Shown: piece after piece, positions 1-64,000 of the stretch | How positions within the stretch are numbered: position 1 is the stretch's first letter | Layout of the letters: the number at the start of each line of letters is the position of its first letter | NCBI RefSeq assembly: GCF_905475395.1 | Contig: NC_058340.1 | Span: forward strand, 149,501 to 213,500 | Source of the DNA: Chrysoperla carnea | Taxonomy: Eukaryota > Arthropoda > Insecta > Neuroptera > Chrysopidae | DNA: 64,000 bases | Direction of reading: 5' to 3' | Translations under genes and position numbers: made by a program | Notes under the pieces: model-generated | What the model was told of the DNA's origin: nothing | Database searches by the model: none | The model's input: the letters and a program-made list of their open reading frames with translations, nothing else

Positions 1-147
1 TTTTTCGATTAAATAAAACAAATAAAGTAAGTAACATGTTTAAAGTAATTTAATTTTAATAATTGATTTATTTAAATAAATACAATTAATATACACAATT
101 ACAATTACAATTTTAAATATTTTAATAATTATGTATTAAGTATTTGA

Positions 148-3100
148 TTATCTTCTATAACGATTCGTACTTTTGATTAACGCTAATGTTTTTTGCATTA
201 ATGGTGCTTTTTTAGGTTTTGATGATGACACTAAAAAACAAAAATAAAATAATATTAAATAAATAACTATCCTGTATATTTTTATTTTAATAACTTACTT
301 GAAGATGATGCACCAGATGCAGAAGTTGATCTATTATTAATGAGAGCTGTTGAAGACGATGATGATGTACTACTATTAACCGCTGCAACTCTTGACGCAG
401 GTGTTACAAATGGTTTAGCATTAAAGTTTGTATTGCCTGTACTACTGGCTGTACCATATTTAGCCTATAATATAACAAATTCACATTAATTACTTGAATG
501 ATCAACAATTGTCAGCAATCGTAGCGGTACAAGTTCAACTATTGTCATCGATCCATCTGTTTGAACAGTACAGTGAGTTCATAAACAAAACTCGATTCTT
601 ATAATCGGATCAAAGACAGAAATAAATTGTTGACAGATGAATTGATCCTAAACGGATTACTTTTTTAAGAAAAACTAAAAAGTTTAAAACATGATTTTTG
701 AACTTTAATTAAATGTAATTTATTTATAAAATTAAAACAATTTGTACAAGTTCAATTTAAATACAAGTCATAGGTTTGTTTACCAGACACAGACGATTTG
801 CTGCAATGTCAGGATGTTCGATGCATACTTCGTTACAATTATTGTTAGACGCATTCATGACACGCACTAACGCTTGTATTATTGGCGTTGCAAATTGTCT
901 ATTTCTGGTTAAGAAACCTAATGTATTATTTATTAAATAAACTGCTTTTTAAACACGTAACCCCCAAGTTTGAGAGAGTTCTTCTTCCTTTTAAGAATCT
1001 GAAAATATTAAAATGATTCTACTTAAACAGAGGATGTGTTTAAACTCTATTTGGTTACTTACTATTTTATAATTATAAAAATTAATCGATAAAAATTTAT
1101 TTTGAGAAAAATGAACGAATTCAAAGATAGTGAGCGTTGAGTTTTTTTTTCCGCTTTTCCCGACAAACCGTTCGGTAAATCTAATTATGTTATTTAACTT
1201 TTTTTTAGGAAATAATATTTTCTACAACTTTAATTTAGTTTAGTATCATTCTCTTCTGAGAATACACCTTATTACAGTTTTAAACTAAATGCTAAAGCCT
1301 TCCTTTTTTTTTTATAAAGTTTTCATCCTGCCTTCCCCCCCCCCTTTAAAAGTAACCATATAATATAATCCTAATAGGTACTCACCTGTTTCCTTGCTAT
1401 AGATCTTGGTGGTTTTATAAAATTAGTATCAACATATGCTAATTTAGTTTGTCTGATCGGTTGTAACTTCTCATGTATTGATTGTTTAATATTTTGTGTT
1501 AATAATTTTAATTTATGATCACGTTCAATCATAAAACGTTGATAAGCATCTCGCCATGATTCAAACTCTTCACGCTTGCACATTTGTGCTTTAAAATGTG
1601 TTTTACAATGTTGCTCCCATAATGGATCGGTATCTTCTAATAGATATGCATTATAATGTTCTAATACAAACAATTGATCTGGTGTACATCGTTCTAAGAT
1701 TGGTAATAAGATCATATATGGTACACCACCAGTATAAGCTAGTGCATCAATGTTATCTTGTAAGATTCGTATACATAACTCGTATAAAGTTGGTACTTGT
1801 GTAAATAAAGTTGTATTTTTATTACCACTATAAACTTTAGTACGATTCTTTTGTGATGTTATTACAAAACTTAAATCAATTGTACTATTATTCATATTAT
1901 TATGTTTATTTAATGGTAACACTTGTTGTTGTTGTGTTGTTGGTAATGGTTGATAGTTTGGTGTTATTGGTGGTAAAGTTATATCTAAATTTAATGATGG
2001 TAATTTTATATTTGGTGATAATAAATCTGGTGTTGTTGTTGTTGTTGTTTTATTATTATTATCATTCTAAAAAATAATTTTAATAATAGTATAATTCAAT
2101 TCAATATTTAAAAGGAAAACATTAATGCATCTTTGAAATTTTATTTATTAGATTGTAAACACGGCGTAAAAAATAATGAACTCTTTGGGTAGAGAGTAGG
2201 TTTTAATCAGTTTGTTACCAATTACAAAAAAAACACATTAAATTGATTTTTTTTTTTTGTAATTTGTAACAAACTGATTAAAACCACTAATTAATCCCAA
2301 CCCAAAGAAAGAAGGGTGTTGAGTAGGCACCTAATAAACAACTAGTAAATAAAATTTCAAAGATACATTAATTTACAGATAGATAGGTACACAATCAAAA
2401 CTTAAAAATACATACCTTTGATGATTTATTTTGATGACTTTTACTACTTGTTGATGATTTTAATTTTGGTGAATGACAACTTGTATTACTTGTACTTGTA
2501 GTACTTGTAGTACCATTATTTAATAATTTGATTTTCTTTTTAGTTGGTGATGATGTTAAAACTGTTAACATATCATCATGACCTCCTAATGCATCAGCAA
2601 ATGATTTACCACTTGTAAAATTAATACCATCATTATCATTATAATGATCTGAATCATTATCATTTATCATTTGATTTAAATCATTATCATTATCACTTAA
2701 TTCATTATCATTCATATTATTTAAAATATCGATTTCAATTAATTTTCTTTTATTTGTTTTATTTATATCTTTATCTTTATTATCATTATCTTTTTTATGT
2801 TTTGATGATGATGATGATGAAGATTTATGTTGTTTTGATGATGATAATGATGATGATGATGATTTATGATGTTTTGATGATGATGATGATGACTTTTTAT
2901 TTTTATTATCTTCACGTTCACAGCCTTTATTTTTAGAATCTTTCTTTGTTGTTGTATCATTATCATTATCTATATTTATTTTATCTTTATCTTTCTTTTT
3001 ACTAAAATCTTTATCTTTATTATCATGATCATTATTTGATAATTTATGATTATTACTGTTGTTACTACTACTAGTACTACTACTATGATGATGATGATGA

Positions 3101-5074
3101 TTACTATTATTATTATTATTTTTATGATTATGATTATGACTACTTTTATGTTCTTTATCTTTATCTTTATCATTTTTATGACTTTTCTTTTTATGTTTAT
3201 TATGTTTATGTTCATCATTTGTATGAGAATTACTATTATCATGTCTATCTAATTTTGTTGTTGTTTTTCTTTTTGATGATGATGATGATGATGATGATTT
3301 CTTTTTATTATCACTTTCATCATTATCATTATCATTATGTTTACTACTACTACTACGATGATGTTTTGATTTATCACTTTTATGATGTTCATGATCATCT
3401 TTTATAATAGATGTTGGTTTATATTCATTATCATTATCATTATCATTATGTTTTTGTTTTTTATGTTGTTCTTGTTGATAATTATTAGTTGTTGGTACAT
3501 ATTCATCATTATTATCATTATTGTAATCATCATTATCATTATCATAACCATGTTCTAAAAATTAATTATCATTTATTATTATTATTATATCTACAAGGTG
3601 TAACAGAATTATTATATAGCATTTAGAATTATAAAATATAGACAGCATCTTGAAAGTTACAAATATGTAACAACGCAGAGAGGTGCCAAGATCTGTAACT
3701 CCAAAAGTTAAATTGGAACACATATCAGCATCTTCTCAGATAGTCAGTCCGACATCTTGAATACTGGGACTTAGCATGGGGCATGCGATACATACTAAAC
3801 TGTGTATAACCACAACTAGGCCATTCGACTATGCTCGTGTGAAAGTTATTAGAGCACAGTTGAGAAGGGTGGTGGGACTCTTGTTAGGACATTGTAGATT
3901 GAATTATTACCTTCACAATATTGGAGATATTGGTCTAATAATCTCACTTGTATGAGGGATGACAAAATCTCCATGCATGTTATTTGCATCTGCAAAAAAC
4001 TGCAAGGAGTTGACTTTCTTATTAAATTTGTATTCTTTAATCTAAATTATTATGTTCTTCAGGTTCGCCAATTTTGGTACACCCTGTATTAAAATTAACG
4101 ACTATCGAATGATTTTAATCAAATATTTGATTAGAAAATCAACTGATTTTTAATCTCCGAGTTTAAAAAAATGGGTGTTATAAGTTTAACCGCTATATGC
4201 GTGTGTCTGTCTGAAGCATCGTAGCGCCTAAACCAATGAATCGATTTTGATTTTTTTTTGTTTCGTTTGCAAAGTAATTTTTAATGGAGAATGTTCTTAG
4301 CTACGTTTCAAGTTCGAGCTTAGCAAAAACCTAAAAAATTGGCGATGATCTTCAAAATCGGTTGTTTTTTGGAAAAGGCTGTAAGAAAAGTGTTAATTTA
4401 ATGGAGAGTGTTTTTAGATATATTTCAAGTGTGAGTTTAGGGTCCCGTATCCGAAAAATTTGTCGAGAGTTTTATAAATTTTCACTTGTTCTACACCCGG
4501 CCTCGTAACAATCGGAGTTGTAGTTTTAAATTTCGATGTTTTGGTGATATTATACAGTTTTATTAGCTGCTCGATTAAATACTAAGTAATATTAAGATAG
4601 ATACTGAACACTAACTAACCGTCAATAACGATTTGATCCACATCACTATCAACATCTGGTTCTGGTTCTGGTTCTGGTTCAGCTTCTGCTTCTGAATGAC
4701 TTGATTCAGCAGCAACCATTTCTTTCCATTTAGCAACTAAAGTGCGTGCCGCATGCCCAACCGCTCCTTCATATTTTCGTAATGAATTAATAGTTCTTCC
4801 CACACCCGTATCTTGTAAATCATTCACTTTGATTGGTAATTTTTCAAGTTTTCCAATACAATATAAAATCTATAAATAAATAAATAATATACTTACTTAA
4901 TATAAGTTAGATCCGTTCATATATTAATTTAGGTTAGAATTATAATTAAAAAATGAATATTGATATGTTATTATTATTATTATTATAATTATAAATAATT
5001 TATACCCGTTTCTCATCATTTGTATATTTTTCAATACTACGTTGATAATGTTTGATAACGTCAACAACAGACAT
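148..5074 (-). CDS. EloA: Elongin A (RNA polymerase II elongation factor subunit), six exons
   Basis: Exons (minus strand): 5074-5006, 4869-4620, 3554-2416, 2066-1386, 464-299, 230-148; all borders GT/AG, phases agree, about 795 aa, near the family's usual ~770. The N-terminus is a TFIIS N-type domain (residues ~1-85, with GVGRTINSLRKYEG and ARTLVAKWKEMV). The third exon is a low-complexity Asp/Asn/Ser/His/Lys linker ending in a KSFADALGG motif. The fourth exon carries the BC-box TLYELCIRIL, which in this family binds Elongin B/C, then an F-box-like stretch (GGVPYMILLPILERCTPDQL) and YLLEDTDPLWEQHC. The C-terminal exon ends KKAPLMQKTLALIKSTNRYRR, as Elongin A proteins do. Family role: stimulates elongation by Pol II in the nucleus and can act in a Cullin ubiquitin ligase. 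Introns hold a MITE and a LINE fragment. Very secure identification; the exact linker length is less sure because of microsatellite-like codons. Confidence 0.93.
2125..2374. repeat. Inverted-repeat (MITE-like) insertion in the third Elongin A intron
   Basis: The outer arms share ATCTTTGAAATTTTATTTA and its complement (about 2130-2150 and 2345-2365). Inner arms share TTTTAATCAGTTTGTTAC (about 2200-2220) with its complement (2263-2285), so the whole 250 bp can fold into one hairpin. No transposase. Superfamily not assignable by eye. Confidence 0.7.
3655..4035 (+). repeat. LINE (non-LTR retrotransposon) fragment in the second Elongin A intron
   Basis: Around 3815-3935 the plus strand reads LRRVVGLLLGHCRLN followed by YYLHNIGDIG, then after a break a segment like MRDDKISMHVICICKKL. 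This is the region after RNase H in insect Jockey/I-type LINEs (GHCRLN...LHNIG...C..C...ET..H..C.C). It is short, interrupted and clearly dead. A second copy of the same family lies at 39620-40010. The 3660-3760 part is also found reversed at 30440-30550. Confidence 0.7.
4150..4470 (+). repeat. Interspersed repeat family E (copy 1)
   Basis: Contains two versions of a stretch like AATGGAGAATGTTCTTAGCT followed by ACGTTTCAAGTTCGAGCTTAG. The same text appears reversed at 22690-22995 and, shorter, at 10445-10570. All copies include a GTGTGTCTGTCTG stretch next to CCTAAACCAATGAATCGATTT. No coding potential; class unknown. Confidence 0.65.
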
Positions 5075-5819
5075 TCTTATTCATTACCAATGAACCAGCT
5101 GTTATCACCAAAATAATTTTGTAGATGTCTGATTTAGATGGATGTACAACTAACTATCTTACACAGTATTTACTCAGTCACTTACACTTACACTTCACTA
5201 AATAGAAGTACACACTTCACGTTTACAGTCACAGTCACAGTTCACATTCATTAGCACTAAAAGCACCTACCATTCCATTACCATCGTCTTCTGCTGCTTG
5301 TCAATGTCAATTTTAAATAGGTCGCCATCTTTTTTTAATATTATAATTCATATTCATAGAGTTTATTCATTTAATTTAACATTCTATATTCTATGGTGCT
5401 GTGTGATACAGAACGTTCAAAAAGTTATTCACCAATATCAGTTATTTTATTTATTTAAAAAACAAACAAACTTGTTCATGGAATGAAACAAGTTTTTTTA
5501 CTCCAACTATATTAAGTTAAAAAACAAAATCCCGACGACTACAGAATCACGCTCTTAAAAGCATGAAAACAATAAAAATATTTTCATCTGAAATTGTTGT
5601 GATATGAACTTAAAATTTTATGATAAACTAATTTTGAATGTCTATCTTCGAATTCAATTTAAAATATAAATAAAAATAAAAGAAGAGGTTTTAACATGTT
5701 TGTAAATAATTTATTGTAAATAAAATAAAATAACAATTTAAGATTTAACAAAGAACAAGTTCTGTAGTTCAATAAGTAATAACAATAATAATGTTATTAC
5801 AGTTTGTTATTACAACTTT
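5075..5819. other. Intergenic region between GALT and Elongin A
   Basis: Holds the 5' side of Elongin A and the 3' side of GALT. A purine/pyrimidine-rich CACTTACACTTACACTTCAC stretch lies at about 5178-5200. At 5515-5610 there is a fragment of the same TIR sequence (CGACGACTACAGAATCACGC) that bounds the MITE at 24884-25116. No additional gene seen. Confidence 0.6.
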
Positions 5820-7891
<2,072 letters not shown>

Positions 7892-8459
7892 ATTTAATTG
7901 ATAGCTATAGAACTGCTGTATACTTTTAAAATATAATTATTATATTTAGTTTATACTACTTACGTAGGTAATAATAATTTGTTTGAAAAATATATTTTAA
8001 AGGTCATTTAAAAGTCATTATTTATGATAATATATTTATTAAGTAATATCATTTTAATATAATTAAGTATTTCAAACTTAATTTAATAATAATAATAATT
8101 TTATTGATAACAGATTACACACATACACACATACACACATACACACATACACACATACATACATACATCATTCACTAGCAATTACTCATCCGTTTCGCTG
8201 AGCAATATACTTCATTTTCCTTGCTGTCAGTTATTTCCCCCCAACCTTTGTGTTTTAATTTTTTGGTATGGAATCCTATTTTTTTTAAAAAATAAAATAC
8301 GACCTATATGTTACTCATTAATAATGTAGCTTTCTATATACGTAAACTAATTTTTAAAATCGCTCTAATTCTAGTAGTTTTAAAGTTTATTCATTACAAA
8401 TACACACAGAAATTAAAGAACAAAAAATCAAATTATATTAGTGTAGATTTAATTTCATG
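7892..8459. promoter_or_regulatory. Shared upstream region between GALT and USP39
   Basis: Divergent start codons at 7891 and 8574 leave about 680 bp that must hold both promoters (inference). It contains an ACACATAC-type microsatellite at about 8113-8168 and many A/T runs. No unambiguous TATA or initiator could be picked out in such AT-rich DNA. Confidence 0.4.
8113..8168. repeat. (ACACATAC)n microsatellite
   Basis: About seven tandem 8-base units turning into CATA repeats at the right end, in the GALT-USP39 interval. Confidence 0.85.
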
Positions 8460-8970
8460 TGATTTTTCTTGAATAAATAAAAATTGAGGCATTATATTTT
8501 TAAGTTGAATGCTAAATTTATTATAAGAATTAAATTGTTATTAAAATAATAATAATAAAATTTAATAAATAAAATGTCTGTAATGAAATCAGATGAAGCA
8601 GCTTTAAAAAAGATAAAATTAGATTTAAAAGGTAATATAGTAATAACTGAATTAATTAAAATAATAAATTCATGAAATTATATCTTAACTCATTAAAATT
8701 TAGTTCATCACGCTCAATATTAAAAAGTTCAAGATTGATTTATGTGAACGCACTCTAAACTGTTTAATAAAAGATAACCTATAAATATCGCAATCAAATG
8801 TCAAAGTTAATTTGATGCGTTTATTTCTTGAATAAATAAAGATTGAGGCATTATATTTGTAATTTGTGTTTTAAATATTTATTAAAATAAAGTTTAAAGC
8901 ACAATAAATAAAATGTCTGAAATGAAATCAGATGAACCAGCTTTAAAAAAGATAAAATTAGAGTTAAAAG
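8460..8970 (+). repeat. Tandem duplication of the USP39 promoter-proximal region and first exon
   Basis: Copy 1 (8460-8631) and copy 2 (8816-8970) share CTTGAATAAATAAANATTGAGGCATTATATTT, here seen as the core ATTGAGGCATTATATTT, then an AT-rich stretch, then the same 58-bp coding exon with a start codon (8574 and 8913). Both exons end in AAAAG followed by a GT donor. The peptides MSVMKSDEAALKKIKLDLK and MSEMKSDEPALKKIKLELK differ at a few residues. Confidence 0.85.
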
Positions 8971-11940
8971 GTAAAGTAAAGTAAAGAATTGAATTGAATA
9001 GAATTGAAAGGTAATAATAATAATAATTTTTAGTTGATTCAACATCTACAAGTAATAATAATAATAATAATGGAACAACAACAACAACAAATAATAATAG
9101 ATTATGTCCATATTTAGATACAATAAATAGACAAGTATTAGATTTTGATTTTGAAAAGTTATGTTCGGTATCGTTAAGTCGTATAAATGTGTACGCGTGT
9201 TTAGTTTGTGGTAAATATTATCAAGGTAGAGGTACGAATACACATGCTTATACACATTCAGTTGCTGAATCACATCATGTTTATTTAAATTTACATACAT
9301 TAAAGTTTTATTGTTTACCAGATAATTATGAAATTATAGGTAAGTTATACTTATATATAGGGTGTTCTGTTCTGTCTTCTCTATTATTATTATGTTTTAT
9401 TGTTTTAGATTCATCTTTAGATGATATTAAATATGTATTAAATCCAACATTTACATCAAAACAAATCTTAGATTTAGACAAGTCTGATAAGTTATCACGT
9501 GCTATTGATGGTAGCATGTACTTACCAGGGATTGTTGGATTAAATAATATTAAAGCAAATGATTATTGTAATGTTATCTTACAAGTAAGTGTACACTAAA
9601 CTTATTATACCTTTATAATCAACTTCGTTTCACGTACAATTAATTTATTTGAATATAACTTTTTGATCAATGATTATTAATCTAAATTAACACACACACC
9701 TGTAACTGTAATTATTCATTAATAGTTTATACTATTGCTTAGTTCGCCCGTTTAGTCCACCTTCCGCTAAACATAAACTTTACTCCGATTTCTAGGACAA
9801 TTAGACACTGCCAGTTTTGAACTTTCTTCATACAAAATACAAATATTTATTTAAGTTAAAGATTTTCGATTTTTTAAAGAAACGTTCTTAACATATTGCT
9901 TGTGAGAAGAATAATTAGAATTGTCTTTTATAAAGCACATGATATTAAAAAAGCCTTTGTAACATTGAAATGTTAGCAAACATTGATTTGTCCATAAAAT
10001 TATTTAAATGTGGTTTCTATAAAACGAACTTATCATTCCCTTTTTCACCACCTGGAGCATGAGCTTGGGATACTTGACAAGCTATACTCATAGGTATTCG
10101 GTAGGTAATCGATGGAGTATAAAAACAGTGACACGAGATTTTGTTGCGCAGGCATTATCACACGTATCACCATTACGTAATTATTTTTTACGTGAAGAGA
10201 ACTATGCGAACATAAAACGACCGCCAGGTGATTCATCATTCTTATTGGTACAACGTTTTGGTGAGCTGATGCGTAAATTATGGAATCCACGTAACTTTAA
10301 AGCGCATGTGTCACCACATGAGATGTTACAAGCGGTTGTATTATGGAGTCGTAAAAAGTTTCAATTTATCGAACAAGGTGATCCGATTGACTTCTTATCA
10401 TGGTTCTTGAATGCATTACATCGTACACTTAATGGTAAGTAGCCCTTTCTGGTACAAAACCCTAAACTCCTACTTGAAAACATAGCTAAGAACACTTTTC
10501 ATTAATTTATATGCCATAGACAGGCAGATAGACACACACGGTCAAACTTATAACAGCCCTTGTTTTGATTCGGGGGGTTAAAAAGGGATCACTGACCAAT
10601 CTCCATCGGTCGCCCAAAAGAAGCGTTAAAATTTGTAAAATTTAATAAAATAATGGCTGCCCAGTCGCCTGGTAAGTTAAATTGATTTTTTTTTTGTTGT
10701 GAATGTCTGGAAGTACACTTCCTCAGGGGTTATTTTGTGCGCTGATCACGAATTTTTGGAATCATTTTGTTCCCTTTGTTCGACATTTTTATAGTCGAAA
10801 TTTGAATTGAACATGAAAATTTCGATTTTCTTGAGTCTAGCTTTGAACAATGGGGGCTAGATCAAAAAAGTGTTCAGACAAAAGTTGTATTTAGAGTACA
10901 TACGCACGGATTTCCCTGAATGAGCGAGCTTTATTCGGTATTTTTGAGTTAAAAAGAAACAAATTTAAGTACACCATGTAAAATGTCTCCTCACACAAAT
11001 ACCAATTTGAATGTCTCGGTAATGTACTTTATTTCGTCGATAATAGATTTCAAGAAGTCATATTTTGTAGTCAATGTTTCAGTTTTTACGCCAAAACACG
11101 GATAAAACGATAGTTTCTAAAAATGAAACCAAGCTAGATCGATTTTCCGCCCCAAAAACCCCCTTACTTATTAATTTTCATGACAATAGCTGGAGCCGTT
11201 TTCGAAATTGCTGAAATATGGTTTCGTTTTATTTTTTAGGTACAAAAAAAATGAATTCAAGTATCATTTATAAATCATTTATGGGTCGTATGCGAATCTA
11301 TACCAGAAAATTACCACCAACGGAGCTGGATGACAAACAAAAGAAACTGTTGTTACAATCAGAAGAATATCAAGAACATTCGGAGGAGTCAACATTCTTA
11401 TATTTAACATGTGATTTACCAGCACCTCCACTATTTATTGATGAATTCCGTGAGAATATTATACCGCAAGTGAACTTGTATCAGTTGTTAACGAAGTTCA
11501 ATGGATTAACGGAGAAAGAATATAAAACATATAAAGAGAACTTTCTAAAACGTTTTCAAATCATTCAATTGCCGCCATATTTAATTTTATATATAAAACG
11601 TTTTACAAAGAACACATTCTTTATTGAAAAGAATCCAACGATTGTTAACTTCCCCGTCAAGAACATTGATTTTGGGGATATTTTAACGGACGACATTAAA
11701 TTGAAACATAATATGGAACGAGGTGGTACGATTTATGATTTGGTAGCGAACATTGTCCATGATGGCGAACCAAACAAAGGTACATATCGAGTACATGTCT
11801 TACAGAAGGGCTGTAATAAATGGTACGAGATGCAAGATTTACATGTTATTGATATTCTACCACAAATGATTACATTAACGGAGGCTTACATTCAAATCTA
11901 TGAATTAAGAAAACCAGCTTCATCAACCGTCAATCATTAA
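8574..11940 (+). CDS. USP39: U4/U6.U5 tri-snRNP-associated protein 2 (USP39/Sad1-type), five exons with two alternative first exons
   Basis: Exons: 8574-8631 or 8913-8970 (alternatives), 9034-9339, 9409-9584, 10152-10434, 11240-11940; 507 aa with either first exon, phases consistent. Residues ~44-120 are a UBP-type zinc finger (CPYLDTIN, YACLVCGKYYQGRG, HSVAESHHVYLNLHTLKFYC). A USP-fold domain follows: LPGIVGLNNIKANDYCNVIL, RPPGD, RFGELMRKLWNPRNFKAHVS, KEYKTYKENFLKRFQ, NPTIVNFPVKN, YDLVANIVHDG, LPQMITLTEAYIQI. In this family the protease Cys is lost (here Asp in KANDYC replaces the Cys of canonical NTCY), so it is a non-catalytic splicing factor that helps tri-snRNP join the spliceosome. A Cys two residues later is unusual. 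Very secure. Confidence 0.95.
10440..10575 (-). repeat. Interspersed repeat family E (copy 2)
   Basis: GGTACAAAACCCTAAACTCC, then ACTTGAAAACATAGCTAAGAACACT and a tail with CAGGCAGATAGACACACACG; the same order occurs at 22700-22995 and reversed at 4150-4470. Begins right after the donor site of a USP39 intron. Confidence 0.6.
11100..11217 (-). repeat. Fragment of the AAACGAGNAATTCTTGTAT repeat family in a USP39 intron
   Basis: Reads AAACCAAGCTAGATCGATTT, then CCGCCCCAAAAACCCCC, then TTTTCATGACAATAGCTGGAGCCG. This is the reverse complement of the middle of the copy at 33541-33902 (GGCTCCAACGATTTTCATGA, GATCTAGCTAGGTTT). Confidence 0.65.
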
Positions 11941-12065
11941 TTATTTAAATACTACATTTATACTGCATACTTAAATATTAAATAAATATTCATTTTTAAT
12001 AAATTATTTTATTTATTACATCACTGTTTATCTATCACTGTTATTCTATATTCTTTATTTTAGTA

Positions 12066-12595
12066 CATACACTATCAGGTACTACTATTTCCCTTGTAAC
12101 TTATATTCTCCTAATACAAATGTTAAAAATTTTCATAATTTTTGGTGAAATTAGCTTTGAAAAAGTAACATGTGAAAATGGAAAATTGGCTATAACTCGA
12201 AAACGGTTGGTCCTAGAGCAAAAAGGACGAAAATTTTGAGCCACTCCTGAACCTCTTGCTTAAAATGTTTTTCCAAATAACATCGATGAAAAATTCCGGG
12301 AAATTCGTGAAAATGGAAAATTTTGTTTAAAAATTGATGGATTTTTTCTCATTTTTTTGTGTTTTTTGGCCAAAATTACTTCAATTTTCTTCAATTTGTA
12401 TTAGGAGAATATAATGGGAGGTTAGTACACTAAGATTTTCAGCAAAAAGATTTTCATTTTCTTTTTTATTTGCACATAAGGTGCAAATAATTCTCTAAGT
12501 AAATGAAACGAAACGAAACGAAGCGAACAAATAGTTAAAAGTTTTATACTAATTAATTAATACCAGAAAGCAGAAAAAGGTTTTTAGGGTGAAAA
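12066..12595 (-). repeat. Composite repeat unit (blocks A and B), inverted relative to the 49-kb array
   Basis: Block A, 12101-12414 (~314 bp), is bounded by TTATATTCTCCTAATACAAA and its complement TTTGTATTAGGAGAATATAA. Block B, 12415-12595, has TTTGCACATAAGGTGCAAAT and a run of CGAAACGAAACGAAACGAAG. The flank CAGGTACTACTATTTCCCTT is the complement of the linker between A and B in the units at 48.9-51.1 kb. No protein. It lies 125 bp past the USP39 stop codon. Confidence 0.85.
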
Positions 12596-13083
12596 CAAAG
12601 AGCATAGGGTAGAGGAGAAGCAGCCCATATGAGCTAATGCAAAGAGCATAGGATAGAGGAGAAGCAGCCCATATGAGCTAATGTAAAATCGTAGTATACG
12701 AGTTTCAGCGCCTCTACCGAGTCAGGCTTTCAAACTTAATAGTTAATAGTCACCCCCGCAAAGTAGTTAAACTTAATAGCCATACCCGCAAAGGCCGACA
12801 AACTTAATAGTTGATCGCCTCAGACTCCAGATGTCACTTATAATTATACTTCTGCTTCTTGTCTATCCTATAGTCTTTGAGCTAATGTAAAATCGTAGTA
12901 TACGAGTTTCAGCGCCTCTACCGAGTAAGGCTTTTAAACTTAATAGATAATAGTCGCCCCCGCAAAGTAGTTAAACTTAATAGTCATACCCGCAAAGGCC
13001 CACAAACTTAATAGTTGATCGCCACAGACTCCAGATGTCACTTAAAATTATATTCCTGCTTCTTCTCTACCCTATGCTCTTTG
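12596..13083. mobile_element. MITE (hAT-like, 8-bp target duplication) expanded into 2-3 tandem copies
   Basis: Ends are CAAAGAGCATAGGGTAGAGG and, inverted, CTCTACCCTATGCTCTTTG. Flanks GGTGAAAA (12588-12595) and AGTGAAAA (13084-13091) agree at 7 of 8 bases. The neighbouring block B sequence reads GGGTGAAAACACTTAC without a gap in uninterrupted units elsewhere, so the insertion site is clear. Inside: a 44-bp start (12596-12639), a whole 240-bp copy (12640-12879) and a third copy missing its first ~36 bp (12880-13083). A solitary 240-bp copy lies at 55555-55794. Confidence 0.85.
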
Positions 13084-13115
13084 AGTGAAAACACTTACTT
13101 ACTTACCTTTTCCCT

Positions 13116-13930
13116 ACCGGTGGTGCCATCTGTGTTGAATGTATTGAACTAAAATTTTATTAAGACGGCAGTGCCATCTGTGTTGAATGTAATGAACTAA
13201 AATTTGACGGTGGTGTCATCTGTGTTGAATGTATTGAACTAAAATTTTATTTGGGCGGCAGTGCCATCTGTGTTGAATGTATTGAACTAAAATTTGACGG
13301 TGGTGCCATCTGTGTTGGATGTATTGAACTAAAATTTGACGGTGGTGCCATCTGTGTTGAATGTATTGAACTAAAATTTGACGCTGGTGCCATCTGTGTT
13401 GAATGTATTGAACTAAAATTTGACGGTGGTGCCATCTGTGTTGGATGTATTGAACTAAAATTTGACGGTGGTGCCATCTGTGTTGGATGTATTGAACTAA
13501 AATTTGACGCTGGTGCCATCTGTGTTGAATGTATTGAACTAAAATTTGACGCTGGTGCCATCTGTGTTGAATGTATTGAACTAAAATTTGACGGTGGTGC
13601 CATCTGTGTTGGATGTATTGAACTAAAATTTGACGGTGGTGCCATCTGTGTTGGATGTATTGAACTAAAATTTGACGGTGGTGCCATCTGTGTTGAATGT
13701 AATGAACTAAAATTTGACGGCAGTGCCATCTGTGTTGAATGTATTGAACTAAAATTTGACGGTGGTGCCATCTGTGTTGAATGTATTGAACTAAAATTTG
13801 ACGGTGGTGCCATCTGTGTTGAATGTATTGAACTAAAATTTTATTAGGACGGCAGTGCCATCTGTGTTGAATGTATTGAACTAAAAATTTATTCGGACAG
13901 TTGTGCCATCTTTGTTGAATGTATTGAACT
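13116..13930 (-). repeat. 42-bp minisatellite array 1
   Basis: Some 18-19 units of a 42-bp period with core GCCATCTGTGTTGAATGTAT then TGAACTAAAATTTGACGGTG. Units vary mainly at one codon-sized spot (GAATG or GGATG) and at GGTGGT, GCTGGT or GGCAGT. As 42 is a multiple of three, both strands are open for nearly 200 codons; these are by-products of the repeat, not genes. Edge units have ATTTTATTAGGACGG instead of ATTTGACGG. Confidence 0.93.
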
Positions 13931-14105
13931 TTAATTTATTTCTTATTTATTTTTTCTATTAATTTACTAAATTAATTTGTATCTTTTGAATTGTAGTTTA
14001 AATGTAGAAAATGGAAAATTTTGTTTAAAAATTGATGGATTTTTTCTCATTTTTTTGGCCAAAATTACTTCAATTTTCTTCAATTTGTATTAGGAGAACA
14101 TCATG
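13931..14105 (-). repeat. Right end of the composite repeat, with a partial block A
   Basis: 13931-13998 (TTCTTATTTATTTTTTCTAT, AATTTACTAAATTAATTTGT) is the complement of 51600-51665 at the edge of the other minisatellite. 14007-14101 is the last third of block A and ends with TTTGTATTAGGAGAA. The spacing shows that the 12-14 kb locus is one or two rearranged units of the family seen at 49-52 kb. Confidence 0.75.
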
Positions 14106-14271
14106 CTAGGTTAGTAAGGTTGTGGATGTGAATGATGAACTTTTTTTAAAATATTTTTTATAATTTTTATTAATATTCAAATGAAATAATAAAATGAACA
14201 ATATTTTAAATTTAAATAAATAATAAACAAAACAAACAAAGTATTGATTGTTTTCAGTCATTTAATTATAA

Positions 14272-17200
14272 TTAATTAATAATACCAATATAAACAATAT
14301 GTTGTTGAATATTTTGTATATTAATAATATTTTGTGTACATTTAGTATTGATTATAAATAATGGTTCAATATTATTAATATTATTATAATGATTATTAAT
14401 AATTAAATTCATATTATAAATATAAATAAAACCATTATTTAATGTTATATATAAATAATTATTTAATTTACACCATAATAATTTAGTAATATTAATATTA
14501 AATAAATTATTATTATTATTTAAATTAATATTAATATTTAGTTTAAATTCTAATAATTTATTAGCTTGTGCAATATCCCATATTTGTAAAAATAAATCTG
14601 AAATAAATGAACAAATTAAATATTTACCATCAGGACTAAATTCTAAACATTGTATTGATTTATTATAATTATTATTATTAAATAATCGAACAATAGAACC
14701 ATCAATAATATTCCATAATCGTATTGTATGATCGGCTGAACCAGATCCAATATATAATGAATTTGGATGGAATTTAATGCACATAATGTCAGATGTATGA
14801 CCACTACAAACACGTATTGGATAGATTTGTTCTAAAGTCCATAATCGAATTGATTTATCTTGTGATCCAGTTCCAACGTACATGTTGTATGCACTTGTAT
14901 CCATACACCAGATTGGTGCTTGATGTCCAACATATTGTACAACTTGTCTATTTTCTTGATAATTCCATAATTTTAAAGTGCTGTCATGTGATATTGATAA
15001 TAAATATTGTGAATTAATAAATTTTATATCATAAATGGTTGAGTTATGTCCACGTAATATTATTTTATTATAATTATTATCTGATAATGATAATGATACT
15101 TTAGTTATATTATTATTATCATTATCATTATATAATGATAATGTATTTCTATAATATAAATATATTTCAGAATGTTCGTTAGCGTAAGCTAAATAATCAA
15201 AATTATCATCAATACTGGCTGCACTGATTGAACATCTAAAAAACAAAACAAACAATTCAGATAAAATTGTAAAACATAAATTCAATTTTATGTGCTTATA
15301 TTTTCTTGTAAAATGACTCGAAAAGGAGATATTGTCTAAAGACAAAATGGAGATTCGAGTAGAGTACTTTAAAATTTGTAAAATCACCCATTTTGAAAAC
15401 TCCCAAACAACTATCAGATGATGATTATGCTACACATAAAATAAAAATTGTATGACGTTTCTTGTATCTTGATCTTTTATTTTTGTTGAAGCCACGTCAC
15501 ATTAAAGTATTGTTCATTTTAAATAAGATTAATAACAGTTGGTTGTTGTTGTTATATTTAATTAATTAATTAATTACAGATAAATAAAAATAAAATGACT
15601 TACTTATTTTGATAATTATAAAAATGATATGCTAATAATGGTGGATGTATTTGATTCATTTTTAAAATACTATCATTTAAATTATTTAATAATAAATCTG
15701 TTTTATCATTATTATCATTTATTAATAATTCTTGTTCATGTTGTTCTTGTTCTTGTTGTTCTAATATACAATTATTATTATTATTATTAATTGATATCAT
15801 CTATAAAATAAATAAATATTATAATCAATTAATTAAGTATTCATTTATTATTTTTATTTCAAGTATATCAACATACAAATAACAAAAATTCATAGTGCAG
15901 GAGTTGCGTTAGTTAAACGAATTCCCTCAGAAATGTAAAAAAAAATAACACACTTTCCTTAATTTCAAGTAGTTAAGTTTTATTTTGAAAACTAAGCATT
16001 TACAGAAAAAATCACAAGAGTCATGTTTTTTGTAAACACTTGATTAAAAATACAATATTAGACTTGGCTAACGTAGCTGATGCACTACATATATTTATTA
16101 AATTAATAATAAATAATACTTACATGTTGTTTATTATTATAATTATTATTATTAATAATATGTATATCAAACCATGTTTGTAATATTTGTATAATAATAA
16201 TATGTGATTGTTGTGATAAATATTTTAATAAGTAATTAAATGATTGTTTAGTTAAATTTAATTGATATTTACATGAACGAAATGTCATTAAATCTAAATG
16301 TGATTCAATATCTGATATTGTTAATATGTGTTCATGTTCTAATATTTTAAATATACGTTCAACTATTGTATTTGTATTACTTGTATTACTTGTACACACT
16401 GTACTTGTACTTGTACTTGTACTTGTACTTGTTATATTTATATCTGTTTGTAATAATAATATATTATTATCATCATCATCTCTTAGTATTAAATCTAAAA
16501 ATAAATCAATAAATAATTATTATTAAAAATCAATACAAATCATTTTTATTTCTAATCAAATTATGGATCTTTTAATGAAAATGTTTTATTGTTAGTTATA
16601 TTATTAAACACAAGCATTACTAGACAGTGCTACATATATCGAATCTAAGTAGCGTTAATTAATAATAAAATTTAAAATAAATCAATCAATAAATTTAAAT
16701 TTCGTATAAATTCTATTTATTATTTTATTAAATTAATAATAATAATAATATTTATTAAGTTAATTAATTATAGCTATTTAGTAGTTTTGGGTACTAACGC
16801 TTACATCAATAAATATACAGTGTGTTCATTTTAAAAATATCTAACTTGAATATCTGTTAACCTGCTCTGATTATTGTTTTAAGTGAAGACACGTCACACA
16901 CATTTAGATATCGACGGCAAAATTCAAAATTGTAGGTTTGATCGCTTCGTTCCCACTCTCACTCCAACATTCTACTTTACTTTGTGATATACCTCATTTG
17001 ATAGTGCATACAATTGTCTTTTCAACCATGATATAAAAAAAGAAATCAATCGATTGGTTCTTAAGATAGACTACACAGAATATTAATTTTATAAGTTGTA
17101 CCTTCTGTGTAATTTATCTCAAGAACCAATCGATTGATATCATTTGTTTTATTATGATTGAATAGAGAATTTTATGTTTTTTCAAATGAGCTATAAGCAA

Positions 17201-20200
17201 AAGTAAGAGGTACCATTTGAAATTTCAAAGTTGGGATGGTTAGGGGCGAAGGAATGAAACTTAAAATTCTCTAAGTACCATTTTTGAACATTATCCTCGA
17301 TATCTAAATGATCGTGTTTTCACTCAAAACAATAATCAATCACATCACATTAAAAGTTAATAGTTTTGATATGAACGTACTGTATATGATTGTGTTTGTA
17401 ATACACATTGTATAACCACACATACATATTACTTTGTACATCCTGTATAAATATAATGTTTACCATAGCAACCAGTAAATAATATATCTAATAATATCTA
17501 TAAATAAAATTATTATTATATATAAAATTATAAATAAATAAATAAATAATGAATAATAATAATAATAATAAAAATAAATTAATAACAATAAATGAATTAA
17601 ATAAATTAAATGAAGAATGTGAATTAAATATAAATAATGATAAATTATATCAATTACAAAATAATGCTAAATTACGTGCAATTACAACAACTAAAACATA
17701 TCAAGAATTTAAGTAAGTTTTACCCTTTATTTATTTATTTATTTATTAACTTTTAATTTAATTATACATTTAATTGTTTAAATACCATGTTACTCTATCT
17801 TATACCTACTTATCCATAATAATCCCATTTTAATACATACTATACAATTTGCATCTAATGTGTGCCCTCATCAGTAAACAATGATGTTTCAAACAAAAGT
17901 TGTTGATTTTTTGATAAGAAACATTTTCTACATTTAAACTATTGTTCTATCTGTAACGATTTACAAGACCCAATTGACTAATGTTGCTCATTTATGAACT
18001 CGACCTCACTTTCGACGTCCTGAATGCGTTGTTAAAATTTCAGTTTGATATTTTTTTCCATTTTTGAACTATCGTGTCGACAGACAAGCAGGCGGGCGAA
18101 CAACCAAAAATGGACTAATTAGATGATTTTATGTACAACTATACCAAAATTTTGTTGGTACCATCAGTATTTTTAACCTCTAGTTACATACTTGGTACTA
18201 AACTTTTTATACCATGTAATAAAAATTAAATGTAGTTACATTTATTTATACAACAAAAAAAGAGGTTTTAAACAATTCTACAAAACTAAACTAATGAAGA
18301 CTTTATGTTTATGTTTTGATTTTAATTGAAATTGAATTTAATTGAAAGACACATTACATTCTAGACATAGAATATTATACAGATGTAATCAGATCATACC
18401 GAAAAAATAAGGCATCCCTCGTAAATGTTCACCTTATTTCAGATTTAGCCTGGAAGAACTGGTTATTCATCAAAAACAATAGTATTAGTTTTTAAACAAT
18501 ATTAAATTTGAGATCAAGTCGGGTTTTGTAAGACTGATACTTTATGAGATACAGCTTTTCAAAGTTTGTTTATTTTTTTCAAGTTATACGATTTTATACA
18601 AAATTTCGTCTTGTAAATCGTTAAGAGATAGAACAAAAATTTAAATGTAAAAACTGCAAGGTTCGTTCCCCCCTTCCCGGGTTTAATTTGATTGAATCAT
18701 ATATACTTGAGTATTTAAACACAAATACCAGATGATATTCGTGTTTGTTTGTCTGTCTGAATTCTCTTCTATTTGATACTCTTTTGATTTAGATGTAAAT
18801 ATAATGACTTTTATAAATAATTAAATATTTATTGATATTGTTTCAGATCGATTGTTTCAGCTGCACATTTAAAATCATTTGAATGTAAAAATAATAAAAT
18901 AACATCATCAGATCCATCTAGTGCTACTTCTAGTACAACTAACTAATAACAACTAATTATGTTGCTGTAAATGATAGTTTAAAGTCTTTTAATCACAATA
19001 AACACAGTTTTAGGACCTCATACGGATACAAATTTTGAATTATAATATTAATTGTATAAAAATTAACATCAAAAAAGTTTTCATTATAAAGTAAATTGAT
19101 CACAGATTATGTTTATGTAAACAAATATTAAATTATGCTCCTTTCTTAAAAGAAAACTTTAGTTTTTAACACTTTTACGATATTATTTATAGCATTTTCT
19201 TACATTTAATAAATATAAAGTATGATATTTACTTACCATTATCAACATCATCATTATCATTATCATTATCATGATTATATTGTTGTTGTTGTTTAAATTT
19301 ATTAAAATTAATTAAATATTGTTGATATTTCTCATGATATTCTTTACGTAAACGTTCAAATATTTTATATAATTGTTGTTGTTGTTGTTGTATTGTTGTT
19401 GTTGTTAATGTATTAGTATTTGTTGTATTTGTATTTGTTGTATTTGCTTTTAATGTTTCAACATGTAAATGACATAATAATGGACCAGCTATACACCATA
19501 ATTCTGTTTGTATTCCAATATTTTTTATATTACATAACCAATTTAACCATCTTAAACAATAATAATAATAATAATAAATTAATTAATTAATTATATTTAT
19601 TAACTTTTAACTGGTATCGTGCGATCCATCCCACATATTTACTGCTTTATAATACTCTTAAGTTTTTGTGTTACGGTTACGCGATTCTATTATTTATATA
19701 TTATTAGAAGTGGAGATACCAGGGAACATTTTACTTTCGTTTTCTTAGTAATACGAAGCAAAAATGTTTCGAAAACTATTGAAAATTGGCCATGACGCTA
19801 TAAGGCCGAGGATGAACCAAGTAGGAGTGATTTTCATGAAGATGAAGTTATAATTGACAGAAAAGAAGTGGAGAATGTTAATTGCTGGGCAGACGGTACA
19901 GTTATGAAAGAAGATGATTCTAGTATAAGTAGTTCTAGTCAAGAAGAAGATATCATTATAAATTCAAGATATTTTACAGACAAGAACAGTTTTAAATACT
20001 CTAAAACATCTTCTAGTCGTCACACATCGTTCATACGAGATTCAGATTGCATATTCAAAAATTTTCCTTGATATGACTAATATCAAAAAATTTGTTAACG
20101 TACACAAAAGATCCTAAAAATAATCAGTCTCAAAGCGACTAGTCTAACTGTAAGTAAAGCTGGAACATCAAGGTACAAATAAAGCCCTTGTTATTTATGT

Positions 20201-20963
20201 TACCAAAAACAAGATCTACAATTTATAAAATATTGAAATTATATTTGTAAGAATTATTTATTAAAGTTTGTAATGTGTTCTAATTTGTAAAGTTGTTCTT
20301 GGAAACTGATTATGTTACAAATATAATTAATCTGCCTTAGTGGAAAATATATTTGAAATAAGAATAAGTGTTAGGAAACTCTGAAAAAATCTTAGACCGT
20401 TAATACCAACAACGACAACGTAACATAAATGATGATCGATACCAGTGAAGAGTAAAGAGTTGAATGTAATAAATATAATATAATAAAACAGGTAGACTTA
20501 CTTTAAATAATGTTGCATGATTTGTTTTGGTTCGTTATTACAACTGCTATATAAAATTGAATTAGAACGTGCTGTAGCAGCATCTGTATATAATGCTACT
20601 GCCATTTGTTCACTTGTTAAACAACAACTATTATTATCATCCACAACATTATTACTTAATTTATTATCACTATCATCATTACTACCATTATTATTATTAC
20701 TATTACTCTATAAATCAATCAATATAAAACTTTATTAATAAATAATTATAATTATTATTATTTATATATATAACTACCGTTATTGTTGTATAATTTCTAC
20801 GTTCTAAATAAGATGTAACAATATTATTTATTATATCTGTTTTATTTCTTTTTACTTTATTTAATAAACGATTATTATTATTATTACTATTTATTTGAAT
20901 TAAATCATTTGAATTATGATTTAATGAAGAATAATGTTGTTGTTGTTGTTGTTGTATATTCAT
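14272..20963 (-). CDS. TAF5L: TAF5L / PAF65-beta (wda-type) WD40 subunit of SAGA, six exons
   Basis: Exons (minus strand): 20963-20778, 20707-20502, 19550-19237, 16494-16124, 15800-15604, 15235-14272; phases consistent, 745 aa. N-terminal part has a LisH-like helix (IINNIVTSYLERRNY), then a TAF5 N-terminal domain spread over several exons (QIMQHYLKWLNWLC, IAGPLLCHLHVE, FRSCKYQLNLTKQSFNYLLK). The last exon gives WD40 repeats: HDSTLKLWNYQ, GTGSQDKSIRLWTLEQ, PNSLYIGSGSADHTIRLWN, FSPDGKYLI. Wording matches TAF5L/wda better than TAF5 (GHTSDIMCIKFHPNS). Family role: scaffold of the histone acetyltransferase complex SAGA in the nucleus. Asn/Thr/Gln runs interrupt the loops. Intron 3 (2.7 kb) holds a whole gene on the other strand. 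Choice between TAF5 and TAF5L about 85 percent sure. Confidence 0.88.
16816..17384. mobile_element. Tc1/mariner-like MITE in TAF5L intron 3
   Basis: Starts TACAGTGTGTTCATTTTAAA and ends in the complement-like GATATGAACGTACTGTA, flanked by TA on both sides. Inner arms also pair: GATTATTGTTTTAAGTGAAG with CACTCAAAACAATAATC, and ATCGATTGGTTCTTAAGATA with ATCTCAAGAACCAATCGAT near the centre. About 569 bp that fold on themselves almost end to end; no transposase. Confidence 0.8.
17549..18946 (+). CDS. CCDC103-like short protein (dynein attachment factor N-terminal domain), two exons
   Basis: Exons 17549-17712 and 18847-18946, joined GT/AG in phase, 87 aa ending in TTN and a stop. After an Asn run it reads INELNKLNEECELNINNDKL, then NNAKLRAITTTKTYQEFKSI, then VSAAHLKSFECK. 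That is the N-terminal domain of CCDC103 (human: NAAKLRAV...SYEEFRGIVLASHLKPLE). In vertebrates CCDC103 (242 aa) helps anchor dynein arms on motile cilia; here only the N-terminal domain is present, so function is inferred from the domain. The gene lies wholly inside an intron of TAF5L on the opposite strand. An intron of 1,134 bp holds a repeat (17850-18235). Confidence 0.75.
17850..18235 (+). repeat. Interspersed repeat family D (copy 1)
   Basis: Order of marks: CAGTAAACAATGATGTTTCA, AACAAAAGTTGTTGA, TTGTTCTATCTGTAACGATT, GACCCAATTGACTAATG, TGAACTATCGTGTCGACAGACA, AATGGACTAATTAGATGATTTTATG, ending in TTTTTATACCATGTA. The same order is seen at 53468-53880; tails only, reversed, at 36477-36605 and 57290-57450. 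Possibly the 3' end of a LINE; no coding part seen. Confidence 0.75.
19740..20075 (+). pseudogene. Possible DNA-transposase N-terminal fragment in TAF5L intron 2
   Basis: An open stretch at 19868-20071 gives an acidic, Ser-rich segment (DDSSISSSSQEEDI) then SRYFTDKNSFKYSKTSSSRH. An acidic lead followed by K-N-x-F-K-aromatic-S-K is reminiscent of the N-terminal part of piggyBac-type transposases, but there is no DDD catalytic region, so it is at best a remnant. It could also be chance. Confidence 0.22.
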
Positions 20964-21799
20964 TATTATTTATTTATTTATTTACAAATAAATAAACAAC
21001 GGTAACTTAATATTATAATTATATTCAAACAACAAACTAACATTCTTCATTCATTCATTCTAATCTAACCAAACATTTTAGTTTTTTATTCTTTATGTCA
21101 ACGAGAATCGTGTGTCGTGTGTCGTGTTTGATTGACGAATACAGTGCTTCCATCTGTAAAAGTTATTTTAGGGTGCGTTCCGTTATTCATTGCAAATACT
21201 GTACGGTGCTCTTAGTGGAAAGAAATTCATTTTATTATAGACTTCCAGTACACTGCCACAGTATTGTACAGACATTATGATGTCATAAATCACCACCATT
21301 TTAAGCATTTACTGAAGTTTTAAAAGTCAGGTTAATCTTTAGATATAATTTCATGATGACGTTTACGTTGGCACTTAGCGATAAATTAGAATTTCACCTA
21401 GCTGCATAAAATAAAACTATGTGCAGCGTCAAATTTAAAAGATGTAACTTCATGATGAAGTTGATACTGGCTTTGAGCGTTAAATTAGGAATCCACTTAA
21501 CTGAAAACAATAAAACTATGTCTAGCGTCAAAGAGTAAAAAGGAGCGACAAAAAACAAAAAGGTTGATTATTTATTAATCCATAAGCTTATTTTTAATAA
21601 AACATATGTAATGATAATGCTTAACAACTATATCCATAATGGGTGGTAAATATGATTCATAAAAATAATTGAGCGTCAAGCTTTATCATACATCTTATAC
21701 GTCATAACTCAAAGTGGTGATTATAATGTGTGTCAGAATGCACCCTTTATTTGATAAATAAATAAATGGTTGATGTATTGAAATTAAATTTAAATAAAA
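20964..21799. other. Divergent upstream region of TAF5L and ALG14
   Basis: About 840 bp between start codons. Most of it is occupied by the 21172-21749 inverted-repeat element, so the usable promoters must lie in the ~200 bp next to TAF5L and the ~50 bp next to ALG14, or inside the element (inference). Confidence 0.5.
21172..21749. repeat. Inverted-repeat element with nested CATGATGACG copies
   Basis: Outer ends AGGGTGCGTTC (left) and GAATGCACCCT (right) are inverted. Inside are at least two direct copies of the CATGATGACG family (TTTCATGATGACGTTTACGT at ~21350; ACTTCATGATGAAGTTGATA at ~21448), each followed by a GCGATAAATTAG or GCGTTAAATTAG stretch, then GTCAAAGAGTAAAAAGGAGCGACAAAAAAC (core AAAAAGGAGCGACAAAAAAC). 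Confidence 0.65.
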
Positions 21800-22447
21800 A
21801 TGTGGTTAATAATATTATTAATAATAATAACAATAATATTAATACGATTAAGTTATTTAATAATAATTAAAAATAAAATAAATAATAAATTAATTAAAAA
21901 TAAGAATAAGAATAAAAAAATAAAAACATTAGTATGTTTAGGTAGTGGTGGACATACAAGTGAAATGTTACAAATCATAGAAATATTAGATAAAAATAAA
22001 TATGAACCAATAATATATATGTTAGCGGATACAGATCAAACAAGTTTAAATAAAATAAATCAATTAAATTTAATTAATAATAATAATTATTATTTAATAC
22101 CACGTAGTCGTCAAGTACATCAATCATATTTAACAAGTGTATTTAGTACAATTCAATCATTAATATATGTTTTATATTTATTAATATTTAAAATAAATCA
22201 ATTAAATTTAATTATATGTAATGGTCCTGGTACATGTGTACCAATCATTTTAACTAGTTTTATTTTATATAAATTAATGTATTTAAATAATAATTGTAAA
22301 TTAATTTATATTGAATCAATATGTAGACAACATACATTATCAATAACTGGTCTAATATTATTTTATTTTGTTGATTTATTTGTGGTGCAATCTAAATATT
22401 TATATTCAAAATATCCAACAACTTTATATTTTGGTCAATTATTATAA
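21800..22447 (+). CDS. ALG14: UDP-GlcNAc transferase membrane subunit ALG14, intronless
   Basis: 215 aa in one exon, near the usual ~216. Residues 1-23 are a hydrophobic anchor (LIILLIIITIILIRLSYLII), followed by a Lys/Asn stretch, then VCLGSGGHTSEMLQIIEIL, LIPRSRQVHQSY, LIICNGPGTCVPIIL, YIESICRQHTLSITG and VVQSKYLYSKYPTTLYFGQL. These are the conserved ALG14 motifs in order. Family role: anchors ALG13 to the cytosolic face of the ER; together they add the second GlcNAc to the dolichol-linked precursor of N-glycans. Head-to-head with TAF5L. Codon use is extremely AT-rich, like its neighbours. The lack of introns contrasts with every other gene here. Confidence 0.93.
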   Translation: MWLIILLIIITIILIRLSYLIIIKNKINNKLIKNKNKNKKIKTLVCLGSGGHTSEMLQIIEILDKNKYEPIIYMLADTDQTSLNKINQLNLINNNNYYLIPRSRQVHQSYLTSVFSTIQSLIYVLYLLIFKINQLNLIICNGPGTCVPIILTSFILYKLMYLNNNCKLIYIESICRQHTLSITGLILFYFVDLFVVQSKYLYSKYPTTLYFGQLL

Positions 22448-22689
22448 ATCATTTCATTTTCATTTGAATTAATCAATCATAATGATTCATTAGTAATTCA
22501 TTTGAATATCAAAATGAATATCATAATAAATTATCAATATTATTGATGCGTTCACTATAATGTCGTTATAAATGATTTTGATTGTATTTATTTATTTTTA
22601 AAATGTATAAAAAGTAACAAATAAATAAATATTTATTTTATAAAACATGCTGTTGTGTTTATTTATTAACAAGTAAAATTAAAAAAATT

Positions 22690-22995
22690 CCCCTCTAATT
22701 TTTCAGGTACAAAACCCTAAACTCACACTTGAAACATATCTAAGAACAATCTCCATTAAATTACTGTTTTCCTTAAAGACTTCACCAAATTAAAACTATT
22801 TTGAAGATCATCGCCTATTTTTTAGTTGTTTTGAGTACAGAAAAATAAAATCGCAGTTGAAACATAGTTAAGAACACTCCGCATTAAATTACCTTTCAAG
22901 TGAAACAAAATCGATTTATTCGTTTAGGTGTTATAAGGCCACAAACAGACAGACAGACACACACATAGAGGTCAATCTTGTAACACTCGTTTATT
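22690..22995 (-). repeat. Interspersed repeat family E (copy 3, longest)
   Basis: Two successive versions of an ACTTGAAACATA..TAAGAACA motif (at ~22720 and ~22855), a GATCATCGCC stretch between them, and a tail with CAGACAGACAGACACACACA. Reverse complement of 4150-4470 over most of its length. Confidence 0.7.
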
Positions 22996-24645
22996 TTAGG
23001 GAGTTAAAAATTAATTTTTGTTGCATCGATATTAAATATATAGAATGGAGATTTAAAAATAAATAAGCTCCATCACCTTCATAACTTGATCATTTCATTT
23101 GTAGGGCCGTTTGTAGAGACTTGTAGAGATTGACTGTATGGACGATGATGAAAACTTTCTACATTTTATTTGTACCTGATTTTAATTGATTTAATTAACG
23201 GATTATTTTATAGACTGTTGTCTTCTTGCCTTAATCTGATAAATGTGCATGTAAATCTTTTAAGCTAGCAACACAATATTTAATAAATAAAGGATAATTC
23301 GAACTAAAGTCGTGTGTTAAACTTGTGTGTAATTTTTCTTGTATTAAAATCGTATTAGAACCTATTTAATTAACATTCTAAAGATGGGTTAATTGTTAGC
23401 TAGTTTAATGAGGTATCCCTTAAGTTTAAAGGTTACATGGATGGTGTGCATTATGTATTTATCATTTATTTTGATTGAGTCGTATGTTTGTTTTTGTTAT
23501 CTTTTAAAGTAAAGGTCATGTAAACACAAATAAATTTTTATATAATTAATAATTAATAATAAATGAATGAATGAATGTATGATGTTAATATAAATAAAGT
23601 TATAAATAAAATTAAATATATTTATTTTTATTTTATTGTGCAAACAAGCAAATATTAAATATTAAATATAAAATAGTATAAAAATTAAATATATCAATAA
23701 TAGATTCATTCGTATATATCTTATTTATTATTTTATGTTATTTAATTACAATAAACCCACCCACAACCAAGATAATCTTTGTAATCCAATATATAATAAT
23801 AATAGACCTTTTTTTCACTTTGTTTTTGTTTTTAAATGAAAGTAAATGAGGACCAAAATTATAGGAAATTTAATTTCAAATAACTTTGTTGATAACTATT
23901 TTTAAATAAAAGAGTTATTTAATAAATGCAAATGCAAACAATGTCAAAACAGTGTTTGAAAATATGTATCTAATATTTACTAACTGAACTAATTGACATC
24001 ACAGATCAGTAATCAATATTGTGTGACTCTTTAATAATTTGTTTTTCATTGTGTAATTATTGTTGAAAATACCAAATTTTCGATTTACAGATTCTATTTA
24101 ATCACTACTTTCATAAAAAAGAAACAAAAAGCATTTCAACTTTAAATGAAAAAGGTCAATAATAATACATGTTGAATAATGAATGATGAATGTTTAATGA
24201 AAATGATTGATATCTTATTTATTAGTTTGATTTGATTTGATTTGTTTTTTTTTTTTAAAGATTACATAAATAGTTATTGATTACATAGAAGCGGATTGTA
24301 GAAGTTAGATTGTTAATACTTTATAAAATCAATTGTTTTATAATATGTTTGTTGGATTAGTATGATGGATTCATTGTAATATTAATATGTAATAATAATA
24401 ATAATAATTAATTTAGAGGTAGATTGTTAAATCAGGTACCATCTGTATTTAAACCTAATATAATAATAATATTAATATTTATATTTAACAATTATAAAAG
24501 TTAATATATTAATTAGTTGTAGTTATAATTACAATAATATCTTCATTTACAACATTTATAAATTTAACTACAATTTTATAAAGCTATCTTTATTATATTT
24601 ATATTTATATAGTATTTATATGTAACATACACGTTTTACTATTAC

Positions 24646-24715
24646 CAAGTGATATAGCTATAACATTATATGTGAATAACATTTACTGTTATAGTAATAT
24701 CACTTAGAATGCTTC
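24646..24715. repeat. Short hairpin
   Basis: AAGTGATATAGCTATAACA and TGTTATAGTAATATCACTT are complementary with one small mismatch, separated by ~30 bp. Confidence 0.6.
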
Positions 24716-24883
24716 AACTTTTACTATTATTTTGATTTTAAAGTGTACAACAGATAGTTTTATTTACAACAGTTATCATTTAATGTTATCTATCGTGTAA
24801 ATTTTAAATATTATTGTATTATAAATAATATTAATTATTAATTATTAACAAATTATATAAAATTCTAATAAAATAAATTTTAA

Positions 24884-25116
24884 AAAAACTGAAACCCCGA
24901 TCATTTTAAAAGTATGAAAACAAGAAAATATTTTCATTTGAAATTGTTTTGATAATTATTAAAATCGCCGTTACAGTTAGAGAACCTTTAAGATTCAACA
25001 GTTTTCTATAAGATAGAAATGAGATCCACTGGCTGTAATGACGATTTCAACTATCATAACAATTTCATATTTAATTGTTTTATGAGCGTGATTCTGTAAT
25101 CGTCGGAGTTTTAGTA
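24884..25116. repeat. MITE with CCGACGATTACAGAATCACG ends
   Basis: Right end GATTCTGTAATCGTCGGAGT pairs imperfectly with left end ACTGAAACCCCGATCATTTT; a second arm pair, TGAAATTGTTTTGATAATTA and ACTATCATAACAATTTCA, lies inside. A fragment of the same family is at 5515-5610. Confidence 0.65.
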
Positions 25117-25989
25117 TTTGAGTTTTATTTTATTTAATTTTAGAGTTATAATTATGTAAGAAAGTTTTATTTTACATTCAATCTATTTAACTTTTGTTTT
25201 AAACATTATCGTTAGCTGAAAAAATTCAAATTAAACGATTTAAAATCATTCAAATGTGAAAGAAAAAATATATTTTTATTTATTTAAATTGCAAGTGATT
25301 AATAAAAAATGAATTTTAATAAATAATACAATAACAAATACATATTTAAATATATTATTAATAACTGTTTTAAAATTAAATTTAATTCATTCATTTATTT
25401 AAAGATTTAAAACATCACATCCATCTTACATCTCTTTACATTATTAATTGAAATCAATACCAAAAATTATTTAATATTTAACTTATTTATATAAACAAAT
25501 GTATCTCAATTCTGTGAAATTCATCGTTTTTAAATTATGATGATCGTATTTAATTAATCATAAACTCTACAGAAAAGTCACACAAACAAAACTTATACAA
25601 GAGAATAAAACTTAACTTAAATGTAAATATAAGTTTAGTGTATTTATTTATAATTCTAAATAAGTTAGTGAGTGGTGAATTTTAGTAAGCTTGTATTTAG
25701 TATTTGATAATCATTTGTGCAAATTTGTTATTTTAAACAATCATTCATTCTTCAATATAAATATTTATTAAAATAGACTAACTTGACCTTTAAAGAATTC
25801 CGTAGCCACGGATACCAGTAGCACGGAAGTTTAAGTACTTACGAGTCAAACTAGTAACAACATATTACAATACATAAATTAATTAAAAAACAAGATATTT
25901 AAGTGTTAAGATTCAAAAGTTACATCCTGTATTAAAGTTAATCAACGTATGTATATAAAATCAAGTATTAAAACCATTTAATATTTTAA

Positions 25990-27900
25990 TTACTTTTTAA
26001 GTTTCTTAAAAGGTATGGTTTCTTGTTTCTTATTATATTCTTTGCCACCCCAACGTGCTATGTACGCTTTAATATCAAACTTACGTTTACAACCTTGATA
26101 GTTCATAAATCGTATTTTACCAAAGATCTCACGTTCACCCCACCCTTGATCATGTACACCACAAATGGACCACATACAACCTACATAACCATTTGGATCG
26201 TTACCATCCAATGCGTACTGATCATTTAAGTATAAAGCGTATTGTAAAGCTTGCTCTGGTGATTCAGTCCATTCTAATACTTTCTTAGCCCAATACATTC
26301 GCATGAATCCATGTAATTTACCAGTTTTATATAATTCTATTTGTGCTGAATTCCACAAGTCATCATGTGTACGTCCATGTTGAAGTTCATCTAATGTATA
26401 GAGGTAAGTACGTTTATCTTTTGAATGTTGTTTTAATGTGAGTTGTGCCCATGAAGGTGCTCCATCCAGCTTGTTATATTTATTTATATTATAATAACAA
26501 AAGTTATCAGACAATTCACGGCGTATTATTACTTCTTCACAATATGAGTTCACCGATTCTGTATATTTAGATTTCAGTTCTTGTATTACTAGAACACAAC
26601 GTTGTGCAGAGATGTGACCAAAATGTAACCATGGTGATAAGTTTGATAAAGCTGAGATTGTTGGATCGTTACGTTTTGTACCTGCAATCAAAATCAAACA
26701 AACAATAAATTAGTTAACTAAGTACTTAGAACTACTTAGTGTAGACGCTAAGTGGGTTTTTTTTTACCAAATAATTGTATCCGTTTTTGTTGAAATGATT
26801 GTAACATTTTGAGACCATTGGAGGTGCCACCTTCAGCCCATGTAATCTCATTGTTATTAATTAATTCATCTGATTTATCATATTTTAATTGATTTAATAC
26901 ATCATTCCAATCAATCTAAATAAAATAAAAATAGTTAAATAAATAAATCAATAAATATATTATTAATATTAATATTAATTAATTAAATACCTTTTTTTTA
27001 TTAATAATATTCTTATTATTATATTTATGTTGAATTACAGGTGGATATTGTTGTAAATATTGTGATAATTGTGAATTAATTTTATTTCGAATAGTTCTAG
27101 CTGCATATTCTAATTTATCACTAGCAATCCAACATGGTACGATATTATGTGCATCAACCTTTAATTATAATTTAATTTAATATTTAATTTTATTTATTTA
27201 TTATTAAAATACTTACACGTATAAATGGTATTTGATTTGAATCAATTTGATTTAAAACAGATTCTTGCCATTGCATACAATCTTTTAATGGTAAAAAGTC
27301 ACAAACAACACCCTGTATATGATTTGATTCAATAAAATCAACAACTTGAATCGCTGGTTCACCAACACAAACATTAAAATTAATATTTAATTCGTCACAT
27401 TCTTCTTGAACTTCTTCTAAACCTTTTATTAAGAATTTATAATGTCGTGCATTATATTCTAAATATTTTTGTGGTAAACAAAATAAAATATTTAATGGTA
27501 ATTCATTTTTTAATGCTAACTTTTGTGCAAATAATAATGCCCAATTATCTTGTACACGACAATCACGGAACATCCAGTATAAGATGCCACCACTAGAATC
27601 ACTTTCTTTAATTTCTTTTGCTTGTGATAAAATTTGTACACGTTTCTTTTTAAAATCAAAATCTAAAATTGATTTAGCTGTTTGATTTCGTTTTTCTTTT
27701 AAACTAGTTATTAAATCATTGGTTTTAGTTTCATCTTTTACTGTTGAATCATCTTTAGTTTTAGTTTTAGTTTTAAATGCTTCACTATTTGTACGTTTTT
27801 GTGCTTTTTTATTCACAGTTTTAATATTTGTACTCATTTTATTAATTATTAATAATAAATATTTATTATAATTTATATAATTATTAATAAATACACTCAT
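25990..27900 (-). CDS. phr: Class II CPD photolyase, four exons
   Basis: Exons (minus strand): 27900-27217, 27158-26991, 26915-26768, 26681-25990; phases agree, 563 aa from the first ATG. A second Met at 27837 starts MSTNIKTVNKKAQKR and could be the real start, since the first 21 residues look unlike the family. An antenna domain (GGILYWMFRDCRVQDNWAL, CLPQKY, HYKFLIKGLEEV) is followed by the FAD/DNA domain: KRNDPTISALSNLSPWLHFG, RRELSDNFCYYN, RTHDDLWNSAQIEL, RMYWAKKVLEWTESPEQAL, DPNGYVGCMWSICGVHDQGW, GKIRFMNYQGCKRKFDI. These are diagnostic of class II. Family role: light-driven repair of cyclobutane pyrimidine dimers using FADH. No truncation seen. The Lys-rich N-terminus could serve nuclear targeting (inference). 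Confidence 0.95.
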
Positions 27901-28282
27901 ACAATTTTAATATTTATAATAAATTTATAAATATAAAAATAATAAACATGACATTACAATGTAATATTAATAAACGATTTGTACCGAGTACAATTACCGA
28001 TTAATACCGAGGAGTATATTTAATACGTCAGATCACCTGTAATGTCGCTAGTGGCGTTTTATTTCCATTTCAACCATAGACTTATAACATATAGATAGAG
28101 GATACATGGCGTGAAATAAAATTTATATATAAAATAAATTTAAAGTAAATCAACGCCTCAGAATGAGTAACTGGGCACTAAATAAAACCATTCATATTAC
28201 ATGCTATATATTCATTAGCAATCATTCTAATTCCATTCAAATTTCAGATCAATTTCAATAAATGGGATCTCCTCTATCTAAA

Positions 28283-28314
<32 letters not shown>
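28283..28314. repeat. (TA)n microsatellite
   Basis: About 16 TA units. Confidence 0.9.
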
Positions 28315-28316
<2 letters not shown>

Positions 28317-28550
28317 ATGATTTCAACATGTCTTTAAATAGACTACAAGCCCATGTTAAAATTTTTCAAGTGAAATGACTCAACAGAAATCATGTTGAAA
28401 AAGAAACTCCTATAAGTAAAAGTAAGTTTAAGGACTACATGGCGTTAATTTTGTGCGGTACCGGTGAGAATATGAATGTCACATCCTTTGGTGTCTCACC
28501 CCTACACCAGCAAATATATGTACGGCATTGTCGGGGTTACTATGTACTAA

Positions 28551-28793
28551 AGATGTAAATTCATGATGACTGATGATGCTTGATGCTACATTTGAACGAC
28601 AAACTCGGATTTCACCAATCTGGAAAAATAGAACTTGTGCAGCATGTCAAATTTAAAAGATGTAACTTCATGATGATGCTTGACGTTGGCTTTGAACGTC
28701 AAGTTAGGTCACGTGATCAGTTTAGGCCATGTTGTCATCTGGATAATCTCAAAATCGGCGTCAAGCGTCATCATGAAATTATATCTTAACTTC
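28551..28793. repeat. MITE of the CATGATGACGCTTGACGC family (copy 3)
   Basis: Ends AGATGTAAATTCATGATGAC and, inverted, GCGTCATCATGAAATTATAT. A direct internal copy of the end (AGATGTAACTTCATGATGAT then GCTTGACGTTGGCTTTGA) lies at ~28659, so the element looks like a 1.5-mer. Confidence 0.75.
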
Positions 28794-29287
28794 GTCTCAT
28801 ATTTTGGAATAAAGCCTCATTTTCAGAATTCAAAATGTTTGTTATAGGTAAAATAAGCGATTCGCAGACCTCCACCAATTTTATAATAATTAAAAAGGAA
28901 TAAAATAAGATGAACGCCGATGAATCAGTCGTGAATAGTCGATATAAAGGCAGTTGCGTTGCGGCCTTCATAATTTTCTACTCCAAAAAAAAAAAAGTGG
29001 ACGGACTCTTGGTCTAAAATGTTTTATAATGTTAAAGTTTAAAATAATATAAATATCCAAATGTTTTCTTATTAAATTTTAAATATCCAACTTCACAGTG
29101 AATGTTAGTAATTTATTTTGTAACTGCAACTAACTTCAATTAGGTAATGTCTAATGTCAGTACATTATTTTAATAAAAATATCAAAATAATAAAACAAAT
29201 AAAAGAGCCTTATTTAATATTTAAGGACTTGTATATTGTATTGTTTTAGTATAAAGTAGGGCTGCTGCTAACAAGAAGTGATTCAGA

Positions 29288-30138
29288 ATGTCGTTAGCAC
29301 CATTTTTTAAAACACCATTGACAGATTTAACTGGTTGCATAATAAATAATCAAAATTTTGGTAAATGTGCTGATTTAGAATTAAAATACATGGATTGTAT
29401 TGAAGCGTACGGTTTAGATCGTGGCAAAAAGAAATGTGAAGTACTCATGGAAGATTTCAAAGAATGTCATTTAAAAACAAAACAATTTAAAAGATTATGG
29501 GTAAGATTACAAGTTTTATAATAAGGTATTTCGAATGCTAATTTTATTCAAACTTAACATGCCTTAAATTGTTTTTTTATACCAATAAAAAGAAAAAACA
29601 GTTTTACCCAAAAATTTTTGTTACCACACTTTTTTTGAGATATTTAATATTAAACAAGTCTAGATATGCGTACAAGTGAGGGGTTAACACGACGGAAAAT
29701 GTATAGGATTTCATAGAATTCTTGATATTAATAAACTTGACGTGATATAAAAAAAAAATCAACCTGTATTAAATTATTTTACAAAGTTACAACATGATTG
29801 ACCTCATCAAATAATAATTGTATAACCTCTCCTCTATCTTTGTATCTTTTATTGAGTTTAAACAGTACAGTAACAAAATGTGGCAACAACGCCACACTGG
29901 AGTGCCGCTCATTTTAAACAGGATAAGTTTTTGGTTGATCACATTATATTTATAATATATTTATTATCTACATTATTTTTGTTAGTCATAGTCATATATT
30001 ATTGTATTGTTTTTAATTAATTTCATTAATTTATTTTATTTTTGATGGCAGGAAATGAGAAAAGAACGACATCGTCAATATTTGCTTGGAGAATCTAAAG
30101 AACATTATGCAGAACCACCTAAAGTTGATAGTTTTTAA
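29288..30138 (+). CDS. NDUFS5: NADH dehydrogenase (complex I) 15-kDa subunit NDUFS5, two exons
   Basis: Exons 29288-29500 and 30052-30138, phase 0 junction, 99 aa. N-terminus MSLAPFFKTPLTDLTGCI resembles the insect subunit (ND-15). The protein has a twin CX9C motif: CADLELKYMDC and CEVLMEDFKEC, as in proteins imported into the mitochondrial intermembrane space by the Mia40 relay. It continues LKTKQFKRLWEMRKERHRQY and ends EPPKVDSF. Family role: accessory subunit of the proton-pumping module on the intermembrane-space side. The junction after TRP is the only intron. Confidence 0.9.
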
Positions 30139-30329
30139 AATAAAAACACAACAACTGTGTGTTATGTTATGTGTTTTAAACAACAGGTTCTACTGTAATT
30201 CTAATACATTGCACTGTAGTTAAAATATAATTGTAAATAAAATTATTATTATCTACCATTCATTCATTCGTTATATTTATTTTTTTATTTATCATTCTGC
30301 AGTCAAAATTAATTTTAATACGGGAAATG

Positions 30330-30560
30330 CTAGCTATTTTAGGCCAGTCGACTTATTTAGAGACCAAATTTTTTGTATGTACACACTTTGCGACAATGGA
30401 AGAAAGGTTCTTAATGTTATCAAAAAAGTTTGCCCTCTTCAAAGACTTGAAGAGGGCCTGACTATCTGAGATGCTGATATGCGCCCCACTGTAACCTTTT
30501 GAGTTATACCCAAATCTGAGGACCTCTCAGCAGGGCGAAGATTTCCGATTGAAAAAAACG
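30330..30560 (-). repeat. Dispersed repeat fragment, related to 3660-3760 and 34955-35060
   Basis: CTGACTATCTGAGATGCTGA (about 30458) is the complement of the text at 3735-3755. The left half (GACTTATTTAGAGACCAAAT, TTGCGACAATGGAAG) is a diverged copy of 34970-35035. Probably 3' parts of one LINE family. Confidence 0.55.
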
Positions 30561-33540
30561 TCGCATATTGACCTAGAGGCAACGATTCCTTTATTCTAGG
30601 TCCATAAAAAATGCGATGCGAAATGCGATCAAAACGATAAAGAGGAACAGTGGAGTCACAGTCTCCAATCTGTTCATTATACTCGCACGATTTTATAATA
30701 TTAATTATAAATAATTTGAATAGTTCTAATAAATAATTATTAAAAACATATGAATAAATAAATAATACATTTTAAATTAAGAAAAAAAAGTAGTTAAAAT
30801 AAAAAACCTAGATGGCAGCATTTATAGTACTTTTGTTTGGATGAAGTAGTTGGTGTTGTTGTGATGCTCTGGTCGTCTGGTCTGCTCGTTCTGGTTCTCG
30901 TTCTCACTCTCACCTGTCACTGGTGTGGCTGTCAGATGAAACCGCGTTGTTTTCATTTTATGTAGCATCAGTGCACCTACTTATTCTACTATTTTATGAA
31001 TTTTATTATTAATAATAATAATATTAATAAAAAGTTATAAATTCAAGATTAAAACAAGATTTTAATTAATCAAATTAAATTCTGTGTATGTGTGTGATGT
31101 TAATAAAAATAAATAATAATGTAAAATTATTGAATGTTTATAAATAAAATAAACATTTGACAGTTGATGTCCGTCCGGTTGACAGGAGTTAGTTGTATAG
31201 GACGCTTGACGCCAACTTGATCAATCAAAATCTAAAATCAAAATGATTGCAGTTATTTGATTTGATTTGATTAAATATTTAATTTAAAAAAATAATAATT
31301 CAAACAAATAAATAAATAATAATTATTTATTTATTTATTACAAGTGCATTATTTTGTGTCGTGTGTGTGTGTTTGAATAAAAATAAAAAAACATTTGAAT
31401 TAAAAATAATAATAATAATAATTGGTGTGATTTGATTGATATAAAAAATGATAAAAATAAAGAATCGTAAGTAATATTTAATAATATGTAATTATTTGAA
31501 TGTAATATGTAATGTAATGTAATGTAAATGTTTGGCGCGCATTCGTAATCATTCATGTCATTTTATATGTAATGTACAGTCAGTCATGTAATATATTGTA
31601 ATATATTGTATTATATGTAATGCATGCATGGTCCTGTTCTATCAAAGTACACTAAATAGACGCCATCATGACATTTTACAACTGTCAAATACTTTACATA
31701 CATACATACGTACTTGTTTTGACATTACATTTGATTTTGATTGGTTATTTATATAAGCATTAGTTTAATAAATAAGTAATAAATAGAAAGTTTATTATTA
31801 ATAATTATTAATAAATAATAATAATAATAAGTAGTAATATTTAAATCTACTACAGTAAATATTATACATATATATTAATAAATTTATTTATATGTATGTG
31901 TATGCTACACATTATATTATAAAGGTTCATTCATATCAAACTAGTTAATCGAGCAAATAAAACCGAAAAAAACTGACTGAGAATTAACTCCTCGTCAGTA
32001 GATTTTTATGGGAGCCGCTGGAAATTGTTTATCTCATCTAAGTGTACTTAAAGAAGTAAAGTTATGCACTTGAAGAAAGTGGGTGGAGGGGAAGCTTGCA
32101 ATGCTAAATGTATGGTACTTCTTTGCCATTATCATGTAAATAAATAAAATAAATTTGAATAACCATAAAATATTTAGATATATCGGAAAAAATGTTTCTA
32201 AAAAAGTTGTAATCAAGAAAGTATAAAATTATTAACAAATAATTTTATCTCAAAAACATATTCGACTATTTTAATACAAATCAAATTTAGCGCTCATTTC
32301 AATGCCATATGCGAAGACATTTTAAAATCGGTATTTTTTTGTTTCTTGTACTATGTCCATTAACAACTGATCATTTTTTTAAACATCTGAGAAAGTCAAA
32401 ATAAAACAAATCTGTAGACGTAATTTGAATGACGTTTGGTATAGGTCATCACTACCGGTAGTGATATCAGTATATCATTCGTTTTTTATAACTTTCTTAT
32501 CGCTACGACCATCGTTATTTAAGATATTGTTTGTGATTTTAGCTAACTTTCATATAAGCCTATGTTAAAAGTGCTAACTTTGGGAATTTTTGTAGTGAAA
32601 ACTGTAGTCGGGAATTTGTTGAAATTCCAGGAGTGCATTACAGAAATGTTCATTTTTATCATATTTTTTTTCCATTTTCTTATCGTAAAAGAAAAACTTA
32701 GTTAATGTAAATATAACTTTAGATAGGTAGTTGTAGATACAACTTGATCTGTCAAAGTGACATTAGAATACACATGCATTACATACTATACTATACCTAG
32801 TACCTACCATCACACATCACCTCACCATACACCATGTTGATGTTGTTGTATATGTTATGTATGTTATGTATATTATTAAGTTCGTATTCATTCGATAAAA
32901 TTCGTTATTATTAAAGATGGCTGACTATTAAATATATTGTACGCATGCGTATTAATAACACATATTTAAATATGAATAGATAGATATATAATATGTACCT
33001 ATGTACGATTACGATGATAATATAAATATAATGTTGACTATGTTTGGATAAACTTAAATAAAATTATATTTTGTAATATTAATTATACATCATTTTATTT
33101 TATATATTAATTAATTAATTATTATTATTATTAATTAATAATAAAATCAAAATATTATTTAGATAGATAATTATAATAAAAAGTTTAAAAAGATTGAATT
33201 GATTTTGATTAAATCAAAAACAGTTAGGGTCCAATCATATAGCCACTGTCATAGTTTTGAATTGAGTTTAAAATCAAATAAAACACACATAATACAAATA
33301 CAAATATAAATACAATACAATATACTTACAAAGGTTATATTTTATGTAAATATTATCAAGGGTAGATACAAAATTATAAATTTATTTAAATATTTATTAA
33401 TAAGTAAATAAATAAATATAATTCAATGGAAGATACTTTATTTATTATTGTTAAAAACCTACATTGTATGATGTAGGTAGGTAGGTTCGTACCTATCCAT
33501 GGTTTATTTACTTTTTTTTTTAATAATAGTATTATTTTTA

Positions 33541-33572
33541 GATATCTTATATATTTAAACGAGCAATTCTTG

Positions 33573-33615
<43 letters not shown>

Positions 33616-33902
33616 ACGATCTTGGAAATGGCTCCAACGATTTTCATGAAAATGAGTATGTAGGAGTTTTTTGGGGCGATAAGTCGATCTAGCTAGGTTT
33701 CATTTATCAGAAATGTCCTTTTATCCGTCTTTTCATGAAAAATTCATCAGACATCTATTGGTGTATAACGTAGTTAATGAAATACAATGCAAATTATAAC
33801 ATAACAAAAAGGAGGCGTTTGAGTAGTCTAAAATGAAAAATATGACTCTTGCTGACATCTATTGGCGAATAACCGAGCGAAGCTCGGTCATCCAGATATT
33901 TT
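33541..33902 (+). mobile_element. Non-autonomous element (Helitron/Helentron-like candidate)
   Basis: Left part TTATATATTTAAACGAGCAA then TTCTTGTATA and a (TA)n run; middle GGCTCCAACGATTTTCATGA, GGGGCGATAAGTCGATCTAG; right part ATCTATTGGCGAATAACCGA then the palindrome CCGAGCGAAGCTCGG followed by TCATCCAGATA. A GC-rich hairpin just inside the 3' end and no terminal inverted repeat fit Helitron-like elements, but the class is inferred. Fragments at 6485-6600 and 11100-11217. Confidence 0.55.
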
Positions 33903-35050
33903 ATAATATATTTTAGTATATTATTAGGAAATCTAATTAAATTTAATTTAAATTAATGATTTGATATTATTTACAATCAATCATCTATATTAGTGATGAG
34001 ACGAATGTTGAATTTTGTAAATTCAAATGATGCCTTCACAAATTCTAATGCATTAACTTAATTAATACTTATAATTATTATTTTTCCAGCATGTTTTTTT
34101 CGGTTCATACCTTATCTTCTTTAGCCCTTTATCATTTTCCATGATTCATCCAACTCATTTTCAAGCTGGTTATGTTGGCGTCTGACAAAAATATATTTAC
34201 GGACTAAAATTGTACCGCTTAGAAAAAAAAAAACAGGAAATAATTTTAACGAAAAAATCTGAGTTAAAAATAATAAGTGTATCAGGCAAACATGTTTCGA
34301 ATATAACAGTTTTTATACCATGTTTATGAAATATATCATAGTATATTAAATTTAGTCCCAAGTTTGTAACTAAAGCTTAAGAATATTGACGTGTCACTAA
34401 AAGAATCAATGATTTTCTAAATGATTCGATGATGGAATGCGATTTTTAATTGATGTGCAAAGTAGAACCTATGATTCTATTGACACTAATTTTTAACAAC
34501 TGAATGGTATCCATTCTAATCTGTTTCCTGTTATGTCGACCAACAAACTCTACATGAAGGTGGACGAAGGAGCGGTAAAACGCTAGTATTTGATAATAAA
34601 CGTTTTTGGTTAGCATTAGTCTGGTATGTCACATGCACATGTAAATGTGACTGTGAATGTGATGTGTGACCTCTTTATAAAATATACTTAACTGAACTTA
34701 CTAAAATCTTGTCTTGTCTCTGTTGATTTGATTTAAGTAAGTAACGTTAACGTTAACGTATTAGTATTATATCTAAATATAATATAATCTTATATAATGA
34801 GGTTCTATGAATCTATAAATATAATTAAAATACTTACATTTGTCAACCTCAACTCAACTCAATTCAATTCAATTCAATTCATATGTCATTTGACATACTA
34901 ACTAACTAACTAACTAACTACTAATCAATTTAATAACTAAACGTTGCGTAGAATTAGGCAAGTCGCTTGCTCTATATGGAGACCAACTTTGTTGAGGTTC
35001 ATATTTTGCGATTATGGGAGTGAATTCTTAATGTTACCAAGAAAAAGTAT

Positions 35051-35237
35051 AGTAATAGTATGAGAAGGTAGCACTTTTTATGTACTATTTATGATATTGA
35101 ATTTGTATTAATAATAGAAACGGGTCTATACCTTGAAAAATGCTCCGAATGGGTACAGACCCGTTTCTATTATTAATACAAATACGAGAAAATATCATAA
35201 ATAGTACATAAAAGTGCTACCTTCTCATACTATTATT
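35051..35237. repeat. Near-perfect 80-bp inverted repeat (hairpin)
   Basis: Left arm (35051-35130) has AGTAATAGTATGAGAAGGTA, CTATTTATGATATTG and AATAATAGAAACGGGTCTAT; the right arm (35152-35237) is its complement with few differences, loop ~20 bp. No coding potential. Confidence 0.85.
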
Positions 35238-36476
35238 AACTCCTTCATCTGAAAAAAATTTGTCAATTTCAAAAACTTCAGTTGCTTATAACTAGAGAAC
35301 GGGTAAGGATACATGGTCGATCTCTAGCTTAAACTTCGTATTTTTGAACTATCTTCAAATTTTAAATTTAATTTTATCCGCGAAAATCAATATTTTTAAG
35401 AAACCCAAAAAACCGCTCTTTTTGTCGAAATTTTTCAAAAAACCTGCTAAAAAAATCGGTAAATTTTTGTGCAACTTCTTTGAATTTTTATTTCTGATAA
35501 CATTATAGCCGTAAAGTGTGTATCTCAAAAAAGTTGATCTCGTTTTTTGAATGATAAAGAGACTGGTCTAATACTTGAGATAAATATTGGCTAATTTTAT
35601 GTCTAAAACATTTAATTGAAAACTTTAAAAATATAAATACATACACTTAAGAATTTTGATAACACAATTCAATCAATTAATTATTATTATTATTATTATT
35701 TAAACTCAATTGAATTGATTTGTATTGATCAATGATCAAATTAAAATTAAATAAATATAAAATGTCATTTAATATGTCATTGAAACTCTGTTCTTTTAAG
35801 TACGTACAGAAAGAACTCATACATTTGATTCCAGTTGGTCTCTTTGTCATTCTTGTTTAAATTCAAATAAATACAAGTATGACAAAGACACACACACAAC
35901 GCGAACGTAACGTTTATATGTCGTCATTATTTCAACTATTTATATTTGCCGCCAAAATATAAATATTATTTAGATATATTATAAAAATAGAATTGTTAGG
36001 TACATATTATACATAATATAGGAAGTGTATTTATTTATTAAAAATGACATAGAATTACAATGAATCAGACTATCAAAGAATCAGACTATTAACGTTTTTA
36101 AAAATAAAAATATTTTTTTAAATAAAAATGCCATGTCAGTTTTAAAATATGATTTTATTTTCAACCAATCACCACCAATCATATAGAAGCCGGTATTTGT
36201 ATTGGTATGCTATCTATTTCATTTTAACTAATAATAAATATTGTTTAATATGAGTGACTGAGTGAGATAGAGATGGTTGTGTTGTTGATGTTAAGTTTGT
36301 AAGAAGGCATGTGAATTTGAACTGTGTGTGTATCGTTATGAAGACACCCGGGCAAACAACCAAACATGTTAGGTTGTAGCGTTAGCCAAACATGCATGTA
36401 TGTGTGTATGTCGTAACGCAAGTCAAAATACTACATTTAGTACAGTACTAATCGACGCGACCGTGACAAATAACTA

Positions 36477-36605
36477 TTTTATACCATGTATACCTATATG
36501 AAAAATCTCAAGTTTGTAACTAGATTTTAAAAATATTAATACCATGAACCAAATTTTGGTATATTTGTTCATAAAATCACTTAATTAGTCTATTTCAGGT
36601 TCCTA
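36477..36605 (-). repeat. Interspersed repeat family D (tail fragment)
   Basis: TTTATACCATGTATACCTAT then CTCAAGTTTGTAACTAG, ACCAAATTTTGGTATATTTG and TCACTTAATTAGTCTATTTC: the reverse complement of the last ~130 bp of the copies at 17850 and 53468. Confidence 0.6.
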
Positions 36606-37322
36606 TCCTCCTGTAAACACAATAACACGAAAAAAGTGTGGCTGAATTCGTAAATGATCAATATAGGTCAACTGAGTCTTGTAAACCGTATCTAAAAATC
36701 TTTTGTTTTTGAAACAAATACAATGATACATTAAATGTTGAAATCCATTCATCCATTTGAAAGATACGAGGTAATAAATAAATATACTGTACACGCCAAT
36801 TCATACTGTACTAACTAGTAACTATATTAGAGTGAGAGTGAACAACAGTAAAGGTCTGGTTGCGTCTGTTTCTCCGTCCTTGTTTATGTTATGTTGGTGC
36901 TGTAGCTGTCAGTAGAACTTGAAGGTAGCTTATCGTGTGTCCTATACTGTACTTGTACTGTACTGTCAACTGATTCTGAACTGAACTGAACTGAGTGTTT
37001 GTGTTTTATTTAGTGTATAATAAAATGTATATCATTTGACTTGACTTGGCGTCATTTTGTTATTTATTCAATTCAATTCTCAATTTAATAATAATTATTA
37101 TATGTGTTGTGTTTCTTTTATAATAAAAACATTTTAAATATTAATTAATTCATTAATAATCTATGTGATTGTTTTTTTTTTTTTTTAATAAATCATTCAA
37201 AAATAGAACTCAATTCAAAAGTATAGCACGTGGGGTGTTTGGTGTTAGTTGATTAAAATATCTTTTATTTTTAAAAGAAAGATCAACTATTTGATTTTTA
37301 AAAATAAATAAATAAAATATCG

Positions 37323-40300
37323 ATGCTTAAAATGTTACCACCGGCAGGCGTGCAAACACACGCCATGGACCATGAACATACCATTGATGCTAATAATCAG
37401 CGTGTTCGATCGCATCCTCGTGATATTCGTGACATGTCAAGAGATGAACGTTTTTTAACGCATTTAAATCGTTCAACGCTATCAGGTATTTACATAATTT
37501 TTATGATTTATTTCAATGTGACTTTTCAAATATGGCAGATTGGACTTTGACATTTCCGGTCACAGCGTGCATATGACATATGTCAACATGACATTTCAAT
37601 CAATATCATTTCGATAATATTTATGTTATTTTATATAATGTCATGATTAGTTATCAAATAATTAATTAAAAATTATTAGTTTTATTTAGTTGAATCATTT
37701 TTATATTATATCAAATTGATATTAAATTGTAAAAACGTGGTGATCAAAATGGCGCCAAGTGTGAAGGATGGATATATATATGTCAGACATGTTTGTTTGC
37801 GTTGCGCATCATTATAAATATTGTTAAACGCATGCGTATTAATATATTTAAAAAAAAAAATGCCATGCCATGTTAATAAAATTAAAAATTATTTTATTTA
37901 AAAAATAAAATATGAATATAAATTAAAATAGAATTGTATTTAAATTAAATATTACAATCTATTCATTTTATTAATATTATTAAATTTAATTAATATTATT
38001 TTATTATTATGATACATTTATCTAAAATTAATAAACAATATTAGTATTATGTAACAACAAATTAGCACATGTTCACATTTTAAACAATTTTATTTTAATT
38101 AAATTCAAGATTGAAAGTTAAATATTTAAGGAATTTACAAAATTAGATGTAAAATTTGTTAAAAAATAGGTAAAGCTAGCCTTTTTAAAAAAAAGTTTAC
38201 ATTCCCATTAAGGTTTTTCGTCTTCAAGGGCGTCCAAATTTAATGATAACAAGTGAAATAATTAACTGAGATAATTGTTGAAATAACCTGTATAGAGAGT
38301 GTTGAATATCAGTGCTTGCAATATATTTTTTTATAAATTAGAAGAAATTTCTGAGATGGAAAAGGGAGGATTTCTATGATGGAAAACTCAACATAATTTT
38401 CATTTACTTTCTCATACACAAAAAATAATTACTAATCCCGAGAATAAGCAGGAAAAAATGTCTATAGCATGGAAAAGTTAGAAAACAGCTTCGATTTTAA
38501 TGAAGCTTTTTGTACGTGTTTATAAGACCCTAAGAAACTTTCTTAACTTAAGCCAACTAAAACTTAGCATAAGGGGGCATAGGAACCCAACGGGAGGGAT
38601 ATGTATTTCAAAATTTTTTTAAGTGCTTATTTCGCTTAAAATTGTTATTTACTAGGTTTTTTTGGTGGCTGAAAATGAATCTGATGTCAGATTACACGGA
38701 TCCTACCTCGTATCTCGAAAATAGTGCCAGTGTTGGTATAAATTTCCACTTTTTTGTCACAAAAAGAACACACTCAAATATCGACGTTGATATAATCAAG
38801 ATATTAGTATTTTCTAGAAATAATATATTTAATTTTTAGTTACGATATCGATATGAGCGACCAAAAATACTTTATACAATTATAAGCCAAAATAAGTACA
38901 TGAAAAAAATTTTGAGATACATATCACCTTCACTAGGACTAGGTTAAGTTGACTGCATGTTCTTTAAGGTCCTATAAACACGTTAGAAAATTAGCGCGCG
39001 TTATGTGCCCTTTGAATATTGATAAAGATGGATAATTAATTAGATATTTGTTTGATTTAAAGCTCGTGAACGATTTCAATCTTCAAGTAGTACAGAAGAT
39101 AATGACAGTGGATCAGATCAAGAACATGGTTTGGATGATGGAAGTCATGTGGGAGGTATGGGTGGTGTTGGAGGTACTAAACTATCATCATTACATGGAG
39201 GTATGCATGGTGGCAGTGGTGGACATCATACGATACGTAAAAGACGTGGTAATCTACCAAAGCATTCGGTGAAGATTTTAAAACGTTGGTTGTACGAACA
39301 CCGATACAATGCATATCCTAGTGATGCTGAGAAGTTAACATTATCACAAGAAGCCAATTTAACAGTCTTACAGGTTAGTATTTAGTACCTTTTTATTTTA
39401 GGCCAATCATTTAAGGAGTTTTCATGGAGAGTTTTGGGGGGCAGCATGAAAATTAAAAAAAAGTGGAACTCTCTTTGTTTTAATTTCGTTCGAGTATGTT
39501 GAGCTATTTAGAATCCGAGATGTTGATTAAAATTGCGTTTGGGTCTACCTTGGACTCAATTTCGGATCTAGGGTATAAAAAAAAATCATAAAATGGACCC
39601 CTCTAGCGTTAAAGGGAATGTACAGGACAAGCGATAGGCCAAACTATGTATAACCACAGCTAGGTCATTCGACTATGCTCGCCTGAAATTTACTGAACAC
39701 AGTTGAAAAGGGTGGTGACATCACACTGTCGATTGAACTATGACCTTCGTAACATGAGGATCGATCTATAATGATCTTACTTCTAGAGCCTGTATGAAGG
39801 ATAACGAAACGTTCATACATATCATTTGCACCTACAAAAATTTGCTGAGCGTTTGGTTCTGAATGTTCGGGTCTGAAACCTTGGATCCATTTATCCTGGG
39901 AGAAATCCCAGCGGAAAAGCTGTAGCTTTCTGTGTGGCGTCTGGCTTTGATAAAATCCTTTAGCTTCATCCGAATTTAATAGCGCTTCTTACCCGTAGGC
40001 GTAAGAGGACTTGTGGTAATATGTAATTAATTTGGTTTGATACATTTGTTTGAACAACAGGTATGCAATTGGTTTATAAATGCACGCAGACGCATACTAC
40101 CTGAAATGATACGACGTGAAGGTCATGATCCACTACATTACACGATATCCAGACGTGGCAAGAAACTAATGAGCAACAGTTCCCAAGTCAACGAGTTGAT
40201 CACATCATCAACACATGGTGGTCATGGTCATCATGGTGGCACAGCTGCACATACACATGGAAGTGCTGTGACTGCTGCACTACAAGGTTTGGGTGTGAAT

Positions 40301-41578
40301 GTAGGTGTACCAGCTGGATGGGAAACGGTTGTTGAAGAAGAGATCACAACAACATCACCAGCACATCACAGAGGTGATGGTGGAACAACGATTATAACAA
40401 CCAGTGGAACAGTGTTGGGACGTGCGGCTGGACTTGGAGGTATGGACCATGACTACGATGATGGCATCACGTTAATGTACCGTAGCGAGGAGGACAGTCC
40501 AAATGATTATGAGAGTTCAAGTCCGTCTGAAGAAGATAAATTTAGTCCAGCAGCGTGGCAGAGTGTTATACGTTATGGTTTAAATGATGAACAACCACAT
40601 CCAGCTAAACGAGGGTAAGTCAAACTAGATTTATTTAATGATTTTAAGGGTTTATGTAAACATTAGAAGGGAAGAGAATGTGCATGTATACTTTGTATCA
40701 AAACAAAACGTAATATTTTACATACAGTATACAGGGTGGGTCTTTTAAATGTATGCATTTGAATATCTCGTTAGAGGTGTTATGTATTAAAAAATGATTT
40801 AGATAGAATAGAATAGAATAACATTTTAAATTAAAAAGTTAATTTTGATTTAATAGAAGAACGTAATAATTGTTGTTAGATGATATGTAATAACAAATAT
40901 TTATTATTTATGAAGTTAAAGTGATATTAATATGAATAATTAAATTTAATTTACAGTAGTGGTGGTGTAACAACAACAACAACAACAACACAAATAAAAG
41001 AAATACCAACAACAATAATAACAACAACAACAACAACAAATAGTAATAATAATAATAGCAGTAGTAATAACAATAGTAATAATATAATAACAATACAACA
41101 ACAACAACAAGAACAAGTTGAACATGATGAGTTACTACAAGATGAAGAAGAAGATAATGATAATGATGAACAAGATACAACAACAACAAGAACACCAACA
41201 AGAACATTAGAATATTGGAATGTAAGTGGTGGTGGTGCTTTAAGTGTAGCACATCCACATTTAGCACATTTACCACAATTACCACATCCATTATCAAATC
41301 CAAAAGTACAAGTAATGCCTGCACATCATAATAATACAACAACAACAACAACACCAACAACAGGAGCAACATTAACAACAAATAATAATAATAATAGTAG
41401 TAATAGTAATAAATTAAAACAACAACAACAACAAAGTAGTAACAATGATACAACAACAACAACAACAACAACAGTACAAGTTGATAAAGATAAATTTAAA
41501 TGTTTATATTTATTAGTTGAGACAGCTGTAGCTGTTAGACAACGTGAAAAAGAACAAGAAGATATTGTACATATATAA
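37323..41578 (+). CDS. achi/vis: TGIF-type TALE homeodomain protein (achintya/vismay-like), four exons
   Basis: Exons 37323-37485, 39063-39373, 40061-40614, 40957-41578; phases consistent, 549 aa. The start ATG follows an in-frame stop. A TALE homeodomain (residues ~113-176) begins [20 protein letters not shown] with the three-residue loop insertion (HRYNAYPSD), continues [12 protein letters not shown] and, across the intron, [20 protein letters not shown]. It is followed by [15 protein letters not shown], as in achi/vis. The end [20 protein letters not shown] is the other conserved block. Between lie His/Gly-rich and Thr/Asn/Gln-rich runs. Family role: nuclear DNA-binding repressor/activator; the fly genes act in spermatogenesis, vertebrate TGIF in TGF-beta signalling. 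Upstream non-coding exons are possible. Long gene-free flanks are typical of a developmental gene. Confidence 0.94.
39620..40010 (+). repeat. LINE fragment in the second intron of the homeobox gene
   Basis: Same family as 3655-4035. Readable pieces: [28 protein letters not shown], then [17 protein letters not shown], the CCHC-like tail region of Jockey/I-type LINEs. The 3' part (39940-40010, CCTTTAGCTTCATCCGAATT) is found reversed at 60160-60245. Interrupted and dead. Confidence 0.7.
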
Positions 41579-42117
41579 CAATAAACAACAACAATAAATA
41601 ATAAACAATAACTAATAACTAATAAATAATATTGTGTTGTATAAAATATATTTAAATGGTTGTGTATCATAATGTACAAATATTATTGTTGTTGTTGTTA
41701 TTATTATTATTATATCAAATATTATTTATTATTATTATTATTATTAATTATAAATAAATAAATTAATTAATTATTATTATTTTATTTTATTTTACAACTT
41801 AATATATACAGGATGTCTTTCTATTTATTATGTTGACATATCATATGCTTGAAACTTGATGAATTATAATAAGTTTTTAAATTAAACTTGAAAATTTAGA
41901 TGGAATTTAATGGCAATATAAGATGTGTGATGCTTTACAAATTAATAATTTTAACGAGTTCTTCAAACATATGTCAAGTTAATTAAAAAACCACCCTGTA
42001 TAACACAACATACATATGTGATATGTATGTTTAAAGTCACTTATCGATCATTAGTGAGGATTCAATTAATTGAAAACTATTACATTTTCAATATTTTATT
42101 AATTATTCTTAAAGTTT

Positions 42118-42257
42118 TCATAATTAAGTTCTTTTATGTTTAGGATGTTTGCATACAACTAAATAAAATTAATAATTATATAATATTTATTATATATTAA
42201 TTATTAATTTTATTTAATTGTATGCAAACATTCAAAACATAAAAGAACTTAATTATG
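42118..42257. repeat. Near-perfect 67-bp inverted repeat
   Basis: Left arm TCATAATTAAGTTCTTTTAT and GATGTTTGCATACAACTAAA; right arm TTTAATTGTATGCAAACATT and ATAAAAGAACTTAATTATGA. The loop is only a few bases of AT. It lies ~540 bp past the homeobox stop codon. Confidence 0.85.
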
Positions 42258-44830
42258 AATAGTTTAACATAAATTTTATATACAAAATTATAAAAATGAC
42301 GTTACAACACATACAAACAAAACATATACAATCTGTATTAGTATCTTATCTTTCTTATACATATTACTTATATGTATGTATGTACACTTGAATACTTTTA
42401 ACATGTATATTATATATGTGTGATATTAAATGTATTCTATAATAAATAAATATATATTTATGTTTATAATACATTGTGTTGTGATGTTATAATAAAATAA
42501 TAATAATATTTAATTTATATTTATTATTAATAATAATAAATAATGAATAATAATAATGATTTTAGTGCCTTTTTAATAATATTTAATAATAATTATTAAA
42601 TATTAAAATGTATATAATTACATAGTTTATTATATTAATAATATATAATATAATATAATATATATTAATTAGTGGTAGTGGTCCATTTATTTGAACCATA
42701 TTGTATGGTTATATTCATTATAATTATATTATAATGAATATCTTATTAAATGATTTAAATAATGTACGTTTATATCTTAAATTAAAGAGTATAAAATAAA
42801 TAAATAAATAAAGAAGACATGAATAACATTTAATATTTGTGTTTTGTCATGTATTGATACATGATACATGTTATCATAATAATATTAATTTGTATTTATA
42901 TTAATTTTATAAATAATAGTTTTGGTATATTTTAAATTTAAATATAACAATTCAATCATTTTATTTTATAATTAAACAAATACAATCAATTAATTAAGTT
43001 ATTGCTAGCTATTGAATCTTTTATACTTTTTTTTTTTTATTAAATCATATACTTACTCTTTGATTTAAAATTATTATTTATTTACAAATCATTGTTATCA
43101 CTATTAATTATTATTTAATAATGATAACAAACAAGAATACAATGTGTGTAAGAATATTTATGTACAAGTTGTGGACCATAACTATATTATATATTTAATA
43201 TTATATTATATATAGTTAATAAATTACTTGATTATTATATTATAATTATTATAAATAAGATAATAATGTGTTTTTGTATACTTAATTAATTATAAATTAA
43301 ATAGAATAATAATACATAAATAAATAAATAAATATAATTATTTGATTCGAATACAATTATAATTATTACAACTACTTAATTATTTAATATTAATTTTAAT
43401 TTACTTTAAATTAAATTTAATTTAGTTCTGTTTTGTTTTGTTTTATATTATTAATAATTAATATAATTTTGTGTGTATGTACTTTTTTTTATTATAAATT
43501 AATAAACAACTATTGAATTTAAATTCAATATATATATAATAATCAATAATTAATTATTATATATAATATTATCATAGTTATACAGTTTGATAATCATTTT
43601 GTTAGCATTTTAAACTTTATATATATATATATATATGTATGAAGTGTAAGAAACAAAGAGAGTAAAGTAGTGTAATTAAAGTGATGTACAAGACTAACTA
43701 ACTAACTAACTAACTGATTGACTGACTGATCAACTATATTCATGGATACATAATACATAATACATACAATACAATACAATTTACAAATCACATTAATCTT
43801 CTCTTTATTGAATACATAATAAAGTGTTATATAATGATATAAATAGCTAATAATATGGTTTACATTCTGTATAATATATATTAATAAATTAAAATGATTT
43901 GTTTATTTATTTGTTTGTATTTAAATATTTATTAAAGTGATCATCTTAAAATCATCACAAGTAAAGTAAGTTGATGATTTAAAATAAAATCAAATCAAAT
44001 CAAATGAAATCAGTTGAGTTAATGTTAATGAAACCTAAATTAAAAATGTTTGTTTATTAAAATTGAACATGATTTTATTTAAAATTATATTAAAATAATA
44101 ATAATGATGGTGGTTTATTAAATAAATATATAACATTGTTGTTATCAATAAACGTAATGTAATGTAAGCATCCATCATACATAATAACTGTTGAAAGTTT
44201 AATTCATGATTAGTTAACTTACAATGACTGTCTTGTCATTACTTGTGTATCACTGAATGATAGTAGCTTTATTATTACTTTATAAATTAATTAAAAATAT
44301 CAAACATATTGTCATGTCATGTCATGTCATGTCAATTGAATTCTGATCGGAACAATCATATCAAACAAAGCTTCATTCAAATGAATGGTAAGAGTTTGAT
44401 AACAATAATAAAGATGATGACACATGGTCTTCTCCTTCAGACTGACATATAGTTTAGACATGATACATTGTCATTGTCATTATGATTGTCATTGTTAAAC
44501 ATTCAATTTGTTGATAATGATTGAATGAATTAAATATAAAAATAAGTACACATAAGAGGTTGTATTTAAATTACATAACAAACTTATAGAAGTGAGGAGG
44601 AGGGGATCAAATTAAAATGTTACTATTTATTATGGTGCGGGGAAAGGGGTCCTTCAACGCGCACGTACGTAATTATCGAAATAAATTGTTGATGGTTTGT
44701 AGCTAGTTTTTAATATTTTGAAAGTAGCGCTTTACGACATTTTTTGGTATTAAGATATTACTCAAAACACACGAATCTTTCTTAACCATAATATTTAAAA
44801 ATTTAAGAAAACAAAAATTACGTACAAAAC

Positions 44831-44831
<1 letters not shown>

Positions 44832-44866
<35 letters not shown>
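44832..44866. repeat. (GA)n microsatellite
   Basis: About 17 GA units followed by GAGGAGGTGG. Confidence 0.9.
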
Positions 44867-44869
<3 letters not shown>

Positions 44870-47177
44870 GTGGTTTCAATAATTGTTACAATCTGTTACA
44901 TAGGATTGAGAGGAGGTAATAATTAATGAACGATGGATGGATGTTACTTTACTTATTAAATAAATAAATAACAACAATTTATAATACATAACGTATATAC
45001 ATAATGTACATACGTTATGTATTGTATGTACATCGTAATGTACAAACATCAACTTATTTACAATTATAATTATAATAAACAAACAATTTTTAATTGAAAT
45101 TATAAATGATTTTAATAAATAATTAATTATTAATATTATTTTAATAATAATATTTATTATAAAACATTTAATTGTTTAATTTTAATAAGTAATGAACAGA
45201 TAAACTACATGAATAGCTAGCAGTAACTATTATATTAAATTAAATCAAATCAAATCACATGTTGTTTGTTTAAGAATTAACACTTATTATTATTTATAAT
45301 ATAAATAAATAAATAAACAAACAAAGATAAATGTATGATAAATACTTTATAGTCATTTTATTTTATAAATATAATTAATATTATTATTTATAAATAATTA
45401 TATAATAATATTAATAAATAAATGTTTTATATCATATATTTATAAATAAATAATATGATTAATTAATTAATTACGTTATATATATGTATGTATACATAAC
45501 AAACGTTACATTTATATTATTTAATTAATTATAATAAATATTGTGTGTGTTAATAATAATTAAATATATATTTTAAATAAATATTTAATTATTATTTGTA
45601 ATAAACAATAAACATTTTATTGTTTAAGTTAGTCAATCAGTACTTGTTACAACACAACACAACACACTTATTATATTAATGTTTTTTTTATATAATTTTA
45701 TTTAATTAAAACATTAATAATGATGAAATGACGATCACGATGAAGATATCAATAATTAATAATTAATAACTGGAAGTTGTAACTTGTCAACAAACTGTAA
45801 TAATTAATATTTAATTAAAATCAAAAGTAGATCTTAATTCAGTTGTTACAATTAAAATTATTAGATGTGATAATACTTGTAATATTTGATTATCCTTTTT
45901 TATATAATCAAAATATTTAAATTCAAATCAGATAAATCTCACTAATTGACGATAATAGTTCATACTAATTAAAACAAGGAATGGAACACTTGCTGATTAC
46001 TTACTAATTACTACATTTATCAACAATAATAATAATTACATAAATAATAATGTTGTGTTGTACATTTACAACATTAACTTTATAATATACATAGATTAAC
46101 TATCATCTATCATCTATCATTTAATACGTAATGACAAGTTATCAGAGATCATTGTTTAGATCTGTTAAAGAACGTTTGACACTTAGTCTATGTAAATATA
46201 ATGTTAATGATACATATATATACATACATACATATATATATAAATATAAATAATATATTTAATAATCCGTCCTTAAACAATAAATAAACAAACAACATGT
46301 GACTAATAATAATAATAAATAATAATTATTATTATTATTATTGATAATTAAACAACATAATAATAATAAAATTAATTAATTAATTAATCAATCATATTAG
46401 TTATATTTAAAATTGAATTGCTCAAATTAAAAGTGTAATTATAATTAATTATTATTTATGTAAATATTTAACTTTAAATGTAACTTTATAATTATAATAT
46501 ACAATGGACTGTTTGTTGGTAATCTAACGCTTTTGATTAATCCAGCACCATCACCTCATGTAATGTAATTGAACTGATTGATATATTTGTATTTCAGATT
46601 ATAAATATAATTTATTGTATTATATAAAAACATAATTCAATACTACATTGCAAAACATCTGTTGGATTACAGAGGGTCCACTGTAATATTATTATTATTA
46701 TTATATATGTATCTATTAAGATTGACTTGACTGTCTGACAGACTTTAGGTTGTTCTTGTTGTTGTTTTGTTTATTTATCTTTTAAAAGGGTAACTAAAAC
46801 AATCTGTAAACATAATTAATAGATTTATAGAAATATGATTATTGATTTGTGAGAGGTTCATACAACAAATATTTTAAATTATAAATATATTTAAAATCAA
46901 ACAAATAATTTGAATGAATACTTTTATTGTAAATATTATAATTTAAATGTAAACAAATACTACCATTTTGTTTTTGAACTTAACTTAACATCTTGTTGGT
47001 ATTTTGAACTTTTATTTGAATCGTTTATTTTAAAAAGCATTCATTATCTTTAAAAGTTATTAATGAATTGTTTATAGATGGCAAAATAAAACAAAACAAA
47101 CAGAACAGAACAGAACAAGATCAGATAACAGAATATACTTAATATTTGTACATTTATTATTAATATAAAATAATAAA

Positions 47178-47226
<49 letters not shown>
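47178..47226. repeat. (ATT)n microsatellite
   Basis: About 16 units; read on the minus strand it gives a poly-Asn run that is not a gene. Confidence 0.9.
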
Positions 47227-47229
<3 letters not shown>

Positions 47230-48894
47230 ATTAACCAAGTTAATATATAGCAAACTGTTGTGTGACAGTTGTTTGATTGGCTGACAATGACTACAAAAAT
47301 AACAATCAATGTAAGAAAGTAACAACATTATATAATCGTTTTGGATTAATTTTTATGTTTATTAAAAATTATTTTATTAAATAATAATAATAATAATATT
47401 AATATAATTATTGTTCCTTATGTACAAATAATTAATTAATTAATTACATTATCAAATTGATATAATTTTATTTAAATATAACATAACTAAACAATTATTT
47501 TAATAAATATAAATATATTACATTATATTTATATTAAAATAAAATATAAATATTATAATTATAATTATTATTATTTATAATCATTAATTTAATAATATTA
47601 TATTGTGTTGGTTTGTGTTGTGATTAATGAATTATCATTTAATTTTTAAAGAGTTGTGTGTATTATTTATAAATAAATAAAATGATTATTAATAATAATA
47701 ATATAATATAATATAATGTATTATAATTAATTTGGTTAGTGATTGATTATTGATCATTATTTTTACAAAATGATTTTAAAACACAAAATAAAAATAAAAT
47801 AAAATAGAATTGAATTAAATTTAAAATAAAATTAAAATTAAAATGCACTACCACTGCCATATTTAAAGTACCTTTATTATTAATTATTATTATTATTATT
47901 TTTAAATTAAATATAAGTACAATACATATAATACATATAATACATAAATATAATATGTATAAAATAAAAAAATGTAATGTTGTATATATAATATAATATA
48001 ATATAATGTAAATATTATTAATTAATTATATAAATATGTACCTATCTGTAACGTATAATGTATAATATATGATGTGTTTGTTTATTTATATTACTTATAA
48101 TATAATTATATTATATTATATTATATATGATACGTACATTATTAAATATTTTTAATTAATTAATTATATTTTTATTGTAAATATAATTAATTAATTATCA
48201 TTTAATAATCTATATTCTGTATAATACAGATATTTAATACAAATCACACTGACAGATAAAAATATTTAAAAAAACTAAATCTTATATTAAAAAAAAAGAT
48301 TCTTCGTTTTATTTGAGATTTAATTATTTATTTATTTATTTATTTTTAATAATAATGTACGTACGTACAATACAAATAAATAAACATATTGATTTACATT
48401 TACTTTTTATAATTATAATTTCATTTTTATCAAACAAAATAAATTATAATATCTATCTATGATATTATAAGATATATGATTGTATATAGATGTGTTGTGG
48501 AGCTACTATTGTTATCATAAACATTGGATGATGAATTGTAAGGTGACACAACACACAACCATCACCAGCATCACCACCACCACCATGATGATAATGATAC
48601 AAACGATCCACAATCAATAATACTTACATTTTATTTACTTTTAACTATAAACTATTATTATTATTATTATTAATTATTATTACATTATATTTACTTATTT
48701 ACTTACTTACTTACTTCATTTATTTTTAATTTGTTTTTGTTTTTTTGATTGATTGAATTCTAATTCTTAATTAAATACATAAAATTAAGAATATTATTTT
48801 ATTTGTTAAATAATAAATAATAAAGAATACAAAATGAATTTCAAATATTATTTTATTATTACCTTTTATTTTAAATATTTATTACAAAATGTAA

Positions 48895-51460
48895 ATCTTT
48901 TTATGAAAATCTTAGTGTACTAACCTGGCATTATATTCTCCTAATACAAATTGAAGAAAATTGAAGGAATTTTGGCCAAAAAACACAAAAAAATGAGAAA
49001 AAATCATTCAATTTTTAAACAAAATTTTCCATTTTCACGAATTTTGCGGAAATTTTTCATCGATGTTATTTGGAAAAACATTCTAAGCAAGAGGTTCAGG
49101 AGATGCACAAAATTTTCGTCCTTTTTCCTCTAGGACCAACCGTTTTCGAGCTATATTTTCCATTTTCACATGTTACTTTTTAAAAGCTAATTTCACCAAA
49201 AATTATGAAAATTTTTAACATTTGTATTAGGAGAATATAAGTTACAAGGGAAATAGTAGTACCTGATAGGGAAATGGTAAGTAAGTGTTTTCACCCTGAA
49301 AACCTTTTTCTTTTTTCTGGTATTATTTTATAAGTATAAATAAAACAATTTTAACTATTTATTTTGTTCGTTTCGTTTCGTTCCATTTACATCATAGCGA
49401 ATTATTTGCACCTTATGTGCAAATAAAAAAGAAAATGAAAATCTTTTTATGAAAATCTTAGTGAACTAACCTGGCATTATATTCTCCTAATACAAATTGA
49501 AGAAAATTGAAGTAATTTTGGCCAAAAAACACAAAAAAATGAGAAAAAATCATTCAATTTTTAAACAAAATTTTCCATTTTCACGAATTTTGCGGAAATT
49601 TTTCATCGATGTTATTTGGAAAAACATTCTAAGCAAGAGGTTCAGGAGATGCACAAAATTTTCGTCCTTTTTGCTCTAGGACCAACCGTTTTCGAGCTAT
49701 AGCCAATTTTCCATTTTCACATGTTACTTTTTAAAAGCTAATTTCACCAAAAATTATGAAAATTTTTAACATTTGTATTAGTTCAATACATTCAACACAG
49801 ATGGCACCACCGTCAAATTTTAGTTCAATACATTCAACACAGATGGCACCACCGTCAAATTTTAGTTCAATACATTCAACACAGAAAGCACTGCCGCCCG
49901 AATAAAATTTTAGTTCAATACATTCAACACAGATGGCACTGCCGTCAAATTTTAGTTCAATACATCCAACACAGATGGCACCACCGTCAAATTTTAGTTC
50001 AATACATTCGACACAGATGGCACTGCCGTCAAATTTTAGTTCAATACATCCAACACAGATGGCACTACCGTCAAATTTTAGTTCAATACATTCAACACAG
50101 ATGGCACTGCCGTCAAATTTTAGTTCAATACATCCAACACAGATGGCACCACCGTAAAATTTTAGTTCAATACATTCAACACAGATGGCACTGCCGCCCA
50201 AATAAATTTTAGTTCAATACATTCAACACAGATGGCACCACCGTCAAATTTTAGTTCATTACATTCAACACAGATGGCACTGCCGTCTTAATAAAATTTT
50301 AGTTCAATACATTCAACACAGATGGCACCACCGGTATGGAAAAGGTAAATAAGTAAGTGTTTTCACCCTAAAAACCTTTTTCTTCTTTCTGGTATTAATT
50401 AATTAGTATAAAACTTTTAACTATTTGTTCGCTTCGTTTCGTTTCGTTTCATTTACATAGAGAATTATTTGCACCTTATGTGCAAATAAAAAAGAAAATG
50501 AAAATCTTTTTGCTGAAAATCTTAGTATACTAATCTTTTTGCTGAAAATCTTAGTGTACTAACCTCCCATTATATTCTCCTAATACAAATTGAAGAAAAT
50601 TGAAGTAATTTTGGCCAAAAAACACAAAAAAATGAGAAAAAATCCATCAATTTTTAAACAAAATTTTCCATTTTCACGAATTTCCCGGAAATTTTTCATC
50701 GATGTTATTTGGAAAAACATTCTAAGCAAGAGGTTCAGGAGTGGCTCAAAATTTTCGTCCTTTTTGCTCTAGGACCAACCGTTTTCGAGATATAGCCAAT
50801 TTTCCATTTTCACATGTTACTTTTTAAAAGCTAATTTCACCAAAAATTATGAAAATTTTTAACATTTGTATTAGGAGAATATAAGTTACAAGGGAAATAG
50901 TAGTACCTGATAGGGAAATGGTAAGTAAGTGTTTTCACCCTGAAAACCTTTTTCTTTTTTCTGGTATTAATCAATTAGTATAAAACTTTTAACTATTTGT
51001 TCGTTTCGTTTCGTTTCGTTTCATTTACATAGCGAATTATTTGCACCTTATGTGCAAATAAAAAAGAAAATGAAAATCTTTTTATGAAAATCTTAGTGTA
51101 CTAACCTGGCATTATATTCTCCTAATACAAATTGAAGAAAATTGAAGGAATTTTGGCAAAAAACACAAAAAAATGAGAAAAAATCATTCAATTTTTAAAC
51201 AAAATTTTCCATTTTCACGAATTTTGCGGAAATTTTCGTCCTTTTTGCTCTAGGACCTACCGTTTTCGAGTTATAGCCAATTTTCCATTTTCACATGTTA
51301 CTTTTTCAAAGCTGGTATTTCTGGTATTAATTAGTATAAAACTTTTAATGATTGAATTAGTATTTAAAAAGTGACATGTCAATAGAAACGAAATTGGAAC
51401 ACACATTCAGCGAATAATTATTAAATGTTTTTATATTTGTGTTAGGAGAAAATAAGGTGC
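48895..51460 (+). repeat. Higher-order tandem array of the composite A+B unit (~545 bp)
   Basis: Block A copies begin TTATATTCTCCTAATACAAA at 48931, 49477, 50570 and 51112; two are whole (48931-49240, 50570-50884) with the inverted end GTATTAGGAGAATATAA, one is cut into by a minisatellite and the last is damaged. Each is followed by a linker (TTACAAGGGAAATAGTAGTA) and block B (GTGTTTTCACCCTGAAAACC, CGTTTCGTTTCG run, TTTGCACCTTATGTGCAAAT). Start-to-start distance is ~546 bp without and ~1,090 bp with the minisatellite. Short open frames of 60 codons inside block A repeat with the unit and are not genes. Confidence 0.88.
49780..50333 (+). repeat. 42-bp minisatellite array 2
   Basis: About 13 units of TTTTAGTTCAATACATTCAA then CACAGATGGCACCACCGTCA or a CACTGCCGTCA variant: the reverse complement of array 1. 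It begins exactly where block A would read GTATTAGGAGAA (here GTATTAGTTCAA) and ends before the GTAAGTGTTTTCACCC start of block B. Confidence 0.93.
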
Positions 51461-51670
51461 CAGGAATTATAATGAATGGTAATAAGAATAATAAAATTAG
51501 TAAAAATTTCAATAAAATTTATTTTATTACGATACAAATTAATATTTTTTTTTTAAAACTGGCTTTAACAATTATTGCCATCCAACCATTAACAAGCTAT
51601 ATTTAAAATACAATTCAAAAGATACAAATTAATTTAGTAAATTAACAGAAAAAAATAAATAAGAAACAAA

Positions 51671-52235
51671 TTTTAGTTCAATACATTCAACAAAGATGGC
51701 ACTGCCGTCGAAACAAATTTTAGTTCAATACATTCAACACAGATGGCACTGCGGTCGAAATAAATTTTTAGTTCAATACATTCAACATAGATGGCAGCAC
51801 TGTCGGAATAAATTTATTAGTTCAATACATTCAACACAGATGGCACTGTCGTCGAAATAAATTTTTAGTTCAATACATTCAACACAGATGGCACTGTCGC
51901 CGAGATAAATTTTTAGTTCAATACATTCAACATAGATGGCAGCACTGTCGGAATAAATTTATTAGTTCAATACATTCAACACAGATGGCACTGGCGTCGA
52001 AATAAATTTTTAGTTCAATACATTCGACACAGATGGCACTGTCGTCGAAATAAATTTTTAGTTCAATACATTCAACACAGATGGCACTGTCGCCGAGATA
52101 AATTTTTAGTTCAATACATTCAACACAGATGGCACTGCAGTCGAATTAAATTTCTAGTTCAATACATTCAACACAGATGGCATTACCGTTTAAATAAATT
52201 TTTAGTTCGATATGTTCAACATAGATGGCACCACC
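51671..52235 (+). repeat. Minisatellite array 3 (diverged, ~47-bp period)
   Basis: About 12 units of TAGTTCAATACATTCAACAC then AGATGGCACTG and a linker CGTCGAAATAAATTTT. The core is that of arrays 1 and 2, but the linker is longer, so the period is ~47 and open frames are lost. The unit pair with AGCACTGTCGGAATAAATTTAT recurs (~51781 and ~51926), suggesting a later multi-unit duplication. Confidence 0.88.
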
Positions 52236-52254
52236 AGCCAAATTAATGTTGGTT

Positions 52255-53063
52255 TAATCAGAAATGAATAGGGGTAAGTGAATTCCTTTAAAATAGAGAA
52301 TTGCAAATAATAGAATTAAAATTAATAATTTTATTAACAAGATTAACAACAGGCAAAGAAATAAAAAATTCAGAAAACCCTCAACAAGAATTCGTAAATA
52401 AATGTTTCAACAACAAAAATTGTATTTATATTTTTACCGACGGATCGAAATTATCCGTTGACGGTAATAATCGTGTTGGCTTTTCCATTTGGTCAGTTAA
52501 TAATCACTTTAAAATCCAGATCTCTCATCGATCTTCACTTCTGATTAATAATTTCATCACAAATGATGATAGATTTTCGGATTCACAAAGGGTACTATCA
52601 GAATTGACAGCTATAGGATTTTTAAAATGATGTTTAAACATCCTATAGCTGCCAATTTTGATAGTACACTTTGTGAATCCGAAAATATTTAAAAACTACT
52701 ATCATTTTATGACGAAATTATTAATTGTATGGCCTTTATTAAAGCGTAACACTCAGCAGTGAAGATCGATGAGAGATCTGGAATCTAAAGTGATTATTAA
52801 CTGACCAAATGGAAAAGCCAACACGATTATTACCGTCAACGGATAATTTCGATCCGTCGGTAAAAATATAAATACAATTTTTGTTGTTGAAAAATTTATT
52901 TACGAATTCTTGTTGAGAGTTTTCTGAATTTTTTCTTATTTTGCCTGTTAAAAAAATTATTAATTTTAATTCTATTCTTATTAAAAGTAATTAAAATTTT
53001 TCTGGTTCTATTTGCAATTCTCTATTTCAAAGGAATTCAGTTACCCCTATTCATTTCTGATTA
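52255..53063. repeat. Large palindrome made from a LINE RNase H fragment
   Basis: Left arm 52255-52620 and right arm 52640-53063 are inverted copies; the outermost bases are TAATCAGAAATGAATAGGGG and its complement. Both arms encode part of an RNase H domain: CIYIFTDGSKLSVDGNNRVG then FSIWSVNNHF. The left arm lacks, and the right arm keeps, a ~60-bp piece resembling the SAECYALIKAIQ helix, so the right arm is the fuller one. It lies directly after minisatellite array 3. Spacer about 19 bp. Confidence 0.9.
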
Positions 53064-53467
53064 GAATCACCTAATTAATACTTAATTTGAATACCCTGTA
53101 ATCATTTTTATTAATGTTTGAATGCACAACATTTTTTACATTTAAACGTTTGTTGTAGTTTTAACGAATTACAACAAGATGTGTCCTACGCTACGGATTC
53201 AGTTGATATATGTTGCTTATTTACGTTACGACCAACACAACTCACTTTAAACACTCTATAAATACTAATTTCATTCAACTTGATATCAAATGATTTCGTT
53301 TTCACGTTAGTAAGATGTTAGTACAAATTTAAAAACAAGTGAAAACAAACAATTGACTGAGTTAATTGTTGAAATACCATGCATAGTCAGTGTTGATTTC
53401 TTTATCACATTACACATACATAACTGATAATCAAGTATAGTACATATTATAAAATTTCCGCCTAATT

Positions 53468-53880
53468 GGCGCCCTCACGGGTAAACAGTGATGTTTACGA
53501 AAAAATGTTTCAAACAAAAGTTGTTTAATTTTTGATAAGGAACATTTTTTACAATTAAACTTTTGTTCTATCTCTAACGGTTTACAAGATGGGTCCTACT
53601 GATCCAAGACCCAATTGACCTATGAAGCTTATTTACGAACTTGACCTCAATTTTTACGTGTTGAGTACGCTGTAAAAATTTCAGCTCGATATCTTTTTTC
53701 GTTTTTGAGTTATCGTGTCCACAGACGGACAACCGGAAATGGACTAATTAGGTGATTCTATGAACAGCTATGACAAAATTTTTTTCCTAGCATCATTATT
53801 TTTAAGCGTTACAAACTTGGGACTAAACTTAATATACTATGTATATTTCATATATACATGGTATAAAAAAAAAAACGGGT
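53468..53880 (+). repeat. Interspersed repeat family D (copy 2, fullest)
   Basis: Carries all marks of copy 1 (ACAAGATGGGTCCTACTGAT, GACCCAATTGACCTATGAAG, GAGTTATCGTGTCCACAGAC, GGAAATGGACTAATTAGGTG) and ends CATATATACATGGTATAAAA followed by an A run, which suggests a retroposed 3' end (inference). Confidence 0.75.
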
Positions 53881-55554
53881 TGCACTCTGGGAGTGCCGGC
53901 AGAAGTGAAAACTTGAATATTAACGTTGTGCATTTTTGATATTTTGGAATGGCGAGGGAATAATTTTGCACGAATTGCTTTAATTATCAGTATAAAAGTA
54001 CTATCATTTATGTGGTAGAAGTAGAATACAATATTTATTTATTGCGTTATCGTGATTGCACAAACATGACAATTTCATGAACGAAAATTTTTTACCCATT
54101 ACAAAAAAAGTGTACAACGCCGCTAAAGAAGTTTTCACTTCAATAAATATATTTATTTATTAATCATTAATTACATTAAATACATATAATTATTATTTTA
54201 TTATTTATAGTTAAATTATTTTCTGTTGTTATTTAATCAAATCAATTTTAAATAACATAATACGTTCAAGTATTGTATTGGATATTAATATTTATATTAA
54301 TAATCAATCAGTTATTAGAATTACATCACTAGAATTACTATTTGAATCATAATAATCATAAAAACCAGTTGTTGTTGTTGTTGTTGTATTATTATTAAAT
54401 AATAATATATTTAATTAATAAATCACTTAATTTATTAATAATAAAATTAAGTTAAATAATAGTTGTATTTTTATTATTATTTAATGGTAATAACTATATT
54501 GTTAAATCTAAATTAAATTAAATTGAATACCACTTGGTCAGATATTAAATCTGTTTCTAATTTATTACCAATAAATAATACACAACATTCATTTTAATTT
54601 AAGGATGGATACCCAATATTAAATTTGGAGTTATTTTATTCAATTTAAAGTATGTTGAAGAATAAACTCCACTCTTTCGATTACATTGAAAAAAATAGTA
54701 CTTTTCCGTGGGTTTAAGAGAAATAATCGAAATTGAAAGCGTCATTAACTCCGGGTTAGTTTGCCGGAAGTAGTTTAAGTTAGAAAAAAATTAAAAAATA
54801 TGATACGTAAAATTGAACTCAAGTAAAAAAAAAAAAACTAATTTTTGAAAACTATGCACTTTTTAGAATTATTTTATGCAAAAAAAAAAGGTCCTTACCG
54901 TGGTTTTTGTAGAAATATTTGAGTTCAATTTTGGGAAAGTCATACTTTTATGTCATTTAAATGTCATTATGACATTATTTTATGAAAATTTCAAGTCAAA
55001 TCACATACTTGTTTTATGATAAATAATTAATTAAAGATACAATATTAATTATTTCATACTTATAATTACTTATAATTACTAAAAAAAAATATTAGTATGT
55101 ATGATTCTCTATAAAAATTAATTAGATGTACTACCCGAATTTGACGTGGTATCCATCCTTAAATTTTGTATAACTTTATTAAATATTAATTTATTTGATT
55201 TTTCAATAATATCACCACAAACACTTGTACTATTATTATTATTATTATTATTATTAATTTTTATTATTAATAGTTACACCACTTATTAATATTTCATTTA
55301 ATTGTAAAATATTGTTTATAACCTCCATGAATAATCAAGTTCATTTCATTTTATTAATAAAAGAAAACAATTCAATAATTATGAATAATAAATAATACGT
55401 TCAATGTTTGTGTTGTGTATTTTTTATTTTATTATTATTATTATTTAATTAGAACACATTTTAATTTTAAAATCAATTATATTTCACCAACATACAACTG
55501 TACAGTGTACATATACACTAGTCAGCCATTTTGTTTTTATTTTGATGTTTATAC

Positions 55555-55794
55555 CAAAGAGCATAGGATAGAGGAGAAGCAGCCCATATGAGCTAATGTA
55601 AAATCGTAGTATACGAGTTTCAGCGCCTCTACCGAGTCAGGCTTTCAAACTTAATAGTTAATAGTCACCCCCGCAAAGTAGTTAAACTTAATAGCCATAC
55701 CCGCAAAGGCCGACAAACTTAATAGTTGATCGCCTCAGACTCCAGATGTCACTTATAATTATACTTCTGCTTCTTGTCTATCCTATAGTCTTTG
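55555..55794. mobile_element. Complete 240-bp MITE, 8-bp target duplication (hAT-like)
   Basis: Ends CAAAGAGCATAGGATAGAGG and, inverted, GTCTATCCTATAGTCTTTG. The flanks GTTTATAC are identical on both sides (55547-55554 and 55795-55802). Length and text nearly equal to the central copy at 12640-12879, so the two are young relatives. The 8-bp duplication fits hAT transposition; no transposase inside. Confidence 0.92.
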
Positions 55795-56057
55795 GTTTAT
55801 ACAATGTCATTGTAAATCGTATACTTTCGTAGATGATCGATCGTTGCCGAAGTTGTTGCAGAAGTAATAACTAATCATTAAAAAGTTTGTCGGTAATGTA
55901 GAGTTTGTCTTGTCTTTAAACTAATTTATTGGTTTGTACATTTTTTGGTTCTAATTCGCGATTAACAAATCTTGTGGCGCTGCCAAATGGACTTTTGTAG
56001 AAACACTACGAGGGATTGTTTACAATTATTAATCTGACGTTTTGGATACATTTTGTA

Positions 56058-56165
56058 AAAATGTATAAATTAAAACAAATCAAATATTATTGTGTAAAAT
56101 GGTGTACAAAAACAAATTTGGATATTGTAAGCTTTCACTTTTTGTCATCGGACGAAAATTTTAAG
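56058..56165 (+). pseudogene. Possible THAP-domain fragment
   Basis: A short reading frame gives KYYCVKWCTKTNLDIVSFHF, resembling the start of a THAP zinc finger (C-x-x-C ... FH.F). It stops soon after and no zinc-binding second half is seen. THAP domains occur in P-element-type transposases, so this may be a remnant of one. Weak. Confidence 0.25.
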
Positions 56166-57289
56166 CAATCTTAGCTTTTTAATTTGTTAATTGAAGAGTA
56201 CAAGCCCAACGTGAGCATTTTAAAAAAGAGGATTTTTACTTTATAGGTAATAATAATATAAGAATTAATGTTGTAAATGAATAAAAATGGTTGATAACAA
56301 CATCTACAATGGTACAATAAATTTATAAATGAAAACACAACATTTGGTGTTAAAACGACTGAAAGCCATTGCGAGCGATTCCAAGTGTCAATTTGATTTG
56401 TACTCTTTTGACCGAAAAGAAACGGAATAAGCGCCAATCGAAAGGTATGTGTGGAATTGAAATTCCAAAATTTGATTTTGAATATTTTAATAGATTTTTC
56501 AACTTAGTTTGATCAGCTCAAATTATAATTATTTTTGTTAGATTGTAATTAGGATTCATATTTAAAATGGAAAATTACCACGAACAATAATTAACAGAAG
56601 TTTTGACGCAGCCAGAATTGTATTTAATTTAAAATTTCAAGCAACGTTTCTCGCAAAACTATAAAGTATTCACAAAAAATAAAGAAGAAATAACTCGAAC
56701 GGATCAAGAGATTGTAGTGGCTGAGCTCGAGAATGTGACTCCAGTGCCTTTGGATAAATGGATACAAGTTGGTGAGGATATGTTGAAATATACTCACCCA
56801 AGAAAATAATCAGGAAATGTTTGTCCAGAAGACTTTGGCGCTTGAAAAAATAATCATGATCGACAAGCGCTTGAATACTTTGACGAATGGATGATATTAT
56901 TGATGTGTTGATGTGATTAATAATTTACTGAGTCTGACTATTGATTTTTTACAAATAGTTATAAATATTGAAATAATATAATTTAAATGATGTTATGTCA
57001 CTAACAAATGTTAAAATGTTACTAACAATAAATAAATGTTACTACTTTCTGACTTCTTTCTAAATAAAAACAAGTTCAAAACATTCTAATTCTAAAAATT
57101 CACTTATTCATTCATTCCAATTAATTCCAACTTCAATTTTTTTCAGTCAAGTTCTTTTTCACAGCCACAATTCCTTTAAAAAATAACTCGATTCTTCTAT
57201 AAATAGTCCAGTACTATTAGGTTTTTACTTCAGAAACCCAGTTATAGTTTAAAAGTTTAATTATCGAAACCTTCCGCTAATGTTGTATA

Positions 57290-57480
57290 CCCTGTGTATA
57301 TAATATATTTATCAAGGTATACTTATTTTAATCTCAAGTTTGGAACGCTTAGAAATATTGATGTTACGAACAAAATTTTGGTATACGTGTTCATAAAGTC
57401 ACCTAATTAGAGTTGTATCAGTGGTCTTTACGAAAAAATGTTTCAAACAAAAGGCGAACTTTTTCTTAAATTTTATCTTG
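57290..57480 (-). repeat. Interspersed repeat family D (tail fragment)
   Basis: ATACTTATTTTAATCTCAAG then TTTGGAACGC, ACAAAATTTTGGTATACGTG and GTCACCTAATTAG: the reverse complement of the family D tail. Confidence 0.55.
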
Positions 57481-57796
57481 ATCAATATCACGTTAACAAA
57501 AAATTAAATCGTCTTCATTGAAGTGTCGATCGAAGCGTTTTAACGGCAATATGATCTGAAAAAAAAATAATTTCATAACATTCGACTCCGTCAAGTTATT
57601 ATTTTTATAACTTTTTATTATGTTGGAAGAAGTTATTGGTGTGGACCTCAAGGGTCGCACCAGACTCTATTCATGGTTTTTTTTTTTTTTTTTTTAAATA
57701 GACTCTTCCTTAAAAAAACGTCTTAGACTAGCTATGTTGAAATACCCTGTACAATAAACACATAACATATATAAATATTATTTAATGATTAGTAAG

Positions 57797-57831
<35 letters not shown>

Positions 57832-58383
57832 AATTTATTGATAATAATAATAATAATATAAGAGTGGTGTACTCAGTACTGTAATACATTTATTTGCAGT
57901 TTATTTATTTAATTAATTTATCTATATAGTTATGTATTAATAAAGATTAATTAGATATCAATTACATGATAAAACTAAATACTAAATTATAAATATTCAG
58001 CATCAGTATCAGCAGCATCTTAAAAGAATTTAATTAATGAGTATGTATGTAAATAAAATAAATAGAGGTAAATAGATATGTGAGGTAAGATGAAGTGAAG
58101 TAGAAGGGATGGATATCAAATAAATATTATATTAAACATATATATATTAAATTAATAAAATAATAAATATCTATGTATTAGTTTTAATAATATAATTAAA
58201 ATATAATAATAGTAGTGACTGTGACTAGTGATTGGTGATTGGTGATTGGTGACAGTGACTCATTCATTCATTCATTACTTGTATGTAGTTAATATATCAA
58301 CAAGTGTTTATTTTAATTTAATTTTAATTAAATGTGTGTTTATTTATTTAATTAATTAATTAATTAATAAAATTAAATAAATA

Positions 58384-61300
58384 ATGGCTGTTTTATTAGA
58401 GAATTCATTAAATTGTATATGGCATGCATTTTATGCATTATATACAAATAATAATACAACAATGAATACAACAATTGATTGTAATACAACAACAATACAA
58501 CAACAAGTTGTACCTAAATCTAAATTAAAAGTAAGTAATTTATTAATTATAAATATATTTATTTTAAATTTCATATTTTATTTAACAGATGTTTTATTGA
58601 TTTATAAAATACTTTACTTTACTTAAATTTATATAAGTAAGGTAAGGTAAGGTAAGGTAAGGTAAGTTTATTTATATAATATCCTTATAAGGTAATGATT
58701 CTACATTCATATTACATATATACATACATACATACATACATACATACATACATACTTACATACATAACATTTAATTTTATTTAAAGTGGTTCGGCTGTCA
58801 CATGACTAGTTAACTAGGCAATTTGTATGACATAAATGTAACAAAAATGCTATAAAAGTATCGTAAAAGCATCAAAAACTAAAGTTTTTTTTTAGTGTTT
58901 TCTTTTTGGAAAAGGTAATGCTTATTCATCGATTTAATGATGTAATATCAATTTTTGTACAATTGACATTATTGTGACTTCTTCCATTAGGTACTGAGTC
59001 CCCAAAACTGTCCTTATTGTGATCAAGGGACTTTGAACTATTGCAAAAAAAAAAGAATATTCATGGTATTTGCTCAAACAGTCCTAGCCGGACCACTTTA
59101 AAATGAAATGTTTTTGTTTATATTTACTTATCAATTATTTATTATCTTATTCTTATCATTCAAATTGTACACATCCTGTACAGTGTACACACAGTCATAT
59201 AATATATTATTCAAGTCATTTAACTTTTAACAAAATCATGGGTCTCTGGTCTCTTAATGAAAATATTTTAGTTACATTAAAATTTAAAATAAATGTACAA
59301 ATTTAAATTTTGTAGAAATTCTATTTATATTTTTATTAAATTAATAAATAATTTTAATTAATTGATAATAATATTTGTTGAAATAAAAATTAATTATTAA
59401 TAAATAATTAAATTAATTATTGGCTAGAGCTTTCCTAATACTCTTAGACATATAATTACTATTTTTAATACATGTTCTCCTAATATTAATTTAAGAACTT
59501 TTGATTGTTTTTTCAACACTTTTCTACGATATTTTTTGTTTGTTGTTATTAGCCACGGAATACGGTAATTACGAGAGCCGAATTCCCCACTAGTTGAATT
59601 TTTCTAAAAATAAAATTTTGATCCAAAGTGAAAATTAGTTATGATCATTTGAACATTTAAGTAAATAAAGAATAAATAACTAATAAATTTATTATAAATA
59701 ATGATTTCAGGTATTAACAGCAAATATAGGAATTTTATTGGATTTGTACGGAGTGGAACGTGGCTTGGATCATTTCAGAAGTACATCAACCTTAAGTTTC
59801 CAACATTACGTCTATTACTTGAAGTGTGAAGTGTTTGGAGCGTTACCAAACACGTTGACAGCATCAGAACTACGTCAATATGAAACACGTATTGCTGAAG
59901 TGTGTTGGTTGGTGTGTCGTAAACCATATTTGTGCAGACAAAATCCAATTTTCACATCAGAATCGGTTTATCAAATATTTCGTATATTTTGTGTATTCGG
60001 TGAAACCGATCAACATAAATATGGTAATGAAGTTCGTTTACATCCGGATGAAGCTGAATGGTTGGCAAGAACATTAGCAACATCATTAGGTAAGTGAGCT
60101 ATAGTTCACAGATTATAGTTTATTACATAAATAGATAGGCAAGTGGGTCTCTAGCACCTAGACCAAGAGTCCTCTGTGCCTTCCTTGAGAACGACTTACC
60201 ACCCGAAGACGAGGCGCTATTAAAATCAGATGAAGCTAAAGGATTCTGTCTGATATATTATAAATTTTGTACCTAGGTAATTCATTTGATGAAGATGATT
60301 GGCGACATTTGACTGAATCTGCTGGTAGCATGAAACTAAACATATTCATTGCATTGATTGAGGCACGATGTCTTGGAGCTGGTGATAGTTCAAGCTCAAC
60401 AACAGTGACAGATATTGTACCGATCACAGAAGCGGTCAATGACATGTATCGTACTTTTATTCAAGATGTCATCAAAAAAGGATATCTGTTTAAACGTGGC
60501 TATCTGTTGCCCACATTCCGTGAATACTGGTTCGTTCTGCAACCGTCCGAGCTGGTTTATTATAAAACACGAAGCGAGAAAGATCGAAGTGGTGTGCTGG
60601 TGTTGGACACAGCAAGTCGTGTAGAAGTGATCAGCACCGAACATGGTCACAAGTTTATGTTGTCAACAAGTATGGGTCAATTTGAATTGTCTGCATCGGA
60701 TCACATGTCCAGACAACAATGGGTGTCAGCAATACGTTTAGCGGTTCAATATTCTGGCACTAGTGTTGGCTATCAACGAGCGCTAGCATATAAACGACGT
60801 CAGCAAAGAGTTACTAAAGCTGCCTCTGATCTCAATCGTCAACAACAATTAATTGAAGAACGTGCTGCAAGACAAGCGGCTGAAGGTATGTATGTATATG
60901 GATGTTATCTTACATACTTAGGTATTGTTTAAATACCTCCAGCAACACCTCCGAAATAAAAAAGAAAAATTGATGGGGTGCTTTTTAAATTTTGTAAATT
61001 TGACTTGTACAATGAATGTTGAATGAATTAAATTGATTTGATTGAATTGAATTTTAAGGACGAGCTGGTATTTTAGAAGCAGCCGCTAAAGATGAAGCAA
61101 AACGTGCTGCTGAATTAGAATGTGTACGAACAACTTTAGAACGTTTATTAGAAGAGGAAACACAAGCTAGACGTGATGAAGAGACGGTACGTGCGCTACA
61201 AGCACGTGTACTGTCCGAGGAATGGGAACGTAGAGATGAATTAGAACGTTTACAGAATGAACAACGTGCATTGTTAGAATTGGAACGCACGAAGCGTGAA

Positions 61301-62140
61301 CAATTAGAATCGAAACAACGTGAAGCTGAGGAACGTTTAAAACTGTTGGACGAAGAACGTCAACAATTGGATAGACAATTACGTGCTGCCCATTCTAGAA
61401 TACAACGTTCAGAGGAGTCACGTGAAGTTTTAGAAGCTAGATTAAAAGTAAGTATACATATATGCATACGTTTGTTGCGGTATTCGTTTTGGACGCCACG
61501 GCCGCTTACACGTAAATAAGCGTATACTGACTAAAACTCTGCACTGTTAGTGTCAAATAAATAAAAACATCGAAAGCGAACATAGATGTAATTTTATGAT
61601 GACGCTTGATGCTGGCTTTGAGCGATAAATTAATAATCTACTTAGCTGAAAAAATAGAGAATTATGTCCATCTAGCATTAAATTGAAAAAAAAGAGCTAC
61701 AAAAAACAAGAACTCCCAGTTTTTGAAGTAATTCGCGCCCGCCCGCAGATACAACCTAGTAATATTCTGTAAATATTCAACAAAATGGGCCAGAAAAGTA
61801 CTCCCGGGCGCTGATCACCATTCTGAAGTCAGAATTTCAATATACTATCGCCTTCAGGGGTAATATACTTTTTTGGTCCATTTTGTTGAATATTTGACGC
61901 TGCTGAAGTTTTATTCATCCAGATGGCAGCATAGCCATCTGGATGAAAGTAAACTTATAATAATTATATTTATTTATTTTGTTTTACATAAAGGCAGCAG
62001 CTGCACCTCATGCAAGAGACGTAGATGATCGTATTGGTGTTCGACGTGCACAATCATTTATGCCATCAACAGGTAGAGAACGTCCTGTACTACTTGAAGT
62101 GAGATCAGCTACGTTACGTAGATCATCAAATCAACATTAA
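58384..62140 (+). CDS. SWAP-70/DEF6-like PH-domain protein, five exons
   Basis: Exons 58384-58530, 59711-60089, 60277-60885, 61059-61447, 61994-62140; phases agree, 556 aa (SWAP-70 585, DEF6 631). N-terminus MAVLLENSLNCIWHAFYALY matches the IWYAFTALD start of DEF6. An EF-hand-like helical region follows (residues ~50-240), with EVCWLVCRK and GETDQHKYGNEVRLHPDEAE. A PH domain (~242-338) begins IKKGYLFKRGYLLPTFREYW and includes FELSASDHMSRQQWVSAIRL. A Glu/Arg-rich coiled coil (~355-508) follows, and a short tail ends RRSSNQH. Family role: PIP3-binding activator of Rac-type GTPases acting at the membrane and actin cytoskeleton. Introns carry a MITE and LINE fragments. Whether it is closer to SWAP-70 or DEF6 cannot be said. 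Confidence 0.9.
58785..59097. mobile_element. MITE with TTAA target duplication, in intron 1 of the SWAP-70-like gene
   Basis: Ends AGTGGTTCGGCT and, inverted, AGCCGGACCACT (one mismatch), flanked on both sides by TTAA (58781-58784 and 59098-59101). TTAA duplications are the mark of piggyBac-type transposition; the ends do not look like well-known piggyBac ends, so the superfamily is tentative. 313 bp, no protein. Confidence 0.78.
60140..60245 (-). repeat. LINE 3' fragment close to an acceptor site
   Basis: GAGGCGCTATTAAAATCAGA then TGAAGCTAAAGGATT is the complement of 39940-39985 in the LINE fragment of the homeobox gene. It ends about 30 bp before the acceptor of exon 3 (60276). Confidence 0.6.
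61585..61955. repeat. MITE of the CATGATGACGC family (copy 4) with a nested hairpin
   Basis: Left end AGATGTAATTTTATGATGAC then GCTTGATGCTGGCTTTGAGC. Inside, AAATATTCAACAAAATGGGC (61766) and its complement TCCATTTTGTTGAATATTTG (61877) form another inverted repeat. A third small hairpin, CATCCAGATGGC / GCCATCTGGATG, lies at 61917-61946. Confidence 0.65.
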
Positions 62141-63332
62141 TGTTAATGTCATCACTTTTATTTAATTCATTCAACAAACTTAATTTAATCAACTTGCCTT
62201 GTCCATTCATTAATTAATATTTATTTGTTAATTATCTACTTATTGTTAATTATTTATTTACCTACTTTAAAAAATGCTCAAAACATTATTTATAATTAAA
62301 ATGTATTATTAATTAAATTATATTATATTTTATTATTTTGTAATTATTGATCCTTTTCTTTTGAATTCTAATAAAGCTCTTTTTACTCGACTACGGGACG
62401 CATAGAAGTGCTAATCTGTTTAACTCTTGAATTGAAATTAAAGAATTGTAAAATTGATATCGTTAGACAGGAGACAGGAGACAGGAGACAGGTAATGTAT
62501 TGTAGTCTGTATCAGACGACTGCATTTTGATTCAGATCTCAGACTCAGATGATTTAGTTAGTCTAGAGTTGAGCTGTGAGTACCACAAGTACCACAAACA
62601 TGGCAGGTACAGCAGGTACAGCAGGTACTGCAGGTACAGGTACACAAACAAATCAAATCAAATACAATGAATGGTAGCAGCTACAAACACATTCTAAAAT
62701 AATCATCATTATATAATCAATATATTAAGTTAGTATTTGTATTCAAATGAGGTTATTTTATAAGATGCAGACATGTAGGTAGGCTAAAGCTTGATTATCA
62801 ATGTGGTCTTGTTTTAGAATCAACTAATTCCATTTCTTTATTTACAAACTGATCACTATCACCATATTGGTAGATTGTAGTCATCTCTCCCCCCCCCCCC
62901 CCCGTAGCATCCAAAGTACTTTAAGAAATTATAAAAAGTTTTTGTATGTTTGGTATCGATTACAATGGCCTAGGTTTCAGCTTTGTAAGTTTTTGCACAA
63001 TTTTTGAATTAAATTTGAATGTTTTATAAGTTCAATAATTTACAATGATTCTGTAGTACCTACCTAAACCTAAGAAGAGTTGCTGTTGAACTGAGTTGAA
63101 TATAAAATCTTTAAAAGCAATTGGAATTGGATCTGAATGTAGGTACCTGTACCTGTTGAATGCTGTTGTAGACCTATAGATCGATCTGTAGACCTGTTTG
63201 TTTGATGTTTATACAGTGTTCTTTATAGATTAAACCTAACTTGATGAAGAAACAAAACAAAACAAAACAAAATAAATATATAATAATTATTAATTAAAAT
63301 GATTAATAATAATAATTATTAATTAATTAAAA
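62141..63332. other. Interval between the SWAP-70-like and XKR-like genes
   Basis: 1.2 kb without exons. Notable: GGAGACAGGAGACAGGAGAC (62469-62490), GCAGGTACA repeats (62600-62645), a C run at 62889-62903. It holds the start of the next gene's promoter. Confidence 0.5.
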
Positions 63333-64000
63333 ATGATTATTAATAATAATAATAATAATATAATAAATATAATTATTGAATCGATATCACTTATTTTATA
63401 TATTTTACAATTAATAACAGGTAAGTCACTTTAAACTAATAAACTAATAAATAAAATTTAAAAGATGCATTCATTTTTTCATTTTAGATATTATATTTAT
63501 TATATATAATTATAATTATAATTATATATTAATAATATATTTATTAATATTTATAATATTAATACAAATAATATCATTTGATTGGTGGTATCAACAAAAT
63601 AAACAATATAAACAATCTAATAATAATCATAATTATATTTATAATTATATTCAACAAATATGTTTATTAGCAATTATATACAGGTATGTATTATTTTTAA
63701 AAATTATCTTTATATGTAATTCTTACCAAATTCTATGACAAAAACTCCTTAGGAATCTGATGCACTGTGTGTTAAATTATTAAAGTTTCTTTAATTGTTT
63801 GTTTTTTAGACATTATATTTTAATAAAAACATATTATTTAAATAATAATGATAAAGAATTAAAATTAAAACAAGAACAAGAACAAGAACAAGATGATGAA
63901 GTACAAGTAATGAATAATAATAAAGAATTAATAAATGAATTATTAATATTACAATTCATAAATATATTTATATATTTAATACCAACACAATTATTTATAC
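63333..64000 (+). CDS. XK-related (XKR) family membrane protein, 5' part only
   Basis: Exons 63333-63420, 63488-63683 and 63810 to the window edge; phases agree. After an Asn run it reads IESISLILYILQLITDIIFI, then a long hydrophobic segment ending ILIQIISFDWWYQQNKQY, a second at YNYIQQICLLAIIYRHYILI, then an acidic/Gln loop (EQEQEQDDEVQ) and LLILQFINIFIYLIPTQLFI. An LVQIxSFxWY motif after the second membrane helix and a PQLxLQ-like motif later are marks of the XKR family, which includes phospholipid scramblases. The start Met is a guess: an earlier exon is possible. The identification is moderate because the sequence is so biased to Ile, Asn and Leu. Confidence 0.58.

Follow-up and report, generated by a model that had tools for sequence, protein, structure and literature searches.

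The window analysed here is a 64,000-nucleotide stretch of the Chrysoperla carnea genome, lying near the left end of chromosome 4 (C4:149501-213500; chromosomes are abbreviated C1 to C6, with L or R for the left or right end), and it holds two loci built from the same blocks. At locus 1 (12072-14116) the plus-strand order is linker L, block A, block B interrupted by an insert, a minisatellite, block C, a partial A and the start of B. The stretch from the linker through A and B to the end of the minisatellite (12072-13937, plus strand) has an inverted counterpart at 50913-49778, which belongs to a minus-strand locus 2 (48886-51313) made of B-L-A units, with minisatellite array 2 sitting between B and A. 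The features are:

12072..12100, plus strand: linker L (CTATCAGG...), the left limit of homology at locus 1
12101..12416, plus strand: block A, 316 bp, ending in perfect 21-bp inverted repeats (TTATATTCTCCTAATACAAAT) and with a strong foldback
12417..12595, plus strand: first part of block B, with the hairpin TTATTTGCAC-ATAAG-GTGCAAATAA
12596..13083, plus strand: hAT-like MITE inside B, with ends CAAAGAGC and a 204-bp internal duplication
13084..13117, plus strand: end of B and its join to the array (GTGAAAACACTTACTTACTTACC...)
13118..13937, plus strand: minisatellite array 1, 19 monomers, mostly of 42 or 48 bp
13938..14007, plus strand: block C, 70 bp, common to array 3
14007..14116, plus strand: part of A (209-316), followed by 11 bases from the start of B
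48886..49240, minus strand: locus 2, start of B and a full A
49240..49471, minus strand: locus 2, B and L from one unit
49475..49781, minus strand: locus 2, A (11-316), joined directly to the array
49778..50333, minus strand: minisatellite array 2, 13 monomers, the first five in the order of array 1
50350..50913, minus strand: locus 2, the unit that adjoins array 2 (its B, A and L), 98.8% identical to locus 1
50922..51313, minus strand: locus 2, more B and an A with an internal deletion
51597..52234, minus strand: block C and minisatellite array 3 (48-bp monomers; the array itself at 51663-52234)
55555..55794, plus strand: solo hAT-like MITE with a perfect 8-bp duplication GTTTATAC (8 of 8 positions)

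The motif TATATTCTCCTAATACAAAT occurs ten times in the window at up to three mismatches, against 0.09 expected, and the foldback of block A is stronger than in all 100 shuffles (z -3.64). When the MITE is skipped, the two loci are identical at 723 of 732 aligned columns (98.8%), a count that leaves out gaps, including a 29-bp duplication at locus 2; the homology spans L, A, B and the B-array junction and runs on into the first monomers. The first five monomers of arrays 1 and 2 match in order (48, 42, 48/47, 42 and 42 bp) with small internal differences, and array 3 has block C and a variant of the last monomer in common with array 1. The window loci are copies of one duplicated segment, inverted with respect to each other, and the recurrence of the B-array junction at the same point is therefore one event, not two.

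A first-pass annotation, made from the sequence of the window, had described a single order of linker, A, B, minisatellite and a further A at both loci. Its first part, linker-A-B-minisatellite present twice and inverted, stands, while A-B-minisatellite-A as one unit does not. Beyond the array, locus 1 continues with the 70-bp block C and then with A from about its position 209, and locus 2 with A at about 11-17 and without C, so the far-side copies of A differ. What was taken for a single A-B-minisatellite-A at locus 2 is a tandem array of B-L-A units spaced by 546, 1093 and 542 bp. Arrays 1 and 2 do join B at the same point, as claimed, and share five monomers there, although as parts of one duplicated segment. 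The earlier description also lacked the hAT-like insertion, which splits B at locus 1 and is absent from locus 2. This insertion is flanked by an 8-bp site duplication (GGTGAAAA/AGTGAAAA, 7 of 8 positions matching); like the solo copy at 55555-55794, it combines the short inverted ends CAAAGAGC with the 8-bp target duplication by which hAT MITEs are recognised. The solo copy has matches of 98-100% elsewhere in the genome.

Several further structures lie in the window. A near-palindrome (52255-53063; 79%) abuts array 3 and carries in both arms a motif that may be RNase-H-like; a Pfam search of the palindrome returned no match. It is followed at 53064-53761 by an element with inverted ends AGAATCACCTAATTA, of which a related copy lies at 17860-18130, and a 99-bp tandem duplication occupies 21341-21532. 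Linker L was considered as a decayed minisatellite monomer and rejected (Smith-Waterman scores against 300 shuffles each, p from 0.32 to 0.98). Exact-motif scans of viral contigs and genome contigs gave no match.

We then place the unit in the whole genome (559,487,470 bases in 337 contigs), where it recurs as a B-L-A repeat of about 546 bp arranged head-to-tail. With block A alone as the query, at least 77 matches were found, 69 of them within 250 kb of a scaffold end (among those listed: C6R 22, C2L 18, C1L 16, C3R 8, C4L 5). These counts are lower bounds, the best 40 candidates being scored per search, and the C3 terminal array is not among the matches listed. Binned at 20 kb, 18 of 25 bins with A are terminal, against an expectation of 0.5% (binomial p 6e-36). 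On five chromosomes A lies within 250 kb of one end and never of both (among the matches listed), and 63 of the 69 terminal matches point to the scaffold end, locus 1 of the window being among the six exceptions. A scaffold end is not necessarily the end of a chromosome; the first 2 kb of C2 and of C4 are N. This unpicked census supersedes an earlier list of 49 matches hand-picked from 154, which held mostly A/B matches of about 330 bp or more, with three that were partly or wholly minisatellite, and from which hAT-only and short matches had been dropped. Blocks of 3.5 kb are 99.97% identical between C6R and C2L, and the C1L block is 99.0% identical to these. Concentration next to chromosome ends, and near-identity between non-homologous ends with orientation kept, are what is expected of a subtelomeric repeat. 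A search of the open-licence literature found no prior description of the B-L-A repeat.

In the census, copies away from the ends account for 8 of the 77 matches and 7 of the 25 bins (C3 87.9, C5 15.2 and 55.6, C4 1.6 and C6 33.2 Mb), and further non-terminal copies were read at C3 11.4 and C4 75.6 Mb; the unit can therefore move or be moved. Of the A/B places lying more than 250 kb from an end, seven were read (C5 15.16 and 55.58; C3 11.38, 87.876 and 87.90; C4 75.56 and 1.62 Mb), and at six of them a minisatellite adjoins B/L-A, the exception being C3 87.876 Mb, where none lies within the stretch read. At C6 33.24 Mb, a place known from match lists alone, a minisatellite match lies 0.3 kb from an A match. 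Block A has its 21-bp inverted repeats and the B hairpin follows about 50 bp further on. Where a right end reaches the hairpin region of B and does not continue as the unit, it stops inside the hairpin in four of six cases (L007, L029, L077 and L078, and not in L023 or L052); at both window loci the right sides stop before it. Among the copies read there was no clean single B-L-A with both ends and, by eye, no constant left end of a minisatellite-B-L-A arrangement.

The minisatellite has a wider distribution. A 168-bp probe gave at least 70 genome matches, which we grouped by eye into 39 places: 10 beside A/B (including C6 33.24 Mb), one at C3R 94.085 Mb without A/B, and 28 dispersed, without a listed A match alongside and away from the A-bearing ends. 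This grouping is not a frequency, since places such as L005, L006, L008, L010, L077 and L079 are too diverged for the list. Among the matches listed, only the two loci of the window have the 42-bp core at 87% identity or more, and only C4 133-135 and 201 kb have the 48-bp form at 80-84%; the remaining matches have 67-76% identity. Beside A/B the minisatellite takes either orientation, with three kinds of flank and several joins. In insert type M1 (L005, L007, L008, L010, L022) it runs opposite to A-B; type M2 (L006, L009, L014, L018, L023) is near-palindromic in the two both-arm copies tested (L006, L009); type M3 comprises the window and L002. Two of the inserts, at C2 218 kb and C3 87.90 Mb, form near-palindromes (82% and 79%) whose self-complementarity extends over about 700 and 520 bp, and each of their arms contains minisatellite units.

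Twelve other minisatellite places were sampled, and eleven belong to one dispersed family; the twelfth, L090 at C3R, lies outside it. This family is a canonical non-autonomous Helitron: its members begin with TCTATA after A in 9 of 11 cases, all 11 end in CTAG before T, 8 of 11 have the exact 3' hairpin, and 4-9 monomers of 47 bp stand at a fixed place. The exact 30-bp 3' end has 103 copies in the genome, on all six chromosomes and almost evenly split by strand (54/49), and one of the 100 listed lies within 250 kb of an end. At least seven more dispersed minisatellite places have a Helitron 3' end within 1.5 kb (matched by eye, among those listed). The genome encodes Helitron Rep/helicase proteins, with 64 PF14214 (Helitron_like_N) matches, 19 of them in mechanical open frames of more than 1,100 aa. 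Seven PF14214 matches in one orientation lie at C3:3767553-3809834, with five of six spacings at 5,813-5,815 bp, probably a tandem array of an autonomous Helitron. Although the family shares the minisatellite superfamily with the window (about 67-75% identity to the window core), it differs from the window composite in its TC...hairpin-CTAG ends and its dispersal on both strands, and A, B and L were not found in its 11 loci. The proposal that the window minisatellite lies inside a canonical Helitron was rejected because the ends of the family, allowing up to three mismatches, have no match in the window.

We consider it likely, with a probability of roughly 0.7, that the window composite is a subtelomeric tandem repeat spread by exchange between chromosome ends and carrying minisatellite inserts. 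Subtelomeric (telomere-associated) tandem repeats with embedded telomere-type arrays are a known class, and the unit resembles them in adjoining chromosome ends, in its polarity, in its 99% identity between non-homologous ends and in its short TTGGG interruptions; it differs in its 21-bp inverted repeats, the hairpin near one end, the minisatellite inserts and the copies away from ends. The building block is the B-L-A unit of about 546 bp, which stands head-to-tail at one end of at least five of the six chromosomes and is mostly oriented to the end. Such units would be amplified within arrays through unequal exchange and copied from one chromosome end to another, as the near-identical blocks on different chromosomes suggest. 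Minisatellite-bearing DNA appears to have entered the arrays more than once, and it is seen there with three flank types and in both orientations. One minisatellite-bearing chromosome 4 unit was duplicated in inverted orientation to give the two window loci, after which internal changes arose in the arrays and the hAT-like MITE landed in locus 1. The minisatellite superfamily itself was probably dispersed by Helitrons, in one family of which a related array has a fixed place, and may have reached the subtelomere by that route. The first-pass annotation had proposed a transposable element that carries its own satellite; a Helitron family carrying such a satellite does exist (11 of the 12 places sampled), but A, B and L form a subtelomeric tandem unit. 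It had also held that independent spread of A, B and the 42-bp core would speak against its proposal, and about half of that pattern is seen: among the matches listed, the core is confined to the window loci, and no listed A lies beside 28 of the 39 minisatellite places.

The alternative that survives best is that minisatellite-B-L-A-B(1-60)-hairpin is a single non-autonomous transposon of the Helentron-like type, bearing 21-bp subterminal inverted repeats and a 3' hairpin; it would insert preferentially in subtelomeres and build its head-to-tail arrays through rolling-circle copying. We keep it as an unlikely explanation because the minisatellite adjoins B/L-A at six of the seven non-terminal places read (and at C6 33.24 Mb by the match lists) and because four of the six right ends that do not continue stop inside the B hairpin, as a transposon terminus would. 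The genome encodes Helitron proteins, and HINEs, or non-autonomous Helentrons, have in excerpts of their description a 3'-end palindrome and tandem repeats between flanks (PMC7492417), comparable to satellite-like repeats beside flanking modules with a hairpin near one end. However, the minisatellite of the window and its relatives beside A/B does not lie between constant left and right modules: orientation, flanks and joins vary among copies, with neither a constant order nor a defined subTIR pair, the copies read show by eye no left end common to them, and on the right both window loci end short of the hairpin. Neither a site duplication nor an empty site speaks for this reading. The window lacks the ends of the Helitron family described above. 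The strong chromosomal and orientation bias, with 63 of 69 copies pointing to the end, is also unlike that of Cg_HINEs, which according to an excerpt of the same source occur in both orientations and without chromosomal preference (PMC7492417).

Less probable still is that the repeat was brought into the arrays by a Tetris-like foldback element whose inverted arms contain the minisatellite. In Tetris, as far as excerpts of PMC4079207 describe it, the long inverted repeats contain tandem repeats, and modular, rearranged forms occur; the near-palindromic inserts at C2 218 kb and C3 87.90 Mb, with units in both arms, are of this form; array 3, moreover, abuts the near-palindrome at 52255-53063. 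The window, however, departs from what these excerpts describe, in that arrays 1-3 are not enclosed by a pair of inverted arms (and neither is the L007 insert) and inspection by eye showed no target duplication of 8-10 bp beside the window arrays. That ordinary independent satellites were joined by chance in a repeat-rich end region is very improbable: the minisatellite superfamily and the A/B unit do also occur apart, but the two loci share their B-array junction and their first five monomers, and minisatellites lie beside A/B at six of the seven non-terminal places read. The first-pass annotation was right that the two arrays are not independent satellites.

The subtelomeric repeat leads on to the scaffold ends themselves. 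The last 12 kb of C3 contain 244 TTGGG and no CCCAA, with the G-rich strand outward, in a higher-order repeat that combines A(1-236) with 146-bp tandem copies of A(79-236) and with (TTGGG)n tracts. At C6R, C2L and C1L, too, a truncated A is followed by similar tracts; at these three ends and at C3R, L is followed by inverted (CCCAA)n. The C3 scaffold ends in A/(TTGGG)n, and other ends show satellites or N. Truncated A alternating with G-rich-outward (TTGGG)n at the C3 scaffold end and near three other ends would thus place the family where a telomere is expected. A 306-bp satellite lies distal to A/TTGGG at C1L and C6R and occurs on C2L at 147-151 kb, and C5L ends in a form of it. A 165-bp satellite terminates C2R, C3L, C4R and C5R, opposite the A-bearing (or, on C5, the 306-bp) ends, and might, at a guess, be centromeric; neither satellite was found in the last 3 kb of C1R and C6L.

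TTGGG is not an exclusive marker of ends. On C1, among the arrays listed, (TTGGG)x5 occurs at least as far inward as 17.9 Mb and again at 69.5 Mb; by eye, 25 of the 26 listed arrays beyond 40 kb are on the minus strand, pointing to the left end. When interstitial C1 arrays were sampled, 11 of 12 lay inside one dispersed repeat, and TTGGG was rejected as an exclusive end marker on that account. This repeat (L065-L067 and L069-L076; 141.8 kb to 69.5 Mb) has an internal TTGGG/TTAGG tract, its left flank resembles parts of the 306-bp terminal satellite at 73-79%, and its arrays thin out away from the C1 left end (among the arrays listed). A telomeric reading is weakened because TTGGG tracts occur inside repeats elsewhere.

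In the lacewing Nineta flava, excerpts of a 2025 telomere survey report (TTGGG)n arrays of 228-8005 bp (PMC12564400), and the C. carnea tracts share with this telomere the pentamer, the outward G-rich strand and the lacewing subfamily of the host, but they are short and found only inside a higher-order repeat. For C. carnea the excerpts give TTAGG as reported absent and, on the same assembly, no motif satisfying five criteria, one of which is arrays of at least 300-400 bp (PMC12564400). Tracts of tens of bases to about 110, as found here, would fall short of that length, which would explain why the survey missed them. It is possible, although on balance doubtful, that the chromosomes of Chrysoperla carnea physically end in the A/(TTGGG)n higher-order repeat, a composite of short telomerase-type TTGGG tracts interleaved with a hairpin-bearing subtelomeric unit, homogenised by recombination and missed by searches for long pure arrays.

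The above analyses suggest that a single window here brings together two things that resemble one, namely a subtelomeric unit that is copied from one chromosome end to another, and a superfamily of minisatellites that has mobile carriers of its own, a clean Helitron among them. The telomere sequence of the common green lacewing has so far been unidentified, and the repeat family of this window leads to outward-facing TTGGG at a scaffold end, so that the question of its telomere becomes testable with a probe and long reads.
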